DNA of 50,243 nt, taken from NCBI GenBank assembly GCA_005888095.1, contig VBKF01000112.1, positions 1 through 50,243 on the forward strand, read 5' to 3'. The translations under genes and the position numbers were made by a program. The stretch is from Deltaproteobacteria bacterium (GTDB lineage: Bacteria > Desulfobacterota > Binatia > DP-6). Every line of letters begins with the position of its first letter. The first letter of the stretch is position 1. The notes below the pieces were generated by a model. The model saw only the letters and a program-made list of their open reading frames with translations. It had not been told where the DNA came from and made no database searches. Shown here piece after piece: positions 1 through 50,243 of this stretch.

Positions 1-1060
1 CTTCTTCCGGTAGCTCACGTCGTTGATCCAGATCTTCCACAGCTCGCCCGAGCGGTCGTAGATGTCGGAGTACGGGATGCCCCAGGTTTCCTTGTCGATG
101 AAGAGCACGCGCTTGCCGTAGGCGTACTGCGGCAGCTTCGAGATGCCCTCGAGCACGTAGACACGCCGCTTCTCCCAGACCTCGTCGAAGGCCCAGTCGA
201 CCTTGTCGTGCCACTTCACGGGGTAGTGCTGGGCGTGCAGGATGCCGAGGAGGTCCCGCTCGCCGAGGTACTTCCAGTCCATCCAGCTGACCTGGCCCGC
301 GTAGCCGTAGTAGCTGTCGACGTCGGTGTCCTGGCCGAAGAGGGCGTCGGAGCGCTGGGCGGTGGAGAGCCGGCGCACCCGCCGCAGGGACGGCAGGTAG
401 AGCCACGAGTCATCCTGCTTGTCGGGGGAAGTGTAGCGGTTCCCGAGCGCGCCCAAGCGCGCCCACGCCCTTCAGGTCGAAGGGCTCGAGGATCGGATAG
501 AGGCCCTGCTGCGCACGGTAGCCGTTGGGATTCGGCTTCTCGGGTTTGGGGTCGACGTACAGCCGCCCAGTCCAGAAGAGCCGCCGGAAGTGGTCGAGGA
601 GAAAATGACGCTCGACGGTGAGCGGCCCATGGTCGGCGATCGCACCGGTGTCGGCGTCGAAGTTCCTGAGGTCGGTGTCGTCGAGGCCGTTCACGTAGCC
701 ATAGTCGTAGTTGAACATGATCTTGAGGACGAACTGCGGATCCTTCGGATCGGGGTTGGGGAACGGCTGGCCGGCGACGTAGTTCTCCATCGAGCGGCCG
801 TCCGCCGCGAGCTTCACCTGCGAGGCGTACTTCTCGGTGGCTTCCTTGTAGGCGCGCGGCCACTCCACGTGCTTGGTCTCCGTGATGGTGAGCGGGAAGC
901 CGTGCTTGATGCACCATTCGAGACCCGGCGAGATGAGGTCCTTCACCTTGTCGATGTTCGCTTCGGTGATCTTGTCCCCGGGGACGACCTCGGCGCGCGC
1001 GGCCGGCACGAGCATCATTGCGGTCACCACAAGCGCGGCTGCGAGCTTGCGTGTCGTCAT
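1..1060 (-). pseudogene. DUF1329 exported protein, frameshifted and cut by the window edge
   Basis: This is the N-terminal part of a DUF1329 family protein, an exported, probably outer-membrane-associated family related to LolA/LolB-like lipoprotein sorting folds; its substrate is unknown. Translation most likely starts at the ATG at 1060, preceded by an AGGAGG ribosome binding site. Residues 1-23 are a signal peptide ending AARA, followed by the mature start EVVPGDKIT. The reading frame breaks at about 443-462, where a 10-bp unit is duplicated. With one copy removed, the protein reads straight on through GVGALGNRYTSPDKQDDSWL and continues to the window edge with typical family segments such as WMDWKYLGERDLL and LFIDKETWG. 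The C-terminus lies outside the window. The break may be a real mutation or an assembly error. The family assignment is fairly sure. Confidence 0.75.
443..462. repeat. 10-bp imperfect tandem duplication causing a frameshift
   Basis: Two adjacent 10-bp units, CCGAGCGCGC at 443-452 and CCAAGCGCGC at 453-462, match at 9 of 10 positions. They sit exactly where the minus-strand DUF1329 reading frame shifts. Deleting one unit restores a continuous frame with family-like sequence on both sides. Confidence 0.7.
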
Positions 1061-1404
1061 TGGTTGCCCCTCCTGGGCGGCGCCGGCGGTGTCCTGCGCG
1101 GCAGCCCCGTTTGACCTTGGCCGATTGCCGGTGCCCGCGTTCATCTGCGCGGCCACGGTGAACCTCCTGGATACTCTCGTCCGAGTACCAGCCCTCGAAG
1201 GCCCGGGTCAATCGAGCCATTCGGTCTAGCCATTCGGTCGCGACCGGTCTGACGTTTGGCCGGTTCAGCGGGTTGATGACGGTCGAACGCACCGCGCGCG
1301 ACGGCTCCTCACGAAGAGTTCAAGCTCAGTGGGCCTATTAGACATTGACGCCCGCGACGGCATGGCGGTATGGCCCCCGCAGTCGACGCGGAAAGGAGAA
1401 ACAC
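1061..1404. promoter_or_regulatory. Divergent intergenic region with a 12-bp direct repeat
   Basis: This 344-bp gap separates the leftward DUF1329 gene from the rightward beta-helix gene, so it should hold both promoters. A perfect direct repeat of AGCCATTCGGTC lies at 1215-1226 and 1228-1239, a 13-bp period that could be a regulator site. I see no convincing -35/-10 pair. Confidence 0.3.
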
Positions 1405-2553
1405 ATGACGCGCATGGCTCTGGCACTGGCCTCCTTGCTGCTGCTCGGAGGGGCGCTCCCGACGGCCGCCCGCGTCTTCCACGTGAAGTCAGGGCACTCG
1501 ATTCAGGCGGCGGTCGATCAGGCGAGCACGGGTGACATCGTGATGATCGCGCCCGGCACGTATCACGAGGCGGGGCGGCCCTGCCCGACCGAGCCGGGGA
1601 ACATGTGCGCCGTCGTGGTCGACAAGGACGGCATCACGCTCATGGCCCAGGCCGGCGGCGCCGGCGCCGTCGTGCTCGAGAACGCAGGCGGACAGGATCA
1701 GGGGATCGCCATCGCGAAGCAGGGCGCGGACGGCGCCACGTGTATCGGTGACGCCTCCCAGCGTATCCGCGGTGCGCGCGTCACTGGCCTCACCGTAAAC
1801 GGCTTCGGTGGCGACGGCATCTTCCTCTTCTGCGTCGACGACTGGAGCGTCACCTCCTGTAGTGCGAACGACGACGCCGAGTACGGCATCTTCCCGTCGC
1901 ACTGCGGCCCCGGGCGTGTGAGCCGCAACGTCGCCACCGGCGCCAACGACACGGGCATCTACATCGGGCAGTCGCACGACGTCCGCGTCGACCACAACCG
2001 GGCGACGGGCAACGTGAGCGGATTCGAGCTCGAGAACTGCTCGCACTCGCGCGTCGACCACAACGAGGCCACCGGGAACACGGGCGGCGTGCTGACGTTC
2101 ACCAACGTCTTCCTCGACGTGAAGCAGAACGCCGACAACCGCGTCGACCACAACTTCAGCCACGACAACAACAAACCGAACAGCTGCCTCGACCCGAGCG
2201 ACGAGGTCTGCGCCGTGCCGCCGGGGACCGGCCTCCTCGTCCTCGCCACGGACCGGAACCAGGTCGACCACAACGTCGTGACGGGCAACGACTCGTTCGG
2301 CATCGCGGTCGCGAACTTCTGCGTCGCGAACAACCTCACGCCCGACCAGTGCAACGCGCTCGACATCGAGCCGAACCCCGATTTCAACCGCATCCTCTTC
2401 AACCACGCGACCGGGAACGGCGCGAATCCCTCGCCGCTCATCAACCCCGTGTTCGCGGTCGATCTCGCCTGGGACACCAGCGGGACGGGCAATTGCTGGA
2501 CCGGCAACGTCGTCGGGACGACCTTCCCCGCGACGTTCCCGCCCTGCTTCTGA
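1405..2553 (+). CDS. Exported right-handed parallel beta-helix protein
   Basis: The ATG at 1405 follows an AAAGGAGAA ribosome binding site and gives 382 residues. A signal peptide with an ALASLLLLGGALPTAA core precedes the mature start at about residue 21. The mature protein begins with the FHVKSGHSIQAAVDQASTGD segment typical of pectate-lyase-like and NosD-like beta-helix proteins. Short repeats of the form VDHN followed by TGN recur through residues 190-320, and each probably forms one coil of the helix. Cysteines are scattered along the chain, in keeping with a disulfide-bonded extracytoplasmic protein. These folds usually bind or cleave polysaccharides, but no catalytic motif identifies a substrate here. 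The gene seems monocistronic and diverges from the DUF1329 gene. Confidence 0.85.
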   Translation: MTRMALALASLLLLGGALPTAARVFHVKSGHSIQAAVDQASTGDIVMIAPGTYHEAGRPCPTEPGNMCAVVVDKDGITLMAQAGGAGAVVLENAGGQDQGIAIAKQGADGATCIGDASQRIRGARVTGLTVNGFGGDGIFLFCVDDWSVTSCSANDDAEYGIFPSHCGPGRVSRNVATGANDTGIYIGQSHDVRVDHNRATGNVSGFELENCSHSRVDHNEATGNTGGVLTFTNVFLDVKQNADNRVDHNFSHDNNKPNSCLDPSDEVCAVPPGTGLLVLATDRNQVDHNVVTGNDSFGIAVANFCVANNLTPDQCNALDIEPNPDFNRILFNHATGNGANPSPLINPVFAVDLAWDTSGTGNCWTGNVVGTTFPATFPPCF

Positions 2554-2632
2554 GGCGCGGCGGCCCGCACTAGCTACGGGGGGGCCGTGCACACATGTCG
2601 CTGGTCGCGGCCGGCCGCGCCGGATTCGCCGC

Positions 2633-3338
2633 ATGCGATCCCACGCAGACCCCGACCGGTCCGACATCGCCAATGCCCGGGCGTTCGTTGCGGACCGGTG
2701 CGATTGTGACGCCACGACGAGCCATGGGGCCTACGTGAAGTGCGCCGTCGAGCAGGCGAGCGCCGCCCTGCAAAACGGGAGCTGCGCAGGGGCGGTGAAG
2801 AGATGCGCGGCGCGGTCGACGTGCGGGAGGCCAGGCTTCGTCACCTGTTGCGTTACGACCGCCAAGGGCACGCGGTGCGGTATCAAGCGGGATGCCGCTC
2901 ATTGCAGGGCGCCAAGGAACGGCACCGCGTGTGCCGACCACCACCACGACCACGACACTGATCCGAACCGCGTGCACTGGTCCCGCCGAGCCGCCCCTCT
3001 GCGGTGGGACCTGCCCCGCGGGCGAGCAGTGCGGAGTGGACTACGATTTCACGCCCTACACCAACTCGTGCGGCTGCTTTCCCAACGGCGTCACGCCGTG
3101 CGGGTCATCCGACTATCGGCAGTGCGGAGGCGCGTGCTTCGGGAACGAGGTCTGTCAGGCGTTCCACCTGGGGCCGGACAGCCGAGGCGACATCCGGACC
3201 TGCGCCTGCGTGGACCCGGCGCAGAGCTGCACGACCTCGCCTGCGAATACCTGTACACCGGGCCCCTGCCCGCCGGGGGCCGCGTGCAGCTCGATCCTCC
3301 AGAACGGGACGGAATCGTGTGACTGTCGGACTCCGTGA
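2633..3338 (+). pseudogene. Degenerate Cys-rich secreted protein with frameshift
   Basis: Two overlapping frames together make one recognisable Cys-rich protein. The first (from 2633) carries a block with many Cys residues, including CDCDATTSHGAYVKCAVEQA and CGRPGFVTCC. The second takes over at about 2930-2940 with a Thr-only linker encoded by ACC/ACG codons, followed by a Cys-rich C-terminal domain (CGGTCPAGEQCG, CACVDPAQSC) ending at 3338. The switch sits just before the Thr repeat, a plausible slippage site. The first frame also lacks any signal peptide, and an ATG at 2595 opens a different frame, so the 5' end seems broken as well. I therefore call it a pseudogene; an assembly error is the alternative. 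No enzymatic function can be assigned. Confidence 0.6.
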
Positions 3339-3387
3339 GCCGAACGGCCCGCTGGGAGTCTCTCGTTCCCCGACACCCGTACGCTAG

Positions 3388-3708
3388 CTAGCCGCGCAGC
3401 GCCGCCGCCACCCCCGCCTGACCGACGTGGTACAAGTCACGATGTTGGCGACCGGCGCCCATCTCGGTCCGCGGGGCGGGCGTGAGGCGCGCCACGGGTC
3501 GGCTACTCGGATCCGATGTTCCGTCTTCGGTCCTCAGCTGCGATCCGCGACGCGCAATTGCCGTGGTTGCGGGCACAGGAGTGGGCTGCCCGCGCGCCGC
3601 CGCAACGCACAGCGCCGTGACGGTCGCGAGCAGCACGCTAGCGCCCGCCGCCGGCCACAGGTAGTCGCCGAGTCGTGGCGTCGAGAGTCCGCTACAAGTG
3701 TTGCCCAC
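3388..3708 (-). CDS. Possible small membrane-anchored protein
   Basis: A GTG start at 3708 would give 106 residues with one hydrophobic stretch (about residues 17-38, rich in Ala, Leu and Val) followed by a Pro/Thr/Arg-rich, low-complexity tail. It begins 24 bp after the stop of the TPR gene and could be co-transcribed with it. I recognise no family, and chance open frames are common at this GC content, so it may not be real. Confidence 0.3.
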   Translation of the reverse strand: MGNTCSGLSTPRLGDYLWPAAGASVLLATVTALCVAAARGQPTPVPATTAIARRGSQLRTEDGTSDPSSRPVARLTPAPRTEMGAGRQHRDLYHVGQAGVAAALRG

Positions 3709-3732
3709 GAGCGGCTCGGCGGCCGCGCGGGC

Positions 3733-4560
3733 TCACCTTCGTCGCTCCAGGTATCTGGCGAAGAGCGTCGGGCTCAGGCGCCTCATCCGCTCCCGGATCG
3801 CGACCCGCTCGGCGTGCGTCCGCGCGGCGCGGTGTTCAGCCATCGCCCGGTAGAACAGGAGGCCGGGCGCGGTCGGCTCGTCTGCAAGCCCGGGAAGCGT
3901 CGGTGGCGGAACGTCGAATATCCCTTCCACCGCCCCGACGGCTGCCACCCAGAAGACGGGATCGCCATCGACCTCATACTCGCAGGCCGCTGCCGCGCCG
4001 AGGGCGGCGACCTCCGGATCGGCGATGCGCTCGAGCGCTACGCCGTCCGGGCGCTCCGCGAAGGCCCGGGCGTACTCCACCCGCGCGCCGCCGACGTCAC
4101 CCAGCCGATAGAGCGCATCGCCGTGCGCCGCGCGCGCCCGCGCGTTCCCAGGATCGCGGGCGAGCGTCGCGCGCAACGAACGCTCGCCCTGCTCGAGGTC
4201 GCCGCCGAGGAGCCAGTAAACGCCGGCCGGCTCCCGCTGAACAATGCACCCGGCGCCGTGGAGCGCTTCGGCCTCGCGCGCCACGCCTCGGTGCCACGCA
4301 GCGAGGAGCTCGGGCGGCACCTCGTCGCGCAGGGCGATCACCGCGCCCAGCATGTCTCCGTGCTGCTGCGCGAGGTGGTCACGCCGGGCGAGGAGGGCCG
4401 ACGCGCACTCCAGCTCCTGCCGCGCGGCGCTGTCAGACGGGAAGTCGGCGAGCGTCGCCCGGAACTCCTCACACGCCGCCGCCAGGTCGAAGTCGCGGAG
4501 CGCCCGCCTGGCGCGCACGACATGGAGCGTCCGCTCCGCGAAGAGGTCTAGCTGTCGCAA
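3733..4560 (-). CDS. Tetratricopeptide-repeat-like protein
   Basis: The protein has 275 residues, starting at the ATG at 4560 (MRQLDLFAERTL). It has no signal peptide, so it is probably cytoplasmic. The N-terminal third is helical (ARRALRDFDLAAACEEFRAT). Residues 120-180 contain TPR-like helix pairs with the usual pattern of small and aromatic positions (ARAAHGDALYRLGDVGGARV, EYARAFAERPD). The C-terminus is an Arg-rich helix ending in ARYLERRR. TPR folds mediate protein-protein contacts, and the partner is not visible from the context. The divergent neighbour on the right is a Uma2-family nuclease with no evident link. Confidence 0.7.
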   Translation of the reverse strand: MRQLDLFAERTLHVVRARRALRDFDLAAACEEFRATLADFPSDSAARQELECASALLARRDHLAQQHGDMLGAVIALRDEVPPELLAAWHRGVAREAEALHGAGCIVQREPAGVYWLLGGDLEQGERSLRATLARDPGNARARAAHGDALYRLGDVGGARVEYARAFAERPDGVALERIADPEVAALGAAAACEYEVDGDPVFWVAAVGAVEGIFDVPPPTLPGLADEPTAPGLLFYRAMAEHRAARTHAERVAIRERMRRLSPTLFARYLERRR

Positions 4561-4758
4561 TGCCGCGCTCTACCGCAACGGCGGGGCCGAGCCAAGAAGG
4601 TTCGGTCGCTGTCCGTCGTGTGCATTGCGGAGGCGGCCCGCCCGGGGTTAGCATCACGCGCCGTGAACCGAGCCCGGCGACCATCCCGCCGTCGTCCAGT
4701 GGGTTGGGAGCTCGGCGCACGAACGACGCGCCGAAAGGCGCATGCATGGGAGCAGCGA

Positions 4759-5391
4759 TTGACCGAGGCGGATCGCCACCCTAACGACCCGGTCCTGATG
4801 GAGCCCGGCTGGGCGGAGGCGCGCGCCGAGGGGACCCTCCAAGGTCTCCGCATGACGGCGGACGAGTTCCTCGACCGGCCCGACGACGGGTACCGCTACG
4901 AGCTGGTCGAGGGGGTGGTGGTGATGTCGCCGAGCCCGCGCATGCGGCATCAGGCTGTCACGATGGAGATCATCAGGCAGCTCAACGTGTTCCTCACTCG
5001 GCATCCCATCGGACAGCTGCTGGCGGAGACCGACATGCACCTCGGCCGGGCGAAGGGCCGCGACTTCGTCTACCGGCCGGAGGTGCTCTTCATGACGGCT
5101 GAGCACTGGGCCCGGGCGGGCGACCGCCTCGTCGGCCCCCCGGCGCTGGTCGTCGAGGTCGTGTCGCAGGGCTCGCGGCGCTACGACCGCATCACGAAGA
5201 AGGCGGACTACGAGCGCTTCGGCGTCCTCGAGTACTGGCTCATGGACCCGGAGCGTGACGCCATGACGTTCTGGCGGCTGCGCGCGGGCCGTTACGTCGA
5301 GATCGAGCCCGAAGGCAAGCGCTTCGCGAGCGAGGCGATCCCCGGGTTCGTGCTCGATCTGGCGAAGGTCCGCAAGATATTTTCTCGCTGA
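4759..5391 (+). CDS. Uma2 family (DUF820) endonuclease-like protein
   Basis: This Uma2 family protein has a PD-(D/E)XK nuclease fold. Visible family features are YELVEGVVVMSPSPRMRHQ near the N-terminus, then YRPEVLFM, then ALVVEVVSQGSRRYD and KADYERFGVLEYWLMDPE. The usual PDV acidic residue reads PEV here, a conservative change at a metal-ligand position. I chose the TTG at 4759 because a GGGAG box lies about 8 bp upstream, which gives 210 residues; ATGs at 4798 and 4852 are alternatives without a good ribosome binding site. Members are abundant, often multi-copy, and their biological role is poorly known. Confidence 0.8.
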   Translation: MTEADRHPNDPVLMEPGWAEARAEGTLQGLRMTADEFLDRPDDGYRYELVEGVVVMSPSPRMRHQAVTMEIIRQLNVFLTRHPIGQLLAETDMHLGRAKGRDFVYRPEVLFMTAEHWARAGDRLVGPPALVVEVVSQGSRRYDRITKKADYERFGVLEYWLMDPERDAMTFWRLRAGRYVEIEPEGKRFASEAIPGFVLDLAKVRKIFSR

Positions 5392-5527
5392 TCGGGGACA
5401 TGCGGCGCCTCCACGTCCTCTGGCAAGGTAGCCCCCTGGTACGATCCCTCCGTCTCGGCTAGAGCCGTGCGCATGAAGGGCCGCCGCGCGCGCGTTTCAG
5501 CGCGCCCGGCGAAACGGAGGCCATGGG

Positions 5528-7783
5528 ATGCCTGACGAACGCACCAGCTATCGCGTCTGCCCGTTGTGCGAAGCGACCTGCGGGCTCGAGATCCGCAGCC
5601 GCGGCCGGGAGGTGGTGAGCATCCGGGGCGACGAGGCGGACGTCTTCAGCCGGGGCTTCATCTGCCCCAAGGCCTACGCGCTGAAGGAGCTCGACGCCGA
5701 CCCGGACCGCCTCCGGACCCCGCTCGTCCGGCGCAACGGCATGCTCGAGCCCGCCACCTGGGACGAGGCCTTCGCCGAGATCGAGCGGCGCCTCGTCCCC
5801 ATCATCCGTGAGCGCGGCCGCGATGCGGTTGGCGTGTACCTCGGGAACCCGAGCGTGCACAGCCTGGCGCTCAGCCTCTACGGCCAGGCGCTTCTCCGCG
5901 CGCTCGGGACGAAGAACCTCTTTTCGGCGAGCACCGTCGACCAGATGCCGAAGCAGGTGGCGGTGGGGCTCATGTTCGGCACGATGCTCAGCACGCCCGT
6001 GCCGGACCTCGACCGGACCGATTACCTGCTCGTCCTGGGCGCCAATCCCTTCGTATCCAACGGGAGCCTGATGACGGCGCCCGACGTGCCGGGCCGGCTG
6101 CGGGCCATCCGGCGGCGCGGCGGAACGGTGGTGGTCGTCGACCCGCGCCGCACCCGCACGGCGGCAGAGGCGAGCGAGCACCACTTCATCCGGCCGGGGA
6201 CGGACGCCTACTTCCTCTTCGGCATCGTCCACGCGCTGTTCGCCGACGGCCTCGTGCGGCTCGGCCGCCTCGCCGAGCACACGGCGGCGGTCGAGGAAGT
6301 GGAGGCGCTCGCACGGCCCTTCGCCCCCGAGGCCGTCGCGGGACGCTGCGGGATCGATGCCGCGACCATCCGCCGACTGGCGCGCGAGCTCGCCCGGGCA
6401 GAGCGCGCCGCCGTCTACGCCCGCATCGGCACCTGCACGCAGGAGTTCGGCACGCTCGCGAGCTGGCTGGTGGACGTGATCAACGTCCTCACCGGCCACC
6501 TCGACGAGGTGGGAGGCGCGATGTTCACCCGCGCCGCGACCGGCAGCCCGCACACGCGCGGCACGCCCGGGAGGGGAAAGGGCGTGCGCTTCGGTCGCCG
6601 GCGGAGCCGGGTGCGTGAGGCGCCCGAGGTGTACGGCGAGCTGCCGGCCGCCTGCCTTGCCGAGGAGATCGAGACGCCCGGCGAGGGGCAGATCCGGGCG
6701 CTGGTCACGGTCGCCGGCAACCCGGTGCTCAGCACCCCCAACGGCGCGCGTCTCGACCGGGCGCTCGCCTCGCTCGAGTTCATGGTGAGCCTCGACATCT
6801 ACGTCAACGAGACGACGCGTCATGCGGACGTGATCCTGCCCGGCCTCTCGCCCCTCGAGCAGTCTCACTACGACGTGATCCTGCGGCAGCTCGCGATCCG
6901 CAACGTCGCGACGTATTCGCCGCCAACCTTCGATCCGCCTGCGGGACACCCGTCCGAGTGGCAGACCGTGCTTCGCCTGGCGGCGATCGTCGCCGGTCAG
7001 GGCGAGGGCGCCGACATCGCCGCGCTCGACGACTTCGTCGTGATGCAGCGCGTGGAGCACGAGGTCGCCGCGCCCGCCTCGCCGATCCACGGCCGCGACC
7101 CGGTGGAGATCCGGTCCCTGCTCGCACCTCGGCGCGGTCCCGAGCGCCTGCTCGACCTCCTGCTGCGCACCGGCCCGTACGGCGACGCCTTCGGGGCGAA
7201 CCCGGGCGGACTCAGCCTCGCCGTCCTCGAGGCGAACCCCCACGGCATCGACCTGGGCCCGCTCGAGCCGCGCATCCCCGAGGTGCTGCGCACCCCGTCG
7301 GGCAGGATCGAGCTTGCCCCCGAGCCCATCGCGGCCGACGTCGAGCGCCTGCGCGCGGCGCTCGAGCGTTCCGACGGCGAGATGGTGCTCATCGGCCGGC
7401 GCGATCTCCGCTCGAACAACTCCTGGATGCACAACCTCCGCGTGCTCGTGAAGGGCAACCCGCGCTGCACGGCGCAGCTCCATCCCGCGGACGCCGCGCG
7501 CCTCGGGATCGCCAGCGGCGAGCTCGCGCGCGTCACCTCGCGCGTGGGTGCGATCGAGCTGCCGGTCGAGGTGACCGACGCGATCATGCCGGGCGTGATG
7601 AGCATCCCCCACGGCTGGGGGCATGACCTCACGGACGTTCGGCTCGCGGTCGCCTCCGCGCACGCGGGCGCGAACAGCAACCGCCTCGCCGACGAGCTCG
7701 TCCTCGACCCGCTCTCGGGCAACGCCGTGCTGAATGGCCTGCGGGTCGCGGTGGAGCGCGCGGTGCAGCCCGCGTCGCCGTAG
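5528..7783 (+). CDS. Molybdopterin-dependent oxidoreductase (formate dehydrogenase-like)
   Basis: This 751-residue protein belongs to the DMSO-reductase/formate dehydrogenase superfamily. The Cys motif C11, C14, C18 and C46 (CPLCEATC, then FICPKA) binds one 4Fe-4S cluster. The central domains bind bis-MGD, and the C-terminal domain (from about residue 625, IGRRDLRSNNSWMHN) is the molydop-binding barrel. No Tat signal is present, so it acts in the cytoplasm. At the place where formate dehydrogenases carry Cys or selenocysteine as Mo/W ligand, the sequence reads SASTVDQM, so the ligand is not an obvious Cys/Sec and the substrate is uncertain. The ATG at 5528 has GGAGG 7 bp upstream; another ATG at 5523 is out of frame. 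No partner subunit gene adjoins it. Confidence 0.85.
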   Translation: MPDERTSYRVCPLCEATCGLEIRSRGREVVSIRGDEADVFSRGFICPKAYALKELDADPDRLRTPLVRRNGMLEPATWDEAFAEIERRLVPIIRERGRDAVGVYLGNPSVHSLALSLYGQALLRALGTKNLFSASTVDQMPKQVAVGLMFGTMLSTPVPDLDRTDYLLVLGANPFVSNGSLMTAPDVPGRLRAIRRRGGTVVVVDPRRTRTAAEASEHHFIRPGTDAYFLFGIVHALFADGLVRLGRLAEHTAAVEEVEALARPFAPEAVAGRCGIDAATIRRLARELARAERAAVYARIGTCTQEFGTLASWLVDVINVLTGHLDEVGGAMFTRAATGSPHTRGTPGRGKGVRFGRRRSRVREAPEVYGELPAACLAEEIETPGEGQIRALVTVAGNPVLSTPNGARLDRALASLEFMVSLDIYVNETTRHADVILPGLSPLEQSHYDVILRQLAIRNVATYSPPTFDPPAGHPSEWQTVLRLAAIVAGQGEGADIAALDDFVVMQRVEHEVAAPASPIHGRDPVEIRSLLAPRRGPERLLDLLLRTGPYGDAFGANPGGLSLAVLEANPHGIDLGPLEPRIPEVLRTPSGRIELAPEPIAADVERLRAALERSDGEMVLIGRRDLRSNNSWMHNLRVLVKGNPRCTAQLHPADAARLGIASGELARVTSRVGAIELPVEVTDAIMPGVMSIPHGWGHDLTDVRLAVASAHAGANSNRLADELVLDPLSGNAVLNGLRVAVERAVQPASP

Positions 7784-7827
7784 ACGGGCGCGATTGCCCG
7801 GGATAGGCTCTACTGCAAGGGGTCGCG

Positions 7828-7847
7828 GGGCCTAACCAAGAAGGCCC
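7828..7847. terminator. Hairpin between convergent genes
   Basis: GGGCCT at 7828-7833 pairs with AGGCCC at 7842-7847 across an 8-nt loop. It lies between the ends of two convergent genes, as expected of a bidirectional terminator, but no T-tract follows. Confidence 0.3.
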
Positions 7848-7853
7848 GGCGCT

Positions 7854-8264
7854 CTACACCGCGAGAGGGATGCGCGAACCGTCGGGCCGGCGCCAGATCG
7901 TCCGGAACTCACGGTCGTAGGTCCACACCTTGAAGCGACGCTCGCGGCCACAGACGACCGCCAGATAACCGTCGGCCCAGTCGGGCTCGTGATCGGCGTA
8001 GCCCACGAGCCATGCGAAGATGTCGTTTCGAAGTCCTGCGTCGTCGGCGATCGGGCAGGGGCCCGCCGAGAGGGCTTGGAGCAAATCGCGCAAGCGGGCG
8101 CGGTGGTGTGCACGGGGCAGCAAGAAGCAGGCCTCGGTCAGCACGGGGAGCGGTACACCAAGCGGCGAGCGGGCCAGACGGCGCAGGTCGCGAGCGGCCC
8201 GCCGATGCAGCCGCTCGCGGGGATCCGTCAACGCGACGAGGACGTTGGTGTCGAGCAGGATCAC
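7854..8264 (-). CDS. PIN-domain ribonuclease toxin (VapC-like)
   Basis: The protein has 136 residues and starts at a GTG at 8264. The PIN-domain acidic residues are visible: MILLDTNVLV with D5, the Glu of VLTEACFLL, and the Asp residues of EPDWADGYLAV and WTYDREF. PIN toxins are Mg-dependent RNases that cut tRNA or rRNA when freed from their antitoxin. Its start overlaps the antitoxin stop by 4 bp (GTGA), which implies translational coupling. The length is typical of VapC. The target cannot be read from sequence. Confidence 0.85.
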   Translation of the reverse strand: MILLDTNVLVALTDPRERLHRRAARDLRRLARSPLGVPLPVLTEACFLLPRAHHRARLRDLLQALSAGPCPIADDAGLRNDIFAWLVGYADHEPDWADGYLAVVCGRERRFKVWTYDREFRTIWRRPDGSRIPLAV

Positions 8265-8548
8265 CCTTGCCGTCCGCGGCGACGGAGGCGCCGGACAACG
8301 GCCTGTCGCACGGCGCGGGGGTCGCGGACATCGACGGAAGGCGGCGCGAGGCCAGGAGGATCGGGATGACGCTCGTAGAGAGCCCGCAGGAGCGCGTCGA
8401 CGTCGCGGGGCCGCAAGGGGCGACGCAGACGTTCGTACTCGTTGCGGATGGCGTCGCGCACGAGCTGTGAGATTGGTACGTGCCGCGCACGTAGCGCCGC
8501 GACGCGCGCGGCATCCTCCGAACGCAGGCGAACGTTGAGGAGGCGCAT
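8261..8548 (-). CDS. Ribbon-helix-helix antitoxin of the PIN module
   Basis: The likely product has 95 residues, starting at the ATG at 8548 (MRLLNVRLRSEDAARVAALR); an upstream ATG at 8566 would add six residues. The N-terminal 45 residues look like a ribbon-helix-helix DNA-binding fold (a short strand NVRLR, then two helices with VPISQLVRDAIRNEY). The Arg-rich C-terminus would be the toxin-binding part. It precedes the toxin gene with a 4-bp overlap, the standard antitoxin-first order. The upstream AT-richer patch carries a good promoter. Confidence 0.75.
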   Translation of the reverse strand: MRLLNVRLRSEDAARVAALRARHVPISQLVRDAIRNEYERLRRPLRPRDVDALLRALYERHPDPPGLAPPSVDVRDPRAVRQAVVRRLRRRGRQG

Positions 8549-8553
8549 GACGT

Positions 8554-8582
8554 CTTGTAAATACATCCCGTCTTTATGTCAA
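8554..8582 (-). promoter_or_regulatory. Predicted promoter of the PIN toxin-antitoxin module
   Basis: Read on the minus strand, a perfect -35 TTGACA (8577-8582) is followed after 17 bp by TACAAG (8554-8559). The expected start point falls at or next to the ATG at 8548, so the mRNA may be nearly leaderless. The IR TGTA-AA-TACA at 8556-8565 overlaps the -10 and could be the antitoxin operator. Confidence 0.5.
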
Positions 8583-8676
8583 CGACAGTTCGCGCATCCC
8601 GGGTGGGAGCGCGTCGCGCGCGCTGTCGCCGGACGCGAGCCACTCGCGGCTCCAGCGCAGGAGGAAGGAGCGCCAG

Positions 8677-9177
8677 TCAAACCCGGACGTGCGACGGGAC
8701 GAGCACTCTGACGCTCGGCGTGTCGTCGCGGCTCCACTCCTCGTGGAAGAGCGCCGCGTACCCGGTGTGGCGGATCTTCCACTCCCCGTCGACCTTCGCG
8801 TACTCATCGGCGTAGTAGGCGCCGATGCGAACGTTCCGCTTCTGACCGGGGTTGAAGAGGAAGTTGTAGAGCACCCAGGTGCCCCGCGCCGCGGTCGGGC
8901 CGAGGAGCTCGATCTCGGGATGGCCGCCGTGGTGGATGCCGAAGGTGCCCGACTCCTCGCCGAGCGACGTGCGGAGGAACTGCATGATCGCGTCGACGCC
9001 CTGAAACCGATACCGGCCGCTCCCGTAATCGACTGTCGCGTCCGCGGCAAAGCAGGTGGCGAGCTCGTCCCAGCGCTTCTGGTCTAGGCAGCGCCAGTAA
9101 CGGTGCTTCAAGCGCTTGATCGCCTCGAGGTCCTCGAGCGCCTGGATGCGTGCGGCGAGGGTTCCGGTGTCTGACAT
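8677..9177 (-). CDS. SnoaL-like / NTF2-fold protein
   Basis: This 166-residue protein has the alpha+beta cone fold of SnoaL-like and bile-acid-dehydratase-like proteins. Typical features are the N-terminal helix LEAIKRLKHRYWRCLDQKRW, then WDELATCFAADATVDYGSGR, YRFQGVDAIMQFL, and the late strand YADEYAKVDGEWKIRHTGY. Family members isomerise, dehydrate or hydrolyse small hydrophobic ligands. The exact reaction is not evident. It starts 18 bp before the CAP-domain gene ends, in the order CAP then SnoaL, with a GGAGAGAG ribosome binding site, so the two are probably co-transcribed. Confidence 0.8.
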   Translation of the reverse strand: MSDTGTLAARIQALEDLEAIKRLKHRYWRCLDQKRWDELATCFAADATVDYGSGRYRFQGVDAIMQFLRTSLGEESGTFGIHHGGHPEIELLGPTAARGTWVLYNFLFNPGQKRNVRIGAYYADEYAKVDGEWKIRHTGYAALFHEEWSRDDTPSVRVLVPSHVRV

Positions 9178-9195
9178 GATCTCTCTCCAGGTCCT

Positions 9196-9714
9196 TCAGC
9201 GGCCGACGAAGATCTGGGTGAAGAACACCTCGCCCGCCGCGTTGCGCGCGACCCCGATACCGGTCAGGCCGTACGGCCCCTCGATGTTTTCCCGGTGCGC
9301 CCGGCTCTCGAGCCACCCGTGCACGGCCTCGGATGCCGGGTCGCGATGGCCCCGGTTGGATGCGACGTTCTCCGCCGTCCGCCGGCACGTCATGACGTGG
9401 CCGAGGGCCTTGACCCGCTCGGCGAACCCGTCGTGTCCGAAGGACGTCGTGCCGTCCGCCATCGCCAGGCTGTGGCCCCGGGCCTCCTGGCTGATGCGCG
9501 GATCGAGGGCGAGCGGGGCGAGAGCGCGGGCACGCCGGTGCCTGTTGACGAGTTCGTAGACCGCGCGTTCGAGTGCGGCGTCGGCACGCGGACCGCGGGC
9601 CGTACCGGCACCCCGCACGATGCGGGACTCGCCCGGCGGGTCACGAGACGGACACCCCTGGAGTGTGAGTGGGCCGAGCAGGCCGAGCACGACGATCGGC
9701 CTGCCACTCGCCAT
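9196..9714 (-). CDS. CAP-domain (SCP/PR1) lipoprotein
   Basis: Translation from the ATG at 9714 gives 172 residues with a hydrophobic N-terminus and a lipobox-like LQGC near residue 20, so it is probably an envelope lipoprotein. The CAP fold is shown by the N-terminal helix LERAVYELVNRHRRARALAP, the His-containing FGHDGFAERVKA segment, AENVASNRG and HGWLESRAHRENIEG, and the final strand GEVFFTQIFVGR. Bacterial CAP proteins are secreted or surface proteins of varied and mostly unknown role. No good ribosome binding site precedes 9714, and an in-frame extension up to 9930 exists but looks non-coding. Confidence 0.8.
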   Translation of the reverse strand: MASGRPIVVLGLLGPLTLQGCPSRDPPGESRIVRGAGTARGPRADAALERAVYELVNRHRRARALAPLALDPRISQEARGHSLAMADGTTSFGHDGFAERVKALGHVMTCRRTAENVASNRGHRDPASEAVHGWLESRAHRENIEGPYGLTGIGVARNAAGEVFFTQIFVGR

Positions 9715-9832
9715 CCCGAGAGACGATAGACCGTCGCTGGCGAATGATCCAGGAGCGCGCGCGGTGGTCGTCGATCCGTGCGTGTCGAGCGTGCCCAGGC
9801 GCTCGGGTACACTGCGGAGGAGGGCGGGTTCG

Positions 9833-10711
9833 ATGAGGTGGGCTCGAATCGTCGCTTGTTGCGGCCTCTTGCTCGCCCCCGCGCGGCCGGTGCGGGGTGC
9901 GGACCCGCCACGGCCGCTTCGCGTCGTCACCTACAACATGCTCCATGGCGGCTTCGGCCTGCGAGGTGACGGCCAGCACCTCGAGGAGCGGCTGGCCATG
10001 ACGATCGAGGCCCTTCGCGGCCTCGACGTCGACCTGATCGGCTTGCAGGAGGCGTCCTCGGGACGGAGACGGGGCGACGTTGCCGGCCGGCTCGCCACCG
10101 CGCTGGGCCTTCACCACGTCCGCGCCCCCGCGGGCTATCGCTGGGTGGGACGCCTCGCGAGCTGGGTGATGGGATTCGACGAGGGCCCCGCCGTCCTGAG
10201 CCGCTTTCCGATCGTCGCATGGAACGTAATACGCCTGAGCTCGTGCGATCACTGGTATGGGCGCGTGCTTCTCTGCGCCAAGCTGGAGACGCCCTGGGGC
10301 CCGCTCGACGCCTGCTCGACGCACACGGGAAGCAGCACCTGTCAGCTGAGGAGCCTGACCAGGCTCCTCCAGGGACGACGTGGACGGGCGCCGCTGATCC
10401 TGATGGGGGACCTCAACAGCACCCCCGATACCTCGGGCGTGAAGCATCTCCTTGCCGACGACGGCCTGGTCGACACGTTTCGCACGGCGAACCCGGACGT
10501 CCCGGGGTTCACCGTGTGGCAGCCGGTCCGGGTCGAAGCTCCCGCGGCGCGACGGCGGGTGGACTACGTGCTCGTCGCCCCGGGCGCGGACGCGCCAGTC
10601 CGTGTACGTGCGAGCCGCGTCATCCTCGACCAGCCTGGCCGCGGAGCCGATGGGAAGGCGCTCTGGCCCTCCGACCACTACGGGGTGCTGTCCGAGGTCG
10701 AGGTCTTCTGA
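9833..10711 (+). CDS. Exported endonuclease/exonuclease/phosphatase family protein
   Basis: The ATG at 9833 follows GGAGG with good spacing and gives 292 residues. Residues 1-23 form a signal peptide (IVACCGLLLAPARPVRGA). The EEP fold motifs appear in order: VVTYNMLHG, DLIGLQEAS (catalytic Glu), LILMGDLNSTP (Asp/Asn pair), RRRVDYVLV and WPSDHYGVL (catalytic Asp-His). This metal-dependent phosphodiesterase fold includes DNases, sphingomyelinases and inositol phosphatases. Export suggests a periplasmic or extracellular substrate, and the Cys residues in the middle may form disulfides. It diverges from the CAP-domain gene. Confidence 0.88.
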   Translation: MRWARIVACCGLLLAPARPVRGADPPRPLRVVTYNMLHGGFGLRGDGQHLEERLAMTIEALRGLDVDLIGLQEASSGRRRGDVAGRLATALGLHHVRAPAGYRWVGRLASWVMGFDEGPAVLSRFPIVAWNVIRLSSCDHWYGRVLLCAKLETPWGPLDACSTHTGSSTCQLRSLTRLLQGRRGRAPLILMGDLNSTPDTSGVKHLLADDGLVDTFRTANPDVPGFTVWQPVRVEAPAARRRVDYVLVAPGADAPVRVRASRVILDQPGRGADGKALWPSDHYGVLSEVEVF

Positions 10712-10715
10712 GCCG

Positions 10716-11099
10716 CTACGGCATCAGGCTCGTGACGGGGCGCGTGCAGTAGTCCTCCTGCATCGCATCCACGATGCCGTCCATCCATGCGCCGGGAATG
10801 GCGTCGGCAGCGAACGGCGCGAGGACGAGCCCGGCCGGGAGGAGCACCGTGCCGGCGACGAGCATCTTGACGCCGTGCCCGAGCTGGCAGGCTTGCAGCC
10901 GGATGCTCCGCCGCCGCAGGCCGTTCACCATCATGATCGGCGGCGACACGAGCGTGAAGACTCCCCCGACGACGAGCGTCGGTGGCCCGCGCTCCGCGAC
11001 CCGGCGGACGGTCGCGTGCCCGCGCGCGGCGGCCGTGACGATCACGACCGCGATCGCGCCCGCGAGGAGGCTGCGCCAGAGACGCGCGCCTAGGCGCAT
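10716..11099 (-). CDS. Small membrane protein coupled to the reductase
   Basis: The protein has 127 residues and about three hydrophobic segments (residues 10-25, 40-58 and 78-96). The C-terminal tail carries one Cys (EDYCTRPV). It begins inside the end of the aldo/keto reductase gene, with a 10-bp overlap and no separate ribosome binding site, so its translation is probably coupled to that of the reductase. I recognise no family. The coupling suggests a membrane partner or anchor for the exported reductase, which is inference. Confidence 0.6.
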   Translation of the reverse strand: MRLGARLWRSLLAGAIAVVIVTAAARGHATVRRVAERGPPTLVVGGVFTLVSPPIMMVNGLRRRSIRLQACQLGHGVKMLVAGTVLLPAGLVLAPFAADAIPGAWMDGIVDAMQEDYCTRPVTSLMP

Positions 11100-12349
11100 T
11101 CGAGCAGGCGATGCGCCCGGGCCATCTTGTCGCGGATCGGGAGGTCGAAGGGGCACGAGCGCTCGCACGGCGCGCTGCACCCGGCGCAGTGATCGGCGCG
11201 GCGGGCGGCATCGAGCTGGCGGTAGAGGCGGGCGGCCTCCCGCTCCTGACCGTAGCTCTCGGCGTACATCGCGTAGCGCAGCACGTCGTCGACCGGTACG
11301 CCGTACGGACAGGCGTCGAGGCATTCGCCACATCCCGGGCGGCAATAGTCGCGGGCGACGAGCCGGTCGTATTTCTCGAGCAGGCTCACGTCCCCCGGCG
11401 CCACCTCCCGGCCCGACGCGTAGAGGTACTCGTCGATCTGCTCGTGGCGGCTCATCGTGACCACGAGGCCGCTGACGTCGGGGTTGGAGAGCACCCACTT
11501 GAACGCCGCCTGCGCGAACGACTCGCGCTCGGTGGGCGTGAAGTCGGCGAGCTGGGTGTGCCGGGCGCCCTTGAGGGTCTTCATCGCGACGACGCCGACG
11601 CCCTTCTCGCGCGCCCGGCGGAAGATGTTGGTCAGGTCGGGCCAGTTGCGGAAGTTGTAGGCGACCATGATGACGTCGAACCGTCCGCTGTCGACGGCGT
11701 GGGCCATCACCGTCTCCAGGTCGGGCGTGTGGCTCGAGACTCCCATGAAGCGGACCTTGCCCGCCTCCTTCAGCCGATCGAACGCCTCGTGGATGTTGGG
11801 GGCCATCAGGCGATCGAGGGAGTTGCAGGCGTGAATGTGGCAGAGGTCGAGGTAGTCGATCCCGAGCCGGCGGAGACTCGCCTCGACCGATTCGATCACG
11901 GCCGCGACGGGCGTGTCCGTGGCGAGATGTCCGTCGGGCGTGCAGAACTTGGAGACGATGAACAGGCGGTCGCGCGGCGTGGCGCGGATGCCGCTCCCCA
12001 GCGCGATCTCCGAGCCGGCGCGGGAATAGTCGGGCGACGTGTCGAAGTAGGTGATGCCCCGCTCGACCCCTCGCCGGGCCACCGCGGCGTCCTCCAGGCC
12101 CGAGCAGCCGAACGAGATGTCCGACATCTGGAAGCCGGTGCGCCCGAGCGGCCGGTAGCGCTGGACGCGCGACCCGGCCCAGGCCGGGCGCTGCGATTCT
12201 GCCTTCGGCACGTCACTGATCAGGAAGAGCTGGGTGCCGTACTTGCACCCGCCGGCAAGCGTGAGGCCGCCGGCGGCCAGACCCGCGGACGCGCCACGCA
12301 GGAACGCGCGCCGGCTGAGGTAGGGGTCTGGTCGGCCGTCGTCCGCCAT
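11090..12349 (-). CDS. Tat-exported aldo/keto reductase with two ferredoxin-type clusters
   Basis: The protein has 419 residues. The N-terminus has a twin-arginine signal (SRRAFLRG at 12-19) followed by a hydrophobic stretch ending AGGC, possibly a lipobox. Residues 65-320 are an aldo/keto reductase barrel with the usual tetrad: Asp and Tyr in FDTSPDYSRAG, Lys in FIVSKFC and His in CHIHACN. The C-terminus holds two Cys clusters (YCRPGCGECLDACPYG and HCAGCSAPCERSCPF) that resemble 4Fe-4S ferredoxin motifs. Such fused reductases are known, and the Tat signal implies folding with cofactor before export. The substrate is unknown. The gene overlaps the small membrane protein downstream. Confidence 0.88.
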   Translation of the reverse strand: MADDGRPDPYLSRRAFLRGASAGLAAGGLTLAGGCKYGTQLFLISDVPKAESQRPAWAGSRVQRYRPLGRTGFQMSDISFGCSGLEDAAVARRGVERGITYFDTSPDYSRAGSEIALGSGIRATPRDRLFIVSKFCTPDGHLATDTPVAAVIESVEASLRRLGIDYLDLCHIHACNSLDRLMAPNIHEAFDRLKEAGKVRFMGVSSHTPDLETVMAHAVDSGRFDVIMVAYNFRNWPDLTNIFRRAREKGVGVVAMKTLKGARHTQLADFTPTERESFAQAAFKWVLSNPDVSGLVVTMSRHEQIDEYLYASGREVAPGDVSLLEKYDRLVARDYCRPGCGECLDACPYGVPVDDVLRYAMYAESYGQEREAARLYRQLDAARRADHCAGCSAPCERSCPFDLPIRDKMARAHRLLECA

Positions 12350-12373
12350 GGTGTCCTCCCGTGGCCCGTCCCT

Positions 12374-12703
12374 CTATCCCGATGCGCCCGACTCGAGACG
12401 CCGCCTCACCTCGCGCTCGAACTCCGGGAAGTAGCGGCCGATCACCGGCAGATCGAACGCCTGGAGGATCGATTCCATCGGCTCGCGCTCGAGCAGGAAC
12501 TCGAAGGAGAGTCGCACCAGCTCCTTGGCCGCGATGCGCCGGCCGGTCAGCTTCTCGTAGTAGGAGGCGGACACGGTGACGCGGTGAACCGTCCGCTGCA
12601 CCCCATCGATCACGGTCACCCGGAACTCGTGATCACTCTCCGGGCTCACCTCGATCCGTGCGGCCACCGGCGAGATCAGAACCGCCGGCAGGGCCGAAGT
12701 CAA
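12374..12703 (-). CDS. Conserved small protein of unknown function
   Basis: This protein has up to 109 residues; the frame opens with a TTG at 12703, and a GTG at 12667 is an equally likely start. The core has a two-strand beginning (ARIEVSPESDHEFRVTVIDG), the strand HRVTVSASYYEKLTG, and helical segments KELVRLSFEFLLEREP and ESILQAFDLPVIGRYFPEFE. The composition is that of a soluble cytoplasmic protein and looks conserved, but I cannot attach a function. It lies 24 bp upstream of the reductase gene on the same strand and may share its transcript. Confidence 0.7.
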   Translation of the reverse strand: MTSALPAVLISPVAARIEVSPESDHEFRVTVIDGVQRTVHRVTVSASYYEKLTGRRIAAKELVRLSFEFLLEREPMESILQAFDLPVIGRYFPEFEREVRRRLESGASG

Positions 12704-12902
12704 TCCATGGCGCGTCCGGATGTGGACAGGCCCCGGCCGCGAGGGTAGCCTCGCGGCATGGCATCCCGATCGGGCTCCACACAGGGCCCGGCGCTGGCGA
12801 TACAGCCGGTGATCGGGGGCCGGGAAAGGGCAGCGGCGGTCCGATCCCGGCGGCGGGGCATGGGCCCGCCCGGTCTTCTCGCCGAAGAAAGGAGGTGATC
12901 CA

Positions 12903-12947
12903 GTGACGTATTCCCCTACGGTGATCTGTGAGGTGGTTGCCCCCTAG
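12903..12947 (+). CDS. 14-residue ORF with a perfect extended Shine-Dalgarno
   Basis: A GTG at 12903 opens the peptide MTYSPTVICEVVAP, which ends at TAG 12945-12947. GGAGG ends 7 nt before the GTG, and the match to the 16S tail extends over 18 nt, far longer than a normal ribosome binding site. The peptide could be a leader whose translation sets the fold of the RNA downstream. It has a faint resemblance to the N-terminus of PqqA-type precursors but lacks their Glu...Tyr core. Its small size limits certainty. Confidence 0.4.
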   Translation: MTYSPTVICEVVAP

Positions 12948-13002
12948 GGCGGACCCACGGAACGTCGCTGGGTCACCCATACGGGGACCCAGGCACCACC
13001 GA

Positions 13003-13070
13003 ACCCCGATAGCCCCCGCGTGTCACCGGCGGGCCGGCGCATAGCCGGGACGGCTATCGGGGTTTTTTTT
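13003..13070 (+). terminator. Strong Rho-independent terminator
   Basis: The 12-bp perfect stem pairs 13003-13014 (ACCCCGATAGCC) with 13052-13063 and is followed by eight T residues (13063-13070). The long loop holds a further small hairpin (CCCGC/GCGGG, 13015-13033). It ends rightward transcripts and lies just past the end of the leftward TMTC-like remnant. Confidence 0.85.
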
Positions 13071-13085
13071 CGCCGGACGGTGCGG

Positions 13086-13870
13086 CTATCGGCGCCCCAG
13101 CCGGCGGAGTGCCTCCTGCGCGGCCGAATATCCGGCGCGCAGCTCGAGCGCGCGGTGGTACTCCGCCGCCGCGTCGTCGAGTCGCTCCGGGTGAAACCGC
13201 TCGATCAGCAGTCCCAACCGGTAGTGGTGCGCCGCCGGATCCTTCTCCGCCTCGGCCGCGAGCTCGAACTCCCGCTCGGCCTCCTGGGTGCGTCCCATCC
13301 GGGCGTAGGTGCGGCCGAGGTTGGCGGGCCCGGTGGTCGGCGAGACCCGCGTCGATGGCCCGGCGGTAGGCGATGGCGGCGTCGTCGAGACGTCCGACCT
13401 GGGCGTAGGCCGCGCCGCAGCTGTTCTGCAGCTGCGCGCTGCGCGGATGGGCGCTCGCGTACCGGTCGCAGATGTCCGCGATCTCGCCGTGGCGGCCCTC
13501 GTCGAGCAGGACGCCCACGTACATTCGCCACGCGTCGCCGCTCTCGGGAGCAGCCCGGACCTCGGCCTCGACAAGACGCCGGCCGCTTCTCCAGGCGAGG
13601 TTGCGGGCGAGCGTGAGAGGACCGAGCAGCAGCACGAGCGCGAGGCCGAGCCCCACGGCCGCGGGCGGGCCGTGGCGACGCGCCAGCGCCGCCAGGCCGA
13701 AGGCGAGGGGCACGGCGAGGCCCGCCGACGGCAGGTAGGCGATGCGCTCGGCGAGCGACGTCACGGCGACATTCGGGATGGAAGTCGTCGTGGACGATCA
13801 CGTTGCCCGGCGCGTTCGCATAGGCGATCGCGGTGAGGACCGCGACCGCGAGCGGAGCGAGAAGCGACAC
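13086..13870 (-). pseudogene. TMTC-like membrane/TPR protein remnant with internal deletion
   Basis: The 5' piece (GTG at 13870) starts with the membrane segment LAVAVLTAIAYANAPGN followed by VIVHDDF. This corresponds to the start of TMTC-like (DUF1736) membrane proteins, where a YAN...DD motif follows the first helix. At about 13775 the sequence jumps, in another frame, to SLAERIAYLPSAGLAVPLAF, which in intact relatives lies several hundred residues later. TPR repeats follow (GDAWRMYVGVLLDEGRHGEI, CGAAYAQVGRLDDAAIAY). A second frame change at about 13330 leads into the last TPRs (LGRTYARMGRTQEAEREFEL) and the stop at 13086. Most of the polytopic domain is missing, so the product cannot be functional. 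The family call is by pattern. Confidence 0.6.
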
Positions 13871-14286
13871 GCGCGAGCGCGCAGGTCCGGGAGCGGGTCG
13901 CGGCCGCGCGGCCCGTCGGGACGGAGCGCTCCGGCCGCGGACCGCAGGTGCCTGCTGGCGGGACGGCAGGGCCGTGCCCGTGGCGTCGTCGGGTCTTGCT
14001 CCGGCTCATGCCTCTCCCTGACCGGCACCGGGGCGCGGGACCGTAGCGGCTCGGTCGTCGAGGTGTCAAGGCGAGGCGCGCGCCGGCGGTTGCACGGGTG
14101 TGTTGTGCAAATATGCACCCGTTCCTGACAGCGGCCGTATCTCCTCGACGCGATATGCGCTATGAAATGAATCCACGCCGCCCGGGGCGGCGTAGCGCAG
14201 GGGCACGCAGCGCACGGTGGCATCACACTTGCTCCAACGGGGCGTGTGTTGCCCGACACACCAAGGGGGGCAGGAGGATGACCAAC
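13871..14286. other. 416-bp intergenic region
   Basis: This region lies between the leftward pseudogene and the rightward small secreted protein. It holds a short inverted repeat GTGCA-AATA-TGCAC at 14105-14118 in a locally AT-richer patch that may be an operator or part of a promoter. A GC-rich palindrome at 14175-14193 (ACGCCGC/GCGGCGT arms) lies in what would be the 5' untranslated region. I see no gene. Confidence 0.3.
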
Positions 14287-14766
14287 ATGATGAGCGGGAC
14301 GATGCGGCATTGGTCGGTGGCAGGCGCGCTCCTGGTCGCCGCGAGCGCGTGGCAGGCGACCGGGACTCAGGCCGCGACGACCACCACCACGACGGTCACG
14401 ACCACGACGACCCCGGCAGGCAGCGGGATGTTCAGCGCGGTCGACGAGGGCCTGGCGGCGCTGACCGCGGACGTGGAGGCGCTGGGGAGCAACGTGACGG
14501 TGAAAGGGGTCCTCCAGCGCGAGCTGGTGCACATGCAGAAGAACCGAGCCCGCGCCGAGATGCAGCTGAACGCGGGTCATCGGCCTCAGGCGCTCGTCGC
14601 GCTGCGCAGCGCAGACCACTGGATGATCGCGTTCCTCTCACGCATCAAGGGCGTCGCCGCGAAGAAGTCGATGGGTCTGGAGGCGCAGTCGAGCCTGCTT
14701 GCGACGGCACTGCAGACGCGAAGCAGCCTCCGGACCGTGCTGACGACCGTCAAGCAGTCGCACTAA
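14287..14766 (+). CDS. Small secreted protein with poly-Thr linker
   Basis: AGGAGG at 14272-14277 best fits the ATG at 14287, although an ATG at 14278 is also in frame. The product of about 159 residues has a signal peptide (HWSVAGALLVAASAWQATG) cleaved near TQA. A Thr-only low-complexity linker follows, encoded by ACC/ACG codons at about 14378-14413. The rest is a helical domain with a Lys/Arg-rich end (HMQKNRARAEMQLNAGHRPQ, SRIKGVAAKKSMG). No enzyme motif is seen. The Thr linker resembles that of the broken Cys-rich protein near 2.9 kb. Confidence 0.7.
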   Translation: MMSGTMRHWSVAGALLVAASAWQATGTQAATTTTTTVTTTTTPAGSGMFSAVDEGLAALTADVEALGSNVTVKGVLQRELVHMQKNRARAEMQLNAGHRPQALVALRSADHWMIAFLSRIKGVAAKKSMGLEAQSSLLATALQTRSSLRTVLTTVKQSH

Positions 14767-14775
14767 CGTCTGGTC

Positions 14776-16863
14776 CTAGTTCCCCGTTCCGGACGCCAGC
14801 ACCGGGGGGGAGGGAGCGCCGCGCGGCGCTCCCTCCCCCGTCTTGAGGGAGAGCGCGTCGGCGAGCGTCCGCAGCAAGCGGTCGGGCCCGGTGGGCTTGG
14901 CCAGGTGCGTGTCGAACCCCGCAGCGACTGCCCGCGCCCGGTCGCTCGCCTGGGCAAAGGCGCTCAGCGCCACGGCCGGCGTGGCACCGCCATCCTCGGC
15001 CCGCAGGGCGCGGAGCTTCCGGATGAGCACATAGCCGTCCTCGGTCGGCAGGCCGATGTCGCAGAGGAGGATGTCGGGCCGCGACGCGGCCAGTACTGCG
15101 AGCGCCTCGGCGGCCGTCCCGACCGCCGTCACGGCGGCGCCCGCCTGCGCGATGATCAGGGAGAGCGCTTCCCGCGTGTCGGCCTCGTCCTCGACGATGA
15201 GCACGTGGACCCCACCGAGGCTCACCGGGGCCTCCGTCGCTGGGATCTCGAGGACGGACGCGGAGGGCGCGACCTCCCATTGCTCCTCGCGACCCGTCGC
15301 CGCCGGCAGGGTGAGGATAAAGGTCGATCCCTGTCCCTCGCCCGGGCTGCGGGCCTCCATCCGGCCCCCGTGCAGCTCGGCCACGTGACGGACGATCGCC
15401 AGCCCGAGACCGAGGCCGCCGGCCTTTCGGCCCGACGAGGCGTCGGCCTGCCGGAACGGCTCGAACACGTGGGGCAGGAAATCGCGCGAGATACCCGCCC
15501 CCGTGTCGCTCACGCGCACCTCCGCCTCGGCACCGGACCCCACGAGCTGAACGTCCACGCGGCCGCCCGGCGGCGTGAACTTGATCGCGTTGGTGAGCAG
15601 GTTCCACACCAGCTGTTGCAATCGATCGGCGTCGCCGAGGACGGGCCCGGCGGACGGATCGAGCGAGCTCCGGACGGTGATGCCCTTCGCTTCCGCGGCC
15701 GGCATGATCGAATCGGTCGCCATCTCGATGACCGGTGCGAGCTCCACCAGCCGGGAGTCGAGCCGGAGCTTGCCGGTCACGATGCGGGAGAGGTCGAGCA
15801 GATCCTCCACGATCCGCGTCTGTGCTTTCACGTTGCGTTCGATGGCCTCGATGGCCCGCGCCGCGCCCGCCGGGTCGAGGGCTCCTCGACGCAGCATCCA
15901 GACCCACGAAAGCATGGCGCTGAGCGGCGTCCGAAGCTCGTGGGACACGGTCGCAAGGAACTCGTCCTTCAGGCGGTTGGCCTCGCGTAGCTCCCCGTAG
16001 AGCGTGTTCTCGATCGCGATGGAGGTCATCTGCGCGAGCTGCACGAGGATGGCCTCGTCCTCCTGCGAGAAGTCGCCGTGCGGCTTCCCCGAGACCTGGA
16101 GATCACCCAGGTTGCGGCCGTCGCGTCGGGTGAGGGGCACGGCCAGGAACGGAAGAGGACGTTCGCCCGGGCTCGCGGGCGTGCGGTACGGCCGATTGGT
16201 GGAGCACACGATGGCGGCGACCGCCGCCTCCCGCTGCTCGGCATCCGGCCACTGGACGGGCGAGGACACGGCCCGGTGCGTGCGCCGATCGTCCACGCGG
16301 GCGGTGGCGACGGCGCGCGGCACGCCGAGGATGTCCCGCGCGCTCTCCGCCACCACCTCGAGCATCTCGTCGAGCGACAGCGCGCCGTTGATGGAGAGCG
16401 ACGCCGCGCTCAGCCGGTGGAGCTGGGCGGCCCGCTGGCGCAGGGACTCCGCCTGCCGCCTCACCTGCGCCGTCATCCGGTAGAGGTCGACGAAGACGGA
16501 GACCTTGGTGCGCAAGACCTCCGGGACGACCGGCGTGAAGATGTAGTCCACCGCCTTCAGAGAATAGCCACGCGCGACGTGGGTCTCGTCCGGAAAGGCC
16601 GTGACGAAGATGATCGGCGTATGCTCGGACCGCGCGCGCTGCCGGATCAGCGCCGCGGTCTCGAAGCCGTCCATCATCGGCATGCGGACGTCGAGCAGGA
16701 TGACGGCAAAGTCCCGCGTCAGCAGGTGCCTGAGCGCCTCCCGCCCCGAGGTGGCCTTCACGATGTCCTGTCCGAGCTCGTCGAGGGTCGACTCGAGCGC
16801 GACGATCTTCTCCGGACTGTCGTCGACGATGAGGATGCTGGCCCGTTCCGCGACGTCTGTCAT
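14776..16863 (-). CDS. Hybrid sensor histidine kinase (REC-GAF-HisKA-HATPase-REC)
   Basis: This 695-residue cytoplasmic kinase has no membrane segment. The domain order is: an N-terminal receiver (acceptor D58 in LLDVRMPMMDG), a coiled coil, a GAF-type sensor (about 155-290), a dimerisation box with H308 ([11 protein letters not shown]), an ATPase with NLLTNAIKFT, DTGAG and GLGLGLA, and a second receiver with D602 (LLCDIGLPTEDG). The leading receiver suggests it is controlled by another kinase, probably its neighbour, whose gene ends 8 bp upstream on the same strand. The trailing receiver would pass phosphate to a phosphotransfer protein that is not in this window. Confidence 0.9.
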   Translation of the reverse strand: MTDVAERASILIVDDSPEKIVALESTLDELGQDIVKATSGREALRHLLTRDFAVILLDVRMPMMDGFETAALIRQRARSEHTPIIFVTAFPDETHVARGYSLKAVDYIFTPVVPEVLRTKVSVFVDLYRMTAQVRRQAESLRQRAAQLHRLSAASLSINGALSLDEMLEVVAESARDILGVPRAVATARVDDRRTHRAVSSPVQWPDAEQREAAVAAIVCSTNRPYRTPASPGERPLPFLAVPLTRRDGRNLGDLQVSGKPHGDFSQEDEAILVQLAQMTSIAIENTLYGELREANRLKDEFLATVSHELRTPLSAMLSWVWMLRRGALDPAGAARAIEAIERNVKAQTRIVEDLLDLSRIVTGKLRLDSRLVELAPVIEMATDSIMPAAEAKGITVRSSLDPSAGPVLGDADRLQQLVWNLLTNAIKFTPPGGRVDVQLVGSGAEAEVRVSDTGAGISRDFLPHVFEPFRQADASSGRKAGGLGLGLAIVRHVAELHGGRMEARSPGEGQGSTFILTLPAATGREEQWEVAPSASVLEIPATEAPVSLGGVHVLIVEDEADTREALSLIIAQAGAAVTAVGTAAEALAVLAASRPDILLCDIGLPTEDGYVLIRKLRALRAEDGGATPAVALSAFAQASDRARAVAAGFDTHLAKPTGPDRLLRTLADALSLKTGEGAPRGAPSPPVLASGTGN

Positions 16864-16871
16864 CGTACGCC

Positions 16872-22595
<5,724 letters not shown>

Positions 22596-22862
22596 GCTGC
22601 GTCTCCTTCGCGCCGCCCGCGTCGCCCTGACCGAGGAGCGGAAGCCTTGCCTGCGCCCGCCGGAGAGGCCGGTGCGGACTCACCCTCCCCGGCCGGGGGT
22701 ACGGACGGGGCAAGTCAATACCGCCTCGGGGGCCGCCCGTTAATCGCCGCTTGAGGGTAGCGGCGGCGCGGAAAAGGAGTGACTGCCCATCGGTCGACGC
22801 AGCGCATCCAAGGGGCAGCTTGCTTCCCGCGATCACCGTGCGTTAGTCGTCGCCCGCCATCG

Positions 22863-23678
22863 ATGCGAACGCTCGCCCCCGAATCCGAAGGACGGGCCCC
22901 GGGGCGCGGCCGGCTCCAGGGCAGACGCCTCCTCGTCGTCGGCGCCGGTCAGCGGGCGATCGACGACCCGGATCCGCCGATCGGCAACGGCCGCGCGATC
23001 TGTCTCCTCGCCTCACGCGAGGGAGCGTCCGTGATGTGCGCGGACATGGATGGGGAGAGTGCGTCGAGGACCCTGCACCTGATCGAGCAGGAAGGAGGCC
23101 GCGGGCGCGTGATCGTCGGAGACGCCGCCAGCGAGCCGGACATGCAGAGGATCGTTGCCGAAACCACGGGCGCGTTCGGCGGGATCGACGGTCTGGTGAT
23201 GAACGTCGGTATTGGAGCCGGCGCAGGCCTCGACGGCACCACCCCGGAAGCCTGGGACCGCGTACTGGCCGTCAACGTTCGAGCGCATTTCCTCGGCTGC
23301 AAGGCCGCGCTGCCGGCGATGGATCGGGGCGGCGCGATCGTCCTCATCTCGTCCGTGGCCGGGTTGAAGCCCGGCAGCGGAATCCCCGCCTACGACGCGT
23401 CGAAGGCGGCGCTGTTCGGTCTCTGCCGGCACGTCGCCCGGGAAGGCGAGAAGAAGCGAGTGCGCGCCAACGTGGTGGTTCCGGGATTGATCGATACCCC
23501 CATCGGACGGTGGGCCACGCAGGGCCGGCCGTCCCGTGCGGCGACCGCGATTCCGCTCGGGCGGCAGGGGACGGCGTGGGAGGTCGCCTACGCGACCATC
23601 TTTCTGCTCTCGGCCGAGGCCGACTACATCACCGGCCAGCAGCTCGTGGTGGACGGAGGCCTGTCGAGCCTGCGCTGA
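22863..23678 (+). CDS. Short-chain dehydrogenase/reductase
   Basis: The ATG at 22863 gives 271 residues. The Rossmann glycine motif is of the extended kind (VVGAGQ...PIGNGRA, residues 26-45), with an insert between the Gly residues, a known SDR variant. MNVGIG stands at the NNAG position. The catalytic residues are Ser163/164 (LISSVAG), Tyr177 and Lys181 (YDASKAA). The C-terminal DYITGQQLVVDGGLS is typical. It uses NAD(P)H on an alcohol or ketone that cannot be named. The gene diverges from the kinase operon across about 270 bp in which I see no clear site. Confidence 0.88.
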   Translation: MRTLAPESEGRAPGRGRLQGRRLLVVGAGQRAIDDPDPPIGNGRAICLLASREGASVMCADMDGESASRTLHLIEQEGGRGRVIVGDAASEPDMQRIVAETTGAFGGIDGLVMNVGIGAGAGLDGTTPEAWDRVLAVNVRAHFLGCKAALPAMDRGGAIVLISSVAGLKPGSGIPAYDASKAALFGLCRHVAREGEKKRVRANVVVPGLIDTPIGRWATQGRPSRAATAIPLGRQGTAWEVAYATIFLLSAEADYITGQQLVVDGGLSSLR

Positions 23679-23681
23679 GCA

Positions 23682-24149
23682 TCACGTCGGCAGGAACTCT
23701 TCGTCCAGAATCTGTTGGATCGTGAAGGGGCAGCCGACGGGAAAGTCCTCCTTCCGAAGGCCGGTTTGCGGGACGGCCCGCTTCACCGCATTCACATAGT
23801 TCTGCACGAGCTCGCTGGTGAGCTTCGGACGGAGGCTCGGACTCTGTCGGAGTAGTGCCTCGATCTCGAGCCGCTGAGTGACGATCGTGGTCTGCCACGA
23901 CGGAGAACGTCCATCGGGCTGGTGCTGCCATTTGAGTATGTGCGACAGGAGCACCTGCACCCGGCTGTTCAGCTCCTTCAGATCACGCTTGCCCATGTCC
24001 TCGATCTCCTCGGCGGCGTGCTCGACATCGATTTCGTCGAAGCGGCGCGCACGGAGGAGCGCTGCGGTCCGCTGCGTCCAGGAGTAGAAGTCGCTGTCGT
24101 AGAGGGCCGCGGCCGTCTTCGCGGCACGGCTCGAGGCGGGCGTTTTCAC
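23682..24149 (-). CDS. DUF29 family protein
   Basis: This DUF29 protein has 155 residues from a GTG at 24149. Hallmarks are YDSDFYSWTQRTAALLRARR, HAAEEIEDMGKRDLKELNSR, VLLSHILKWQHQP and SWQTTIVTQR, then a C-terminal KEDFPVGCPFTIQQILDEEF. The family is all-helical, common in cyanobacteria and proteobacteria, often multi-copy, and of unknown function. Its stop is 3 bp from the stop of the convergent SDR gene. The start is uncertain because no ribosome binding site is evident. Confidence 0.85.
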   Translation of the reverse strand: MKTPASSRAAKTAAALYDSDFYSWTQRTAALLRARRFDEIDVEHAAEEIEDMGKRDLKELNSRVQVLLSHILKWQHQPDGRSPSWQTTIVTQRLEIEALLRQSPSLRPKLTSELVQNYVNAVKRAVPQTGLRKEDFPVGCPFTIQQILDEEFLPT

Positions 24150-24309
24150 GGTCGCGATTCTAAGGGTGGTCCCGCTGGGCGGCAATATGTAGAACTGGAC
24201 ACTGAGGGCGGAGCGGGCCTCGTCGATCAGACTCCACGTGTCCCCCGATGGCCGGCGGGGGCGGAGGATGTTATGCGACCTCGTGTTCCCCCGTTTCGCC
24301 GGAGCAGCC

Positions 24310-25452
24310 ATGCGCGCCTGGGCCGCGTTCGTGGTTGCGGGCGCCGTCCTCGTCTCCTGCCGGCGCGAGCGCGCGTCGCTCACCGCCGCGGTGGCGCTCC
24401 TCCCGAGCGAGTTGCCCGTCTACCGCGCGGTGGTAGCGGACTTCGAGCGGAGGAGCGGGCTCCGCGTCGTCGTCGTGCCGCAGCAGTACGCGGACATCCG
24501 CCGTGCGCTCGCCGCCGAGAGCGTCGCCGGGACCGGCACGCTCGATCTGGTCGAGCTGGACGTCTACGCCCTGGCGTCGGCGGCGCCGCACGTGTGTCCC
24601 TTCGCGCCGGCCGACGTGGAGCCCGAGCTCGACGCGCTCTCACCCGATGCGGTGCGCGCGGGCACGATCGACGGCCTGCGCTTTCTGCCCCATCGCCTGG
24701 GCTGGCAGGCGGTCGTCTACGACCACGCCGCGCTCGGCCGGCCGCCCGAGGACTGGCCAGAGCTGCTCGCGGTCGCCCGCGCCCATCCGGGCAAGGTCGC
24801 CTTCAAGGGGTCGCTGTACGAAGGCCTCACCTGCGACGTGCTGCCGTTCGTGTGGGCGGCGGGCGGCAGCGGCGAGGTGCTGGACGACGCCGGCGCGCTC
24901 GCCGCCTTCCGGTTCTTCGCCGAGCTCGCCCCCTACCTCCATCCCGGGAGCGCGACCTTCAAGGAGCCGACGGTGGCCGAAGCGATGGCGCGTGGTGAGA
25001 TCGTGCTCCACCTCAACTGGCCCTTCGTGATGTCGCTCTACGCGAGCCAGGGGCTCGCCCCGGAGCCGATCCGTTCCGCGCCCCTGCCGCACGGACCACA
25101 CGGCCGCGCGACGGTCCTCGGCGGCGGCTACCTCGGCATCCCGTGCAACGCGCCGCATCGCGCCGCGGCCCTCCGCCTCGTGCACCACCTTTTGGCCCGG
25201 GACGTGCAGGCGGAGCTTGCGCGGCGCCTCGGATGGTTCTCTCCGCGCCGCGACGTCGCGGTGGCGGACGGCGGCGAGGCTCTGGCGGGCTTCGCGGCGA
25301 TGCGCGCCGAGGTACGGCCGCGGCCGGCGCGTGCCGACTACCGGGCCCTCAGCCGCCGCTGGCAGGAGGCGTTCCGCGCCGTCGTCTTCGAGCACCGCGA
25401 TCCCGATGCGGTGCTGCACGCCGCGGCGAGCGAAGCCGTCAAGAGCCGGTAG
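24310..25452 (+). CDS. ABC importer substrate-binding lipoprotein (sugar type)
   Basis: The ATG at 24310 gives 380 residues with a lipoprotein signal (FVVAGAVLVSC, lipobox Cys17). The mature part is a family 1 solute-binding fold with ELPVYRAVVADFERRSGLRV, DLVELDVYAL, PHRLGWQAVVYD and a C-terminal GGGYLGIPCNAPHRAAALRL. It would capture a ligand at the outer face of the inner membrane and pass it to the two permeases encoded directly downstream. The fold suits sugars or polyols, but the ligand is not certain. It is the first gene of a four-gene operon. Confidence 0.85.
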   Translation: MRAWAAFVVAGAVLVSCRRERASLTAAVALLPSELPVYRAVVADFERRSGLRVVVVPQQYADIRRALAAESVAGTGTLDLVELDVYALASAAPHVCPFAPADVEPELDALSPDAVRAGTIDGLRFLPHRLGWQAVVYDHAALGRPPEDWPELLAVARAHPGKVAFKGSLYEGLTCDVLPFVWAAGGSGEVLDDAGALAAFRFFAELAPYLHPGSATFKEPTVAEAMARGEIVLHLNWPFVMSLYASQGLAPEPIRSAPLPHGPHGRATVLGGGYLGIPCNAPHRAAALRLVHHLLARDVQAELARRLGWFSPRRDVAVADGGEALAGFAAMRAEVRPRPARADYRALSRRWQEAFRAVVFEHRDPDAVLHAAASEAVKSR

Positions 25453-25453
25453 C

Positions 25454-26284
25454 GTGCGTTCCCTGCGCATCTGGGCACCGGCGGCGCCGCTCCTCCTCTA
25501 CCTGGCGGCCGTCCTGGTCCAGCCGAGCCTCTACGCCGTGAAGCTGTCCTTCACGGACACGCTCACCGGTAGCTTTCCTACCCTCGCGAACTTCCGTCTC
25601 ATCGCCGGCGACGGGCTCTTCTGGCGCGCGCTCGCCGGCAACGTGCTGCTGCCGGTCGCCATCGTGGCGGTCGAAGTTGCCGGGGGCCTCGCCCTGGCCG
25701 TCCTCCTGGCCGCGCGCCTGCCCGGGCGGCGGCTCCTGCGCGCGATCGTCGTCATCCCGTTCGCGCTTCCCGAGGTCGTCTTCCTCACCATCATGCGCTA
25801 CGTCTTCGCGCCGCGCGGCTACGCCAACGCGGCGCTCGCCGCGGCCGGGCTCGCGCCGGTCGACTGGCTGCTTCCCGGCCGTGCGCTCACCTTCCTCACC
25901 GTGGTGGCGGTCGACGCCTGGCACGTGACGCCCGTGGTGTTCCTCATGCTGCTCGCGGCGCTCGTCTCGATCCCCGACGAGATCGGCGAGGCGGCGCGCC
26001 TCGACGGCGCGGGTGGGCTCAGGCGCTTCGCGTTCATCACGCTTCCGCTGCTCCGCCCCGCGCTCCTCTCGGCCGTCCTGCTGCGCGGGCTCGACGCGCT
26101 CCGCGTGTTCGCGACGCCCCTCATGCTGACCGGCACCGAGGGCCTGCCGGTGCTGTCGACCTACGCCTACCACCAGTGGTCGGACTACGGGAACGACGGT
26201 GCCGCCGCGGCGGCCTCGAGCCTGCTGGCGCTCCTGAGCGTGGCGCTCACGCTCCCGTTGCTCCGACGAGGGACCGCGCCGTGA
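25454..26284 (+). CDS. ABC importer permease 1 (MalF/UgpA-like)
   Basis: The GTG at 25454, one base after the previous stop, gives 276 residues with six hydrophobic segments. The first follows the short N-terminus RSLRIWAPAAP. The EAA loop that contacts the ATPase is visible as IPDEIGEAARLDGAGGLRRF followed by ITLPLLRPAL. This is the carbohydrate-uptake-1 type of permease. Its stop overlaps the next start by GTGA. It would form a heterodimeric channel with permease 2. Confidence 0.88.
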   Translation: MRSLRIWAPAAPLLLYLAAVLVQPSLYAVKLSFTDTLTGSFPTLANFRLIAGDGLFWRALAGNVLLPVAIVAVEVAGGLALAVLLAARLPGRRLLRAIVVIPFALPEVVFLTIMRYVFAPRGYANAALAAAGLAPVDWLLPGRALTFLTVVAVDAWHVTPVVFLMLLAALVSIPDEIGEAARLDGAGGLRRFAFITLPLLRPALLSAVLLRGLDALRVFATPLMLTGTEGLPVLSTYAYHQWSDYGNDGAAAAASSLLALLSVALTLPLLRRGTAP

Positions 26285-27081
26285 GGCGGCTCGCGCTCCT
26301 CGTCGTGCTGGCGGTCGCGGCGGCCGACCTCCTGCCGCTCGGGCTCGTGCTCAAGCAGGCCTTCACGCCCGAGCGCGAGAGCTTCGCCTGGCCGCCGACG
26401 TGGCTGCCCCGCACGCTCACGCTCGAGAACGTGCGCGCGCTCCGGGAGGCGGTCGAGATCGAGGGAGGCCTCGGCCTCAGCGTGCTCGTCGCTGCGCTCA
26501 CCGTGGCCGCGACGCTGGTCATCGCGCTCCCGGCGGCCTGGGCCGCGGCGCGCCGGCGGCACGTCGACCGCGGGCTCGATGGGGCGCTCGTCCTGGCGCG
26601 GCTCTTTCCCACGATCGCGCTCGCGATCCCGCTGGCGGCGCTGTCGATCCGCCTCGGCCTCTACAACAGCCCGGTCGGGACCGGGCTCTGGCTCGCGCAC
26701 ACGCTGCTCGCACTCCCGGTCGGCTTCCTCGTGCTGCGCGGCGGGTTTCGCAGCGTGCCCGTGGAGCTCGAAGAGGCGGCGCGCCTCGACGGCGCGAGCG
26801 CGGCGGGCGCGTTCTGGCGCGTCAGCCTGCCGCTCGTCGGTCCGTCGCTCGCCGCGGCGAGCATGCTCGTGTTCCTGGTCTCCTGGGACGAGTTCGGCTT
26901 CTCCCTGCTGCTGCAGGTGACGAACCGCCCGCTGCCGCCACTGGTCTACTACCTGACCGCGTTCGGCAGCCCGGGGCTGGCGAGCGCCGTCGCGGCGCTG
27001 ATGCTCGTGCCCGCGGTCGGGGTCCTCCTCGTGCTCGAGCCGGCGCTCCGCGCGGGCGTCTTTGCCGGCAGCGGGCGGTGA
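26281..27081 (+). CDS. ABC importer permease 2 (MalG/UgpE-like)
   Basis: The protein has 266 residues from a GTG at 26281, with a 4-bp overlap with permease 1. It has about six membrane segments and the EAA loop PVELEEAARLDGASAAGAFW followed by RVSLPLVGPSL. Together with permease 1 it forms the channel of the importer. Its stop shares one base with the ATG of the ATPase gene (TGATG), so all four subunits are translationally linked. Confidence 0.88.
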   Translation: MRRLALLVVLAVAAADLLPLGLVLKQAFTPERESFAWPPTWLPRTLTLENVRALREAVEIEGGLGLSVLVAALTVAATLVIALPAAWAAARRRHVDRGLDGALVLARLFPTIALAIPLAALSIRLGLYNSPVGTGLWLAHTLLALPVGFLVLRGGFRSVPVELEEAARLDGASAAGAFWRVSLPLVGPSLAAASMLVFLVSWDEFGFSLLLQVTNRPLPPLVYYLTAFGSPGLASAVAALMLVPAVGVLLVLEPALRAGVFAGSGR

Positions 27082-28151
27082 TGGCGCGCGCCGAGTTCGA
27101 GCGGGTCTCCAAGCGCTTCGACGACGTCGTCGCGCTCGCCGACTTCACGCTCGCGGTCGAGGACGGCGAGCTGGTCACCGTGCTCGGCCCCTCGGGCTGC
27201 GGCAAGTCGACTCTGCTGCGCCTCACGGCGGGGCTCGAGGCGCTCTCGAGCGGCTCGATCCGCGTCGGCGGCCGGCCGATCGAGCGCCTCGCGCCGCACG
27301 AACGCGACGTGGCGATGGTCTTCCAGAGCTACGCCCTCTACCCGCACATGACGGTACGCGGGAACATCGAGTTTCCGCTCCGCATGCATGGCGTGGCACG
27401 CGAGGACCGCCGGCGGCGGGTCGAGGACGTGGCCGCCCTCGTGGAGATCGGCGAGATGCTCGACCGCCGTCCCGCCCAGCTCTCCGGGGGCCAGCGCCAG
27501 CGGGTGGCGCTCGCCCGGGCGCTCGTCCGCCATCCTGCGCTCTTCCTCCTCGACGAGCCGCTGTCGAACGTCGACGCGCCGCTGCGCGCGGCGCTGCGGC
27601 AGCACATCCGCGCGCTGCAGCGCCGCCTCGGCGTGACCACCCTCTACGTGACCCACGAGCAGGCCGAAGCGATGACCCTGGGAGATCGCATGGTGGTGCT
27701 GGCGCGCGGGCGTATCCAGCAGGTGGACGCGCCGGGCGCCGTCTACGAGCGGCCGGCGAACACCTTCGTGGCCGGCTTCCTCGGCCTGCCGCCGATGAAC
27801 CTGCTCGAGGCGGAGTGTGCGGACGGGGTGCTGCGGGTGGGCGATCAGCGCCTCGCCGTGCCGCCGTCGGTGCAGGCGCGGCTGGGCGGGTCGCGGCGCG
27901 CCATCGTCGGCGTGCGGCCGGAGGCGTTCATGGCCGCGCAGGGCGAGCAAGCCGACGGACTGGTCGCGGTGCCGGACCCGGCCCGCCGCGAGCTGCTCGG
28001 CGCCGAGACGATCGTGCGCGCGCGGGTGGGGCAGGACGAGGTGACGGTACGCCTCCCCGGGCCGGGCGCCGAGCTGCCCCGGCGCGTGGCGGCGCCCCTC
28101 GGCGCGCTCCACTTCTTCGCGGCGGAGAGCGGGGTGCGCCTCGGTCCGTGA
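27081..28151 (+). CDS. ABC importer ATPase (MalK/UgpC-like)
   Basis: This 356-residue ATPase drives the importer. It has Walker A GPSGCGKS (36-43), Q82 in VFQSYALYPHMTV, the signature LSGGQRQR (134-141), Walker B LFLLDEP (154-160), and the switch His in YVTHEQAEAMTLGDR. A C-terminal regulatory (TOBE/OB-like) domain runs from about 240 to the end (IVGVRPEAF), as in MalK and UgpC, so activity may be controlled through that domain. It is the last gene of the operon. Confidence 0.92.
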   Translation: MARAEFERVSKRFDDVVALADFTLAVEDGELVTVLGPSGCGKSTLLRLTAGLEALSSGSIRVGGRPIERLAPHERDVAMVFQSYALYPHMTVRGNIEFPLRMHGVAREDRRRRVEDVAALVEIGEMLDRRPAQLSGGQRQRVALARALVRHPALFLLDEPLSNVDAPLRAALRQHIRALQRRLGVTTLYVTHEQAEAMTLGDRMVVLARGRIQQVDAPGAVYERPANTFVAGFLGLPPMNLLEAECADGVLRVGDQRLAVPPSVQARLGGSRRAIVGVRPEAFMAAQGEQADGLVAVPDPARRELLGAETIVRARVGQDEVTVRLPGPGAELPRRVAAPLGALHFFAAESGVRLGP

Positions 28152-28228
28152 CGCTCCCCCGCGACCGGCTCGCAGCCGCGCGCCGGCCTTGCCGCGCGCC
28201 TATGTTCACGATAAGGGGATTTTTGAAC

Positions 28229-28423
28229 ATGGCAATCAGACACAAGCACCTGACGCTCGATCAGGGCAAGATCGATCGCGCGCGCCGGCTGCTCCGGACC
28301 AAGAGCGAGCGGGAGACGGTGGAGCGCGCGCTGGACGTCGTGCTCGCCGAGGAGCCGATTCTGCGGGCGCACCGGCGAACGAAAGGCACGGGCGGGTTCA
28401 TCGAGGTCTTCACCCGCCGGTGA
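28229..28423 (+). CDS. Small antitoxin of the second PIN module
   Basis: The 64-residue frame starts at the ATG at 28229; a start at 28202 would add nine residues. AAGGGG lies about 10 bp upstream. The sequence MAIRHKHLTLDQGKIDRARR followed by SERETVERALDVVLAEE resembles the N-terminal DNA-binding helices of VapB-like antitoxins. Its stop overlaps the toxin start by 4 bp. The gene is too short for a firm family call, but order and overlap fit an antitoxin. Confidence 0.7.
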   Translation: MAIRHKHLTLDQGKIDRARRLLRTKSERETVERALDVVLAEEPILRAHRRTKGTGGFIEVFTRR

Positions 28424-28836
28424 CGCGCGTCATCCTCGATACCAACCTCTACGTGGGGTGGCTCAATCGAGGTCTGCATGCCGACCTGATGCTCGAGCCG
28501 GGGCTCGTCCGCTACCTGAGCGCCGTCGTGCACATGGAGTTGCGGGTGGGGGCCACCACTCGATCTGCGCGGCGCGCCCTCGAGCAGCTCGCCCGCCCAT
28601 ACGCGGCCGCGGGGCGGCTCGTGGCGCCACGGGCAGGCCTGTTCCGCGACGCGGGGCAGGTGCTGCAGGAGTTGCGCCGGAAAGGTCGCGACGTCCGACG
28701 TGCCGCGCTGGTCAACGACCTCCTGATCGCGCTCACCGCCCGCGACCTCGGGGCGACCGTGTACACCGCCGACGCCGGCGACTTCGAAGCGATGCGGGCC
28801 GTCCGCGACTTCTCGCTCGAGGTGGTCGGGCGCTGA
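28420..28836 (+). CDS. PIN-domain toxin of the second module
   Basis: The protein has 138 residues from a GTG at 28420. PIN features are VILDTNLYVGWL (first Asp), the Glu of VVHMELRVGA, the Asp of LVNDLLIALTARDLGATV and the final YTADAGDFEAM. It would be a Mg-dependent RNase held inactive by the small protein encoded just upstream. It is only distantly similar to the toxin near 8 kb, so the two modules are not a recent duplication. Confidence 0.85.
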   Translation: MTRVILDTNLYVGWLNRGLHADLMLEPGLVRYLSAVVHMELRVGATTRSARRALEQLARPYAAAGRLVAPRAGLFRDAGQVLQELRRKGRDVRRAALVNDLLIALTARDLGATVYTADAGDFEAMRAVRDFSLEVVGR

Positions 28837-28848
28837 CGCCCGCCGCGA

Positions 28849-29427
28849 CTACTTCTTGGCGCCCGTCGCGCGCGCCTTGACGCCGCGCGCCGCGGCGAGG
28901 AACGCCTCGCGCGTGCCGGAGGCGAGGACGCCGATCGGCGCCGCCGAGCCGGTCGGCTCGGCGACAATGAAGGTGCTCCGCACGATGCAGCGCCGGCCGT
29001 CGGGCGACGCGGTGATCTCGTAGGACCCGTCGTTGTTCGAGAGGTTGCTGACCAGCGTCTTGAACTCGATGCGGAGCTCCTCGGGGTGGTACGTCCACTC
29101 CACCTTGGCGTTCGACTGGCGCCCGATGACCCGCTGCGTGATCTGCACGGTCTTCGTGTCGCCGCTCACGCTGAGGAGCTGGACGTTGTCGACGCCCTGG
29201 ATGAAGTCGGGGAAGTGCTCGACGTCGCTGAGGGCGTCGTACACCGACTTGGCCGTCGCGTCGACCAGGGACACGTACTCGAGCTTCACCTTGTCGTCGA
29301 CCTTCGAGCTCCGCTCGCGAAGCAGGAAGTTCTCGGGCGCATTCCAGTCGATCGCCCTCTCGCCGCAGCCAGCGAGGAGGAGGACGAGTCCCGCGAGCGC
29401 GGCGCTCCTTCGGCAGGCGGTCCGCAT
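28849..29427 (-). CDS. SRPBCC-fold (polyketide cyclase-like) lipoprotein
   Basis: From the ATG at 29427 the product has 192 residues. The TTG at 29433 is also in frame, but the GGAGG box is better spaced for the ATG. A lipoprotein signal ends in LLLAGC. The mature part looks like a START/polyketide-cyclase helix-grip fold: VDATAKSVYDALSDVEHFPD, TVQITQRVIGRQSNAKVEWT, ELRIEFKTLVSNLSNNDGSY. Such domains bind lipids or other hydrophobic ligands. It lies 90 bp downstream of the glucokinase gene, on the same strand, without an evident metabolic tie. Confidence 0.75.
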   Translation of the reverse strand: MRTACRRSAALAGLVLLLAGCGERAIDWNAPENFLLRERSSKVDDKVKLEYVSLVDATAKSVYDALSDVEHFPDFIQGVDNVQLLSVSGDTKTVQITQRVIGRQSNAKVEWTYHPEELRIEFKTLVSNLSNNDGSYEITASPDGRRCIVRSTFIVAEPTGSAAPIGVLASGTREAFLAAARGVKARATGAKK

Positions 29428-29517
29428 GGTCAAGGGTCCTCCAGGAAAGCAAGCAAGCGACCTCCGCGTAACACCGTCCGCGGGTGCGGGTCAACGCCCG
29501 TCGCGGGGCGCCCTGGG

Positions 29518-30507
29518 TCAGGCGAGCAGGTCGCAGGCGGCGTGGGCGGCGCCGAGCCGGCCGGTCGCCGGGTCGAGCAGGACGCGGACGGGGATGTCGG
29601 TCATGAAGCCCACGTAGCGACCCTTCGCGGTGAAGCCGCGCATGAAGGGCCCGGCCACGAGCGGCAGCAGCTTCACGACCATGCCGCCGCCCACGAAGAC
29701 GCCGCCGACCGCCATGACGGTGAGCGCCAGGTTGCCGGCCTGCGCCCCGTAGAGGCCGAGGAGCATGCCGACGGCCTCGGCGCACACGGCGCACTCGCCG
29801 TGGAGGGCGGCCTCGCCGATCACGGCTCCAGGGTCGCCGGTCGCGACGCGCTCCCGGACGGCAGGGTCGACGGGACGCCCGAGCTCCTCGACCAGGAACG
29901 AGAAGATGGCGAACAGCCCGGGGCCCGAGACCGCGCGCTCGACGGAGACGTGCCCGGGGTGGCGGCGGCGGAGGAAGCAGGCCAGCGCCCATTCCTGGTC
30001 GTCCCGCGGCGCGAAGTCCGCGTGACCGCCTTCGGTGGCCGCGGCCCGGTAGCGAGTGCCATCCCAGGGGAGAAAGGCCTGGCCGAGGCCGGTGCCGGCG
30101 GCGATGACGGCACGGTTGCCCGGCCGCGGCTTGCCGGCGTTGAGCGTGTGGAACGCCTCGGGCGGCTGGAACGCCGTCCCGTAGGCGGTCGCCTCGAGGT
30201 CGTTCAGCAGGCGCACACGTTCGCACTGGACGACGCGCGCGAGGGCCGCGCCCTCGACGCGCCAGGGCAGGTTCGTCGTGGTCACCACGTCGCCCAGCAC
30301 GGGTCCGGGGATGCCGAACGCCGCGGCGGCCACGCGCACGCCGCTCGCGGAGACGAACTCGGCCAGCACGGCCTCGAGGCTCGGGTAGCGCGGGCTCGGG
30401 TACGTCTGCTGGCGCACCAGCGTCAGCTGCCGCGGCGGTTCGAACGCGTAGAGGGCGAGGTCGGTCTTCGTTCCGCCGACGTCGCCCGCCAGCACGTGAA
30501 GCGTCAT
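29518..30507 (-). CDS. glk: Glucokinase
   Basis: This 329-residue protein of the bacterial Glk family phosphorylates glucose with ATP to glucose 6-phosphate in the cytoplasm. The phosphate-binding motif GDVGGTKTDLALY is at 8-20. Further family segments are AAFGIPGPVLGDVVTTTNLP, LLNDLEATAYG, AAGTGLGQAFL and ATEGGHADFAPRDDQEW, where the Glu-Gly-Gly-His contacts sugar. The gene starts 5 bp after the stop of the transaldolase-isomerase gene, which supports co-transcription. The isomerase domain would use its product directly. Confidence 0.92.
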   Translation of the reverse strand: MTLHVLAGDVGGTKTDLALYAFEPPRQLTLVRQQTYPSPRYPSLEAVLAEFVSASGVRVAAAAFGIPGPVLGDVVTTTNLPWRVEGAALARVVQCERVRLLNDLEATAYGTAFQPPEAFHTLNAGKPRPGNRAVIAAGTGLGQAFLPWDGTRYRAAATEGGHADFAPRDDQEWALACFLRRRHPGHVSVERAVSGPGLFAIFSFLVEELGRPVDPAVRERVATGDPGAVIGEAALHGECAVCAEAVGMLLGLYGAQAGNLALTVMAVGGVFVGGGMVVKLLPLVAGPFMRGFTAKGRYVGFMTDIPVRVLLDPATGRLGAAHAACDLLA

Positions 30508-30512
30508 GCGCG

Positions 30513-33389
30513 TCAGGTGCCGGTCTGACGCGCCTTGCGCGGCGGCGGCCGACGCGCCCGTGGCCTGGCCGCGCCTCGCCGCACGGCCTGCACCGCGGCT
30601 TCGAGCCCCGCCTCGACGTCGCGGCCGAGGTGGACTGGCAGCACGCGCCGGCCGCGCGCGACGAGCGCCTCGTAGTCGCCGACCGCCTGGGCCCGCTCCA
30701 GCACGCCGAAGCTGTAGCCGGCGCCCGGAACCGGCTCGTCTGCCGGCTCGTCGGCGGAGAGCTGGACGACGACGGCCGTGGGCGGCCCGCCCTTGTGGAG
30801 CTGCCCGGTCGAGTGCAGGAAGCGCGGGCCGAAGCCGACGGTTGCCGCGACGCGGAAGCGGTCGCGGATGGCCGTACGGAGCTCGGCAAGGAGCTTCTCG
30901 CGTCGCGCCGTGCGTTCGACGTACGCCGTGAGGGCCACGTAGTCGGGCGGCCGGGCCGAGCGGAGATGGGCGACCAGCCGCGGGGCGAAGTCCGCCGCCT
31001 CCAGCGCCACGGCGCCCGGAAGGTCCGGCAGCCGGCCGGACGCCGCGTATTCCCCGAGGAGCCGCACGGTGTTGTCCTTCGCCAGCTGCACGTCTGGCTG
31101 GTCGAACGGATCGATCCCGAGCACCCAGGCGGCCGCCGCCGTCGCGATCTCCCAGCGCAGGAACTCGCCGCCGAGGTCGTACGCGTCGACGAGGCCGAGC
31201 GTGACCACGGGGTGCCCCGCGCGCGCCAGCGTCCGGACGGCGCGGTCGTGGCGTGGTCCGAGACGGAGGTAGACGAAGACGCGATCCTTCCCGTAGGCCG
31301 CCGGACGCCCGAGCGGCTCGCCGTCGACGGGGACGATCCCGGTGCCCTCCTTGCCGGTCGACTCGGCGATCAGCTGCTCTACCCAGGCGCCGAACGCTGC
31401 CACCCGCTCGGACGCGACGAGCGTGAGCTTGTCCCGCCCGGCACGGGCGAGCGCGCCGAGCGCGGCGCCGAGATGCAGGCCCGGGTTCTCACGCGCCGCG
31501 ACCGCGGGCCCGCAGGCGAGCCGCATGCGCCGGGCGCGGTCGAGAAGGCGGGAGAGGTCGATGCCGAGGAGGGCGGCCGGCACCAGCCCGACGTAGGACA
31601 GCGCCGAGTAGCGGCCGCCGACGTCGGGCGGGTTCAGGAAGATTCGCCGGAACCCCCGCTCGCCGGCCTCCTTCTCCAGCGAGGTGCCGGGGTCCGTGAT
31701 GGCCACGAAGTTCTCGCCCGCCCGGTCGCCCTTCGTCGCGCGCACCCGCTCCCAGAAGAACCGGAAGAACGCGTTCGGCTCGGTGGTCGTGCCCGACTTG
31801 GACGAGATCAGGTAGAGCGTGCGCGCCGGATCGCTCCACGCCGTGGCGCTGCGGACCGCGGCCGGGTCGGTGGAGTCGAGCACCGCGACGTCCGTCGAGC
31901 CGCTTGCGACGCCGAAGGCCCGGCGGAGCACCTCGGGGGCGAGCGACGAGCCGCCCATGCCGCAGACGAGCGCGCGCTCGAAGCCGTCGTGGCGCACCTC
32001 GGCGGCGAACGCCTCCAGCTCGGCGACGCGCGCCTCCATCCGCTCGACCAGGGCGAGCCAGCCGAAGCGGTCGGCAATCTCCGCCTGGTGCTTGGGGTCG
32101 TCCGCCTTCCACAAGGTGGGGTCCCGCTGCCAGAGTCGCGCGCCGACCCGCGCGGTGTCCATCTCCCGGACCGCTGCCTCGACCCGGCCGGCGGCGCGCC
32201 CCAGCGCGACGCCGCCGCGTTCGCTCACCAGCACCGCCTCGCGCCGCGCCGCCACCGTCGCGAGCAGTGCGTCGTAGGACTGGGCGAACGCCGCCACCCC
32301 TTCGACCTCGAGCCGCTCCGTCACGGCCTCCATGCTGATGCCCACCTGCGCGAGCCGCTCGAGGACGCGCTCCGCCTCGTCGACGCCTCGCTCGAGGCGC
32401 AGCTCGGGATGCCCGTGGTCCTTGTAGGCGGTGAGCGTGGCCGGGGGCATGGTGTCGACGGTGTCCGGCCCGATGAGCGCCTCGACGTAGTACGTGTCGG
32501 GGTAGGCCGGGTCCTTGGTCGAGGTGCTCGCCCACAGCGGCCGCTGCACGCGCGCGCCCGAGCGGGCGAGCGTGGTGAAGCGCTCGCTGCCGAACTTGCG
32601 GCGGAAGGCGGCGTAGGCGAGCTTGGCGTTGGCGATCGCGGCCTGCCCCCTGAGCGCCCCGAGCAGCGGCGTGGCCTCGCCGGCGCCGGCGCGGAGCTTC
32701 TCGTCGATCAGCCGGTCGACCGCCGTGTCGACGCGGCTCACGAAGAAGCTCGCCACCGAGGCGATCCGGTCGACGCGCTTGCCCGCGGTGAGGCGCCGGT
32801 CGAGGCCGCGGAGGTACGCCTCCATCACCGCGTCGTAGCGGGCGAGCGCGAAGATGAGCGTGACGTTGACGTTCAGCCCGTCGGCGATCGCTTGCTCGAT
32901 GGCGGGGATGCCGGCGCGCGTGGCCGGGATCTTGATCATCAGGTTCGGGCGGTTGACGGCTCGCCAGAGCCGGTGCGCCTCCCGCACGGTCACGTCGGTG
33001 TCGTGCGCGAAGCGGGGCGCCACCTCGAGGCTGACGAAGCCGTCGCGGCCGGCCGTCCGCTTGAAGACCGGCAGGAAGAGGTCGGCGGCCTCGCGGACGT
33101 CGCGGACGGCGAGCGCCTCGAATATCTGCTCGGCCGTCTTGCGCTTGGCGGCGAGGGCGCGCAGCTCCTCATCGTAGTCCGCGCTCGAAGCGATGGCCTG
33201 CTCGAAGATGGTGGGATTGGACGTGAGGCCGGTCACGTCGCCGTCGGCGATCATGCGGGCGAGCCGCCCGGACACGAGCAGCGCGCGGTGGATGTTGTCG
33301 TGCCACGGCGACAGCCCGAGCTTCTGCAGCTCGACGAGTGGGCTCGCCGCGGGTGCCGCCGCCTTCTGCCTCACCTTGCCCGTCCTCAT
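30513..33389 (-). CDS. Bifunctional transaldolase / glucose-6-phosphate isomerase
   Basis: This 958-residue fusion has two enzymes. Residues 15-375 are transaldolase: TSNPTIFEQAI, the Schiff-base Lys K153 in MIKIPATRAG, and RPLWASTSTKDPAYPDTYYV. Residues 430-930 are phosphoglucose isomerase: CGMGGSSLAPEV, YLISSKSGTTTEPNAF, and ESTGKEGTGIVPVDGEPLGR with the conserved Glu. It joins interconversion of sugar phosphates in the pentose phosphate network to glucose 6-phosphate/fructose 6-phosphate isomerisation in one chain. The fusion type is known in several bacterial groups. The ATG at 33389 has GAGGAG upstream that overlaps the end of the transketolase gene, 11 bp away. Confidence 0.93.
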   Translation of the reverse strand: MRTGKVRQKAAAPAASPLVELQKLGLSPWHDNIHRALLVSGRLARMIADGDVTGLTSNPTIFEQAIASSADYDEELRALAAKRKTAEQIFEALAVRDVREAADLFLPVFKRTAGRDGFVSLEVAPRFAHDTDVTVREAHRLWRAVNRPNLMIKIPATRAGIPAIEQAIADGLNVNVTLIFALARYDAVMEAYLRGLDRRLTAGKRVDRIASVASFFVSRVDTAVDRLIDEKLRAGAGEATPLLGALRGQAAIANAKLAYAAFRRKFGSERFTTLARSGARVQRPLWASTSTKDPAYPDTYYVEALIGPDTVDTMPPATLTAYKDHGHPELRLERGVDEAERVLERLAQVGISMEAVTERLEVEGVAAFAQSYDALLATVAARREAVLVSERGGVALGRAAGRVEAAVREMDTARVGARLWQRDPTLWKADDPKHQAEIADRFGWLALVERMEARVAELEAFAAEVRHDGFERALVCGMGGSSLAPEVLRRAFGVASGSTDVAVLDSTDPAAVRSATAWSDPARTLYLISSKSGTTTEPNAFFRFFWERVRATKGDRAGENFVAITDPGTSLEKEAGERGFRRIFLNPPDVGGRYSALSYVGLVPAALLGIDLSRLLDRARRMRLACGPAVAARENPGLHLGAALGALARAGRDKLTLVASERVAAFGAWVEQLIAESTGKEGTGIVPVDGEPLGRPAAYGKDRVFVYLRLGPRHDRAVRTLARAGHPVVTLGLVDAYDLGGEFLRWEIATAAAAWVLGIDPFDQPDVQLAKDNTVRLLGEYAASGRLPDLPGAVALEAADFAPRLVAHLRSARPPDYVALTAYVERTARREKLLAELRTAIRDRFRVAATVGFGPRFLHSTGQLHKGGPPTAVVVQLSADEPADEPVPGAGYSFGVLERAQAVGDYEALVARGRRVLPVHLGRDVEAGLEAAVQAVRRGAARPRARRPPPRKARQTGT

Positions 33390-33400
33390 CCGATTTCTCC

Positions 33401-35452
33401 TCACCGGGACACCAAGCCGAGCGCGCGCTCGGCGACGTTCTCGGCCGTGAAGCCGAAGGCGCGCATGACGTCGGCACCCGGCGCCGACGCGCCGAAGCGG
33501 TCGAGGGTGAGCGTCGCGCCGCGCGGGCCCACCCAGCGATGCCAGCCGAGCGAGACGCCGGTCTCCACGGCCAGCCGCGCGCCGACCGACGGCGGCAGCA
33601 CGCGGTCGCGGTAGTCCGCCGGCTGCTCGTCGAAGAGCTCCCAGCAGGGCATGGAGACCAGGCGCGCCTGGACGCCGTGGCGAGCGAGGAGCTGCTCGGC
33701 GGCGACGATGTGCTGGACCTCCGAGCCGGTGGCGATCAGGACGACGTCGAAACGCGACACGCCCGGGTTGAGCACGTAGGCGCCGCGCACCAGGCCGTCG
33801 GCCGGCGCGTACGCCGTACGGTCGAGGGTCGGCACGTTCTGCCGGGTGAGCGCGAGCGCCGTCGGGCGGTGGCGATTCGCGATCGCGACCCTCCAGGCCC
33901 ACGCGGTCTCGGCGGCGTCGCACGGCCGGATGAAGAGGAGCCCCGGGATGGCGCGCAGCGCGGCATAGTGCTCGACGGGCTGATGGGTCGGTCCGTCCTC
34001 CCCGAGGCCGATGCTGTCGTGCGTGTACACCCAGATCGTGCCGAGCTCCATCAGCGCCGACAACCGGAGCGCCGGACGCATGTAGTCCGAGAAGATGAGG
34101 AACGTCGAGCCGTAGGGAATCACGCCGCCGTGCGCCGCCATGCCGTTCACGGCCGCGCCCATCGCGTGCTCGCGGACGCCGAAGTGGAGGTTTCGGCCCT
34201 CGTAGCCCCACGGCCCGCCGATCGCGCCCTGGACGCCCTCGCGCGACGCAGCCGGGCTCTGGAAGTCGCCCGCGCCCTTGAGCCAGGTGAAGGTGGAGGG
34301 GTCCAGGTCGGCCGAGCCGCCGGCGAGCTCGGGCAGGCGCAGCGCGAGCGCCTGCAGCACGGCCTCCGATGCCTTGCGCGTCGCCATCCCCTTCGCGTCG
34401 GCGGGAAAGCTCGGCAGGTCCCGGTCCCATGCGGCCGGCAGGGCGCCGGTGATGCGCCGCTCGAACTCGGCCGCGAGGTCGGGAAACGCCGACCTGTAGG
34501 CCGCAAGCCTCTGGCTCCACTCCCGCTGGAGCTCCTCGCCACGAGGCACGGCGCGCCGGAAGTGCTCGAGCGCCTGCGGTGGGATGAGGAAGGATGGCTC
34601 GAGGGGCCAGCCGAGGTTCTGCTTCGCGGCGCGCAGCTCCTCCTCGCCGAGGGGCGAGCCGTGGACCTCGAAGGTGTCCTGCTTGTGCGGCGCGCCGTAG
34701 CCGATGTGGGTGCGGACGACGAGGAGGGACGGGCGCGCGCGCTCGCCGCGAGCCTGCTCGATGGCCTTCGCGACGGCGTCGATGTCGTTCCCGTCCGGGA
34801 CCCGCTCGACGTGCCAGCCGTATGCCGCGAAGCGCCCCGCCACGTCCTCGCTGAAGCAGATCGAGGTGCTGCCGGCGAGCGACACGCGGTTGTCGTCGTA
34901 GAGGACCACGAGCTTGCCGAGGCCGAGGTGCCCCGCCAGCGAGCACGCCTCGGCCCCCACGCCTTCCATGAGATCGCCGTCGCTGGCGAGCACGTAGGTG
35001 TGGTGGTCGACGATCGTGTGGCCGGGGCGGTTGAAGCGTGCGGCGAGGTGGGCCTCGGCGATGGCCATCCCGACGGCGTTGCCGAGCCCCTGACCGAGCG
35101 GACCCGTGGTCGTCTCGACGCCGGAGGTCAGGTGGCGCTCGGGATGGCCCGGGGTGCGGCTCCCGAGCCGCCGGAAGCTCTTGATCTCCTCGAGCGGTAG
35201 GTCGTAGCCGGTCAGGTGCAGGAGCGAGTAGAGCAGCATCGAGCCGTGCCCGGCCGAGAGGACGAAGCGGTCGCGGTCGGGCCATCGCGGGTCGGCCGGG
35301 TTGTGCGCCAGGAAGCGGGTCCAGAGCACGTACGCCATCGGCGCCGCGCCCATCGGCAGGCCGGGATGGCCCGAGTTGGCCTTCTGGACCGCGTCGGCCG
35401 ACAGGAACCGGATGGTATTGATCGACAGCGTATCGAGGGCGGACGCCGGCAT
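33401..35452 (-). CDS. tkt: Transketolase
   Basis: This 683-residue enzyme moves two-carbon ketol units between sugar phosphates with thiamine diphosphate and a divalent metal. N-terminal markers are [30 protein letters not shown] and the TPP/metal motif ASDGDLMEG (156-164). The pyrimidine-binding domain has [19 protein letters not shown], whose Glu activates the cofactor, and [18 protein letters not shown]. The length is typical. It is the first gene of an operon with the transaldolase-isomerase fusion and glucokinase, which together cover the non-oxidative pentose phosphate branch and entry of glucose. Confidence 0.95.
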
Positions 35453-35562
35453 CGCGCTGGGGGAGAACCGGGCCGCAGGGTAGAGCTTTCCGGGCCACCT
35501 GCCAAGCGCCGATCGCCCGACACTTGCGGGACGCCGGGGGCCCGCCTAGAAGACTTGCACGC

Positions 35563-36054
35563 ATGCCCTACGTCGACCGCCACCTGGCGCCGCAGGAACG
35601 CGTGGTGTTCCGCACCAGGCTGCATCCCGTCATCTTCGGCAACGCCGTCGGCTTTGCCGCCTTCGTGATCTTCGCGGCGACGATGATCATCCTCCACAAC
35701 GATCTCGCGCCGGCAACCGTCCGCCTCGTCTGCCTCGTCACGGCCGCCATCGCCGCGCTCGGCTTCGTGTCGCCGCTGGTGACCTGGCGGACCTCGGAGT
35801 TCGCGGTCACCGATCGGCGGGTGATGATCAAGGTGGGCCTCCTCTCCGTCCACACCGTGGAGCTGCTCAACCCGAAGGTCGAGGCGATCGGCGTCGACCA
35901 GACCCTCGCCGGCCGCCTCCTCGGCTACGGCACGCTCCGCATCACGGGCACGGGCGGGACCGTCGAGGCCTTTCCACGGGTGGCGCGGCCCGATGCCCTG
36001 CGCGACGCCGTCATGGGGCAGGTGGGCGTCTCCCCCGTGGCGCGCGCGCGGTAG
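35563..36054 (+). CDS. Bacterial PH-domain membrane protein
   Basis: This 163-residue protein has two hydrophobic segments (about residues 27-45 and 53-75), followed by a YdbS/bPH_2-type domain with [53 protein letters not shown] and the final [14 protein letters not shown]. The N-terminal [20 protein letters not shown] is typical of the family. It is an inner-membrane protein of unknown function. The ATG at 35563 lacks a clear ribosome binding site. Confidence 0.85.
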
Positions 36055-36132
36055 GCTGAATTAACACTCCCGGGGGCCCGTGCGGTCCTCGCGCGCTACG
36101 CGCGCTGCGGTCCTCCGATGCCCCCGGACCCC

Positions 36133-36169
36133 GTCGCTCGCGCGCGGCGAAGCCGCGCGCGGCTCCGAC
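36133..36169. terminator. Long GC palindrome between convergent genes
   Basis: A perfect 10-bp stem at 36139-36148 and 36152-36161 closes on a GAA loop, and GTCG/CGAC arms extend it outward to 36133-36169. It lies between the ends of the PH-domain gene and the OpgC-like gene and could stop transcription from both sides. There is no T-tract. It could instead be a copy of a REP-like element. Confidence 0.4.
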
Positions 36170-36181
36170 GTGCCCCTTCCA

Positions 36182-37318
36182 TCAGTGCTCGTGCGGGCGC
36201 AGCGCGGGGGGGACAGTTGCCGGCGTGGCGCGTGCCGGGATGGGATCGAGCAGGCGGGCGTCGACGAGCAGCACGACGCACATCACCAGCGGCGGCACGA
36301 GCGCGCCCGCGAGGAAACCGGTCGCCACCGGCAGTTGCCAGGAGCGCGGCCAGAAATCGAGGAGGCAGTTGCCGAGCGTGAAGGCGAAGAGCGAAGACCG
36401 CCCGAGGCAGAGGAAGGGCGCGAGCCGCGCGCTGTATGGCAGGCGCGGCGGCAGCAGGAGCGAGAGTCCGATGAGAAGCGTCGTCGCCTCGAGGAGCCCG
36501 AAGGCGTAGTAGCCGACGTGGTGGCTCGCCCGGAAGCGGAGCGTCAGGTAGCCGGCGAGGGCCTGCCGCGGCCCGAGCCCGACCATCACGGCGCAGGCCA
36601 CGGCCAGGGCGGCGAGAAAAACGATGGTCGCGGTCCGGTAGAAGACGGTCCAGCGCCGCGTCTCGCTTCCCGCCGAGAGACTCCAGCCGATGGTCATCCC
36701 GACCACGATGAGAGCCTGGCTGTGGAGGAGGCTGATCCAGGCGCGTCCCACCGGCCGTCCGACCAGCATCGCGGTCAGGTACGAGAGGTGACTCGACGGC
36801 GGCGGCCAGGCCACGCGGTCGAGCCAGAACACCGCCGCCCAGGGGACCAGGCCGACGACGACCGTTGGAACCAGGCCGCGGCGCCGTCGGAAGTCGAGCA
36901 GCGGGATCGCCAGCAGGAGAGCGAACGCGTAGAACTTGAGAATGTTCCCGTACTGCGAATCGCCGAGCGACAGGGCGGCGGCGACTCCGTGCAGCACGCC
37001 GCGCCGGCCGCCGAGCACGCTGGCCGCGACGGTGGCGAGGTAGGCGACGTAGCAGCTCCAGCTGCGGTGGAGCAGCCGGGTGCGCACCCGGGCGGCGCCG
37101 CCCTGCACGAGGCCGCGGTAGTAGACCATCTCGAGCATGGCGCCGAACAGCACGACGAAGGTCGGCGTGGCGGCGCTCGTGATCAGGCGAACGAGTCCCT
37201 GACCGAGCAGCGGGAGCCGATACCACGAGCCGAAGGTCGCGAGGCTGTGGATGTAGAGGGCGAGCGCCACGGCCAGGCCGCGGGCGGCGTCGACGAACAC
37301 GATCCGGCGCTCAGGCAT
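36182..37318 (-). CDS. OpgC-like polytopic membrane acyltransferase
   Basis: The ATG at 37318 gives 378 residues with about ten hydrophobic segments. The N-terminus, RRIVFVDAARGLAVALALYI, has the D-x-x-R-G-L motif of OpgC and acyltransferase-3-like proteins, followed by ATPTFVVLFGAMLEM and LHRSWSCYVAYLATV. OpgC adds succinyl groups to periplasmic glucans; the related function here is inferred. Later regions include GRSSLFAFTLGNCLLDFWPR. It diverges from the HTTM gene with a 112-bp gap, and the two may act together at the membrane. Confidence 0.75.
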   Translation of the reverse strand: MPERRIVFVDAARGLAVALALYIHSLATFGSWYRLPLLGQGLVRLITSAATPTFVVLFGAMLEMVYYRGLVQGGAARVRTRLLHRSWSCYVAYLATVAASVLGGRRGVLHGVAAALSLGDSQYGNILKFYAFALLLAIPLLDFRRRRGLVPTVVVGLVPWAAVFWLDRVAWPPPSSHLSYLTAMLVGRPVGRAWISLLHSQALIVVGMTIGWSLSAGSETRRWTVFYRTATIVFLAALAVACAVMVGLGPRQALAGYLTLRFRASHHVGYYAFGLLEATTLLIGLSLLLPPRLPYSARLAPFLCLGRSSLFAFTLGNCLLDFWPRSWQLPVATGFLAGALVPPLVMCVVLLVDARLLDPIPARATPATVPPALRPHEH

Positions 37319-37430
37319 GCCGCGCTTGCGACCCCGTCCCGCGGTTTCTAAGGCGGGCGCGAAACCGCCGTCAAGCGAAAAATGCCCGTCAGTGGATGGA
37401 GCCGGGCCGGGGCGACTAGACTCCGTGCCG

Positions 37431-38873
37431 ATGGGCGATCGGCTCGCGGAGCGCGCAGCCTTCTGGTGGCTTCTCCTGCCCATCGTCTTCGGGCTTCTCC
37501 TCCGCGCTCTCCGCCGGCCGGCCTTCTTCCACCGCTACGTCGGGGAGGCCACGCCCGCCTCGCTCGCCGCCATCCGCGTCCTCACCTGCGCCATCCTCCT
37601 GGCGCACGTCATGGTCGAGGACCTGGCCAGCACGGCATGGCTGCCGCGACGGCTGGTCGAGCCCATGGGGGTGCTCCAGCTGCTCTACGCCCTGCCGATC
37701 GGATTCCGCGGCTTCCTCGCCAGCCCCGCCGCGCTGTCCGTGTTCAAGGCGGTGACCGCCGCGCTCCTGCTGGCCGGAGCCGCTGGCTGGCGCGCTCGCG
37801 CCACGCTGCCGCTCGCGGCGCTCGGCTACCTCATCTTCGGCGGCATCCTGCGCCAGTACTCGGCCTTCTACCACGCGGGCCTCGTCCCGCTCTACGTGCT
37901 CGCCGTGCTTGTCTTCACACCCTGCGTGGATGCCTGGTCGATCGACCGCCGGCGGCGCGCGTCGCGCGGGCTTCCCGTTCCGGAGCCCGGGAGGCCGGCA
38001 GCCGTCTACGGCTGGTCACGGTACGCCTGCTGGACCGTCGTCGCGCTCGCCTACGCGGCGTCGGGGCTGAGCAAGCTCCGCAACGGCGGCCTCCACTGGT
38101 GGGACGCCGCGAACGTCCGGGCGATCTACTACCGCACGAGCCTGAACCCGATGCACTTTGACTGGGGGCTCTCGCTGCGACTCGTGCAGGCTCCCGACGC
38201 GCTCTTCGCGTTGCTCGGCCTGGCGTCCGTGGCCCTCGAGGTGGGTTTCCTGGCGGTGCTCTTCTGGCGCCCGGCGCGGCGCGTCCTGCCGCTCCTGATG
38301 ATCCTCTTCCACGTGGCGGTCCTCTTCCTCGAGAACCTGCTGTTCCTCGATCTCGTCGTCCTGCAGGCGATCTTCTTCGACTTCGCCGAGCCGGGTGGGC
38401 TGCTCGGTCCGGGAAGAGCCGCGGGCGAGCCGCGACCACCAGCAGGGCAGGGCGGTCTCCGCCACCCCGCGCTCGTCGCCGCGGCGGCGAGCGTCGTCGT
38501 GTGCGCGTGGATCACGCGGATCGAGTTCTACCCGCTGACCGCGATGCAGATGTTCTCCTGGCGCGACCGATCGGGGGTGGTGGAGTACTACAAGGTGCTG
38601 GCGCAGCGCCGGTCGGGGGCCGTCGATCCGGCCGCCCTCCGGCACTGCACCTATCGCACCTTCGCCATCACGCCCGTCGTGAAAAAGGCCTTTGACCCCG
38701 CCGGGCAGGCGATCTGCCGCGAGTACCTCGCGATGTGCGCCGCGAGGGGGAACCGGCGCGCCGCCGATCCCATCGCACGCTTCGAGATCCAGCGCTGGCG
38801 CTGGGATCTGCGCCACGATCGCGCCGGGGAGCACGTGACCCTCGTCGACCGGTACGTGCAGGACGTGCCGTGA
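37431..38873 (+). CDS. HTTM-domain (vitamin K-dependent carboxylase-like) membrane protein
   Basis: The ATG at 37431 gives 480 residues. Residues 15-320 hold some nine membrane segments with HTTM-type features: ATPASLAAIRVLTCAILLAH, GGILRQYSAFYHAGLVPLYV, AYAASGLSKLRNGGLHWWDA and LLMILFHVAVLFLENLLFLD. A soluble C-terminal part from about 370 begins FYPLTAMQMFSWRDRSG. Members are integral membrane proteins of mostly unknown function, distantly related to gamma-glutamyl carboxylase. The carboxylase activity itself should not be assumed. Confidence 0.75.
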   Translation: MGDRLAERAAFWWLLLPIVFGLLLRALRRPAFFHRYVGEATPASLAAIRVLTCAILLAHVMVEDLASTAWLPRRLVEPMGVLQLLYALPIGFRGFLASPAALSVFKAVTAALLLAGAAGWRARATLPLAALGYLIFGGILRQYSAFYHAGLVPLYVLAVLVFTPCVDAWSIDRRRRASRGLPVPEPGRPAAVYGWSRYACWTVVALAYAASGLSKLRNGGLHWWDAANVRAIYYRTSLNPMHFDWGLSLRLVQAPDALFALLGLASVALEVGFLAVLFWRPARRVLPLLMILFHVAVLFLENLLFLDLVVLQAIFFDFAEPGGLLGPGRAAGEPRPPAGQGGLRHPALVAAAASVVVCAWITRIEFYPLTAMQMFSWRDRSGVVEYYKVLAQRRSGAVDPAALRHCTYRTFAITPVVKKAFDPAGQAICREYLAMCAARGNRRAADPIARFEIQRWRWDLRHDRAGEHVTLVDRYVQDVP

Positions 38874-38907
38874 GGCGCTCGGGCGCTGGCTGGGGTCAGC
38901 GGCTCGC

Positions 38908-39363
38908 CTACTGCCAGGTGAGCCGCGGGCAGACCGGAGGCTCGGGGGCCTCGGGACACGGGAAGACGTCGGCAGGGAGCACCCGCCGTGTCTCGGCCCA
39001 CGCGGCGTCCCCCGGCACGAAGACGGTGCAGACCTCGTCCGCGAACGTGTAGCAGTCGGGTGCTCCCGGGGCGTAGCCGAGGTGGCCCCGGCAGTAGTCG
39101 ACGAAGCCGACGGCGAGCCCGCGGAAGGGGTGCGCGTCGAGCCAGCAGTCGGTCACGATGACCGCCGGCTGGCCGGCGACGGGGCGGCGGGCCGGAGGGG
39201 CCGGACCCGGACGAGCGGCCGGCGCCGGGGAGGGGCGGGGGGGCGGCGCCGGTGGATGCCGGGAAGCGGGCTTCGGCTGGGGGTGATGCTCGGCGGCCGC
39301 GGCCGCGCCGAGGACCAGCATGCCGGCGAGCGGCAGCACGAGGAGCAGTCCGGGGCGCTTCAC
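38908..39363 (-). CDS. Secreted Pro-rich, Cys-containing protein
   Basis: This 151-residue protein has a signal peptide (LLLVLPLAGMLVLGAAAAA), a Pro/Ala-rich spacer at about 27-65, and a small C-terminal domain with six Cys (TDCWLDAHPF, DYCRGHLGY, DCYTF, EVCTVF, FPCPEA and PVCPRL). The spacer and paired cysteines suggest an extracytoplasmic, disulfide-bonded domain held off the membrane or wall. I recognise no family. It lies between the HTTM gene and the DUF779 gene with no functional clue. Confidence 0.65.
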   Translation of the reverse strand: MKRPGLLLVLPLAGMLVLGAAAAAEHHPQPKPASRHPPAPPPRPSPAPAARPGPAPPARRPVAGQPAVIVTDCWLDAHPFRGLAVGFVDYCRGHLGYAPGAPDCYTFADEVCTVFVPGDAAWAETRRVLPADVFPCPEAPEPPVCPRLTWQ

Positions 39364-39423
39364 GGCGCCCGCGGCAACACGCGAGTGCGGCGGACGTTAC
39401 GCGGCCGCGGCGAGCGTGCTCGC

Positions 39424-39765
39424 TCAGGACCCTTCGTCGGGCAGCTCGCGCAAGACGAAGCGGCCGCCGTGCGGGATCTCGAGCGAGAAGGTGTCGCTCC
39501 GCACGCCGTCGAGCGCGTCGATGACGAAGCGATCCGACGCGAGGTAGCGCGCATGCTCGGGGTGGGCGTAGACAGCGATCCCGTCGGCCTCGCCGAGCCG
39601 CACGTCGAAGCCTTCGATGATGCTCGAGCGGCGGCAGAGGACGGGGTTGGTCCCCCCGCAGCAGCCGCCGCTGATCATGAAGGCGAAGGGCTCGCCGCCC
39701 GCCTCGGCGCGCACCCGCGCGAGCAGCCGGTGCGCCCGGGGCGTCATCCCCTCGCAGCCGGGCAT
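39424..39765 (-). CDS. DUF779 protein paired with aldehyde dehydrogenase
   Basis: This 113-residue DUF779 protein is recognised by the SGGCCGGTNPVLC motif after FAFMI, and by the final SLEIPHGGRFVLREL. An ATG at 39747 is an alternative start. The family is known to sit next to aldehyde dehydrogenase genes, and here its ATG is one base past the stop of such a gene, so they are translated together. A redox, metal or accessory role through the Cys residues has been suspected; none is proven by this sequence. Confidence 0.88.
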   Translation of the reverse strand: MPGCEGMTPRAHRLLARVRAEAGGEPFAFMISGGCCGGTNPVLCRRSSIIEGFDVRLGEADGIAVYAHPEHARYLASDRFVIDALDGVRSDTFSLEIPHGGRFVLRELPDEGS

Positions 39766-39766
39766 G

Positions 39767-41278
39767 TCAGGCGAAGAGGTCCATCGTGAAGTCGTTCAGG
39801 TCGACCCAGACCTGCTTGAGACGCGTCAGGTGCTCGACCATCGCGATGCCGTTCTCCCGCCCGTAGCCGGAGAGCTTGTAGCCGCCGAAGGGCGAGTTCG
39901 GCTCGATCATGTGCCAGGTGTTGATCCACACGGTCCCGGCCTGCAGCCGCTTGGCGAGGCGGTGGGCGCGCTTCAGGTCCTTCGTCTGCACGCCGGCGGC
40001 GAGCCCATAGATGACGTCGTTGCCGATGCGCACGGCGTCGTCCTCGTCGCGGAAGCGGAGGACGCTCGCCACCGGGCCGAAGATCTCCTCCTGGGCGATC
40101 TGCATCCTGTTGTCGACCTCGGTGAAGACCGTGGGCTCGTGGTAGAAGCCCTTGGCGAGCGCCGGATCCTTCGGCTGCCCGCCGCCGCAGCGGAGGCGGG
40201 CGCCCTCCTTCTTGCCGATCTCGACGTAGCGCTGCACCTTGCGGAGCTGCTCCTCCGAGACCAGCGGACCCATCCGGGTCGAGAAGTCCATCGGGTCGCC
40301 GATCTGGACCTGCTGCGAGCGCTCGACGAAGCGCTCGACGAACCGGTCGTAGAGGCCGTCCTGGACGAGGATGCGGGTGCCGGCCGAGCAGACCTGGCCC
40401 GTGTTCATGTACAGGCCGAACAGCGCCGTCGCGATCGCCGGCTCGAGGTCGACGTCGTCGAAGATGATGTGCGGCGACTTGCCGCCAAGCTCGAGGGTGA
40501 CGGTCTTCAGGTTCGACGCCGACATCTGGACGATGAGCCGGCCGGTGACGTACTCGCCGGTGAAGGCGATCTTGTCGACGCCGGGATGCGCGGCGAGCGC
40601 CGCGCCCGCCGTCGGCCCGAAGCCGGGGACGACGTTGAGCACCCCTTCGGGCAGGCCGGCCTCGGCGGTGAGCCGCGCGAGCTCGAGGGCGGTCATGGGG
40701 GTGTGCTCGGCGGGCTTCAGGACCACGGTGTTGCCGCAGGCGAGCGCCGGCGCGGTCTTCCAGACCGCCATCAGGAGGGGCGCGTTCCAGGGCGTGATGC
40801 CGCCGACCACGCCGACCGGCTCGCGCAGCGTGTAGCCGAGGTATTCGCCCGGCCGCATCGGCGGGCTCGTCAGGCCGTGCAGCTTGGTGGCCATGCCCGC
40901 CCAGTAGCGGAAGACATCGGCCGAGATCGCCCCCATGCTGCTGGTCATCAGCACGGGCATCCCCATGTCGAGCGTCTCGAGACGCCCGAGCTCGGCGGCG
41001 TTGGCCTCGAGGAGATCGGCGATCTTGAGCAGGAGCTTGGCGCGCTCTCCCGGCGGCGTCGCGGACCACACCCCCTCGTAGGCGCCGCGCGCGGCGGCGA
41101 CGGCAGCGTCGATGTCCGGCTTGTCGCCCTCGGCGACCACGGCCACGACCGAGCAGTCGTGGGGACTCACGCTCTCGAAGGTCTTGCCCGACTGACTAGG
41201 GGTGAACCTGCCGTTGATGAAGAGCTGATAGCGGCGCGCGCCGTTCTCGGCGCCGAGGGACTGGGCGGTGCCGGCCAT
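39767..41278 (-). CDS. NAD(P)-dependent aldehyde dehydrogenase
   Basis: This 503-residue enzyme oxidises an aldehyde to the acid with NAD(P). Catalytic residues are Cys297 (TGQVCSAGTR) and Glu263 (TLELGGKSP); ITPWNAPLL supplies the conserved Asn, and VLKPAEHTP and FTGEYVTG bind cofactor. The C-terminal SPFGGYKLSGYGRENG is typical of the betaine-aldehyde/AldA-like clade, but the substrate is not fixed by sequence. The start carries a hairpin over the ribosome binding site. DUF779 follows directly. Confidence 0.93.
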   Translation of the reverse strand: MAGTAQSLGAENGARRYQLFINGRFTPSQSGKTFESVSPHDCSVVAVVAEGDKPDIDAAVAAARGAYEGVWSATPPGERAKLLLKIADLLEANAAELGRLETLDMGMPVLMTSSMGAISADVFRYWAGMATKLHGLTSPPMRPGEYLGYTLREPVGVVGGITPWNAPLLMAVWKTAPALACGNTVVLKPAEHTPMTALELARLTAEAGLPEGVLNVVPGFGPTAGAALAAHPGVDKIAFTGEYVTGRLIVQMSASNLKTVTLELGGKSPHIIFDDVDLEPAIATALFGLYMNTGQVCSAGTRILVQDGLYDRFVERFVERSQQVQIGDPMDFSTRMGPLVSEEQLRKVQRYVEIGKKEGARLRCGGGQPKDPALAKGFYHEPTVFTEVDNRMQIAQEEIFGPVASVLRFRDEDDAVRIGNDVIYGLAAGVQTKDLKRAHRLAKRLQAGTVWINTWHMIEPNSPFGGYKLSGYGRENGIAMVEHLTRLKQVWVDLNDFTMDLFA

Positions 41279-41280
41279 GG

Positions 41281-41300
41281 GGACCTCCTCCCTGAGGTCC
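41281..41300 (-). promoter_or_regulatory. Hairpin overlapping the dehydrogenase ribosome binding site
   Basis: Read on the minus strand, GGACCTC pairs with GAGGTCC around a 6-nt AGGGAG loop, ending 2 nt before the ATG at 41278. The AGGGAGGAGG ribosome binding site is split between the loop and the 3' arm. Folding could therefore limit initiation. Confidence 0.4.
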
Positions 41301-41308
41301 CCACATTA

Positions 41309-41356
41309 GGAGAGCGCCGCCGCGCGGGTCAACCACCCGGCACGGCGGCGCTCTCC
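41309..41356 (-). terminator. 14-bp perfect stem between RHH gene and dehydrogenase gene
   Basis: 41309-41322 and 41343-41356 form a perfect 14-bp stem, with a nested CGGGT/ACCCG stem in the loop. It lies between the stop of the ribbon-helix-helix gene and the aldehyde dehydrogenase start on the same strand. It could act as an attenuator or terminator, although no T-tract follows. Confidence 0.45.
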
Positions 41357-41366
41357 CGGTCGGGCC

Positions 41367-41552
41367 TCAGCTCCGCGTCCGCCGGCGCTCGCGCCCGCGG
41401 CCGTCGCGCTGGAGCTTCTCCTCGAGCGCGTTCACGACGAAGTCCATGACGGAGACATCCGACTTGACGCAGTAGAGCTTCAGCTCTCGATGCAGGTGCT
41501 TCGGGATACGCGTGGCGAGCTGAACCCAGATTTCCCCTTCACTTGCTGCCAT
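41367..41552 (-). CDS. Small ribbon-helix-helix protein A
   Basis: The product has 61 residues from the ATG at 41552, with a strong AAGGAGGG ribosome binding site. The sequence IWVQLATRIPKHLHRELKLY followed by SVMDFVVNALEEKL fits a ribbon-helix-helix fold: a strand with RIP, then two amphipathic helices. The tail is Arg-rich. It is paralogous to the protein encoded near 43.4 kb, with which it shares VQLATRIP, REL.CV..DV and F V.AL.EKL. It probably binds DNA as a dimer or is an orphan antitoxin; no toxin gene adjoins it. Confidence 0.75.
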   Translation of the reverse strand: MAASEGEIWVQLATRIPKHLHRELKLYCVKSDVSVMDFVVNALEEKLQRDGRGRERRRTRS

Positions 41553-41682
41553 GATCCCTCCTTCTCCCCTCGCAGTGGCTGATGTTTGCCGCTCAATAGC
41601 TAGCGATACGGTTTATTGCAAGGGGCGAGATTCCCCGAGGTGGTCCCCGCATGTGCACCGTGAGCAGCATTCGGCACTGAAT

Positions 41683-41700
41683 GGTAGCAAGGGTGCTACC
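41683..41700. promoter_or_regulatory. Inverted repeat in the divergent control region
   Basis: GGTAGCA (41683-41689) and TGCTACC (41694-41700) form a perfect 7-bp inverted repeat with an AGGG spacer. It lies in the 219-bp region between the leftward RHH gene and the rightward aldehyde dehydrogenase gene. It is a reasonable operator candidate for the adjacent RHH protein. Confidence 0.35.
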
Positions 41701-41771
41701 TCGGCCCGAGTGGTGTAGTCCTTTCGGGAGGGTCGTTGCGGCCCGACGGGCACTGGCCTAGGGTGAGACCT

Positions 41772-43184
41772 ATGAAGCAGACGTTCTGTCACCTGATCGA
41801 CGGCGAGCTCGTTGCGGGTCGGCGCGACTTCGAGGTCGTGAACCCCGCCACCGGCGCCCCCTTCGCACGCTGCCCTGACGCGACGCGTGAGGAGGTGGAT
41901 GCCGCGATGGGCGCCGCGGCGCGCGCCTTTGCCGGCGAGTGGAGCCGAGACGAGGCCGGCCGGCGGCGGACGCTCGCGGCGATGAGCGAGGCGCTGGCGG
42001 CGGCGGCCGACGAACTCGGGCGGCTCGTCTGCCTGGAGCAGGGCAAGCCGCTCGCGCAGGCGACGGGCGAGGTGAGGGGGGCGGCGCGGCTCCTCAAGCG
42101 CTACGCGGAGGAACCCATCCCGCGCGAGGTCCTGCGCGAGGATCAGAAGGTTCGCGTGACGGTCGTGCGGAAGCCGCTCGGCGTGACCGCGGCCATCACG
42201 CCCTGGAACTACCCCGTGGCGACGCTGGTCGCCAAGATCGGACCGGCTTTCGTCACGGGCAACACCGTGGTCGCCAAGCCGTCGCCCTTCACGCCGCTCT
42301 CCTCCCTGGCGCTCGGTGCGGTGCTCCGTCCCGTGGTGCCGCGCGGGACGCTCAACGTGATCGGCGGCAGCGACGAGGTGGGCGCCTGGATGACGGCGCA
42401 TCCCCAGGTGCGCAAGATCTCGTTCACGGGCAGCGTGCCGACCGGCAAGAAGATCATGCGGGCGGCCGCCGAGGACCTGAAGCGGGTGACGCTCGAGCTC
42501 GGCGGCAACGACCCGGCGATCGTGCTGCCGGACGTGGATCCCGCGCAGGTGGCGCCGCGGCTGTTCTGGGGCGCCTTCACCAACTCCGGCCAGATCTGCA
42601 TCGCCATCAAGCGGCTCTACGTGCACGAGCGGACGTATCGGCCGCTGGTCGACGCGCTGGCGGCGCTCGCCCGGCAGGTCAAGCTCGGGGACGGCTTGGA
42701 GCCGGATACCGAGCTCGGGCCGATCAACAACCGGCCGCAGTTCGAACGCGTCCGGGAGCTCGTCGACGATGCGCGCCGCGCCGGGGGCAAGGTGGAGGTG
42801 GGCGGCGCGCCGCTGTCGCGCCCGGGCTACTTCTACCCGCCGACGCTGGTGACCGGCGTCGGCGAGGGGGTCCGCCTCGTCGACGAGGAGCAGTTCGGGA
42901 CGGCGCTTCCGGTCATCCCGTACGCCGACGTCGAGGACGCCGTCGCGCAGGCCAACCGCTCACACTACGGGCTCGGCGGCTCGGTGTGGACGGCCGACGT
43001 GCGCCGCGGCGAGGAGATCGCCCAGCGGCTCGAGTGCGGGACCGCGTGGGTCAACCAGCACATCGACACGGGTGCCTTCGCGCCGTTCGGCGGGATGAAG
43101 TGGAGCGGCATCGGCCGGGAGAACGGCCGCTGGGGCATCGAGGAGTTCTGCGAGCTCCAGGTCGTCAGTACACGCCTGGCGTAG
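41772..43184 (+). CDS. Second aldehyde dehydrogenase
   Basis: This 470-residue aldehyde dehydrogenase starts at the ATG at 41772 (MKQTFCHLIDGELVAGRR). The catalytic Glu is in TLELGGNDP and the catalytic Cys in NSGQICIAIKRLYVHE; ITPWNYPV and FTGSVPTGKKIM are conserved. The C-terminal part has FAPFGGMKWSGIGRENG. It is only moderately similar to the first dehydrogenase and has no DUF779 partner. The motifs resemble the succinate-semialdehyde/aminobutyraldehyde group, but that is not secure. It lies between two paralogous RHH genes. Confidence 0.92.
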   Translation: MKQTFCHLIDGELVAGRRDFEVVNPATGAPFARCPDATREEVDAAMGAAARAFAGEWSRDEAGRRRTLAAMSEALAAAADELGRLVCLEQGKPLAQATGEVRGAARLLKRYAEEPIPREVLREDQKVRVTVVRKPLGVTAAITPWNYPVATLVAKIGPAFVTGNTVVAKPSPFTPLSSLALGAVLRPVVPRGTLNVIGGSDEVGAWMTAHPQVRKISFTGSVPTGKKIMRAAAEDLKRVTLELGGNDPAIVLPDVDPAQVAPRLFWGAFTNSGQICIAIKRLYVHERTYRPLVDALAALARQVKLGDGLEPDTELGPINNRPQFERVRELVDDARRAGGKVEVGGAPLSRPGYFYPPTLVTGVGEGVRLVDEEQFGTALPVIPYADVEDAVAQANRSHYGLGGSVWTADVRRGEEIAQRLECGTAWVNQHIDTGAFAPFGGMKWSGIGRENGRWGIEEFCELQVVSTRLA

Positions 43185-43200
43185 CAGACCGCGCGGCGCC

Positions 43201-43215
43201 GCCTTCCGGGAAGGC
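43201..43215. terminator. Short hairpin between convergent genes
   Basis: GCCTTCC at 43201-43207 and GGAAGGC at 43209-43215 are perfect arms of a short stem, just after the second dehydrogenase and before the convergent RHH gene. There is no T-tract, so a terminator role is only possible. Confidence 0.3.
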
Positions 43216-43253
43216 AGCCATTGGATCGCAGCCGGCGGGGGCCGCGAGTCGGC

Positions 43254-43454
43254 TCAGGCCCGAGCGCGGCTGGTCGGCCGGACGACGGCCCCACGCCGCA
43301 TCCGGGTGAGCTTCTCGGCGAGCGCGGTCCTCACGAAGCTCTGCAACCGCACGTCATTGCGCACGCAGAACTCTTTGAGCTCACGCGCCACGCGGCGCGG
43401 GATGCGGGTGGCGAGCTGAACCAGGTCTTCTTCATCGTAGGCGGGGTTTTTCAT
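43254..43454 (-). CDS. Small ribbon-helix-helix protein B
   Basis: The ATG at 43454 gives 66 residues; a start at 43472 is also in frame. DLVQLATRIPRRVARELKEF followed by VRLQSFVRTALAEKL is close to the RHH protein near 41.4 kb, and the acidic N-terminus and basic C-terminus differ. The two paralogs flank the second aldehyde dehydrogenase gene. A role as DNA-binding regulator or orphan antitoxin is inferred. It is convergent with the dehydrogenase gene. Confidence 0.75.
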   Translation of the reverse strand: MKNPAYDEEDLVQLATRIPRRVARELKEFCVRNDVRLQSFVRTALAEKLTRMRRGAVVRPTSRARA

Positions 43455-43502
43455 GCTTTCTAAACCCTGCACCGCCGAGACGCGAGTGTCAAACGCCGCA
43501 GC

Positions 43503-44816
43503 TCATAGCACGGGCGCGGAAACGCGCAGGAAATCCCGTACGCCCTCGACCAGCGCGTCGGTGAGGAGGTCCTGATAGGCCCCGTCGCAGGCCCGCGCGG
43601 CGTCGCCCGGGTGGGTGAGGTACCCGATCTCGACCAGGACCCCCGGCACGGCGTTGCGCGCGAGGACGGCAAAGGTCCCCGGCCGCGCGTCGCCGCGCAC
43701 GCCGCCGACCACCGTGGCGAGCGCGGACTCGACCGCCCGGCCGAGCCGCATGGCGCGGTCGGCGGCGATCGGGTCGCCCGGCGCGCCGGCACCGCCGCCG
43801 TAGAAGACCTCCACGCCCCGGGCGCTCGGGTCGCGGCAGGCATTCGCATGCAGGGACAGAAACAGCGCCGCCTCCGCCGCTTCCGGCACCCGGCGCTCGA
43901 TCGGCACGTAGGAGTCGTCGAGACGAGTGAGGACCACCGAGACGGGCAGGCGCGTGGCGAGCTTCACTGCCAGCCGCCGGGCGATGTCCAGGACCACGTC
44001 CTTCTCGATGACCCCGCCGACCCCGGCGGCCCCCGGATCGTGCCCCCCATGGCCCGGATCGATGATGACCAGCGGGAGGGCCCTCTCCCCCGAGCCGTGG
44101 CGGTCGGTCGGCGCGGGCGGCCGGGCTGCCGCGAGAGGGGGTTGGACGCCAGGCGGCTTGACGGGGGGTCGGCCGGGTCCGGAAGGCTCCGGGGCCGTCC
44201 GGGGTGCCTCCTCCGCGACACGGGGTGGCTCAGGCGCGGGAGCAGGGGGTTCGGCTCGGAGATCAGGCGGCTCGGTTCGAGGAGCGGGTGGCCCGGTCCC
44301 GAGGTCGGGCGGCTTCGTTTCCGGCTCGGGGGCCACCGCGGGCAGGGAGGGAGCAGCGGACGCGGAGGGAGCCGCGGATGGCGGTCCGGCCGGCTCGGGC
44401 GCCGGAGCGGCCTCCGGCTGGCTGGCCGGGGGAGGGGGTGCCGCCTCCGTCCGGCCTGGACCGAGCCTCACGACGACCGTGCGCGCGTCCGTCTCGAGCG
44501 TGAATGGCACCGCCGCAGCGAGGTCGAGCACCACCCGCACCGTACCGGCGTCGAAGCGCGCCGTCCGCACCCGCAACAATGGGCCCACGCCGCGGGTCAC
44601 CGCCTGGGCTCCGGGGGCGGTCGCTGTCACGGGCAGGTCGAGGTAGATGCGATCGGGCCCCGCCAGGGCGTGGGCGACCGGTTTGACGGGCTCCGAGACG
44701 TGGAGGCGCACCACGGGTCCCCCGTCCTCCACGACCTCCACCCGTTCGAGAACGGCCGGCCGTGCGCCCCGGGGCACCATCAGCCCGAGCGCCAGCGCGG
44801 CCGTGAGCCGCCGCAT
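43503..44816 (-). CDS. N-acetylmuramoyl-L-alanine amidase with AMIN domain (AmiC-like)
   Basis: From the ATG at 44816 the product has 437 residues; a start at 44846 is also open. A signal peptide (RRLTAALALGLMVPRGARP) leads to an AMIN domain (about 25-120, with VVRLHVSEPVKPVAHALAGP), which targets murein. A long Pro/Glu-rich linker (about 125-245) contains repeated PPDL and PPAP elements. The Amidase_3 domain follows with zinc-ligand and catalytic motifs IDPGHGGHDPGA, EKDVVLDIA, SLHANAC and LVEIGYLTHP. It cleaves the amide bond between muramic acid and the stem peptide in the periplasm, usually during cell separation. Confidence 0.9.
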   Translation of the reverse strand: MRRLTAALALGLMVPRGARPAVLERVEVVEDGGPVVRLHVSEPVKPVAHALAGPDRIYLDLPVTATAPGAQAVTRGVGPLLRVRTARFDAGTVRVVLDLAAAVPFTLETDARTVVVRLGPGRTEAAPPPPASQPEAAPAPEPAGPPSAAPSASAAPSLPAVAPEPETKPPDLGTGPPAPRTEPPDLRAEPPAPAPEPPRVAEEAPRTAPEPSGPGRPPVKPPGVQPPLAAARPPAPTDRHGSGERALPLVIIDPGHGGHDPGAAGVGGVIEKDVVLDIARRLAVKLATRLPVSVVLTRLDDSYVPIERRVPEAAEAALFLSLHANACRDPSARGVEVFYGGGAGAPGDPIAADRAMRLGRAVESALATVVGGVRGDARPGTFAVLARNAVPGVLVEIGYLTHPGDAARACDGAYQDLLTDALVEGVRDFLRVSAPVL

Positions 44817-44991
44817 CGAGTGCACATCTACGCCCCGGCGCCGCACCTTGTCCAGCGCGCGGGTGGCGCGTCAAACGCTGCGGCGCTCGCGCTCCGTAAC
44901 TTCCCTTGCGGAGGAGGCGTTGCTATACGGCGAGCCAGCGGTTTTTCCCCTGGCATCCCACAACGGCGCGTCGGCGCAAGGAGGCTTCGGC

Positions 44992-45237
44992 ATGAAGCTT
45001 GGTGTTCTCGTGATCGCAGGGGGGCTGATTCTGGGTACGGCGGGACTCGGCATGGCCGGAGAAGTCAACTGCAAGCAGGTGAACAAGTACCTGGGAACCG
45101 GCCGCACCGTGAAGGATGTGGCCGAGACCATGGTCATCAGTGAGTCGGACGTGAAGAAGTGTCAGGATCAGGCCGCCAGCGAGACCAAGGGGGGCGAGAA
45201 GGCGGGCGACATGGGAAAGAAGGAGGAGAAGAAGTAG
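44992..45237 (+). CDS. Small exported Lys/Glu-rich protein
   Basis: AAGGAGG (44978-44984) lies 7 bp before the ATG at 44992, and the product has 81 residues. A signal peptide (KLGVLVIAGGLILGTAGLG) is followed by EVNCKQVNKYLGTGRTVKDV and SESDVKKCQ, with two Cys that could form a disulfide. The C-terminal 25 residues are Lys/Glu/Gly-rich and probably unstructured. I recognise no family, but the signal peptide and ribosome binding site make it a believable gene. It lies upstream of tadA. Confidence 0.75.
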   Translation: MKLGVLVIAGGLILGTAGLGMAGEVNCKQVNKYLGTGRTVKDVAETMVISESDVKKCQDQAASETKGGEKAGDMGKKEEKK

Positions 45238-45314
45238 CGGACCGATTCCACGCCGGGCGACGGCCTCGCGCCGCCGCCCGGCGCGATGTCTCCGCCGCCG
45301 AGGACCGCCGGTGG

Positions 45315-45755
45315 ATGGAGGAGTCCCTGCGCGAGGCGCGGGCGGCCGGGGCGCGGGGCGAGGTGCCGATCGGCGCGGTCGTCGTGCGGGACGGCCTCCT
45401 GCTCGCCCGTGCCGGCAACGCCAGCATCGCCGAGGCCGACCCGACGGGCCACGCCGAGGTCCGCGCGCTGCGTTCCGCCGCGCGCGTGGCCGGGAACTAC
45501 CGGCTGCCCCGGGCGGTCCTGTACGTGACCGTCGAGCCGTGCGTCATGTGCATGGGCGCCGCGCTCCAGGCGCGCATCGCGCGGCTGGTCTACGGCTGCG
45601 CGGATCCCAAAGCAGGCGCCGCCGGGTCGCTCTTCGACCTGGCGGGGGACCGGCGGCTCAACCATCGCATGGTCGTCGATGCCGGCCTGGCCGAGGACGA
45701 GTGCCGCGCCGTCGTCCAGGGATTCTTTCGCGCACGTCGAGCGCGGGCGCGGTGA
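45315..45755 (+). CDS. tadA: tRNA adenosine(34) deaminase
   Basis: TadA converts adenosine 34 of tRNA-Arg(ACG) to inosine. Zinc ligands and catalytic residues are H46 and E48 (TGHAEVRALR) and C76/C79 (VTVEPCVMCMGA). Further family features are GEVPIGAVVV and ARLVYGCADPKAGAAGSLFD. From the ATG at 45315 the protein has 146 residues. Relatives usually start some 10 residues earlier, but no upstream in-frame start exists except at 45159, inside the preceding gene. The start is therefore the least certain part. tRNA-Ser follows 46 bp downstream. Confidence 0.92.
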   Translation: MEESLREARAAGARGEVPIGAVVVRDGLLLARAGNASIAEADPTGHAEVRALRSAARVAGNYRLPRAVLYVTVEPCVMCMGAALQARIARLVYGCADPKAGAAGSLFDLAGDRRLNHRMVVDAGLAEDECRAVVQGFFRARRARAR

Positions 45756-45801
45756 GCCGCGGTGGCCGGCCCGTCGACGCTGTGCTACGCGGGGAACCCG
45801 G

Positions 45802-45889
45802 GGAGAGGTGCGTGAGCCCGGTTGAAACGGCACGACTCGAAATCGTGTGAGCCCTTGCGGCTCCGGGGGTTCGAATCCCCCCCTCTCCG
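45802..45889 (+). tRNA. tRNA-Ser(CGA)
   Basis: The cloverleaf has a 7-bp acceptor GGAGAGG/CCTCTCC and an anticodon stem CACGA/TCGTG around loop CTCGAAA, giving anticodon CGA. A long class II variable arm and a T-arm with TTCGAAT are present. The discriminator is G, and CCA is not encoded. Confidence 0.95.
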
Positions 45890-45903
45890 CTCGATCCGCG
45901 AGG

Positions 45904-46836
45904 TCAGTCGGCGCAGCGGAACCCGGTGCTGCGACTGATGTTCGACGGATTCACCGCGGCGTAGATGGCGAAGATACCGTTGCGGTCGCCGGTGGCGTAG
46001 TTGCCGCCGCGAATGATCGCGCCCGGGAGGTTGGCATCGAACGAGACCAGCTCGCGGGCGGTGGCGCCCGCGGGCGGCGCGGCGGGCTGGGGAACTCCCA
46101 TGCAACTGAGGTCGCCACCGTGCGCGCTGTCCCAGAAGGTGCACCCAACGCCCGGGTTGATCCATTCTGCGACCCATTCCCAGACGTTTCCCGCCATGTC
46201 GTGCGCGCCCCACCGGGAGATGCAGCTGCTGCGCGCGCCGGTGAGCGCAGCGAAGTCCGAGTTGGTTGCGCACGTGGCAGTGTGGTCGTCGTTCACGCCC
46301 GGGTCCGGCGTGCCGGCCGCGGCGGCCTGCCACTCTTCGTTCCGAAGCAGGCGCTTGCCGGAGAGCCGGCAGGCTTGCTCGGCCTGGAACCAGGTGACGC
46401 ACGTGCTCGGCGGCACGCCCGCCACCGACGCCGCATAGAGTGGCGCGGTCCAGTTGCCGCTGGGCGGGAAGTCCGGACCGTAATCGAAGCCGGTGCACCC
46501 GGTCATCGGGATCGCGCCCATCTGGACGGCACCGCCCGCCGCCAGCTGCGCGACGGTTGCCTTGCCCCTGCGGACCTTGCCGATCAGCTGGTCGTCTTTG
46601 GGCGGAATGGACCAAACGCTCGCTTCGTACTTGTCGACGCAGATCGGGCCCACCTGGACCGCATCCGGGGGACAGCGACGCGCATGCACGGGTGAGGCGA
46701 GAGCCACGAGGACGATGAATTCCGCCAGCCATGCGAGGCGGCGGCGTCGAGCAGCGGCACGTACGTCATGCGAGGCCCGCGCTCCGTGACGTCGCGCTTG
46801 CAGGACCGGCACCGCGCTCTTGTACGATGCCGGCAA
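45904..46836 (-). CDS. Exported SUMF1/FGE-sulfatase-fold protein
   Basis: The 310-residue frame from 46836 has a long basic N-terminus followed by a signal-like segment (LAWLAEFIVLVALASPVHA), so the mature protein is exported. The formylglycine-generating-enzyme fold is shown by ICVDKYEASVW, CVTWFQAEQACRLSGKRLLR, DMAGNVWEWVAEWI, AIIRGGNYATG and STGFRCAD. The active-site Cys pair of true sulfatase-activating enzymes is not present before GFRC (the region reads AAVNPSNISRS). It is therefore more likely a carbohydrate- or metal-binding relative. It sits on the opposite strand between the two tRNA-Ser genes. Confidence 0.8.
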   Translation of the reverse strand: MPASYKSAVPVLQARRHGARASHDVRAAARRRRLAWLAEFIVLVALASPVHARRCPPDAVQVGPICVDKYEASVWSIPPKDDQLIGKVRRGKATVAQLAAGGAVQMGAIPMTGCTGFDYGPDFPPSGNWTAPLYAASVAGVPPSTCVTWFQAEQACRLSGKRLLRNEEWQAAAAGTPDPGVNDDHTATCATNSDFAALTGARSSCISRWGAHDMAGNVWEWVAEWINPGVGCTFWDSAHGGDLSCMGVPQPAAPPAGATARELVSFDANLPGAIIRGGNYATGDRNGIFAIYAAVNPSNISRSTGFRCAD

Positions 46837-46917
46837 TCGCCGTGTCCAGAAAAACCCGCGACACCTCCAGCCGTTCGCTTGCGCGCCCGCTCAACTTTTG
46901 CGAGCGTGGCTTTTCCC

Positions 46918-47003
46918 GGAGAGGTGCCCGAGCGGCCGAAGGGGCACGCCTGGAGAGCGTGTGTACCCACAAGGTACCGAGGGTTCGAATCCCTCCCTCT
47001 CCG
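46918..47003 (+). tRNA. tRNA-Ser(GGA)
   Basis: The acceptor is GGAGAGG/CCTCTCC. The anticodon stem CACGC/GCGTG holds loop CTGGAGA, giving anticodon GGA. A class II variable arm (TACCCACAAGGTA) and T-arm GAGGG/CCCTC with TTCGAAT follow. The discriminator is G, and CCA is not encoded. It is separated from tRNA-Ser(CGA) by the leftward SUMF1-like gene. Confidence 0.95.
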
Positions 47004-47023
47004 CTCGTTCTGTCCGCGTCGCC

Positions 47024-47052
47024 TTGCGCCTCGTGACCAAGCCGGGTACGCT
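47024..47052 (+). promoter_or_regulatory. Predicted promoter of the SRP RNA gene
   Basis: TTGCGC (47024-47029), a 17-bp spacer and TACGCT (47047-47052) lie 24 bp before the SRP RNA 5' end. The same -35 hexamer and spacing precede the tRNA-Asn gene. Confidence 0.4.
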
Positions 47053-47075
47053 GACCGTCACCTCCGCGGGGCGCT

Positions 47076-47191
47076 GGGCGGTGGTGGTTAGGTCCTGCGC
47101 AAGAGAGCGTCGCGAACCCCGTCAGGTCCGGAAGGAAGCAGCGGTACCGACTGTCTCTCTGTGCCGCAGGGCGCCCTAGCCTCCACCGCCG
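47076..47191 (+). ncRNA. ffs: Signal recognition particle RNA, small bacterial type (4.5S)
   Basis: The universal SRP loop GGTCCGGAAGGAAGCAGC lies at 47125-47142. The long hairpin is closed by GGCGGTGG (47077-47084) with CCACCGCC (47183-47190) and by GGTTAGG (47086-47092) with CCTAGCC (47075+100 to 47181). About 115 nt is the usual length. It binds Ffh for co-translational membrane targeting. The gene lies just upstream of dnaX, as in many bacteria. Confidence 0.95.
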
Positions 47192-47217
47192 GGCGCCTCG
47201 CGGCGGGCCCTCCACCG

Positions 47218-48801
47218 ATGACGTACCAGGTGCTCGCCCGCCGTCTCCGACCCCAGCGGTTCGACGAGGTCGTCGGGCAGGAGCACGTGACGCGCACGCT
47301 CCAGGCCGCCATCGCCGCGGGCCGCGTCGCCCACGCCTTCCTCTTCGCCGGGCCGCGGGGGGTGGGCAAGACGACGACGGCGCGTCTCCTCGCGAAGGCG
47401 CTCAACTGCGAGCGCGGGGTTGGCCAGGAGCCCTGCAACGAGTGCACGAACTGCCGCGAGATCGGCGAGGGACGTGCCTTCGACGTGCTCGAGATCGACG
47501 GCGCCTCGCACACCCAGGTCGACAAGATGCGGGACCTCATGGAGACGGTCGCGCACCAGCCGATCCGGAGCCGCTTCAAGATCTACATCATCGACGAAGT
47601 GCACATGCTCTCCCAGCACTCCTTCAACGCCCTCCTGAAGACGCTCGAGGAGCCGCCGCCGCACGTGAAGTTCATCTTCGCCACCACCGACCCGCACAAG
47701 GTCCTGCCCACCGTGCTCTCCCGCTGCCAGCGCTACGACCTCCGGCGCATCGGGCTCGGCGAGCTGCTCGAGCAGCTGAAGAAGATCGCCCGCGGCGAAG
47801 GCGTCGGCCTCTCCGACGACGCGCTGGCGCTCGTCGCACGCGAGGCGGAAGGCAGCCTGCGGGACGCGCAGTCGCTGCTCGATCAGGTGCTGGCGGCCGG
47901 CGAGGCGGCGGCCGACGAGGCGACGGTGCGGGAGATCCTCGGCGCCGCCGACCGCCGGCTGGTGATTGCGGTGGCGGACCACGCGCTCGGCGGCGATGCG
48001 GCCGCCTGCGTGCGCGACCTCGCCGCGCTCCACGCCCACGGCTACGATCCGCAGCGCTTCTGCCGGGACCTCCTCGATCACGTCCGGAACCTCACGGTGC
48101 TGCGCGTGACGGGCGACCGGCAGCTCCTCGCCGAGCTGCCCGAGGCGGAGGCCGAGGCGCTCACGGCCCAGGCCGAGCGGCGCTCGGCCGACGACCTGCA
48201 CCGCTTCTTCCGGCTCCTGCTCGAGGCCGACGAGGTCCTGGCCGCGCCGGCGCGGACGGTCGACCCGCAGCTCGTGCTCGAGATGGCGGTGCTGCGGCTC
48301 GCCACCTTGCCGCCGCTCCTGCCCGTCGACGAGATCCTGCGCCGGCTCGAAGCGCTCGGCGCAGGCAGCGCGGGGGGGGATGTCGCGGCGGGCTCGCCGG
48401 CGGCACCCAAGTCGGTCAAGGTGCAGTCCGGGGAGCGGCTCTGGGAGCAGTTCCTCGCGCGCGTGCGCGAGGAGAAGGTCTCCCTCTACCTCGCGCTCGC
48501 CGGTGGCAAGCTGGTGAGCGCCGACGAGACCTCGATCCGGATCGGGATCGAGAACGAGGCGCTGCGCCGCGACGTGAGCCGGCCCGAGACGGTCGCGCGC
48601 CTCGGCGCGATCGCCGCCGAGGTCTGGGGGCGTGCGCTCCGCGTCGAGGTCGGTCCCGTGCCGCCCGAGCAAGCGGGGGACACGCCGCTCGGCCGCGCGC
48701 GGCGCCGGACCGAGGAGACGCTCGCGGATCCGCTGGTGCAGGCGGCGGTCGAGATCTTCGGCGGTGAGGTACGCGGCGTCCGTGACCGCGACGAGCGCTG
48801 A
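47218..48801 (+). CDS. dnaX: DNA polymerase III subunit gamma/tau
   Basis: This 527-residue clamp-loader ATPase starts at the ATG at 47218, 26 bp after the SRP RNA. Walker A GPRGVGKT is at 45-52, the zinc-binding Cys are C64, C73, C76 and C79 (EPCNECTNC), Walker B IIDEVH is at 124-129, and the arginine-finger SRC motif is in VLSRCQRYDLRRI. The C-terminal half holds the oligomerisation domain and a short tau-like end (RLWEQFLARVREEKVSLYLA). I see no slippery A-run for programmed frameshifting to gamma. ybaB and recR follow closely. Confidence 0.95.
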   Translation: MTYQVLARRLRPQRFDEVVGQEHVTRTLQAAIAAGRVAHAFLFAGPRGVGKTTTARLLAKALNCERGVGQEPCNECTNCREIGEGRAFDVLEIDGASHTQVDKMRDLMETVAHQPIRSRFKIYIIDEVHMLSQHSFNALLKTLEEPPPHVKFIFATTDPHKVLPTVLSRCQRYDLRRIGLGELLEQLKKIARGEGVGLSDDALALVAREAEGSLRDAQSLLDQVLAAGEAAADEATVREILGAADRRLVIAVADHALGGDAAACVRDLAALHAHGYDPQRFCRDLLDHVRNLTVLRVTGDRQLLAELPEAEAEALTAQAERRSADDLHRFFRLLLEADEVLAAPARTVDPQLVLEMAVLRLATLPPLLPVDEILRRLEALGAGSAGGDVAAGSPAAPKSVKVQSGERLWEQFLARVREEKVSLYLALAGGKLVSADETSIRIGIENEALRRDVSRPETVARLGAIAAEVWGRALRVEVGPVPPEQAGDTPLGRARRRTEETLADPLVQAAVEIFGGEVRGVRDRDER

Positions 48802-48813
48802 AAGGAGCGGCCG

Positions 48814-49146
48814 GTGAGCAAGGGATTCGACCTCGGGGGGCTCTTCCGGCAGGCGCAGCAGCTGCAGGAGAAGCTCGCGTCGGTGCAGCAGGAGATCGGC
48901 GCCCGTACCGTCGAGGCGAGCGCCGGGGGCGGGATGGTGACGGCGGTCGTCAACGGCAAGCTCGAGCTGGTACAGATCCGCATCGAGCCCTCGCTGCTCG
49001 AGGCACCCGACGTCGAGATGCTGCAGGACCTGATCGTCGCGGCGGTCAACGAGGGCATCCGGGCGGCGCAGAAGCTGATGGCCGACGAGATGGGGAAGGT
49101 GGCCGGCGGCCTCGGCCTCGGCATCAAGCTGCCCGGCATGCCCTAG
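48814..49146 (+). CDS. ybaB: YbaB/EbfC nucleoid-associated protein
   Basis: The 110-residue protein starts from a GTG at 48814 with AAAGGAG upstream, 12 bp after dnaX. The tweezer-like YbaB fold is seen in the helix LFRQAQQLQEKLASVQQEIG, the strands TVEASAGGGMVTAVVNGKLE and LVQIRIEPSLLE, and the C-terminal helix with AAQKLMADEMGKV. It forms dimers that bind DNA as a nucleoid-associated protein. The dnaX-ybaB-recR order is widely conserved. Confidence 0.95.
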   Translation: MSKGFDLGGLFRQAQQLQEKLASVQQEIGARTVEASAGGGMVTAVVNGKLELVQIRIEPSLLEAPDVEMLQDLIVAAVNEGIRAAQKLMADEMGKVAGGLGLGIKLPGMP

Positions 49147-49158
49147 GGAGGCGGCCGA

Positions 49159-49755
49159 ATGGCCCAGACCCCGTCGATGACCCGGCTGATCGAGCAGCTC
49201 ACCAAGCTGCCGGGGATCGGCGAGAAGACGGCGGCGCGCCTGGCGTTCCACATCCTCCGGGCGGACCGGCAGTACGCGCAGGCGCTCGCCGACGCCCTCG
49301 TCGCGGTCAAGGACGAGACGCGGCTCTGCTCCGTCTGCTTCGCCCTCACCGAGACGGACCCGTGCCCGATCTGCACCGATCCCGAGCGCAGCCCCGAGGT
49401 CATCTGCGTGGTCGAGGAGCCGGCCGACCTGCTCGCCGTCGAGCGCGTCCACGAGTTCCGCGGCCGCTACCACGTGCTGCACGGCACGATCGCGCCGCTC
49501 GACGGCGTCGGGCCGGACGAGCTCAAGATCCAGCCGCTCCTCGCCCGTCTCGGCGGCGCCCCGGTGCGCGAGGTGATCCTCGCCACCAACCCGACGGCGG
49601 AAGGCGAGGCCACGGCCCTCTACCTGGCCAAGCTGCTGAAGCCGCTCGGCATCCGGGTGACGCGCATCGCGCACGGTATCCCGGTGGGCGGGGACCTCGA
49701 GTACGCCGACGTCATGACCGTCGGTCGCGCGCTCGAGGGCCGGCGTGAGATGTGA
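49159..49755 (+). CDS. recR: Recombination mediator RecR
   Basis: This 198-residue protein helps RecO and RecF load RecA at gaps. It has the N-terminal helix-hairpin-helix KLPGIGEKTAARLAF (16-30), the zinc finger with C57, C60, C69 and C72 (CSVC...PCPIC), and a Toprim domain (VICVVEEPADLLAVERVHEF, ATNPTAEGEATALYLAKLL). The C-terminal IAHGIPVGGDLEYADVMTVG is typical. The gene begins 12 bp after ybaB, with GGGAGG upstream, and ends the cluster before tRNA-Asn. Confidence 0.96.
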   Translation: MAQTPSMTRLIEQLTKLPGIGEKTAARLAFHILRADRQYAQALADALVAVKDETRLCSVCFALTETDPCPICTDPERSPEVICVVEEPADLLAVERVHEFRGRYHVLHGTIAPLDGVGPDELKIQPLLARLGGAPVREVILATNPTAEGEATALYLAKLLKPLGIRVTRIAHGIPVGGDLEYADVMTVGRALEGRREM

Positions 49756-49758
49756 GGT

Positions 49759-49787
49759 TTGCGCGCGCCGCGGACTTTCGTTATAGG
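49759..49787 (+). promoter_or_regulatory. Predicted promoter of tRNA-Asn
   Basis: TTGCGC (49759-49764), a 17-bp spacer and TATAGG (49782-49787) place the start point at or just before the tRNA 5' end at 49796. The -35 hexamer matches the one before the SRP RNA gene. Confidence 0.5.
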
Positions 49788-49795
49788 TCCGGCGT

Positions 49796-50110
49796 TCCCC
49801 GGTAGCTCAGTAGGTAGAGCGATCGGCTGTGCTCAGCGCAGCCTCATCGGGAAACCGGTGAGTGAAAAGCGGGTGAATTCAGGGAAGCCTAAGTGCGGCG
49901 CGCATACGGGAACCCTGAGCCAAGCCTTCCGAGAGCGAAGGGCGGAGGGAAGGTGCAGAGACTAGGGAGTGACGGAAGAATAATCTCCCCACGAGCGCCC
50001 GCCACCTACAGGCTGCTCGGCAGCCCAGGGTGATGAGATAGTCCACCCCCGCCGGAAACGGCGGACCGGGTGTAACCGATTGGTCGCTGGTTCGAGTCCG
50101 GCCCGGGGAG
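49796..50110 (+). tRNA. tRNA-Asn(GTT) interrupted by a group I intron
   Basis: The exons are 49796-49830 (35 nt) and 50073-50110 (38 nt). Joined, they give a standard 73-nt tRNA: acceptor TCCCCGG/CCGGGGA, D-arm GCTC/GAGC, anticodon stem ATCGG/CCGAT with loop CTGTTAA (anticodon GTT), variable loop TGGTC, T-arm GCTGG/CCGGC with TTCGAGT, and discriminator G. CCA is not fully encoded (CCT follows). The sequence is very like other bacterial tRNA-Asn. The interruption lies between the second and third anticodon bases, so no functional tRNA forms without splicing. Confidence 0.93.
49831..50072 (+). ncRNA. Group I self-splicing intron (IC3-like) in tRNA-Asn
   Basis: The 242-nt intron has the group I core. 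The 5' exon end GGCTGT pairs with the internal guide GCAGCC (49838-49843), including the U-G pair at the splice site (P1), and the intron ends in G (50072). P2 is CATCGG/CCGGTG with a GAAA loop (49845-49860). P and Q elements are GAATTCAGGGAAGCC (49875-49889) and AACCCTGAGCCAAG (49911-49924). R and S are GGTGCAGAGACTA (49952-49964) and GATGAGATAGTCC (50032-50044), whose AGACTA/TAGTC arms make P7. P9 is CCGCCG/CGGCGG with a GAAA loop (50049-50064). No homing endonuclease ORF is present. The order and motifs match cyanobacterial tRNA-Leu and Azoarcus tRNA-Ile introns. Confidence 0.93.
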
Positions 50111-50243
50111 CCTGAAGTGAGCGAGGCCGTCGGAGGCGACTCCGGCGGCCTCGGTGCTTTCAGCGAGGTCGGCGCAGCGGCACTCCGGTCGCCCCCGCGG
50201 CCTCCGTCTGGGCATCGAGCCGCAGCCCGAACCCGTCGGCCAG

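Follow-up and report, generated by a model that had tools for sequence, protein, structure and literature searches.

Group I introns interrupt the tRNA genes of bacteria in a short list of hosts. An intron is known in tRNA-Arg(CCU), and the bacterial and plastid introns of tRNA-Leu, tRNA-Ile and tRNA-Arg are presumably all of subgroup IC3, whose tRNA introns have no extra hairpin between the 5' strand of P7 and the 3' strand of P3. Group IA introns carry P7.1 (and P7.2) between P7 and P3, and we take the P7.1-bearing group I introns of phages to be IA2-like. The cyanobacterial tRNA-fMet intron reportedly goes with an endonuclease specific for the anticodon region of the tRNA (Bonocora and Shub, 2001), which we take to be I-SspI. 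For bacteria, three papers (PMC3984707, PMC8450103, PMC4033280) describe introns in the tRNAs for Leu, fMet and Ile. A free-standing endonuclease encoded in the tRNA array of T-even phages, SegB, cuts within tRNA genes, according to an excerpt of PMC13096335. As worded in 2014 in the passage on phages of PMC3984707, all phage introns observed to date lay in protein-coding genes. A search of the open-licence literature turned up no description of a tRNA-Asn gene of bacteria with a group I intron; a 2025 intron database (PMC11835236) may hold such introns unremarked.

The locus described here lies near the right end of the window, by which we mean the whole stretch of 50,243 nucleotides that was analysed. 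This window equals one complete contig (G000:C112) of a 5.46 Mb genome, assembled in 271 contigs with 100% completeness and 2.37% contamination. The original prediction placed a group I intron within the anticodon of a tRNA-Asn gene, and its coordinates and the length of 242 nt proved exact. On the forward strand, tRNA base 1 is at 49796 and G73 at 50110, with the insert between U35 and U36. The 5' exon of tRNA-Asn(GUU) (49796-49830, positions 1-35, ending ...GGCUGU) matches the joined query in 35/35 bases, the intron occupies 49831-50072, and the 3' exon (50073-50110) comprises positions 36-73 (U36, A37, A38 ... G73). CCA is not encoded, GCCT spanning G73 and the next bases. The full Rfam model RF00028 (1-253) matches 49820-50065 with 84.6 bits (E 3.5e-20) against a gathering threshold of 50, so that a covariance search, as the means of checking the prediction, returned a strong match. 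The P1 guide with U-G, GAAA-capped P2 and P9 and terminal G that it had listed as hallmarks were all located, as was a P3-P8 core with the P7 helix.

All elements of this core lie on the forward strand. The internal guide GCAGCC (49838-49843) pairs with GGCUGU (49825-49830) to form P1, which has a 7-nt loop without a nuclease ORF and places a U.G at the 5' splice site, as in 15/15 aligned rows. It is followed by the P2 hairpin with its GAAA loop (49845-49860), the 5' strand of P3 (49869-49875, partner 49996-50002), the 5' strand of P7 (GACUA, 49960-49964, partner UAGUC, 50039-50043) and a P7.1-like hairpin between P7 and P3 (49965-49989). The 5' strand of P9.0 (50045-50047) pairs with 50069-50071, and the 3' splice site is fixed by this pairing, which ends at the base before the terminal G. 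Between the two strands lies the P9 hairpin, also with a GAAA loop (50049-50064). The genes to the left of the tRNA are presumably dnaX-like, ybaB-like and recR-like; further left, between tRNA-Ser(GGA) and the dnaX-like ORF, a bacterial small SRP RNA was recognized at 47086-47184 (73 bits). A promoter and terminator scan called nothing. Just downstream of the tRNA, at 50123-50152, a hairpin of 13 pairs with a GCGA loop can be read that is terminator-like, lacks a T run and was left uncalled by the scan; comparable hairpins are readable in the flanks of the tRNA-Asn loci of relatives.

The pairing was examined in an alignment of 15 of the 18 pre-tRNAs with this intron found in the class of the genome, probably Binatia, the three with a nuclease ORF being left out. 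Counting the 78 pairs of the named structure, with the crossing P3/P7 included, 98.7% of the 1170 cells are paired, versus 37-45% when partners are slid; the structure was itself derived from these 15 rows, which biases this comparison in its favour. Changes on both sides were found in 31/78 pairs, a number reached in 0/500 shuffles (shuffled mean 14.8). P2 (6/6 pairs changed on both sides), P9.0 (3/3) and P3 (2 of 7 pairs) are 100% paired, as is P7, which is invariant, while P9 (5/6 changed on both sides) and the P7.1-like hairpin (three pairs counted, one changed on both sides) are each 97.8% paired. The anticodon stem, which forms only after splicing, is paired in 75/75 cells. Of its five pairs, three are changed on both sides, a number reached in 35/500 shuffles; counted by cell, 12 are changed on both sides, which 0/500 shuffles reach. 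In the lineage formed by the families f1 and f17 (11 rows), 679/682 intron cells are paired and eight pairs are changed on both sides, against a maximum of six in 300 shuffles. The five f1 rows taken alone give a weak signal, with three such pairs, a number also reached by shuffles.

The intron resembles those of tRNA-Leu(UAA), tRNA-Ile(CAU) and tRNA-Arg(CCU) in being a small anticodon-loop ribozyme with a U.G at the 5' splice site and a terminal G. It differs from the tRNA-Leu and tRNA-Ile introns in host tRNA and site and in its P7.1-like hairpin, which is absent from the Leu and Ile introns of the same class. The uninterrupted P7-P3 segment typical of IC3 is accordingly lacking at 49965-49989 and present in the five tRNA-Leu introns of the class, and the window copy has there a P7.1-like hairpin that may or may not correspond to the P7.1 of group IA. 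Phage introns with a P7.1-like hairpin are similar in P4/P5 and in the hairpin between P7 and P3; most of them, however, lie outside tRNA-Asn, and their resemblance in P4/P5 stems in part from the pattern used for the search.

Hosts of related introns were assigned with an Asn-specific pattern and by reading the flanks. An automatic assignment, in which all U/G splice combinations were scored with ARAGORN, accepted far too much and was abandoned. At least L197 and L166 escaped the pattern and were assigned by eye, and L190 passed it despite most of its 5' exon lying off the contig. ARAGORN in intron mode gives the labels 'Thr', 'Val' and 'Ser' to hosts read here as Asn, Ile(CAU) and Leu(UAA). 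Within the class, RF00028 matches 25/148 genomes (26 matches). By exon reading, 18 of these matches are introns at the same site of tRNA-Asn, five lie in tRNA-Leu(UAA) (L146, L147, L148, L150 and L151, the last cut by the contig end), and two (L142 and L153) are best read as tRNA-Ile(CAU) with the intron after U33. One match of 42 bits (L152, in G131) stands where no tRNA can be read.

The same site is occupied in several phyla, so the survey of the insertion site that the original prediction had proposed shows that the case is not a one-off. Asn-site introns were found in at least 8/95 genomes of Methylomirabilota (L183-L187, L190, L192, L194; L190 without most of the 5' exon), at least 2/74 of Margulisiibacteriota (L169, L170), at least 8/396 of Acidobacteriota (L195-L200, L202, L203) and, as at least one good case, among 400 of Chloroflexota (L225). 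In 395 genomes around a deltaproteobacterial MAG, a set that treats Binatia and that group as one phylum, six had a match: three are new Asn cases (L161, L166 and L167, with L166 lacking the 5' exon), two (L164, L165) are Binatia introns counted before, and one (L168) is left without an assigned host. These phylum counts are lower bounds, since the candidates scored per genome were limited (12 in the class, 22 in Margulisiibacteriota, up to 19 in Methylomirabilota, eight in the deltaproteobacterial set, five each in Acidobacteriota and Chloroflexota, and 150 in the search including G161) and a subset of the matches was examined (30/37 in Acidobacteriota, 30/43 in Chloroflexota). Phylum names were taken from the titles of the loci used as search centres.

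Further arrangements were seen in the same genomes. About 2.3 kb after L159 lies a partial second copy (L163, G161:C32:71453-71589), with the 3' end of the Asn intron and, as far as the T loop, the 3' exon of the tRNA; it resembles a trace that an element integrating in an intron-bearing tRNA gene might leave. Three Chloroflexota loci (L226, L227, L229) have Asn-like tRNA bodies with a group I intron and a 5' exon reading CGGCTCAYGGT or CGGCTCGTGGT, and for these three no simple join giving a 7-base GUU loop was found. In Methylomirabilota, a group I intron (L162/L191) sits in tRNA-Phe(GAA), apparently after U33. Introns read as following U33, 5' of the anticodon, in CAU tRNAs occur at L142 and L153 (Binatia family f2) and L172 (Margulisiibacteriota); ARAGORN labels the first two Val and the third Met.

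A tree was built from 72 intron cores (198 columns; L172 and L152 had no P4 match and L237 was skipped), with automatic alignment and long branches. The 11 introns of f1 and f17, that of the window included, form one group (support 100/99). A second lineage (99/96, 15 rows) unites the f2 and f16 introns with four from Methylomirabilota and four from Acidobacteriota, and contains the HNH-bearing L134, L137, L139, L184 and L197. The third (100/100, 9 rows) holds four other Methylomirabilota introns, four from Acidobacteriota and L161. By their core sequences, the Asn-site introns thus fall into three or more lineages, distinct from the tRNA-Leu/Ile type. The introns of tRNA-Leu, tRNA-Ile, tRNA-Phe and other CAU tRNAs group apart (99/93). 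A derivation from the tRNA-Leu intron was rejected.

In some relatives the P1 loop contains a gene for an HNH nuclease. Its ORF has a usual start codon in L137, L139, L184 and L197; the HNH frame of L170 is open with no usual start before it, that of L166 is cut by the contig end, that of L134 is frameshifted, and in L185, L186 and L167 only the 3' end of the gene is left. The window copy, with its 7-nt P1 loop, has no intron-encoded homing endonuclease and so does not itself have the make-up of a mobile intron. Seven HNH sequences align at 61-75% identity to the first. The intron HNH protein matches PHROG 2255 (HNH endonuclease) at 1.5e-31, and searches of Pfam (HNH) and NCBIfam gave sub-threshold matches only. 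The group thus parallels the cyanobacterial tRNA-fMet system, where tRNA introns likewise go with an endonuclease presumably directed at a tRNA gene, and differs from it in its host, tRNA-Asn, and in the HNH gene, borne in the P1 loop of some relatives and absent from the window copy.

A scan of IMG/VR returned 49 loci with relatives of this HNH protein, 46 of which have tRNA genes within the fetched flanks (up to 1.5 kb). After grouping of near-copies, 30 groups remained, 28 with tRNAs. A tRNA-Asn gene is nearest to the HNH gene on at least one side in 12/28 groups versus 4.19 expected when the HNH gene is placed at random among the tRNAs of the same locus (p about 5e-6, 1/200,000 simulations), a figure that shared descent of tRNA arrays could inflate and for which most loci after L275 were entered with a default HNH position. 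Where a viral HNH locus contains tRNA-Asn, the two are adjacent in 12/13. Model R1, run on the 49 loci, gave a best score of 16.1 bits (E 0.08) and no R1-type intron above that, and Rfam, run on 20 of the 49, found no group I intron over the cut-off. These genes recall SegB as putative endonuclease genes in phage tRNA arrays; they differ in encoding an HNH protein, in lying beside tRNA-Asn in particular and in having intron-borne relatives.

Viral introns were sought in IMG/VR with a pattern for the Asn-type P4-P5, which yielded 79 stretches (viral labels being the assignment of IMG/VR); 32 of these were scored with model R1, with a best score of 79.9 bits. Three of the 79 were flagged for an Asn-like 3' side, among them L336, whose 5' exon is unfit for Asn. 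In L329, on a contig of 469,617 bases, a 197-nt intron lies between the same bases of tRNA-Asn(GUU), and the join scores 122.6. Six ORFs of this contig were scanned, and four match PHROG families; for one of the four the match, with two tape-measure families, is weak. In L351 the 5' exon lies off the contig, and an intron is present together with an Asn 3' exon and an HNH frame that stays open as far as the contig end. Viral tRNA group I introns were also read at L316, L336 and L374, in tRNA-Lys(UUU) (two) and a CAU tRNA (one), ARAGORN agreeing for L316 only; L306 and L337 are group I introns with flanks resembling the T arm of tmRNA. L329 and some of these other viral tRNA introns differ from the statement in the 2014 passage that phage introns lie in protein-coding genes (PMC3984707).

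Joined after ...GGCUGU and before UAACC, the exons give tRNA-Asn(GUU) with an ARAGORN score of 126.1, in line with the claim that they form a good tRNA. Splicing two bases earlier on both sides would give CUUGUAA and a tRNA-Thr(UGU), which ARAGORN scores at the same 126.1, so the program, which found no tRNA in the unspliced gene, cannot decide between the two registers. With introns allowed it even calls Thr(tgt) at several loci, and a U before the intron and a G at its end are available at either junction. The threonine register, however, leaves the observed P1 without a U.G at the splice site and cuts into P9.0, whose 3/3 pairs covary as far as the base that precedes the terminal G in the asparagine register. 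In f2, f16 and other groups the intron ends read TCG|TAA or TTG|TAA, from which no UGU would result after the shift. Thr is already served in the genome by tRNAs UGU, GGU and CGU, and there is no other tRNA for Asn. In each of six genomes fetched for comparison, the empty-site gene is Asn(gtt) with GGCTGTTAACCG; these genes share 74, 74, 74, 73, 72 and 64 of 75 bases with the joined exons; three related genomes thus have an uninterrupted tRNA-Asn(GUU) with 74/75 equal bases. The U.G in P1, the covariation of P9.0, the ends of the other introns and these six genes together settle the register, and the threonine product was rejected as wholly improbable; judged from these comparisons, the spliced product would be tRNA-Asn(GUU).

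It is also very unlikely that the insert is a decayed intron and the locus a pseudogene, with asparagine supplied by a second tRNA gene missed in the assembly. The original prediction had made dependence on the ribozyme conditional on this being the only tRNA-Asn gene. RF00005 gave 41 other tRNA genes, all with assigned anticodons and none of them Asn, and a search with the joined tRNA returned its own two halves and nine weaker matches only, the best of which belong to genes for tRNA-Lys and tRNA-Phe; the four that rank next contain no tRNA according to ARAGORN. Across the whole genome, RF00028 has a single intron match. The assembly, being a fragmented MAG, has gaps, since uninterrupted genes for Leu(UAA), Ile(GAU), Ala(UGC) and Gly(CCC) were likewise not found among the 41, and a second tRNA-Asn may have been missed in the same way. 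Decay, on the other hand, agrees poorly with 78/78 standard pairs in the window copy and with compensatory changes kept within the f1/f17 lineage. Moreover, five f1 genomes that are at least 99% complete all carry the intron, the two f1 genomes without it being 80 and 82% complete, one with no tRNA-Asn match and the other with one weak match (E 1.8e-6). Across the class, at least 110/148 genomes have a full-length match to the joined tRNA (at least 73/75 positions, 80-99% identity; anticodons checked in six of the 110) among the matches listed, to E ~1e-9, and none of the 18 carriers is among them. Such genomes can seem to lack tRNA-Asn, because ARAGORN missed the gene and because, as the authors of tRNAscan-SE 2.0 state in an excerpt of their paper, group I introns hide tRNAs from that program (PMC8450103). 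If this is indeed the cell's only tRNA-Asn gene, growth would depend on ribozyme splicing.

How the introns came to share one site is the remaining question, and an old intron inherited vertically without mobility, its site shared by common descent, is an improbable answer for the whole set. Such descent would suit the f1 and f17 introns, which form one clade, all lack a nuclease and, in f1, keep recR synteny. The gene recR lies upstream of tRNA-Asn in 4/4 f1 relatives, 2/6 f17 loci, 4/4 f2 carriers and 7/7 tested Methylomirabilota carriers, a common order that also fits descent; in the other 12 loci tested, the fetched flanks showed no recR. Among 80 loci with a RecR neighbour, no intron was found by ARAGORN in 20 or by Rfam in 13; the genome of one of these loci without an intron (L040) has an Asn intron elsewhere. 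The families, however, are unequally occupied: carriers make up 5/7 genomes in f1 and 6/6 in f17, and the distribution is patchy elsewhere (4/16 in f2, 3/25 in f16). Against descent also stand the two lineages with different P7.1 regions at the same site within Methylomirabilota, the HNH frames open in some members and reduced to remnants in others, and the rejection of one clade for all Asn introns (AU p 1e-34, to be read with caution because the alignment suffers from long branches and from variable P7.1 regions). Different lineages repeatedly at one site are what homing predicts.

We therefore put the probability at roughly 0.87 that the one tRNA-Asn(GUU) gene detected in this assembly is interrupted by a group I ribozyme belonging to a set of introns that occupies this site in several phyla and was probably spread by homing. 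The pre-tRNA-Asn would be transcribed as one RNA, in which the guide GCAGCC would pair with GGCUGU of the 5' exon; an external guanosine would attack after the U of the U.G, and once the terminal G is cut away, the exons would be joined to CUGUUAA. By analogy with known group I introns, this self-splicing chemistry is expected to operate in this cell. Homing into tRNA-Asn genes, presumably driven by the HNH protein, is the probable route by which the set spread, although the window copy itself is without an endonuclease, and phages were perhaps among the carriers. In the f1/f17 lineage, the nuclease appears to be absent or lost and the intron to be now stably inherited. More tentatively, and with somewhat less than an even chance of being right, an HNH homing-endonuclease family may have specialised on tRNA-Asn(GUU), free-standing next to tRNA-Asn in the tRNA arrays of phages, and intron-borne, within the P1 loop, in bacterial tRNA-Asn; phages, whose own tRNA-Asn can carry the intron (L329), would ferry it between phyla, and loss of the nuclease would leave whole families dependent on the ribozyme for every AAC/AAU codon.

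A group I intron in a tRNA gene is of a known kind; apparently new are the host tRNA, the P7.1-bearing core, the recurrence of the site in several phyla and the link to viral HNH genes. The finding adds a host tRNA and a site, occupied in several phyla, to a short list, and the tRNA concerned, apparently encoded by a single gene, serves both codons for asparagine. A bacterial tRNA intron is also connected here with nucleases of viral tRNA arrays, and ideas on how tRNA introns arose and spread can thereby be put to the test. If the proposed dependence is true, splicing could be a control point on translation.
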